DNA of 28,453 bases from a virus. Below the pieces are notes generated by a model. It saw only the letters and a program-made list of their open reading frames with translations, did no database searches and was not told the origin of the DNA. The translations under genes and the position numbers were made by a program. The stretch lies in the IMG/VR virus record IMGVR_UViG_3300009605_000100, positions 1-28,453 of that record. One strand, 5' to 3'. Numbering within the stretch: position 1 is the first letter of the stretch; each line of letters starts with the position of its first letter. Positions 1 to 28,453 of the stretch are shown here, piece by piece.

Positions 1-578
1 ATAGAGGATGTTACACCCAAAACGGTGGAACAAATGCACCAGTATCGTTTTTTAATTGTTTATTTACAGACGGAAGCGTTGAAGCAATGGTGATTGGTAT
101 AGATGTTGACTTAGTAAACTCCACCCAAGAAGTTGCGTTTTTTAACGTTACCGAGTGTACCTTTTATGGGTTCAGCACTGATGCAGTCGCTATAAGGGAT
201 TTGTCAGGAAGTGCTGTGCCACATCAGATAAATATGATACAGAACAACATATTTTATGGCTCTTCAGCAACTAATGGTATAAACATTGAAGATGCGTCGA
301 TAAATACAGGAGTATTGGTTGTTGGTAATGCATACGGTGGAGTGACAAATCAAATAAATGGTGCTGGAACAAATTTACAAAATTTGGATGCAATCACACT
401 AACTGCTGACCCATTTGAAGACGGAGCAAATTTGGATTTCAGACTAAATGGTGCGGCAGGTGGTGGTGCATTATGCAAAGGAACTGCGTATCCAACAACC
501 TTTCAGGGAATAACTGGTGCTGCGGAAAGAAACGTCGGCTCACTACAACATACAAAAGAAAGCATTTCAGTTTTTTAA
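1..578 (+). CDS. Beta-helix-like virion protein, C-terminal part (5' truncated)
   Basis: The frame is open from the left edge, with no stop between position 3 and the ATG at 87, so this is the C-terminal part (about 191 residues) of a longer protein and the ATG is probably internal. The visible part has short strand-turn repeats rich in Asn, Gly, Val and Ile (for example NNIFYGSS and GVLVVGNAYGG). It ends with DPFEDGANLDFRLNG followed by a GGGALCKG turn. That pattern is typical of the last coils and cap of right-handed parallel beta-helix proteins. In phages such proteins are usually tail spikes, adhesins or baseplate-tip components. Its position just before a PAAR gene and the baseplate wedge genes fits a host-contact or puncturing role. 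No enzymatic residues can be assigned, and the exact family is unknown. Confidence 0.6.
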   Translation, partial: RGCYTQNGGTNAPVSFFNCLFTDGSVEAMVIGIDVDLVNSTQEVAFFNVTECTFYGFSTDAVAIRDLSGSAVPHQINMIQNNIFYGSSATNGINIEDASINTGVLVVGNAYGGVTNQINGAGTNLQNLDAITLTADPFEDGANLDFRLNGAAGGGALCKGTAYPTTFQGITGAAERNVGSLQHTKESISVF

Positions 579-607
579 TAATAAATAAAAGGGAGATATA
601 AAAAGAT

Positions 608-874
608 ATGGCAAGTCCTATTGCAAGGTTATGGAGAGATTCTGCTGGCGGCCCCATACTGTCGCCTGGCGCTAACAATGTATTTGCAAATGGGTTTCCA
701 GTATCATTGGGAGGTGATTTGGTACAAAAACATGGAAAAGACGAACATTCTGCTGCCACAATACTTACTAGGTCAAATAAGGTGTTTGCAAATAATGCAG
801 GAGTATGCAGAATGAATGATACAGCAACATGTGGACACAGCGTAATTTCAGACTCAAACGTATTTGCAGGGTAA
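608..874 (+). CDS. PAAR-domain baseplate tip protein (T4 gp5.4-like)
   Basis: A small 88-residue protein, about the size of T4 gp5.4 (97 residues). PAAR proteins form a cone that caps the central spike of contractile tails and type VI secretion needles, sharpening the tip that crosses the host envelope. Three PAAR-style repeats are visible: NNVFANGFPVSLGGD (23-37), NKVFANNAGVCRMND (57-71) and SNVFAG at the C-terminus. His42, His47, Cys67, Cys75 and His77 (in TCGHS) are candidate metal ligands; PAAR tips usually bind one Zn or Fe. A GGGAG at 591-595 lies upstream of the ATG. The neighbouring beta-helix and baseplate genes support the assignment. A 64-codon frame at 621-815 inside it is an out-of-frame shadow. 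Confidence 0.8.
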   Translation: MASPIARLWRDSAGGPILSPGANNVFANGFPVSLGGDLVQKHGKDEHSAATILTRSNKVFANNAGVCRMNDTATCGHSVISDSNVFAG

Positions 875-880
875 TATATT

Positions 881-1702
881 ATGACATATTCTCATACAAC
901 ATTTTCAACAATACTGACAAACCCTGATGGTACTACATCGGGTATTCCAATTAGTCATATGGAATTAACATCTGAAGAAAAAGATGTTATCAATCTTGCT
1001 TTTTCTGATGTTAGTCCATTTGTAAATCCACTTGCTGATGATATAAGCGTAAGTATTAGTAATATTAGTAAGTTACATTCATCAATTAATACTAGAAATA
1101 CTACGTCTGATGATGACTTATATGGTTTATGTGGCACTCTTCTAACTAATTTAACCACATTATCAAATAATTTAAATTTTACATCTGATGAACCCAATTT
1201 TTTAAATCATACTAATAGATTAAGTGGTACTAGTGGTGGCAAAACTTGGTTAAAAAATGATGGTGAATTATATGGGTTTACTGGATTGCAAGGTGTAGCA
1301 GGTGCATTTAATAGTGTACAGGAAGCAATGAAGGATGAAGGAGATCCTGTAGAAGACAATTATTCTATATTTTTTACCAGTATTTTGACTGCTGGCAAAA
1401 GTTTAATGTCTGATATTGTGGATTTTGCTAATGATGGAGATAGAATTAGTGGTATTACAATAAGTGAACTGTTACCAGAAGATATTAGTGGACTAGAAAC
1501 AGAATCAACTACGATGTCAACTGCAATAACTGATAATATTAATGCTGACAACACCCAATTATCATTTGCTGTGGATTATTTAAAGAAGTTTGGTCATGGA
1601 AACATGATCCTTGGTATGAGTAGAGACACTTATTTTGGTGGAGTGCTTCTTGATGACCTACAATCTGAAATCCTCGAATCTGAACTGGACGATATAAACT
1701 AA
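881..1702 (+). CDS. Unrecognised protein between the PAAR and baseplate genes
   Basis: This 273-residue protein matches no family I recognise. It is rich in Ser, Thr, Asn and Asp and acidic overall, with no signal peptide, membrane segment or enzyme motif. Heptad-like stretches, such as ISVSISNISKLHSSINTRN (near 55-75) and the Thr/Asn/Leu-rich segment around 85-100, could form helices. The C-terminus (ILESELDDIN) is acidic. It starts six bases after the PAAR stop and is followed after 12 bases by the membrane-protein gene, so it lies in the same operon. A structural or chaperone role in central spike or hub assembly is possible from position alone. The even codon use and clean length indicate a real gene. 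Confidence 0.65.
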   Translation: MTYSHTTFSTILTNPDGTTSGIPISHMELTSEEKDVINLAFSDVSPFVNPLADDISVSISNISKLHSSINTRNTTSDDDLYGLCGTLLTNLTTLSNNLNFTSDEPNFLNHTNRLSGTSGGKTWLKNDGELYGFTGLQGVAGAFNSVQEAMKDEGDPVEDNYSIFFTSILTAGKSLMSDIVDFANDGDRISGITISELLPEDISGLETESTTMSTAITDNINADNTQLSFAVDYLKKFGHGNMILGMSRDTYFGGVLLDDLQSEILESELDDIN

Positions 1703-1714
1703 CATAAATAAAAA

Positions 1715-2422
1715 ATGGAACTTTTATCTAAAATGACACTACTAGTAGAAACAACAGGAAATCGATACGGTGAGGTTGATATCCTAGGATCATGGGTAGA
1801 AGTTGGCATGGTAGTTGCCGCAATTTGTGTTGGTGTTTTTGTAACAGTACCTGCAATCAAAGCATTTTTAAAAAACAAAAAGAAAATCCATCCATGTTCT
1901 TTAAAATTTCGAAGCACCCATACACGAATTCATGAATTTTTAACAGAGTTAAGAGTTGTGCTTGGTGCTTGTCGTTCTGTGATATTACAATTTCATAATG
2001 GTGGTCAATTTTTAGATGGGTCATCTGTTAAAAAACTTTCTCTTACACATGAATCCTGTGTTGTTGGAGTGTCAGAATCAGTGAGTTTAAGACAAGATCT
2101 TTTAGCATCCAATTTTATTGATTTATTAGAACACATATCCAAAGACTCTCCCATAATAGAGTTGACATCAAATATTCCAGATTGTCATTTTAAAAGACAT
2201 CTAGAAGCGAATCATACACTGGTGTTTTCTTTAGTGCCAATAAAAGATATACGTGGCGTTTTGGTAACTGGTTGCCTTTTAATGGAGTGGTGCAATTGGG
2301 ACAACGCTGATGAAATAGATGACGATAAAATATTGATAGAAGTACCTAAATACACTAGATATATAGAAGGGCAATTGCATTCAGGACAGTCAGGAGGATA
2401 CTTAAAACAAAATGGAAAATAG
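1715..2422 (+). CDS. Membrane-anchored protein with GAF-like FHNGG segment
   Basis: A 235-residue protein. Residues about 27-49 (from WVEVGMVVAAICVG to PAIKA) form one clear hydrophobic membrane segment, followed by the basic stretch KNKKK (53-57). By the positive-inside rule this puts the C-terminal domain in the cytoplasm. Residues about 70-195 contain RSVILQFHNGGQF, a K.LSLTHE segment, and a late strand pair ending in GCLLMEW. I recognise this as the pattern of a GAF-like sensor fold seen in some phage and bacterial hypothetical proteins; the assignment is from memory and no ligand is known. The stop overlaps the start of the gp25 gene by 11 bases, implying translational coupling. A membrane sensor is unusual inside a baseplate operon. 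It could be a host-membrane effector expressed late, but no function is demonstrated. Confidence 0.6.
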   Translation: MELLSKMTLLVETTGNRYGEVDILGSWVEVGMVVAAICVGVFVTVPAIKAFLKNKKKIHPCSLKFRSTHTRIHEFLTELRVVLGACRSVILQFHNGGQFLDGSSVKKLSLTHESCVVGVSESVSLRQDLLASNFIDLLEHISKDSPIIELTSNIPDCHFKRHLEANHTLVFSLVPIKDIRGVLVTGCLLMEWCNWDNADEIDDDKILIEVPKYTRYIEGQLHSGQSGGYLKQNGK

Positions 2423-2795
2423 ATGGATAGATTTAGATTTGGACTTCACTGCTCATCCTACCACTGGTGATATAACAACATTAGAAGGTGTTGATGCTGT
2501 GAAAAGATCTGTACGAAATATTGTGCAATTTGCACGATATGAAAAACCATTTAACCCAGACTTTGATGGTGGTATTAGACAACTATTATTTGAACCACTA
2601 TCCGCAATAACAGCACTTCATATAAGACAAAATATTATATCTGCGATCAAGCAGTTTGAACCAAGGGCACAACTTTTAGAGGTTCAAGTGATGTCTGATG
2701 TTGATAAAAATGCATTTGCTATCAAAATATATTTTAGGGTCGTAAACATACCAGAATTGGTGGCATTAGACCTTACATTAGAGAGGTTAAGATAA
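2412..2795 (+). CDS. 25: Baseplate wedge protein gp25
   Basis: At 127 residues this is close to T4 gp25 (132). It is a small conserved wedge protein, related to type VI secretion TssE, that helps connect the wedge to the central hub and prime sheath polymerisation. The N-terminal half has the usual DLDFTAHPTTGDI strand followed by VDAVKRSVRNIVQF. The hallmark EPR motif (QFEPRAQLLEV, E83-P84-R85) and the C-terminal beta strands (FAIKIYFRVVN) are present. The start codon lies inside the end of the upstream membrane-protein gene, and the gp6 gene begins one base after the stop. The T4-like pairing 25-6 supports the call. Confidence 0.93.
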   Translation: MENRWIDLDLDFTAHPTTGDITTLEGVDAVKRSVRNIVQFARYEKPFNPDFDGGIRQLLFEPLSAITALHIRQNIISAIKQFEPRAQLLEVQVMSDVDKNAFAIKIYFRVVNIPELVALDLTLERLR

Positions 2796-2796
2796 C

Positions 2797-4632
2797 ATGG
2801 CTACTACTAACTCAAATTTAACTATTAACGATTTAGACTTTGACTCTATTAAAGCAAATTTAAAAAGTTATTTGTCAGGACAAACCGCTTTTGGAGATTA
2901 TAACTTTGAAGGTGCTGGTATGAATATTCTTTTGGATGTTCTTGCTTATAATACTCATTATGAAGCATTTTATAACAATATGATTGCTAATGAGATGTTT
3001 TTAGACAGTGCTGTAAACAGAGATAATGTAGTATCAATTGCAAAACATCTTGGTTATACCCCTACTTCAATGAGGGCATCATCAGCAACTGTTAACATTG
3101 TTCTGGGAAGTATAGTAGGTATTAGTGCGGGCGATTATCTTTCAATAGGTGGTGTTTTCGGGTCTGTTAAAGATGGTAGAAGCCACACGTTTATAAACAC
3201 AAACACCTCTACCATTGATCCAAACGCATCTAACGGTTATCATATTAATAATCTTGAGATTAAAGAGGGTAAGTTTGAATCAACTACATTTGTAAGAGAT
3301 TCTAAGCAGTCTGATCAAAAATTTATAATTCCAGCAGTTAATGTTGATACAAGTACACTCACCGTAAGAGTTCAAAATTCTGTTACTGATGATACTGGTT
3401 ATGGTGATAGTTGGACTCTTGCTTCTGATTATAATGTTATTACAGCAACCACAAAAACGTATTTTCTTCAAGAAGTAGAAAACAATAAATTTGAGGTATA
3501 TTTTGGTGATGATGTGGTGGGGAAAGAACCATCTGATGGAAATTTAATTATCCTGAACTATTTAACAACCAGTGGTAAACCCGCTAACGGTATTGGACAA
3601 AATGATGCAAGTGGAAACAGATCCTTTTCTTATGGGTCTGGAAATGAAGTAGTCGTGGTATCTGCTGCCGCTGGTGGTGCAGATAGGGAATCAATGAGAT
3701 CAATTAGACACTATGCACCTCTTGCATATCAATCTCAAGATAGAGCAGTAACAATAGATGATTATAAATCTATTCTCACTAAAGATTACCCTGACGTGGA
3801 ATCAATCAGTGTATGGGGTGGCGAAGATAACGATCCTCCTGAGTTCGGAAAAGTGATGATAGCATTTAAACCATCTACTGGAACAGTGGTTTCACAAGAA
3901 ACAAAAGACTCTATAACCAATACCTTAGTGGAAAATAAAAATATTGTTGGTATGCAAGCACAAATTGTTGATCCAAAATATCTCTATGTTAGAGTTAATA
4001 CTGAAATAAATTATAATTCTGATTCTTTATCGACAAGTGCAGAATCTTTAAAGAGCAGAGTTAAAAATACCATATTAGATTTTGGTGATGTTAACTTAGA
4101 AAAGTTTGAAAAAGGTCTTAGATATTCTAAGTTAATTAAAGACATTGATGATACCGATGTAGCAATACTAAGCAATGAAACTTCACTCAATATTGAATAC
4201 AGGTTGTATCCAGTAAGTGATCCAGTAAGTGCTTCTTATTCAGCCGATTTTATTAACCCAATATATCATCCACACGATGGACATGCTTCCGTACTGAGCA
4301 GTACTGCATTTAATTACACTGAGGCCTCAGACAATACTACAAGAGAAGCATATCTTGATGATGATGGATATGGAAAAGTTAGAACTTGGTATTGGGCTAG
4401 TGGTATTAAAACATACATTAATAAAAATATTGGAAGCATAGATTATACAAATGGTAAAGTATACCTCAATGGTATAACAATTAATTCAGTTGTTAATGAT
4501 AGTTTTATTAAACTTATAATTCAACCCGAAAACAAGGACATAGACAGTAAAAACGATACAATATTGGTATTAGACAGTAACGATTCTGGCTCTGTTACAT
4601 TAACAGTTACTCCTAGCACTTATTTAATCTAA
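2797..4632 (+). CDS. 6: Baseplate wedge protein gp6
   Basis: At 611 residues this is slightly shorter than T4 gp6 (660). gp6 dimers form the inner ring that joins baseplate wedges and are the counterpart of the J/TssF family. The N-terminus shows the conserved opening: LKSYLSGQTAFGDYNFEGAG, then MNILLDVLAYNTHYEAFYNN and NEMFLDSAVNRDNVVSIAKHLGYTP. Near residues 304-323 is the hallmark RHYAPLAYQSQDRAVTIDDY, and near 340-358 VWGGEDNDPPEFGKVMIAF. Both are strongly conserved in gp6. The C-terminal third is beta-rich and more variable. The gene starts one base after the gp25 stop, in the same operon. The length and motif order leave little doubt. Confidence 0.95.
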   Translation: MATTNSNLTINDLDFDSIKANLKSYLSGQTAFGDYNFEGAGMNILLDVLAYNTHYEAFYNNMIANEMFLDSAVNRDNVVSIAKHLGYTPTSMRASSATVNIVLGSIVGISAGDYLSIGGVFGSVKDGRSHTFINTNTSTIDPNASNGYHINNLEIKEGKFESTTFVRDSKQSDQKFIIPAVNVDTSTLTVRVQNSVTDDTGYGDSWTLASDYNVITATTKTYFLQEVENNKFEVYFGDDVVGKEPSDGNLIILNYLTTSGKPANGIGQNDASGNRSFSYGSGNEVVVVSAAAGGADRESMRSIRHYAPLAYQSQDRAVTIDDYKSILTKDYPDVESISVWGGEDNDPPEFGKVMIAFKPSTGTVVSQETKDSITNTLVENKNIVGMQAQIVDPKYLYVRVNTEINYNSDSLSTSAESLKSRVKNTILDFGDVNLEKFEKGLRYSKLIKDIDDTDVAILSNETSLNIEYRLYPVSDPVSASYSADFINPIYHPHDGHASVLSSTAFNYTEASDNTTREAYLDDDGYGKVRTWYWASGIKTYINKNIGSIDYTNGKVYLNGITINSVVNDSFIKLIIQPENKDIDSKNDTILVLDSNDSGSVTLTVTPSTYLI

Positions 4633-4651
4633 TAGTGAGATATAATATTAA

Positions 4652-7171
4652 ATGGCATTAGTTCCCCTCCATCTAGGTGTAGAAGGTATCACAATCAACG
4701 AGATCAGCCCACTTGCTGGGCCATCTGGTAGTGTTGATGATGGCGAGTCACATTTTATTAAAGACATTGTACCGGAGTTTGTTGCTACAGATCATCCATC
4801 ATTTGTGGAATTTTTAGCAGCATATTACGAATGGATGGAGATTCAGGATAATCCAAAATATGAATCATTAAAAATGTTAGATAGAAGAGATATTGATGAC
4901 ACTGTTGATGATTTTGTTACTTATTTTATGAAAGAATTTTTAAAGAATTTTCCAGAAACTTTCGCAAGCACAAACACTAGTAAGAGAAAATTGATTAAAA
5001 ATGTCAAAGACTTTTATAAGGCGAAAGGAACAGAAAAATCTTACAAACTCATATTTAGATTGTTATTTAATGAAACCCCAGAAATTGCATATCCAAGCAA
5101 GGATATCTTAAAGTTATCTTCTGCTAAGTGGAAAGAACCAATAGTATTAAAACTAACTAGAACAAATACTATATCTAATATTTTTGATATGTTAAGTAGA
5201 AAATTAGAACAACGGCATGCGATAACCAATGAAGTTACCGCGTATGGTTTTATAGAAAGTATATTGGCTTATGATATAAAAGGATATGAAGTACTGGAAG
5301 TTGAATTATCAGACATATTTGGAAATTTTCAATCAGAACAGAATGTTCAATGTGAATTAGCAGATGGCACCACAGTTTATGAATATGTTTATCCTACAGT
5401 AGCAAGCATAGCAGTGTTAGATGGTGCTAGCGGTTCTAGATATGCTGTCGGGGATTTAATAACTGTGTCTGGTAGCAGTCTGGGTGTTGATGCTCTTGCA
5501 CAGGTAACATTGGTTGGTTTGAGTGGAGAAATAAACAAAGTTGATATAGTTAATACAGGAATTAATTATAGATCTGTAGAAAGTCTTACTGCAACTATAG
5601 CATCTAATGGTGGAACAGGAAGTGGCGCTACATTGGGTGTTACTGGTGGTGGTGATGTACAAAAGAAAAGCGGTTATTGGTCTGGTAAAGACGGTCTTCT
5701 TAGTGCAACCAATAAAATGCAAGACAACGACTATTATCAAGCGTTTTCTTATGTTGTAAAATCTTCAAGAAATATAAAAGACTATGCAGACAAAATAAAA
5801 CGGATCATACACCCTGCAGGGTTTAAACTTTTCGGTCATGCACTTCTTAAAGAAATACTTACTGCGGGCGGTACACTTAGTCCATCAGTTAAAAAATACG
5901 AAATTCCAATGCCGGGTCATTATACACCCTATAGATTTACAACTGCTAGAAATCTGAGAGAAAACGGAACTGGTGGGTCTGGTGGTATGGACTTATATCC
6001 AGATGGGTATGGGTGGTCTGCTGGTTTAACTGGATTTATAGTAGGAGAAACTGCTAGCACCGTACACACTGTTCACGGTAAATCTGGCCCCTTGGGTGGC
6101 TCTACCCATATCGATGAAAGTAGAGGTTCTGGTGCTTCTCATGGTACTGCTGACTCTCAAGGACCAGGCGGTACACTGAATGGTCCACAGGGTTCACAAT
6201 TTAATGTAATAGGTGGTGAAGTTTCCGCAACTGCGGTAGATGCGATTGATACAACTGGCTACACCACCAGCGATGCGGACGCTTCGTTTACAATCTCAAT
6301 ACCAACATCGGCAGGTGGTCTAGGCGGCACGGCTGTTACAATTTTACTTGATGAAGACAAAGATGATGGTACTCAAGCATCGGCAGCGGCTAACACAATC
6401 ACAATTGGCACCTTTGACGCATCTGAAAACGATGACATGGTGGCAGATTTTATTATCAATGTTATTAATGGGGTGGCCGCTGGTCGCTTCATATATGCCT
6501 CGGAGGGAAATGGTCAAGCAGGCCACGACTTGGGTATTACTGCGAAACAAGGTTCAAGTGGTACTAAAATTACACTTACAATGGACCTAGAAGGTGAATC
6601 TGGTAATATTAGTGATGCACTGGCCAGTGCATCAGGCGTGGACATAGTTGATGAGGAAGACTTTACTGGTGGTGTAAATGCTCTTTCTGGTTGGGGTGAT
6701 GCAATATCATCTGGTGAAACTGGTGGTGGTTATTGGAACATATACCCGCATCCTAATTCTAGAAGCATAAGTTCAATACCATTTTCTAAAGGTTTTACGC
6801 AGGATAGACTTTATATAACAGATATTGAAGGTGTACTTAACCCTCCAAACATATCAGCAGGGTCTACACAAATTCATGTCAACGAATTTGTGGTTCAGAA
6901 AAATCCCCTATCTCAACTTGCTGTTGGTAAAATAACAGGAATATCATTTCTTGGTCCTCATGAATGGTATCTTACTGTAAATACAATTAGTGGTATGTTT
7001 TTACCATATAATCAAGATATGATAGGTGGCTCAGCAGGATTAATTGAAGGACAATCTCATGGTGCTACAGGTTATATAAATAAAATAGACTATAATGTAG
7101 GCACCACTAGCGGTGACAATGAATTCAATTTTGTTAATATTAAAGACTTCTTATTTGGTATAGAGAGATAA
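4652..7171 (+). CDS. Baseplate wedge protein in gp7 position, with inserted domain
   Basis: An 839-residue protein between gp6 and gp8, where T4 encodes the wedge initiator gp7 (1032 residues). Residues 35-145 are helical and contain DHPSFVEFLAAYYEWMEI and the KAKGTEKSYKLIFRLLFNE segment. I associate this N-terminus with virion baseplate proteins of marine T4-like phages. Residues 250-330 are a Gly/Val-rich beta region, and 360-400 (SSRNIKDYADKIKRIIHPAG) is another conserved helical block. Residues about 520-680 (roughly 6210-6690) form an Ala/Gly/Asp/Thr-rich domain of the adhesin-like type often embedded in phage structural proteins, with clearly higher GC than the flanks. It is probably an insertion. 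Homology to T4 gp7 is inferred from gene order more than sequence. No strong ribosome site is visible. Confidence 0.65.
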   Translation: MALVPLHLGVEGITINEISPLAGPSGSVDDGESHFIKDIVPEFVATDHPSFVEFLAAYYEWMEIQDNPKYESLKMLDRRDIDDTVDDFVTYFMKEFLKNFPETFASTNTSKRKLIKNVKDFYKAKGTEKSYKLIFRLLFNETPEIAYPSKDILKLSSAKWKEPIVLKLTRTNTISNIFDMLSRKLEQRHAITNEVTAYGFIESILAYDIKGYEVLEVELSDIFGNFQSEQNVQCELADGTTVYEYVYPTVASIAVLDGASGSRYAVGDLITVSGSSLGVDALAQVTLVGLSGEINKVDIVNTGINYRSVESLTATIASNGGTGSGATLGVTGGGDVQKKSGYWSGKDGLLSATNKMQDNDYYQAFSYVVKSSRNIKDYADKIKRIIHPAGFKLFGHALLKEILTAGGTLSPSVKKYEIPMPGHYTPYRFTTARNLRENGTGGSGGMDLYPDGYGWSAGLTGFIVGETASTVHTVHGKSGPLGGSTHIDESRGSGASHGTADSQGPGGTLNGPQGSQFNVIGGEVSATAVDAIDTTGYTTSDADASFTISIPTSAGGLGGTAVTILLDEDKDDGTQASAAANTITIGTFDASENDDMVADFIINVINGVAAGRFIYASEGNGQAGHDLGITAKQGSSGTKITLTMDLEGESGNISDALASASGVDIVDEEDFTGGVNALSGWGDAISSGETGGGYWNIYPHPNSRSISSIPFSKGFTQDRLYITDIEGVLNPPNISAGSTQIHVNEFVVQKNPLSQLAVGKITGISFLGPHEWYLTVNTISGMFLPYNQDMIGGSAGLIEGQSHGATGYINKIDYNVGTTSGDNEFNFVNIKDFLFGIER
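7075..7082 (+). promoter_or_regulatory. Candidate late-promoter box upstream of gp8
   Basis: An exact TATAAATA, the T4-type late -10 element, inside the 3' end of the gp7-position gene, about 95 bases before the gp8 start. Its in-gene location makes it less certain than the intergenic boxes. Confidence 0.35.
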
Positions 7172-7176
7172 CATTA

Positions 7177-9174
7177 ATGGCACTTAAAACAGCATTAAAA
7201 ACTCACATCATAAACAAATTAATAGACGATTTTGCTGTAGACTCTAATAGTTCTAATTTTCTTTTTATAGCAAGACCAGAGGGTTGGAGTGACGATGCTT
7301 CTCCGCCCACTTATGTTGATAATACTGAGTCATATAATGATGTTTATAAAAGGATGATAGCCGCTAAAAGAGTTACCTCTGTGGATGCTTATTTAATGGC
7401 CCCCAAAAACTCATGGTCTTCTGGTTCAAATTATAGCATGTATACAGATGACGATGATATGTCTGGTATTACATTTTATACCACAAACTCAGATAACAAT
7501 GTATATAAATGTATTTTTAATGGTTTGTCTGGTGGTAATACTACTAGTACTAAACCTTCTACTGCTTCTCCCAGAGGAACATCAATAAACACCATAACAT
7601 TGAGTGATGGATATGTATGGAAATTTATGTTTAAAGTTCCAGAAAACTGGGGAAGGTTTATTACTGATGATCATATTCCTGTAAAGAAACTGGATTTAGA
7701 AAGTGGCGTTTCAGAAAAATTTGATGATGAAAGACAACTACAATATTCAGTGCAATATAACGCAGTAAATGGATCCATTGATTATATAGATATTACTGGT
7801 TCTGGCAGTTCTTATGGTAATCGAGTATTTTCTGATGATACTATTCTTCCATCTAATAAAAGAACCTATATTGTGGCCGCTGCCAATACTGGAACTACTG
7901 GATATGCAGATTTAAATGAAACAGAATCCTCTTATTCAGATGATTTTTATAACACATATGTTATTAATATTGTTAAAGGTGCTGGTGTAGGACAATCAAA
8001 AAGAATTTCTGAATATTCTGGAGGAATTAAAAGAGCAGTAATTGATTCAAACTGGACAACAATACCAGACACTACTAGTTTATATGAAATAATGCCAGAA
8101 ATTACTATTGATGGTGACGGTGTGAGTGCAACTGCACTTGCAGTTATGCACCAAGAAGGTGGGATAACTCTTGGAAGTGCAAGGGTAACAAACAGTGGTA
8201 ATGGCTATACTAGAGCATATGTTACAGTAAAAACTGCAAACAATGGTGATACTGCTACTTTTGAACCTATGATTAGTCCATATGGAGGTCATGGTTCAGA
8301 CCCTATCTCAGAAATACCACCAACAAGATTGATGCTTTTGGCCAGACTTGATAGAGAAGATGGTGGTATTACTGGAAATAATATTTATACTGGATCATTC
8401 CCCTTAGTGAATGATTTTAGACAGTATGGAATACTAAGAAATCCCATATTAGCGACTGGCCCACGAAAAGGTAAAATCGCTGGTTTAGAAGTTGATACAG
8501 TAACAAATATTAATATAAGTGCCGCAACTGGTTCAGTATATAATGCGGGCGATTTCGCTACAGGTGATATAGTACTTGGAGAAACTAGCACATCTTGTGG
8601 TGAGGTATTGGACTGGTACAGATCAACGGACATCTCCAAGGGAACTTTAAGACTCTTAAATACCAATAAATTTATAATTGGAGAAAGTGTTATTGGTTTA
8701 GGTACTGGAAGCAACTGGTCATCAAGTGGAAAAGGTGTTGGTTATGTACAGTTTCAAGGTGAAACAACCATTACACAGACTAATAGCCACTATAGAATGA
8801 CCACAGCATTGGAAATAAGATCAACTGCTGGCAGTTCAGGAACAACCTATAGTTCTTCTCACGCTAATTATGATCGAGACAGAACCATTTCAGGTGCATC
8901 TGGTAGTTCTGCAACTATTGTGGAGTACATTCCAAGTGGTGGACAAACAGCGACACTGTACTTGTCAACCATTGTGGGTAGTTCTGGTGCTGATCAACAT
9001 GGATTCACAGTGGGTGAAAACCTTGCTGGGGTAACTGTTGAATCTGTAATAAATAAAATATATGTTCCAGAATTTGTAAAGGGGTCTGGTGAGGTGTTAT
9101 ATATAAATAATGTAACACCTATAACAAGACATAACGAGCAAGAAGAAGAGATAAAAATAATTATAGACATATGA
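7177..9174 (+). CDS. 8: Baseplate wedge protein gp8-like (enlarged)
   Basis: gp8 is a dimeric wedge component that binds gp7 and gp10 in the T4 baseplate. The N-terminal hallmarks are present: YNDVYKRMIAAKRVTSVDAY (about 53-72), the KNSWSSGSNYSMY segment (77-89) and DGYVWKFMFKVPENW (144-158). The near-diagnostic YGGHGSDPISE is at 369-379, followed by the PLVNDFRQYGILRNP block (409-423). T4 gp8 has 334 residues and this protein has 665. The extra length is an insertion of about 150 residues before the GGHG motif and a Gly/Ser/Thr-rich C-terminal beta extension after about residue 430. It starts five bases after the previous stop. A TATAAATA box lies about 95 bases upstream of its start. Confidence 0.88.
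   Translation: MALKTALKTHIINKLIDDFAVDSNSSNFLFIARPEGWSDDASPPTYVDNTESYNDVYKRMIAAKRVTSVDAYLMAPKNSWSSGSNYSMYTDDDDMSGITFYTTNSDNNVYKCIFNGLSGGNTTSTKPSTASPRGTSINTITLSDGYVWKFMFKVPENWGRFITDDHIPVKKLDLESGVSEKFDDERQLQYSVQYNAVNGSIDYIDITGSGSSYGNRVFSDDTILPSNKRTYIVAAANTGTTGYADLNETESSYSDDFYNTYVINIVKGAGVGQSKRISEYSGGIKRAVIDSNWTTIPDTTSLYEIMPEITIDGDGVSATALAVMHQEGGITLGSARVTNSGNGYTRAYVTVKTANNGDTATFEPMISPYGGHGSDPISEIPPTRLMLLARLDREDGGITGNNIYTGSFPLVNDFRQYGILRNPILATGPRKGKIAGLEVDTVTNINISAATGSVYNAGDFATGDIVLGETSTSCGEVLDWYRSTDISKGTLRLLNTNKFIIGESVIGLGTGSNWSSSGKGVGYVQFQGETTITQTNSHYRMTTALEIRSTAGSSGTTYSSSHANYDRDRTISGASGSSATIVEYIPSGGQTATLYLSTIVGSSGADQHGFTVGENLAGVTVESVINKIYVPEFVKGSGEVLYINNVTPITRHNEQEEEIKIIIDI
9102..9109 (+). promoter_or_regulatory. 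Candidate late-promoter box upstream of the DUF4815 gene
   Basis: An exact TATAAATA inside the last codons of the gp8 gene, 88 bases before the start of the giant structural gene. The position is plausible for a late promoter, but it could be chance in AT-rich DNA. Confidence 0.4.
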
Positions 9175-9197
9175 TCCATTAGGGGATATCCACCAAC

Positions 9198-12100
9198 ATG
9201 CCACTATCTTATGACCCAAATTTGTTTAACACCAATCCTTATTATGATGACTTTGATGAAGACAAAAAGTTTCTTAAAACTTTATTCAAGCCGGGTACGG
9301 CTGTTCAAGCAAGAGAACTAACTCAACTTCAAACAGTCCTTCAAAACCAAATTGAAAGAATGGGTTCTCACATATTTGAAAATGGTTCAGTTATTATTGG
9401 TGGGGGTATAGGTGAGTCAAAAATTAATTTTGCAAGATTGGGTACTGCAGATGCTTTAAGTTCTACAGACTTAAATAGATTAGTGGGTCAACAAATTTAT
9501 GATACTAGTTATACAAATGCTAAGATTGTTCATGTTTTAGCAGGTTCAACTTTAAATGCAGACACAAATCAAGTTGTATTTTTTCAATATACATCTAATG
9601 GTACATTCACAGAGGGATCAACATTCGGAACTACTGGGGCTGATTCTGCAGGTCTTACATTTTCAGTTCAGGGAGCAGGAAACACAGCACCATCCATCGG
9701 TACTGACTCGACAATATTTACTGTTGATGAAGGTGTATTTTATGTTGATGGTTTCTTTGTAAAAAACTCTAAAGAATCTGTTGTACCGTTCAGCACTGTT
9801 GGTAGTGTAAGTGCAACAACTGGTGACAACAGATATAGGTCATTTGGAACACCAACATCATTAGTTGGATGGAGTATCTCAAGAAACATTGTTGATCACA
9901 ATAGCGATGTAAGTTTGAGAGATCCCGCTTCAGGATTTTATAATTACAATGCGCCTGGTGCAGATAGGTATAAAGTTGATTTAACTCTAGACCATATTCC
10001 ATTTGATGGATCACTTGGTAGTGCTACAGGGTTAACCTTTGATAATAAAGATTTCGTTGAACTGGTAAGGATAGTTGGTGGTAGTAGTACTAAAACAGTA
10101 AAATACACAGCCTACGCAGAGATTGAAGAAACCTTTGCTAGAAGAACCTTTGATGAATCTGGTAACTACACTGTAAGTGCACCAAAACTTAGAACAGTGA
10201 CTCATGGTAGTGTGTTTACCCCTGCAGACACTAATAAATTTGCTGTTGGTGTTGATCCAAATAAATCTTATGTTGGTGGGTTTGAAGTCGATACTCAGAG
10301 CGTTGCATATCTTGAAGTTGATAAACCAAGAGATTCTGGTAGTGTTCCTTCATTTGGTGAGGTATTAGACTCTTCTATTGGTAACTACGTTTTGGTTGAA
10401 GGACTAGGTGGTGCAGGAGTTTGTGGTGGGTTTGGTGGTGTTTCCAGTGGTGATAAAAACGAATCCGCACTTGCTGTAAGTAAGCAACGATCATTCAGTA
10501 TTTGGGGAGATATTATGACAGGCGCCAGTGCAGCGCCTGGTGCGTCTATTGGTAATTGTAATTTAAGATCCATGAAAATAGACGGATCGAATCTTAAAGC
10601 ATATTTGTTTAATGTTGGTATGAGTTCTGGACACAAATTTAGTAGCGGAGCAAGGTATCTTGTTTCTAATGATCCAGCCCAATTAGGTCATACTGGAAAT
10701 ACTGGATCATGGTTTAGACTTAAAGCAAACTCAGCAGGATGGACTGGGCCGCACGAAGCGGGTAAACGATCAATGGTATTCCCAGTTTCTGGAAATAAGA
10801 CAATTAAAGTGGGGCCTGGTAATGAGCAGTCTTATGGTAGTAAATTCGTAGTACAAAAAACATCCACCTTACATTTTGCAAGTGGAATAGATTCTGCAAC
10901 TAAAACTATGTCAAGTGGTATAGGTTTACTAGACTCCGATGATGAAAACTATTTGGTTTGGTTTGGTGCAACCGCAGATACTGACGCTGGTGTAACCGGA
11001 ACACTACTTTCAACAGATGAATATACTGTGACTGCCTACAACATAGATACACCCAACGCAAGATTTAAATTAAATTTATTAGGTATGTCTGGCCCCGCAA
11101 ATGGTTCAACTGCTTCTATTCTTCATCCAGTTGTATATGACACAACCACAGTAACTGGTCAAAAGATTTATAGGACTCTAACTAGTACTACACAGTCAGA
11201 CACAGCATTTACCGTCAGTAGTAGTGATACCGTGTATCACAATGGTGCTACATCAGTAAGGTTTACTTTAAATCATGGTCATGTTAAAAGTATTGGTTCG
11301 GCATCACATAATGGTGCTACCGTATTAGCCAGCAATATGACATTGGATGATGGTCAACGCCAGTCTGCCTTCTTTAGAGGTTCCGTTTATATACCAACAA
11401 GTGTGCTTACTCCTACTGATGGTAATTATACTGTAAACTTTACCTATGATTATTATAACCATACTGGTATTGGGCCAGCAACTTTAAATAGTTATCCGGA
11501 TTCATACGAAGATATTCCATCGTTTAATGATCCAGACAGTGGTAAAATAATTCAATTAAGAGATCATATTGATTTTAGACCTGTAGAAAAATCTGATGGA
11601 ACATTCACTGAGTTTGGAATCCCATTTACTAAAAATAGCAACTCATTTTCTAAAATATCATATAGTTATTATTTACCAAGAATTGACAAGGTAACTCTTT
11701 GTCAAGATAGAACATATAGAATTGTAAAAGGTACATCATCTATTACACCTCAAGCACCACAAACATCTGTTGAAGATTTAGATTTATACCTTTTAAAAAT
11801 GAAACCATACATCTTCGACTTAGGTAAAGATGTTGATGCAAAGTATATTGATAATAGACGATTCACTATGAAAGAAATCAGTGAATTAGAAAATCAAGTA
11901 GAAAATGTAGAAAGAGACAGGTATCTAGAATCTCTATATAGTGATGCTATTGCTAGAGGCGCGGCAGAAACAGGTACACTGGTTGAAGAAGGTACAATTG
12001 TGGATGACTTTAGCGGACATGCGTTTAGTGATGTATCCAACAGAGATAATAACTGTAGCATGGACTTTAGGGATAGAGGGTTAAAAGCACCATTTACCAC

Positions 12101-14258
12101 AAATGCATTTAAATTTGATGTAAATACCTTGCCAGCCGGTCTAACCTTAACATCAGGTAGAAATGTTACGTATGATTTTAGCGAGTTAAAAACACTGGGC
12201 ATATCATATGGTACATCATCCCTGCCAATTAATCCCTATGGTAGTACAGACTTTTTAGGTTACCTAAAATTAAACCCATCGTCTGACTTTTGGTATGATA
12301 CAGAGGTAAATCCGTCAGTTCTTGTTAACTCGTTTGGAGAAAATAACCAATATCAAACAACTGGAAATGCATGGCAAGCAGGACGATCTGCAGGATGGGG
12401 AAGTGAACATGGTGAGTGGAAAAGCCACTGGTTAGGATCAGAGGATTTAAGTGAAGTCTTGTCGACTGTGGATCCATCCGATAGAAATTATAAACTCCCA
12501 ATCAAAACTGCAAGAGCAAAACTACCTGATAGAATTTTCAGAACTGTGAGTGATAGAACAGTTGATGAGAGTGTTGTTCCGTATATGAGGTCAGTTGGTA
12601 TTACCTTTGATGCAAGTGGTTTGTTACCAGGCTCTACTGTTTATGCTTTATTTGATGGTATATTGGTTGGTGCATCTGGAACAGGATATTCAGTAAGTTC
12701 AACAGGTGGTGTTAGTGGTAGAGTAACAATTGATAACAGTTATTTATCTGGTGAAAAAACATTTAGATTAAGCAACAGTAGCACAGATACTCTTAGCAGT
12801 ACAGTCACTGCTGCCGATTCTAAATTTTACGCACAGGGTATGTTGAATTATAAAAACTCAAATATCATATCAGATAGACCATCACAATCAAGAAGAAAAT
12901 CTGTTAATAGTGAAGGTATTATAAGTGGCCCCTATCTTAATACTGTTGATGGAAATTATTCTTCTGTACAAAATGGTCTAGACCCAATGACACAAGAAAT
13001 CATTGTTGATGCGGGTGTATTTTCACAAGGTGTGTTCTTAAACAGTATTGAACTGTTCTTTAAGAAAGTAGATTCATCGTTACCAGTAACTGTTCATATT
13101 AGACCCATGACAAATGGTGCACCCCACGATTTCTTGGTAGTACCACATTCAGAAGTTACTGTGCTTCCATCCACAACATCACTGGGACCTGATTCTAGTA
13201 CCAGCACTAAATTTAGTTTTGAATCTCCAGTTTTCTTAACGCCAGGAAATTGGGGTATTTGTATAATGACAAATAGTGATAATAACCAAATATTTAAAGC
13301 AACATTGGGCGAAATATGGTTAAACCCTGATGGTACTCAAAATCGTGATGGGTTTGTTTATGAAGGGAAAGGATATGGAACAGGTGTCGGTGTCGGTAGT
13401 TTATTCTTGCCCCTAAACAATGGTACTAGACAAAAGAGTTCACAAGACAGCCTTTTAATGAACATCAACAGGTGCAATTTTAGTGGTGGTGCACTAAGTG
13501 TTGATCAAAGAACTATATTGTTTGATGCTACTGTTACTTCAGGAGTAACAGCATATGGACATATTACTAATGTGGTGTGTAACGACCAATTATTTACATC
13601 CAGTGAGATTAAACCGACATTTAAACTTTCTGTAAATGATACACACTATTCTGGTATTGCTCCTAATAAAGATATTATACTTAGTGATCAAGTGTTAGTA
13701 GATGATACTGGTGATATGAAACTGTCAGTAGAATATGGTAGCACAACAACCAATATTTTAACACCAGTAATCGATGCTGATAGAGTTGGGTCAATACTGG
13801 TAAGAAACAGATTTTCTACTGCAATGCCTGATGCGGATACTGGATCTGCAATTGGAGAAACACAAGCAAACTCAGCAGGCGCCCAAGGAGTTGCTAGGTA
13901 TGTTTCTAAGAAGATGCAATTTGGTAATTTGACCGCTAATGATGTTAGAGTTTATTTAGACATAGCACAGAATGGAGGAACTGTTAAAGTATTTGTCAAA
14001 GTTAATAACGACAGTGAGGATTTTGATACTGTAAACTGGACACAGTTATATAAAGACGGTGACACAGGTCTTGAATGGCCAACCGATGTTGAAGAATATT
14101 CACTAACACCAATGACGTTTAAACCTGCAACTGGTACAAGCGTAGGTGAATTTTCTGTATATGCAATAAAAATAGTTGTGTGTAGTGCCTCATCTAGTAT
14201 TTCAGAAAATGATATGCCAGTGATTAAAAATTTAAGAGCAACAGTATTACAAACTTAA
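9198..14258 (+). CDS. Giant DUF4815-family virion structural protein
   Basis: This 1686-residue protein is the largest in the window. The N-terminus (FNTNPYYDDFDEDKKFLKTL, then PGTAVQARELTQLQTVLQNQ) is the signature of the DUF4815 family, large structural proteins of marine T4-like phages usually encoded next to gp8. Further conserved blocks are IIQLRDHIDFRPV (about 783-796), RFTMKEISELENQVENVERD (about 887-906), and DPMTQEIIVDAGVFSQG with SIELFFKK and VHIRPM (about 1261-1305). A final beta domain ends in KIVVCSASS and VIKNLRATVLQT. The protein is probably a baseplate-periphery component that carries fibres, replacing T4 gp9/gp10-type functions; that role is inferred. AGGGGAT at 9180-9186 is a plausible ribosome site, and a TATAAATA box lies 88 bases upstream. 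Confidence 0.85.
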   Translation: MPLSYDPNLFNTNPYYDDFDEDKKFLKTLFKPGTAVQARELTQLQTVLQNQIERMGSHIFENGSVIIGGGIGESKINFARLGTADALSSTDLNRLVGQQIYDTSYTNAKIVHVLAGSTLNADTNQVVFFQYTSNGTFTEGSTFGTTGADSAGLTFSVQGAGNTAPSIGTDSTIFTVDEGVFYVDGFFVKNSKESVVPFSTVGSVSATTGDNRYRSFGTPTSLVGWSISRNIVDHNSDVSLRDPASGFYNYNAPGADRYKVDLTLDHIPFDGSLGSATGLTFDNKDFVELVRIVGGSSTKTVKYTAYAEIEETFARRTFDESGNYTVSAPKLRTVTHGSVFTPADTNKFAVGVDPNKSYVGGFEVDTQSVAYLEVDKPRDSGSVPSFGEVLDSSIGNYVLVEGLGGAGVCGGFGGVSSGDKNESALAVSKQRSFSIWGDIMTGASAAPGASIGNCNLRSMKIDGSNLKAYLFNVGMSSGHKFSSGARYLVSNDPAQLGHTGNTGSWFRLKANSAGWTGPHEAGKRSMVFPVSGNKTIKVGPGNEQSYGSKFVVQKTSTLHFASGIDSATKTMSSGIGLLDSDDENYLVWFGATADTDAGVTGTLLSTDEYTVTAYNIDTPNARFKLNLLGMSGPANGSTASILHPVVYDTTTVTGQKIYRTLTSTTQSDTAFTVSSSDTVYHNGATSVRFTLNHGHVKSIGSASHNGATVLASNMTLDDGQRQSAFFRGSVYIPTSVLTPTDGNYTVNFTYDYYNHTGIGPATLNSYPDSYEDIPSFNDPDSGKIIQLRDHIDFRPVEKSDGTFTEFGIPFTKNSNSFSKISYSYYLPRIDKVTLCQDRTYRIVKGTSSITPQAPQTSVEDLDLYLLKMKPYIFDLGKDVDAKYIDNRRFTMKEISELENQVENVERDRYLESLYSDAIARGAAETGTLVEEGTIVDDFSGHAFSDVSNRDNNCSMDFRDRGLKAPFTTNAFKFDVNTLPAGLTLTSGRNVTYDFSELKTLGISYGTSSLPINPYGSTDFLGYLKLNPSSDFWYDTEVNPSVLVNSFGENNQYQTTGNAWQAGRSAGWGSEHGEWKSHWLGSEDLSEVLSTVDPSDRNYKLPIKTARAKLPDRIFRTVSDRTVDESVVPYMRSVGITFDASGLLPGSTVYALFDGILVGASGTGYSVSSTGGVSGRVTIDNSYLSGEKTFRLSNSSTDTLSSTVTAADSKFYAQGMLNYKNSNIISDRPSQSRRKSVNSEGIISGPYLNTVDGNYSSVQNGLDPMTQEIIVDAGVFSQGVFLNSIELFFKKVDSSLPVTVHIRPMTNGAPHDFLVVPHSEVTVLPSTTSLGPDSSTSTKFSFESPVFLTPGNWGICIMTNSDNNQIFKATLGEIWLNPDGTQNRDGFVYEGKGYGTGVGVGSLFLPLNNGTRQKSSQDSLLMNINRCNFSGGALSVDQRTILFDATVTSGVTAYGHITNVVCNDQLFTSSEIKPTFKLSVNDTHYSGIAPNKDIILSDQVLVDDTGDMKLSVEYGSTTTNILTPVIDADRVGSILVRNRFSTAMPDADTGSAIGETQANSAGAQGVARYVSKKMQFGNLTANDVRVYLDIAQNGGTVKVFVKVNNDSEDFDTVNWTQLYKDGDTGLEWPTDVEEYSLTPMTFKPATGTSVGEFSVYAIKIVVCSASSSISENDMPVIKNLRATVLQT

Positions 14259-14266
14259 TATAAATA
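14259..14266 (+). promoter_or_regulatory. Late promoter for the fibre-like gene
   Basis: An exact TATAAATA directly after the stop of the DUF4815 gene, 22 bases before the fibre-like ATG. It is in a short intergenic spacer with the correct orientation, as expected for a T4-type late promoter. Confidence 0.65.
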
Positions 14267-14288
14267 CTAATAGGAAAAAGTATAAAAA

Positions 14289-15803
14289 ATGGGAACATCA
14301 TCTACAACACCACCTTCAGGAAGCACAGCAGACCCTGTACCTAGTTTATATCTGTCTGATACTTTCTATTCATGGTTCAACACTACAAATGACTTAATTA
14401 ATAAAGTCAACCCTATAGAATTATATACTGTTGATGCTAGTACTGGTGGACATGAAGTAACATTCCAAAAAGGTGGTACTGGTGGTTTTGAAGGTATTTC
14501 CTTAGATGATCTTGGTAATGGTAACTGGAAAATTGGTTATATCTTACCTGAAAAAATTACTGGTGGTCACACATGGTATGGTCATAACGACTTTAAGAGT
14601 GGCCCATCTGGTCATATTGCTAATAGTTTCTGTGGTAGAACTGGTGAAATCATTGGTGCTAATACCGTAAGTGGTAGATACGCAGTAGTATCTGGTAAAA
14701 CTGGTAATATTACTGGTTGTGTTATTGAAATTAACGGTCTTTTAGCATCAGAAGGTGGTACAATTGAAATCACTGCGGGTGATATCTCTGGTTCTCTTGC
14801 TTTTGCAACTGGTGGTTTAGGTTATGTTCTTGCTGCAACGCAAGGTGGTACTGGTGCAATAAACACCCCAACAGCATTATTCCAAAGTTCTGGAGTTCCA
14901 GATGCAACACAAGACGCATTAAGCATATATGGTAGTTATGCGGGTACAGCAGGATCGCAACCACGTGTAGTAATAGGTAATGCAAATGCATTTAAAGATA
15001 ATGCAATGCTTTATATAGAGGGTTCAAAAGGTACTGGTACTGCAGGTGGTATTCGTACACTAACAAACTCAAATTGGGGATGGGACTTGATTGCAGAGGG
15101 ATCTTTAGGAATTGCTGCAGGCAAGAATGTCTTTGTAGATGTTGGTAATGATGCGGGTGGTGGTACATTTACAGTACAAAAGGCAACAGTATCTGGTGCA
15201 ACTGCTGGGGGTGCCGGCGCTAATGCCACAGAATTGTTTGTTGTAACCTCAGAGGGTTCTTATGGTGTGGCTGATGGGTCTAATGGAGTAGATTTTGGTA
15301 CTAGTGGTAAGGTTCTTATATCCCAAGGTGTAGGTACTAGAACAAAATGGGGTCAAGTTCAAGCAAGCGGATTGGATGTAGTTGGTGATGGCAATCTTGA
15401 TGATCACTTAGCATCTAATGCTGATGGAACGTTTAGTTGGAAGACAGTTGTAGCAGCCGGTGGTCCTCTCGACTCTGCTGCAAGTTGGTTTCATGTTGCT
15501 GGACCTATGTCGCAGCCGTGGGCTAGAAACACATGGATAACTAACTTATCAACAGGCGATGTTGTAATAACTGGAATTAGTTGGCGGGACAACGGTGTCG
15601 ACTTCGTAAGACAAGGTGCGGGATACCCAGCGTATCCGGTTTGCCAAATAAACTCAAAAAGTTCTGATGCGAATTACATCGTGCCCGGAGGATGGCAAGT
15701 TGGTGGCTCCGACACAACTTGGTTTAGGAATTATCTGACTATTCTTTGGAATGCGGCTGATTTGGAGTCAGGCCTTGTTTCTAATGGTGGATTTGATTAT
15801 TAA
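14289..15803 (+). CDS. Fibre-like structural protein with variable tip
   Basis: A 504-residue protein. Residues 19-48 (SLYLSDTFYSWFNTTNDLIN, then KVNPIELYTV) match the N-terminal attachment segment I associate with fibre or baseplate-periphery proteins of marine T4-like phages. The middle is Gly/Thr/Ser/Ala-rich with short repeating strands, as in trimeric fibre shafts. The last 100 or so residues are Trp-rich and Gly/Pro-rich (SWFHVAGPMSQPWARNTW, then PGGWQVGGSDTTWF). Their DNA is richer in G and C than the N-terminal half, suggesting an exchangeable receptor-binding tip. It follows the DUF4815 gene after 30 bases that contain an exact TATAAATA box. Function as a host-recognition fibre is inferred from composition and position. 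Confidence 0.6.
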   Translation: MGTSSTTPPSGSTADPVPSLYLSDTFYSWFNTTNDLINKVNPIELYTVDASTGGHEVTFQKGGTGGFEGISLDDLGNGNWKIGYILPEKITGGHTWYGHNDFKSGPSGHIANSFCGRTGEIIGANTVSGRYAVVSGKTGNITGCVIEINGLLASEGGTIEITAGDISGSLAFATGGLGYVLAATQGGTGAINTPTALFQSSGVPDATQDALSIYGSYAGTAGSQPRVVIGNANAFKDNAMLYIEGSKGTGTAGGIRTLTNSNWGWDLIAEGSLGIAAGKNVFVDVGNDAGGGTFTVQKATVSGATAGGAGANATELFVVTSEGSYGVADGSNGVDFGTSGKVLISQGVGTRTKWGQVQASGLDVVGDGNLDDHLASNADGTFSWKTVVAAGGPLDSAASWFHVAGPMSQPWARNTWITNLSTGDVVITGISWRDNGVDFVRQGAGYPAYPVCQINSKSSDANYIVPGGWQVGGSDTTWFRNYLTILWNAADLESGLVSNGGFDY

Positions 15804-15827
15804 AGTAGTAGTAAAGGATTGATATAA

Positions 15828-16856
15828 ATGGCAGTAGTAACAAAATATGCGTTAGTTAATGATAGCGGAAGAGTTCAAGGAACAAGTGGCGGTACTCCAG
15901 ATGCGGCAGAACTTCTTGCGGCCGGCGCATCAATGAATATTTCATATACTAGTACTATTGATGATAAATTTGATGGCTCTGTTGGTAGTATGTCAAGACA
16001 TTATATCAACAACGGAATTGCTGAATCTTGGGCTTATACATCAGAATGGTTTCTTTTAGTTAATGATAGTAATGGTACAAGTTTTGCTATCGGAGAAAAC
16101 TGTAAACAAGCGTTAACTGGTACAGATATTACGTGGGTATGTACAGGTTTTGAACCGTCTACTTCTGCAAATTGGCAGTGGACTGGTATGAGTGGTTCAA
16201 CTGTTGGTACAGCACTTATGACCATTGCGGATTGCGGACCAACTAGTGGTACTGAAGCAGGTATTACCAGCCCGACTGGTGGAGATTCTGGTGCAGGTAC
16301 TGCAGCCGGCCCGGAAGGAATGTGCGGATCTCCCTACCCAGTAACTGGACTGTCTACAGGTGCTGCTTGGGATGTTATCGGTATTGTTCGAAGAATTGAA
16401 CCACAAACAATTGGTGAAATGTTCATGAATTACGAAATAGATGCTCTTGGAACAGCAGACTACAGTGCTTTGGCCTGGGGTAGTGGTGGACAAACAATAG
16501 ACTTGACAGACGTGTTTGGATCAGTAACTGGTGAACACGATGTTGAGTTTTTACAACACAAATACCATCATATTAAGTTGAGTCATGAAGTGAATGGTAC
16601 CACCCATGCTAACTCAATTGTACAGTATACTCTTTATGACACAAATGGGGTTGGATACACTCTAGACTGCATTTCTGGTGGAACTCCTGATGCGGCTGCA
16701 CCACAATTTGATACTCTTTATTTTAACTACTTGCAGGTAGACGAGGCTAGAGGAATATCAGAAGACAGGATTAGATCCGCTTACGAAGGTATAGGTTTAA
16801 CAGCAGGTAAAGATTCCGTATTTAAATGTAGAACATTCTTTGAAGGTCGTCAATAA
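15828..16856 (+). CDS. Unrecognised structural protein with internal SGGTPDAA duplication
   Basis: I do not recognise a family for this 342-residue protein. It is beta-rich, with many Gly, Ser and Thr, eight Cys residues and no membrane segment. The octapeptide SGGTPDAA occurs at residues 20-27 and again at 283-290, each preceded by a related strand (YALVNDSGRVQ and YTLYDTNGVGY). This points to a duplicated edge domain. Residues about 40-130 contain several aromatic strands (SEWFLLVND, NWQWTGMSG), and 139-165 is a Gly/Thr/Ser linker. AAAGGA at 15813-15818 is a good ribosome site, and gp13 begins two bases after the stop. Its place between the fibre-like gene and gp13, where T4 has fibre, short-fibre and whisker genes, suggests a virion surface or baseplate component. 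Confidence 0.6.
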   Translation: MAVVTKYALVNDSGRVQGTSGGTPDAAELLAAGASMNISYTSTIDDKFDGSVGSMSRHYINNGIAESWAYTSEWFLLVNDSNGTSFAIGENCKQALTGTDITWVCTGFEPSTSANWQWTGMSGSTVGTALMTIADCGPTSGTEAGITSPTGGDSGAGTAAGPEGMCGSPYPVTGLSTGAAWDVIGIVRRIEPQTIGEMFMNYEIDALGTADYSALAWGSGGQTIDLTDVFGSVTGEHDVEFLQHKYHHIKLSHEVNGTTHANSIVQYTLYDTNGVGYTLDCISGGTPDAAAPQFDTLYFNYLQVDEARGISEDRIRSAYEGIGLTAGKDSVFKCRTFFEGRQ

Positions 16857-16858
16857 TA

Positions 16859-17608
16859 ATGGCAACACCAACGTCTAGACAAACCTTAAAAGAGTATGCA
16901 TTGAGAAGGTTAGGTCATCCTGTTATTGACATCAACATTGATGATTCTCAAATGGAAGATAACCTTGATGATGCAATCCAGTTCTTTCAAGAATATCACT
17001 TTGACGGTGTTTTACAAGTATTTTTAAAGCACCAAGTTACATCCAGTGATATAACTAACGGTTATCTTGCTATGGATGATATTGATTCAAACGTAGTTTC
17101 TGTTAATAAGTTATTCAACCTTGCTGTTAATTCAGTTAATTTGTTTGATGTGTCTTATCAGTTAGCATTAAATGACTTTTTTGGTACATTCACACCCGGC
17201 ACCCTTACTAATTATACTATTACCAAACAACACTTAGAAATGTTGGAAGATATCTTAGACCCAGAGAAAAACATTAGATTTAGTAAAGTAACAAACAAAT
17301 TATATGGTGATTTTAACTGGAGTGATGATTTGGATGCGGGTGATTATGTTGTAATTGACGCATATTCAAAGTTAGACCCAGAAACATATACAGAGATTTA
17401 CAATGATAGACTTTTAAAAAAGTATGTAACTGCATTGTTTAAAAGATCATGGGGTAATAATTTGTCAAAATTTGAAGGTGTTACTGTTCTTGGTGGAGTT
17501 CAATTTAATGGAGCAAAAATTCTCGATGAGGCCAGTGCTGAAATAGATAAAATAGAAGAAGAGGTACAAGACAAGTACGAATTACCACCAGACATGATGA
17601 CAGGTTAA
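16859..17608 (+). CDS. 13: Neck protein gp13
   Basis: At 249 residues this is shorter than T4 gp13 (309). gp13, with gp14, seals the packaged head and forms the collar that joins head to tail. The N-terminus has the pattern typical of T4-like phages from the sea: TSRQTLKEYALRRLGHPVID, then DSQMEDNLDDAIQFFQEYHF and DGVLQVFLKHQV. The C-terminal part includes ETYTEIYNDRLLKKYVTALF and KRSWGNNLSKF, then an acidic tail ending ELPPDMMTG. It begins two bases after the preceding stop and is followed by gp14 and gp15 in the T4 order. Confidence 0.92.
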   Translation: MATPTSRQTLKEYALRRLGHPVIDINIDDSQMEDNLDDAIQFFQEYHFDGVLQVFLKHQVTSSDITNGYLAMDDIDSNVVSVNKLFNLAVNSVNLFDVSYQLALNDFFGTFTPGTLTNYTITKQHLEMLEDILDPEKNIRFSKVTNKLYGDFNWSDDLDAGDYVVIDAYSKLDPETYTEIYNDRLLKKYVTALFKRSWGNNLSKFEGVTVLGGVQFNGAKILDEASAEIDKIEEEVQDKYELPPDMMTG

Positions 17609-17626
17609 AAAGGGGGTTTGTTGTAA

Positions 17627-18502
17627 ATGGCTATTAATTCACATTTTAGACCCCAAAAAGGCGAACAAGATGTTATAGAAGATCTTACCATAGAAGCAAT
17701 TAAGATTCATGGTCATGATTTTGTTTATCTACCAAGAACCTTAGTAAAAGAAGATGAGATATTTGGTGAAGATGTTTTATCTCAATTCAGTAAAGGGATT
17801 GAGATAGAAATGTATGTTGAATCGGTGGATGGTTTTGAAGGTGAAGGGGATTTCATATCAAAATTTGGTTTAGAGATAAGAGATTCTATTAATCTAGTTG
17901 TTTCAAGAAAAAGATTTTCACAAGAGATAACACCCATTGTACCTGCAATACTATACCCAAGAGAGGGTGATTTGATTTATTTTCCTCTTACTGGGGGTGT
18001 TTTTGAAATCAAATTTACAGAACATGAAAACCCATTTTATCAATTAAATAAATTCTATACATATAAGTTATCTTGTGAACTATTCCAGTACAGTCAAGAA
18101 GATATCGATACTGGTTGGACAGATGTTGATAAACTTGAATCAGACAGACAGGATTTAATGGTTGAACTTACCATGACTGGTGGTGTAACTGGTACATTTG
18201 TTGTGGGTGAATACATATTTGATAGTGCAACTTATTCTACATCTACTAATACTGCAGAGATCATTAAGTGGACATCATCTACAAAAGTTATGCAAATTGC
18301 AGGACAGTCTGGTGCTATCGGATTGACTGGAGTTACAGGACAAGACTCAAGTGCATATGGCGTTGTTGGTTCAACAGCAGATCCATCAACCACCACGATT
18401 ATTCCACCTGACGTATTCTCAGATGGTAGAGATTTCCAAATTGAGGCTGATGACATATTTGACTTTACTGACCAAGATCCATTCTCAGAGGGTAACTACT
18501 AA
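17627..18502 (+). CDS. 14: Neck protein gp14
   Basis: At 291 residues it is somewhat longer than T4 gp14 (256). With gp13 it forms the head-completion collar. The N-terminus INSHFRPQKGEQDVIEDLTI, followed by EAIKIHGHDFVYLPRTLV and EDEIFGEDVLSQF, is the conserved gp14 opening. Residues 72-160 continue with GEGDFISKFGLEIRDSINLV and YPREGDLIYFPLTGGVFEIK. Residues about 183-240 form an extra Gly/Thr/Ser-rich beta segment (GTFVVGEYIFDS, then AGQSGAIGLTGVTGQ), which accounts for the added length. A strong purine site, AGGGGG, precedes the ATG. The order 13-14-15 supports the call. Confidence 0.92.
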   Translation: MAINSHFRPQKGEQDVIEDLTIEAIKIHGHDFVYLPRTLVKEDEIFGEDVLSQFSKGIEIEMYVESVDGFEGEGDFISKFGLEIRDSINLVVSRKRFSQEITPIVPAILYPREGDLIYFPLTGGVFEIKFTEHENPFYQLNKFYTYKLSCELFQYSQEDIDTGWTDVDKLESDRQDLMVELTMTGGVTGTFVVGEYIFDSATYSTSTNTAEIIKWTSSTKVMQIAGQSGAIGLTGVTGQDSSAYGVVGSTADPSTTTIIPPDVFSDGRDFQIEADDIFDFTDQDPFSEGNY

Positions 18503-18507
18503 GAACA

Positions 18508-19350
18508 ATGTTTGAAATTTTTTATAATAAAGCGGTAAGAAAATTGACAGTGGCCTTTGGGTCTTTGTTTAATAACATATATGTTGTTCGAACGGATGCT
18601 TCTGGTACTGTATCTTCAAACATAAGGGTTCCTCTTGGGTATGGTCCAAAACAAAAATGGCTTAGAAGACTAAGAGAACCTAGTTCTATCACTGATGATA
18701 CAGTAGATGCAGAGGTATCTCTTCCTAGATTAAGTTTTGAGATGAGTTCAATAACTTACGATCCAAATAGAAAGAAGAATACTATACAGAAAAGATGGTA
18801 TAGACATGATGATAATGACAAAGTTTATACTAATTATATTGAAGTTCCATATGATTTTGAATTTTCTGTAAGTGCAATGGTAAAATTTATGGAAGATGGA
18901 TTGTGTATAATGGAACAAATACTTCCATATTTTACACCAGAATTTACTGTAACAATTGATTTTAACGATATTAACCAAAAAGTAGATATACCGATTATTT
19001 TAAATTCCGTAACGGTTAATGAAGACTATGAAGGTGACTTTGATGCAAGAAGAATGATTTCTTTTGATATGTCATTTACTGCTAAAGCAAACGTATTTGG
19101 TCCCACAAAAACGAGTGCTGCTATCCAAACTGCTATTGCTACTATTTGGGAGCCTGAAGCATTCTATCATGATGGAATTTCTCTTGGTATGTCAGGTGCG
19201 ACCGCAGCACAATCTAAGGTTACTGTTGGACCGACTGGGCCTTCTGGATCGTCATCAGGTGTTGATGACTTTACAGGTTACACTGTAGGTATAAGAGTTT
19301 ATGGTATGACTGGAGATGATGGTATTAGTATAGATGGAACTAACTTATAA
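18508..19350 (+). CDS. 15: Tail sheath stabiliser and completion protein gp15
   Basis: At 280 residues this matches T4 gp15 (272), the hexamer that caps the finished sheath and tube and docks the tail to the neck. Conserved features include the N-terminal MFEIFYNKAVRKLTVAFGSL and NNIYVVR, GYGPKQKWLRRLREP (about 44-58), LPRLSFEMSSITYDP (about 73-87) and FMEDGLCIMEQILPYFTPEF (about 128-147). The C-terminal 55 residues are a Gly/Ser/Thr-rich extension. The stop codon overlaps an exact TATAAATA box (19346-19353) that precedes the next gene. It starts six bases after gp14. Confidence 0.93.
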   Translation: MFEIFYNKAVRKLTVAFGSLFNNIYVVRTDASGTVSSNIRVPLGYGPKQKWLRRLREPSSITDDTVDAEVSLPRLSFEMSSITYDPNRKKNTIQKRWYRHDDNDKVYTNYIEVPYDFEFSVSAMVKFMEDGLCIMEQILPYFTPEFTVTIDFNDINQKVDIPIILNSVTVNEDYEGDFDARRMISFDMSFTAKANVFGPTKTSAAIQTAIATIWEPEAFYHDGISLGMSGATAAQSKVTVGPTGPSGSSSGVDDFTGYTVGIRVYGMTGDDGISIDGTNL

Positions 19351-19353
19351 ATA
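19346..19353 (+). promoter_or_regulatory. Late-promoter box at the gp15 stop
   Basis: An exact TATAAATA overlaps the gp15 stop codon and ends seven bases before the ATG of the Trp-rich orphan. If used, its transcript would begin almost at that ATG. It would give a nearly leaderless message for the orphan and a normal leader for gp16. Confidence 0.5.
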
Positions 19354-19360
19354 TAATTAA

Positions 19361-20086
19361 ATGACATTACAACATAAAATATTTCAAGATAGAATTAACG
19401 GATTGAACGAACAGATACCCGCAGGTGGTGGTAATGGATTTGGTCAAACAGATCCTTCTATACCTTCTATACAACAAATAGGTAATGTTCCTCTAAGAGG
19501 AAGATCAAGCAGCACTCAACGTATGACAACTAGAGCCCTTTATGGTAGTACTTTGTCCTTCGAGTTATGGGATATTTCACCAAAATTTCAAGAAATGTGG
19601 GATACTTACATAACCGCAGGTGGAGCATGGCAAAAAGATGTTCCATGGCCAGGCTTACCAGTATTCATTAACCCTGAAACTGGGGAAAATGTTAGGTTTG
19701 AACTACCAGAGCCAGGCGAAATGCAGTGGCCTCCAGAAGGTCCAGCGTTTGAATACTGGGCATCTGTGTTGATGTGGTTTATAGATGGTAGTGGCACCGC
19801 TAGGGGTTGGCCGGGAGGAAACGCAGATTGGTGTCCAGCAGGTAATTGTCATGATTCTCCATTATGGAGAATTTGGATACAGGGTGGACAACCAGAACTA
19901 AGCCAGCAATTTATAAATCTTATTAGTGCTATCGGAAGCAATAATCAGTTTTGGTTTCTTGTAATGATGGGGACTAACCCAACCAATAACGAACCTTTAA
20001 GTGAAGGTGACAATTTCTACGACGAATACGTTATGTTCTGGGACATTTTCTTTGGTGGACAGTGGGGGCCAGGTGGTGAAGATTAA
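19361..20086 (+). CDS. Tryptophan-rich orphan protein between gp15 and gp16
   Basis: A 241-residue protein that I do not recognise. It sits where T4 has gp15 directly followed by gp16. It contains 14 Trp residues (about 6%) and many Gly, Pro and Phe. Examples are ELWDISPKFQEMWDTY (about 68-83), DVPWPGLPVFINPETGENV (about 93-111), the CPAGNC segment within residues 155-170, and the C-terminal VMFWDIFFGGQWGPGGED. There is no signal peptide, membrane helix or enzyme motif. An exact TATAAATA box ends only seven bases before the ATG, and no Shine-Dalgarno sequence is visible there, so translation from this start is unclear. The own late box and intrusive location resemble a moron-type cassette or an extra virion protein. 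Confidence 0.6.
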   Translation: MTLQHKIFQDRINGLNEQIPAGGGNGFGQTDPSIPSIQQIGNVPLRGRSSSTQRMTTRALYGSTLSFELWDISPKFQEMWDTYITAGGAWQKDVPWPGLPVFINPETGENVRFELPEPGEMQWPPEGPAFEYWASVLMWFIDGSGTARGWPGGNADWCPAGNCHDSPLWRIWIQGGQPELSQQFINLISAIGSNNQFWFLVMMGTNPTNNEPLSEGDNFYDEYVMFWDIFFGGQWGPGGED

Positions 20087-20113
20087 TTAACAAAAAATGA
20101 GGAAGTAATTTTT

Positions 20114-22253
<2,140 letters not shown>

Positions 22254-22255
22254 AA

Positions 22256-22269
22256 ATACTGTACAGTAT
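22256..22269. promoter_or_regulatory. 14-bp perfect palindrome before the sheath gene
   Basis: ATACTGTACAGTAT is a perfect inverted repeat in the 69-base spacer between gp17 and gp18. Its last three bases overlap the late box at 22267-22274. It could be a protein-binding site or a short RNA hairpin at the gp17 end. There is no U-run directly after it, so a classical terminator is unlikely. Confidence 0.4.
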
Positions 22270-22274
22270 AAATA
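22267..22274 (+). promoter_or_regulatory. Late promoter for tail sheath gp18
   Basis: An exact TATAAATA in the longest spacer of the window, 48 bases before the gp18 ATG and upstream of a strong TAAGGAG ribosome site. Sheath is needed in high copy, so a dedicated late promoter is expected. Confidence 0.7.
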
Positions 22275-22322
22275 TTCAGGTACAAAGTATATTTTTTAAT
22301 ATTACCCTAAGGAGAAGTAGGT

Positions 22323-24182
22323 ATGGCATTTCAAGTAAGTCCTGGCGTAGTGGTCAAGGAAGAAGACTTATCGAGTTTTATTCCAGCAGTATCTTCAACA
22401 ATTGCTGGCTTTGCGGGTCACTTTAGGTGGGGACCAGTTGGCCAAATAGTCACTGTAGATAGTGAAAACAATCTAAAGCAATTATTCGGTAAACCATCAG
22501 AAACAAATTATGAAGAGTGGTTCACAGCCGCTAACTTTTTGGGTTATGGTAGCAATCTCAAAACAGTTAGAACTGTGTCAACAGTTGCTGGCTTTGCTGC
22601 GAACGCATCTGGACCATCAGCCGCGGACTCTTCTGGTGCAATTAAGCATACCCTGAGATCGGCAGAACTTGAAGACAGTAAAGATGTTGCTGGCGGTAGT
22701 GGTGGTCAGCAATGGCAAGCACGATATGTTGGTTCATTAGGTAACAGTCTTAAAGTTGCTTGGTGGGACGGTGGTCACTCTGGCCCTCTTGGCAGCACAA
22801 CAAACCCACCCGCAGCCCATGTTGGTACATCAGCAGGGGCATATAAGAATTGGACATATGTTGACTATTTCACCACTAACATGCCCTATACGACTGGTTG
22901 GGCAAATACCCTTACTGGTATCGACACTGTTTATGACGGTGTAAATATCGCAATTATAGATGAAGATGGAGAATTTTCTGGTACAAAAGGTACAGTTCTA
23001 GAAACATACAATGCGGTTTCTAAAGCATCAAATGCAAGAAACGCAGATAACACAACTAACTACTATGCAGACGTAATAAACAATGAATCAAAATATGTTT
23101 ATGCGTTAGCACAGCCTTATGAGGCAACAGAAAATGCTAATCATAACCAAGGTGTTTCTGGTGGTAGTCAAAACTGGGGCACAGATCTATTAGTTTCTGG
23201 TGGTACTTACGATGTACTCTACGCAAGCGGTTCCGGAGGTGCCACTTTTAGTCTAGCAGGTGGTTCTGGAGAAACATCTGGTACAGTCGCCGCAGCCAAT
23301 GGTGGTACAGTTGACTTCGGTCTTTTCTATGACACAGAAACTGTCAGTGTTGATGTTTTGTTGGGTGGCCCTGCTGATCCTACCCTTGCTAAAGCATTGG
23401 TTGACCTATGCGATACTAGAAAGGATTGCGTAGTGTTTCTTTCACCAGAAAAAGCAGATGTTCTTGCAACCAAAACACCTCTTGATGAAGCACAATGTGA
23501 AGAAAATGTTTTACATTTCAGAAACACACAATTGAACAAAAATAGTTCTTATGCATTCCTTGATTCTGGTTGGAAGTACATGTATGACCGATATTTCGAT
23601 AAGTATCGATGGGTTCCACTAAACGCAGACATAGCAGGTCTTGCAGTGCGTTCAGATGAATCAACAGAAACATGGTTCTCTCCTGCAGGATTTAATCGTG
23701 GTCAAATTCGTGGTATTATTAAACCAGCATGGAATCCTAGAAAAGCACATAGAGATAACCTTTACCAAGATCAAGTTAACTCAGTTGTTGCATTCCCTGG
23801 CGAAGGTACAGTTCTTTGGGGTGATAAAACACTCTTATCTAAACCAAGTGCATTTGATAGACTAAATGTTCGAAGATTGTTTATTGTACTTGAAAAAGCG
23901 ATTTCTACTGCCGCCAAATATCAATTGTTCGAACAAAACGATGAATTTACCCGATCAAACTTCAAGAGCATGATCGAACCATTCTTAAGAGATGTTCAAA
24001 CAAGACGTGGAATTACTGATTTTAAAGTTATCTGTGATACTAGTAATAATACCTCTGCAGTAATAGACAGAAATGAATTTGTTGCTGATATTTTTATTAA
24101 ACCTACTAAATCCATTAATTACATTACCTTGACATTTGTTGCAACATCACAGGGTGTTGATTTTACAGAGATAGGTTCATAA
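22323..24182 (+). CDS. 18: Contractile tail sheath protein gp18
   Basis: A 619-residue sheath subunit (T4 gp18 has 659). Hexameric rings of it surround the tube and contract to drive penetration. The N-terminus MAFQVSPGVVVKEEDLSSFI, followed by STIAGFAGHFRWGPVGQ, is the classic sheath opening. The conserved C-terminal domain includes RNLYQDQVNSVVAF-type sequence (here DNLYQDQVNSVVAFPGEGTV), RLNVRRLFIVLEKAI, and the final strand FVADIFIKPTKSINYITLTF with VATSQGVDF. The central part (about 120-340) is Gly/Ser-rich and variable, as expected of the outer protrusion domain. TAAGGAG at 22308-22314 is a strong ribosome site. The 69-base leader carries an exact late-promoter box overlapped by a 14-bp palindrome. 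Confidence 0.96.
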   Translation: MAFQVSPGVVVKEEDLSSFIPAVSSTIAGFAGHFRWGPVGQIVTVDSENNLKQLFGKPSETNYEEWFTAANFLGYGSNLKTVRTVSTVAGFAANASGPSAADSSGAIKHTLRSAELEDSKDVAGGSGGQQWQARYVGSLGNSLKVAWWDGGHSGPLGSTTNPPAAHVGTSAGAYKNWTYVDYFTTNMPYTTGWANTLTGIDTVYDGVNIAIIDEDGEFSGTKGTVLETYNAVSKASNARNADNTTNYYADVINNESKYVYALAQPYEATENANHNQGVSGGSQNWGTDLLVSGGTYDVLYASGSGGATFSLAGGSGETSGTVAAANGGTVDFGLFYDTETVSVDVLLGGPADPTLAKALVDLCDTRKDCVVFLSPEKADVLATKTPLDEAQCEENVLHFRNTQLNKNSSYAFLDSGWKYMYDRYFDKYRWVPLNADIAGLAVRSDESTETWFSPAGFNRGQIRGIIKPAWNPRKAHRDNLYQDQVNSVVAFPGEGTVLWGDKTLLSKPSAFDRLNVRRLFIVLEKAISTAAKYQLFEQNDEFTRSNFKSMIEPFLRDVQTRRGITDFKVICDTSNNTSAVIDRNEFVADIFIKPTKSINYITLTFVATSQGVDFTEIGS

Positions 24183-24188
24183 AGTTGT

Positions 24189-24196
24189 TATAAATA
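24189..24196 (+). promoter_or_regulatory. Late promoter for tail tube gp19
   Basis: An exact TATAAATA just after the gp18 stop, 16 bases before the gp19 ATG and followed by AGGAG at 24202-24206. The layout matches a T4-type late promoter driving the abundant tube protein. Confidence 0.7.
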
Positions 24197-24212
24197 ATAC
24201 TAGGAGAATTAG

Positions 24213-24770
24213 ATGCGTATCGACGATTTTAAAAATGCATTAGCCAAAGGTGGTGTTAGGAATAACCTTTTTAGGGTTCAAGGTAATATTGGTAATACAA
24301 CTTTACCCACCAAAGTTGGTTTTCTCTGTAAAGCCGCACAACTTCCATCAACCACAATTACCCCCATTGAGGTTCCTTATAGGGGAAGAAAACTTAAATT
24401 GCCTGGCGACAGAGAATATGCTGAATGGTCATTAACATTTATGTCTGATGGTGAATTTGAATTACGTAATGCATTTGAAAAATGGATGGATGACCTCAAC
24501 CAGACGGTTGACAACGTTGCAACTGAAGAACTAAATCTTAGTGGTGCATTATTCCCAGAGTGGAATATTGACCATTTGGACAGAACAGGTGAACCAATTA
24601 AGTCTTATAAGTTTTTTCATTGTTGGCCATCAGAGATTGGTGCAGTAGACACATCCTATGATAGCACAGACCTAATGGAATTTACAGTAAGTCTTCAATA
24701 CACCTACTTCACTACTCAAGGTACTGACGTACCTGCTCCATTGGGTATTGCTCCTGCGCCAGGTGGTTAA
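24213..24770 (+). CDS. 19: Tail tube protein gp19
   Basis: A 185-residue tube subunit (T4 gp19 has 163). Stacked hexamers of it form the inner DNA channel of the contractile tail. Conserved features are the N-terminal RIDDFKNALAKGGVRNNLF, then KAAQLPSTTITPIEVPYRGR, KLKLPGDREYAEWSLTFMSD and FELRNAFEKWMDDLN. The late segment LMEFTVSLQYTYF is also typical. The C-terminal VPAPLGIAPAPGG is a small extension. AGGAG at 24202-24206 is the ribosome site and an exact TATAAATA box sits just upstream, so it can be transcribed separately from the sheath gene. High tube expression is expected. Confidence 0.96.
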   Translation: MRIDDFKNALAKGGVRNNLFRVQGNIGNTTLPTKVGFLCKAAQLPSTTITPIEVPYRGRKLKLPGDREYAEWSLTFMSDGEFELRNAFEKWMDDLNQTVDNVATEELNLSGALFPEWNIDHLDRTGEPIKSYKFFHCWPSEIGAVDTSYDSTDLMEFTVSLQYTYFTTQGTDVPAPLGIAPAPGG

Positions 24771-24811
24771 AAATGGTTTATAATTTAATAAAATCATAAG
24801 GAATCTATATT

Positions 24812-26335
24812 ATGCCAATTGAGTTGTTCGGTTTCAGCATCGGAAGAAAAAACGCAAAGACTGTAGAAGACAAAAGAAGCGAACTAAAGTCATTTGTCAA
24901 ACCTGAAAGCGAAGACGGTGCATCATACATTGATGCCGGTGCAGGATACTTTGGAACATATATTGACTTTAATCAAGAAGTCAAAAGCGAAGTCGAATTT
25001 GTTAACAGATACAGAGAGATGGCGCTCCATCCAGAGTGTGAATCTGCTATTGAAGATATATGTAACGAGGCAATAGTTTACGACGAAGAAAAGCAAAGTA
25101 TTCAGTTAGCACTCGATAAAACAGATCTTTCAGACAGTATTAAAGACAAAATACAAGATGAATATGACCACATATATCATATACTAAATTTTACAAATAA
25201 AGGATTTGAAATTTTTAGAAGATGGTATATCGATGGTAAACTTTATTATCATATGGTTGTTGATTCTAAATCACCAAAAAAGGGTATTCAAGATATTCGA
25301 TATGTTGATCCCACTAAGATAAAGAAGATAATCGAAATAGAAAAAGAAAGAACAGTAGACAAAAGAGGTGAAGGTGGAGAACTTGAGGTAATTAAAAAAA
25401 CAGAAGAATATTATATCTTTAAAGAAAAACCAGAAATGTCTGTTGGTATTAAAATTGCTCCAGAAGCAGTTTGTTATGTAACTTCTGGTCTTTATGATGC
25501 AAGTAGCAAAAATAGAAAGGTTATCAGTTATTTGCATAAAGCAATTAAACCACTAAACCAACTTAGAATGATTGAAGATGCTGTGGTGATTTACCGTATT
25601 GCACGTGCACCAGAAAGGAGGATTTTCTACATCGATGTAGGGAATTTACCAAAAACAAAAGCAGAACAATACGTTCGATCCATAATGAATAAATATCGTA
25701 ATAAACTGGTTTATGATGCTAATACTGGTGCTATCCGTGATGATAAACGACATATGTCTATGCTTGAAGATTTTTGGTTACCACGAAGAGAAGGTGGTAA
25801 AGGAACAGAAATTTCAACTCTTGATGGTGGTCAAAATCTAGGTGAAATGGAAGATGTATTATATTTTCAAAAGAAATTATATCAAGCATTGAGCATCCCA
25901 AGAACAAGATTAGAGTTGGGTGAACAGTTTAGTATGGGTCGTGCTTCAGAAATTAATAGAGATGAAGTTAAATTTATGAAATTCATTGATAGATTACGTA
26001 ATAAATTTAATGATATATTTAAAACTTTACTTAAGACTCAATGCCTTCTTAAAGGTATTATGACAGATGAGGATTGGGAAAAAATCGCAAGCGATATCAA
26101 ATTTGACTATGTTCGTGACAACCACTTTGCAGAATTAAAAGACTATGAAATTTTAACAGAAAGAATGAACATTCTTCGTGATGTCAATGATTATATTGGC
26201 AAATATTATTCGGTTGAGTGGGTAAGAAGAAATATCTTACAACAATCTGAAGAAGAAATGAAAGACCTAGATAAAGAGATAGCAAAGGAACGAGAGTCAG
26301 GAATTATTACCGATGACGGTAATGAGGGGTATTAA
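24812..26335 (+). CDS. 20: Portal vertex protein gp20
   Basis: A 507-residue portal protein (T4 gp20 has 524). A dodecamer at one head vertex nucleates prohead assembly and serves as the DNA channel for the terminase. Hallmarks are YREMALHPECESAIEDICNE (67-86), YRIARAPERRIFYIDVGNLP (261-280), HMSMLEDFWLPRREGG (314-329) with TEISTLDGGQNLG (332-344), and IPRTRLELGEQFSMGRASEI (362-381). The C-terminus is acidic and charged. AAGGAAT near 24800 is the ribosome site. The adjacent prohead-core genes follow immediately, as in T4 (20-67-68). Confidence 0.96.
   Translation: MPIELFGFSIGRKNAKTVEDKRSELKSFVKPESEDGASYIDAGAGYFGTYIDFNQEVKSEVEFVNRYREMALHPECESAIEDICNEAIVYDEEKQSIQLALDKTDLSDSIKDKIQDEYDHIYHILNFTNKGFEIFRRWYIDGKLYYHMVVDSKSPKKGIQDIRYVDPTKIKKIIEIEKERTVDKRGEGGELEVIKKTEEYYIFKEKPEMSVGIKIAPEAVCYVTSGLYDASSKNRKVISYLHKAIKPLNQLRMIEDAVVIYRIARAPERRIFYIDVGNLPKTKAEQYVRSIMNKYRNKLVYDANTGAIRDDKRHMSMLEDFWLPRREGGKGTEISTLDGGQNLGEMEDVLYFQKKLYQALSIPRTRLELGEQFSMGRASEINRDEVKFMKFIDRLRNKFNDIFKTLLKTQCLLKGIMTDEDWEKIASDIKFDYVRDNHFAELKDYEILTERMNILRDVNDYIGKYYSVEWVRRNILQQSEEEMKDLDKEIAKERESGIITDDGNEGY
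26324..26329 (+). promoter_or_regulatory. Shine-Dalgarno supporting a TTG start
   Basis: GAGGGG lies eight bases before the TTG at 26338, in the last codons of gp20. The next ATG in that frame is about 40 codons further on. This site therefore supports initiation at the TTG (or at the adjacent TTG at 26341). Confidence 0.55.
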
Positions 26336-26337
26336 AA

Positions 26338-27840
26338 TTGTTGTTTAATAGCAAAGATATAATTGAGGCATTGTCAGATAAAGATTTTAATAAGGCAGCG
26401 GGTATTGCTAAAAAAGGTCTTGCTGAGGTGTCTTTGTCTTATATTGACCATGCAAAAATGACCTCATCTAAAGGAATGGTGTCTGAAGCAGAGACACCAC
26501 CAGATAAAGAAGATGTTCAAGGTACAGAAGACGACCCGACTCTTGATCCATCTAAAGATAGGGAGTATTTTCTTAAATCCTTTGAACAAGGCGATGTCTT
26601 AATCACAATTAAGACTATTGGTGTTGGTAAAAATAAACCAGTGTCTGTTTATATAGACGATGTACGATGGGAGATGTTCCCCGGCCCGACCAATGCTGAA
26701 AAAGAAGCAAAAAAATTCATAAAAACCAAGCAGTATGATTTATGGAGAGATAGAAAAAATTTAAGCAACGGTGTTGTTGATGAACCTGAACCTAAAAAAG
26801 AAGAAGAAAAAGAAATAAAGGTAAAGAAAAAGGTAAAGAAAAAGGTAAAGAAAAAAAAGAAGGTGGTAAAAGAATCCATAAATTTTCTTGAAACGGTTGA
26901 CATGACTGTTGGTGGTAAGACTTTTACCGTGTCAATCGCTAATACACCAGAATCATTACAAAAAGGTTTAATGTTTGAAACTGATATGGACACTGATAGG
27001 GGAATCCTATTAGTGTTTGAAGAGCCAGCAAGACATGGCATTTGGATGAAGGATACAAGTATTCCATTAGATGTGGTATGGATGACTGAAGTGGGTACAG
27101 TTGTCGATGTTCAGCGTCTTCAACCCCATGATATTACAATTAAATATCCACATGCACCCGCAAAATATGTCTTAGAATTAAATGCTGGTGAGTTTACTGG
27201 TAGAATAGGTGATATAGTAGAAATGGGCGGATTTCTGGAAAATGAACTAAATGAAATCTCTATACAGGGAAGAAGAAATATAGCAAAGGCAGCAAAAAGA
27301 ACTGCTAAAAGACGTGCTAAAACCACACAACGCAAAAAGAAACGACGAAAAACTAAGGAAGAACTCATCACAAAGGCCAGAAAGATGGCTAGGGACAAAA
27401 TAAAGAAAAAGATTCTTAAAGGTAGAAGTGAGAATGAATTAAGTTATGCTGCAAGAGAAGCCTTAGAAAAGAAAGTTAACAAAATGAAAGGAAAAATTGA
27501 AAAAATCGCTAAGAAGATGCTTGTTGTTGCTAAAAAACAAGAAAAAGAAAGACTTCTAGCAATGAGAGCACCATCAGAAAAAAATGAAGAAACAGTTTTA
27601 GATAATATTGAATACATTGTTAACAATAATAGAAGAGAGATGTTGGTTGAATTTGATAATGGAGATACTATGCAAGTGGATGAGACTACTGCAAATACCA
27701 TTCTTACAATGCACAAGGCACTAAATAAAAGAAATAAGATTAAATTAAGAGAAATGATAAATAAAGATAAACACGGTTTTATGAAAGCCTTAAAATTTTC
27801 ATTAAACCATTTAGATAATGTAAGGGACTTAAAAGGATAA
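26338..27840 (+). CDS. Chimeric prohead-core-region protein with DUF192 domain
   Basis: A 500-residue multidomain protein in the gp67/68 position. Residues 1-50 (SKDIIEALSDKDFNKAAGIA, then KKGLAEVSLSYIDHAKM) resemble the short helical start of gp67-type prohead-core proteins. Residues 76-140 include KPVSVYIDDVRWEMFPGP. A Lys-rich linker (about 153-178) is encoded by a 12-bp tandem repeat. Residues about 189-297 form a DUF192 domain: SLQKGLMFE, GILLVFEEPARHGIWMKDTS (WMKDT at 236-240), IPLDVVWM, KYVLELNAGEF and GRIGDIV. Residues 312-410 are a strongly basic helical stretch. Residues 418-500 (MLVEFDNGDTMQVDETTANT, then FMKALKFSL) form a final small domain. Translation starts at TTG. A scaffold or internal head role is inferred; the function of DUF192 is unknown. 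Confidence 0.75.
   Translation: MLFNSKDIIEALSDKDFNKAAGIAKKGLAEVSLSYIDHAKMTSSKGMVSEAETPPDKEDVQGTEDDPTLDPSKDREYFLKSFEQGDVLITIKTIGVGKNKPVSVYIDDVRWEMFPGPTNAEKEAKKFIKTKQYDLWRDRKNLSNGVVDEPEPKKEEEKEIKVKKKVKKKVKKKKKVVKESINFLETVDMTVGGKTFTVSIANTPESLQKGLMFETDMDTDRGILLVFEEPARHGIWMKDTSIPLDVVWMTEVGTVVDVQRLQPHDITIKYPHAPAKYVLELNAGEFTGRIGDIVEMGGFLENELNEISIQGRRNIAKAAKRTAKRRAKTTQRKKKRRKTKEELITKARKMARDKIKKKILKGRSENELSYAAREALEKKVNKMKGKIEKIAKKMLVVAKKQEKERLLAMRAPSEKNEETVLDNIEYIVNNNRREMLVEFDNGDTMQVDETTANTILTMHKALNKRNKIKLREMINKDKHGFMKALKFSLNHLDNVRDLKG
26821..26856 (+). repeat. Three 12-bp tandem repeats coding a Lys/Val linker
   Basis: The unit GTAAAGAAAAAG occurs twice exactly and a third time with one change, encoding the KVKKKVKKKVKKK run of the DUF192-bearing protein. 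Such a repeat can gain or lose copies by slippage without breaking the frame. Confidence 0.85.
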
Positions 27841-27846
27841 ATTTAC

Positions 27847-28203
27847 ATGAGCGCCAAAGAAATTGTTGAAAACTTGCTAGATGAAAATGCATATGCTGCA
27901 AAAGAAGGGATAGAAAATCTACTATTTTGTAAAACAGCAGACACACTTAGAGACTTAACCCCTGCCTCAGCAGATAGGAGTTTTAGAGTAGAAAATGCAG
28001 TACCATTTTTGAGTGAAAAAGAACAAAGTCCTGAGCAAAAAGCGTATAGAGCGTTGTTCGATCGGATCTTGAAAAAGTATGGTGTTGATAGCCCTAACGA
28101 CCTTGAAGATAGTAAGAAAGACGATTTTTTCAATGAAGTAGAACGAGAATGGAAAAAAGACCCTGCCAACGATAACGAAGGTGAGGGCGAGGAGAATGAT
28201 TAA
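27847..28203 (+). CDS. Acidic prohead-core (gp67/gp68-like) protein
   Basis: A 118-residue charged protein. The N-terminus (AKEIVENLLDENAYAAKEGI, then ENLLFCKTADTL) has the helical pattern of T4-like prohead-core proteins such as gp67 or gp68. Residues about 66-103 (AYRALFDRILKKYGVDSPND, then KKDDFFNEVEREWKKD) resemble a short C-terminal helical motif common in phage scaffold or core proteins. The tail is strongly acidic (EGEGEEND). AAAGGAT ahead of the ATG, at a spacing of about eight bases, supports the start. It lies directly downstream of the chimeric protein and portal genes, as 67/68 do after 20 in T4. Assignment to the prohead core is by position and pattern. Confidence 0.6.
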   Translation: MSAKEIVENLLDENAYAAKEGIENLLFCKTADTLRDLTPASADRSFRVENAVPFLSEKEQSPEQKAYRALFDRILKKYGVDSPNDLEDSKKDDFFNEVEREWKKDPANDNEGEGEEND

Positions 28204-28206
28204 TTC

Positions 28207-28453
28207 ATGACTATTCAAAACAGACATTATTTACAAAAGATTAATGGTATTGGTCATCGTCGGCAACAACTTGACGAGCAAGCGGGGTCACTATTTCCAC
28301 AGGGACAACTTGCAAGAGTTCTTGGAGAACAAGGATCTAGACGACGGAATGGACGAGGACAACAACAAGGTCTGCCACCCAATGGTGCTAGACCCAATGG
28401 TGCTAGACCCAATGGTGCTAGACCCAATGGTGCTAGACCCAATGGTGCTAGAC
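28207..28453 (+). CDS. Unrecognised Gln/Arg/Gly-rich protein with PNGAR repeats (3' truncated)
   Basis: The frame from the ATG at 28207 stays open to the window end (82 codons). The N-terminal 57 residues are rich in Gln, Arg and Gly (TIQNRHYLQKINGIGHRRQQ, then SLFPQGQLARVLGEQG). From residue 58 the protein is a perfect PNGAR pentapeptide repeat, five copies to the edge. T4 has the prohead protease gene 21 here, but this N-terminus does not look like gp21. GAGGAG at 28189-28194 is 12 bases upstream of the ATG, a loose but usable spacing. A basic, low-complexity internal head or scaffold-associated protein is possible, but function is unknown. Confidence 0.6.
   Translation, partial: MTIQNRHYLQKINGIGHRRQQLDEQAGSLFPQGQLARVLGEQGSRRRNGRGQQQGLPPNGARPNGARPNGARPNGARPNGAR
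28378..28452 (+). repeat. 15-bp tandem repeat coding PNGAR, at the window end
   Basis: Five perfect consecutive copies of CCCAATGGTGCTAGA, in frame with the gene starting at 28207. The sequence stops one base into a sixth copy. The total copy number is unknown because the window ends inside the array. Confidence 0.95.

Follow-up and report, generated by a model that had tools for sequence, protein, structure and literature searches.

In T4, the core proteins gp22, gp67, and gp68 are for the most part degraded and do not remain in the head. gp67 and gp68 measure 80 or 141 residues, and gp67 is a short protein with a long acidic tail. DUF192 (COG1430) occurs in bacteria and archaea in small, often exported, stand-alone proteins; structures of the domain have been solved, and we know of no function for it. 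The T4 internal proteins are ejected from the head together with the DNA (PMC9026906; PMC3012670). A leader of ten residues, MKTYQEFIAE in IPII and IPIII, directs them into the prohead core, and gp21 cuts these proteins after L/I-X-E (PMC9026906). A literature search found no link between DUF192 and phage virions. Here, we describe a T4-like phage gene, termed X, in which DUF192 is one module of a head-region protein.

The window analyzed, the whole 28,453-nucleotide stretch of IMG/VR record IMGVR_UViG_3300009605_000100, is a T4-like virion cluster consisting of baseplate genes, neck genes, gp16, gp17, gp18, gp19, gp20, X, Y, and a cut gene Z. A 241-residue open reading frame (ORF) at 19361–20086, between gp15 and gp16, had no Pfam or PHROG match. 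Like T4 gp67 and gp68, gene X (26338–27840, plus strand, as are gp20, genes Y and Z, and the parts of X located below) sits after gp20 and before gp21: it starts 2 bases past the gp20 portal gene (24812–26335; PF07230, Portal_T4, E = 1e-179). X is followed by gene Y (27847–28203), another core gene of the gp67 type, whose end is acidic (hhalign of Y N-termini against gp67, 91%; same order in relatives L004 and L005), and by gene Z (28207–28453), truncated at the contig end. In L005, the order is gp20-X-Y-Z-gp21-gp22-gp23. A perfect 15-bp tandem repeat encoding the peptide NGARP occupies 28377–28453 in gene Z and is probably where the assembly stopped; contig L001 has two more copies, followed by other sequence.

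The first-pass annotation, made from the letters alone, had read X as one uninterrupted frame, and this was confirmed: the frame runs unbroken over 500 codons, with TTG 26338 at one end and the stop at 27838–27840 at the other. Since the homologues start with ATG at MFNSKDII, one codon downstream of TTG 26338, the true start of X is either TTG 26338 or position 26341. L001 was 100% identical to the window across the whole X region. Every part of X was present in the viral contigs L002, L003, and L005 at 67–68% identity to the window, and every part except the basic stretch described below was present in L004 at 61–62%. The identical L001 and the four homologues rule out an assembly chimera or a frameshift joining two genes.

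The domain structure of X was investigated using an AlphaFold model built from a 30-row alignment (an earlier 5-row version gave a pLDDT of 52). Residues 1–50 (26338–26487) form a predicted gp67-type helical N-terminus, as had been proposed, with helices at residues 5–13, 17–27, and 31–44. Alignment with T4 gp67 N-termini by hhalign gave probabilities of 77–91%, so that the homology appears moderately, not strongly, supported. X has no acidic tail such as that of T4 gp67; the acidic end is found in gene Y. A small strand-rich domain of four strands and two helices, domain B, which had been missed in the first-pass annotation, was modeled at residues 74–141 (26557–26760); it is 81% identical within the clade, and no relative was found in phage records. 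By eye, a strand-helix segment in L264 resembles domain B. The Lys-rich linker that follows (26773–26877) had been described as a repeat, and it is present, but comparison with relatives indicated a 21-residue expansion of a 12-bp repeat that is specific to the window.

DUF192 occupies residues 183–298 (26884–27231) and is followed by Leu-Asn-Glu (27247–27255), a predicted gp21 site (motif from PMC9026906) at the same place in homologues. The basic helical stretch noticed earlier corresponds to residues 307–412 (27256–27573), termed KR; residues 299–412 carry a net charge of about +28, and KR is probably DNA-binding. The small C-terminal domain also proved real (residues 418–494; 27589–27819). 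Its net charge is 0 and it is the fastest-diverging part of X, sharing 37–41% identity with its counterparts in the rest of the clade. Homology of the C-domain or KR to T4 gp68 seemed likely by eye from an ALNK motif and a basic tail, and was not supported by hhalign, with probabilities of 0.3% for the C-domain and 3% for KR.

The DUF192 assignment was supported by several analyses. A Pfam search matched DUF192 (PF02643) at residues 196–287 with 84.2 bits against a curated cut-off of 27 (E = 7e-24), and the solved structures 3pjy and 3m7a were also matched by sequence. The invariant and near-invariant columns G..G, W-M-K-x-T-x-I-P-L-D, and V-L-E-x-N-x-G are kept in X. In the AlphaFold model, the pLDDT of this region was 95–98, and Foldseek matched it to 3pjy and 3m7a with target TM-scores of 0.76–0.79; as the alignment rows included DUF192 relatives, this fold match is a consistency check and no independent proof. 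Structure prediction, which had been suggested as a check, was thus consistent with the DUF192 fold. X contains the same domain as the bacterial and archaeal proteins by HMM and fold. It departs from them in that DUF192 is a module within a 500-residue protein and there is no signal peptide.

The possibility that these modules are recombination junk, swapped in without lasting function, was considered at this point. The confinement of the Lys-linker expansion to the window and the missing KR domain in L004 would suit such an origin. However, the same architecture is kept at 61–68% protein identity, and comparisons among clade members gave dN values far lower than dS for domain B, DUF192, and KR. 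We therefore regard this explanation as very improbable.

Since a survey of the gene after gp20 in marine T4-like phages had been proposed, we fetched 54 viral contigs whose portal genes are related. The architecture of X was found in L001–L005, lacking KR in L004. Where the DNA reached far enough, most sister contigs had a short post-gp20 gene of about 133–240 residues, which has a helical start like that of X and a homologous C-domain (phmmer down to 1.5e-9; hhalign 97.9%; HMM about 1e-20 or better), and DUF192 was not detected in 22 of the 22 sister contigs tested. X itself has the traits of this marine T4-like post-gp20 family, namely the gp67-type start and the C-domain directly behind gp20. 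As the short genes have both ends and no DUF192, X is the ordinary post-gp20 gene with modules inserted between its two ends. Other expanded versions with other inserts were identified in L264 (363 residues; C-domain E = 5e-14) and L032 (397 residues), indicating that inserts are tolerated mid-gene. The C-domain was seen in one further setting, L123, and so can move too. The expanded L264 gene (2838–3926) lies in a phage that also carries a cytidyltransferase-DUF192-KR composite.

Such inserts may be structural: X would stay in the scaffold or the mature head interior, where DUF192 would be a folded block that acts as a spacer or determines size, KR would neutralize DNA charge, and neither would act in the host. 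The position and both ends of X are of the core-protein type, KR is extremely basic and in this resembles the tail of T4 gp68, and the same gene holds other inserts in other phages. A scaffold-specific role, however, leaves two observations unexplained, the DUF192-KR pair in composites that are not core proteins and a DUF192 behind a capsid-targeting-like leader (both described below), and it does not sit easily with the retained conserved positions of DUF192. We consider a purely structural role unlikely, though the most serious of the alternatives to a cargo role.

Searching viral contigs for DUF192 confirmed at least 498 loci; we kept 80 and examined 78 for neighbors. T4-type virion genes were nearby in the fetched DNA at 60 of the 78, and 28 of the 78 loci sit just upstream of gp17. 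The first-pass annotation had described DUF192 as normally a small stand-alone bacterial or archaeal protein; these counts indicate that it is not unusual in phage virion regions. Most of the viral DUF192 proteins examined are multi-domain, and several phage copies (L118, L123, and L180) are plain DUF192 ORFs without a leader. Further fusions were observed. In L179 and L183 (6001–7068; contigs of 83 and 281 kb), DUF192 is joined to a segment that bears a metallopeptidase-like HEVHH motif, and in L111 and L112 (5983–6813) it begins a 277-residue ORF whose end matches WYL weakly, below the Pfam cut-off. A 188-residue DUF192 protein (L010, 2989–3555) is encoded in the human gut phage contig MT835470, where apparent virion genes adjoin, and has a relative in MT835492. 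A BFVD match to a Cellulophaga phage phi4:1 structural protein (E = 0.024) gained no backing from tblastn with the gut-phage DUF192 and was dropped.

The pair found in X also occurs in other genes. In the L107–L110 composites, a cytidyltransferase is followed by DUF192 and then KR, the order seen in X; their DUF192 is 53–55% and their KR 43–46% identical to that of the window. The KR match (phmmer, E = 2e-14) scored 71 bits, compared with at most 25 in 300 same-letter shuffles, which rules out that the likeness is mere Lys/Arg composition. A search with the window KR recovered no viral contigs beyond its own clade and no match in phage records; with the L108 KR as a query, phiM12-type phages were reached (phiM12_458, E = 1e-13). 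In the 157-kb contig G026, a cytidyltransferase composite has KR (E = 2e-28) and lacks DUF192, which is there a separate gene (L106). The cytidyltransferase composite of the window-clade contig G001 has neither DUF192 nor KR. These differing combinations indicate that the modules move between phage genes. The first-pass annotation had considered a captured host fold; X did not take up DUF192 by itself from a host, and the DUF192-KR pair is common to other T4-like phages. In the contig of L005, L276 encodes a 711-residue composite in which a cytidyltransferase is followed by an apparent ATP-grasp and a retropepsin-like segment, judged by eye.

In a tree of 155 DUF192 domains, built from few columns with bootstrap values not fully settled and long branches flagged, the window clade, L106, and L107–L110 formed one group (100/93), with L106 the closest relative of the window-clade DUF192. 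Cyanophage composites formed another group (100/99), and the gut-phage copy fell elsewhere on a long branch. The separate groups imply that virion-type genes of phages recruited DUF192 on at least two occasions. Marine relatives of the T4-GC190 cytidyltransferase composites (phrog_3041, phrog_395) carry DUF192-KR in the same order as X, whereas their carrier is a nucleotidyltransferase composite whose gene lies in another part of the genome. The T4-GC119/phrog_727 composites upstream of gp17 resemble X in having a DUF192 module in a long virion-region protein, but their DUF192 is of another lineage and their partner modules differ (DUF6321 and more). The cultured cyanophages Bellamy, S-SM2, and SynMITS9220M01 have DUF192 in their GC119 proteins. 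A GC119/phrog_727 homologue without DUF192 is annotated as a virion protein in S-SCSM1.

Evidence on head targeting was next compared. The cytidyltransferase T4-GC190 was detected in purified S-SM1 virions (PMC3037559). This protein is about 50% identical to the L108 cytidyltransferase and begins MKKFSAFLNE-A, resembling the T4 leader MKTYQEFIAE-A. L106 has the leader MKSFKRHITE with DUF192 directly behind it, and leader-like starts also occur in L115 and L136. With a pattern drawn up after inspecting T4 leaders, a leader-like start was found in 24 of 478 ORFs of DUF192-bearing loci, compared with 0.2% of shuffled DUF192-protein N-termini; among DUF192 proteins with complete starts, it was found in only 3 of 66. 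Two neighboring genes in L106 (2207–4520) have T4-leader-like starts, LKSFLQFLSEA and MRTFKQYISEV, and may be further head cargo.

Alternatively, DUF192 might act before or during assembly, for instance on precursors or host envelope components, the core fusion giving only late expression and entry into the virion being unneeded. Cellular DUF192 proteins are non-virion and several are exported: Saro_0823 is periplasmic (PMC3608174), and L184, a cellular-type protein, has a lipoprotein-like signal. The plain leaderless phage ORFs would also fit. On the other hand, X is an in-frame fusion between two apparently core-targeting ends, and DUF192 recurs in virion-type genes. An infected-cell role without packaging thus seems improbable, though less improbable than recombination junk.

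We favor, at somewhat better than even odds, the explanation that X is a prohead-core protein acting as a carrier, with DUF192 packaged as head cargo. The proposal that X is an internal head protein is supported by the above results, and packaging, gp21 cleavage, and ejection of DUF192 are what we infer as its route. The presence of the DUF192-KR cassette in other, probably head-packaged proteins suggests a protein that enters the host with the viral DNA. The gp67-type N-terminus and the conserved C-domain would place X in the prohead core, where it would co-assemble with gp22 and gp21. gp21 could then cut at the candidate L/I-X-E sites E10, E30, and E306, predicted by counting a very short motif, and thereby separate DUF192 from KR. 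The KR piece would bind packaged DNA, and the DUF192 piece would stay in the head and be ejected into the next host to act on a host target.

The idea is a variant on the known T4 internal head proteins. Its likeness to IPI–IPIII and Alt lies in the proposed route, that is, cargo in the prohead core, a cut at L/I-X-E, and ejection with the DNA; no sequence homology between X and the T4 internal proteins was found. Leaders like MKTYQEFIAE occur in the cassette relatives L106, L115, L136, and GC190, whereas X starts with (L)MFNSKDIIEA and has no T4-type leader. This argues against the cargo explanation, and core entry would instead rest on the gp67-type start and the C-domain. The insert might also share the fate of T4 gp22, gp67, and gp68. 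The site between DUF192 and KR reads INE, VNE, or LDE in relatives and other carrier genes; the V-N-E of L005, an L/I-X-E site inside DUF192 in L002, and the shortness of the motif all tell against the proposed cleavage. In addition, the frequent export of cellular DUF192 proteins is a poor simple fit with cytoplasmic delivery, and L004 indicates that KR is dispensable in some members.

Should X carry DUF192 as cargo, T4-like phages would have a second route for head loading, in which cargo is built into a core protein and no short targeting leader is used, and at least two independent lineages would tie DUF192 to phage virions. The wider view, in which a core scaffold gene is a cargo-loading carrier in marine T4-like phages, whatever is inserted between its core-targeting ends being packaged, released by the prohead protease, and injected, and in which DUF192 is a widely and repeatedly recruited injected effector, its first phage role, is tentative, and we would put it at rather less than even. 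If true, the post-gp20 gene would be a place to look for injected phage proteins.
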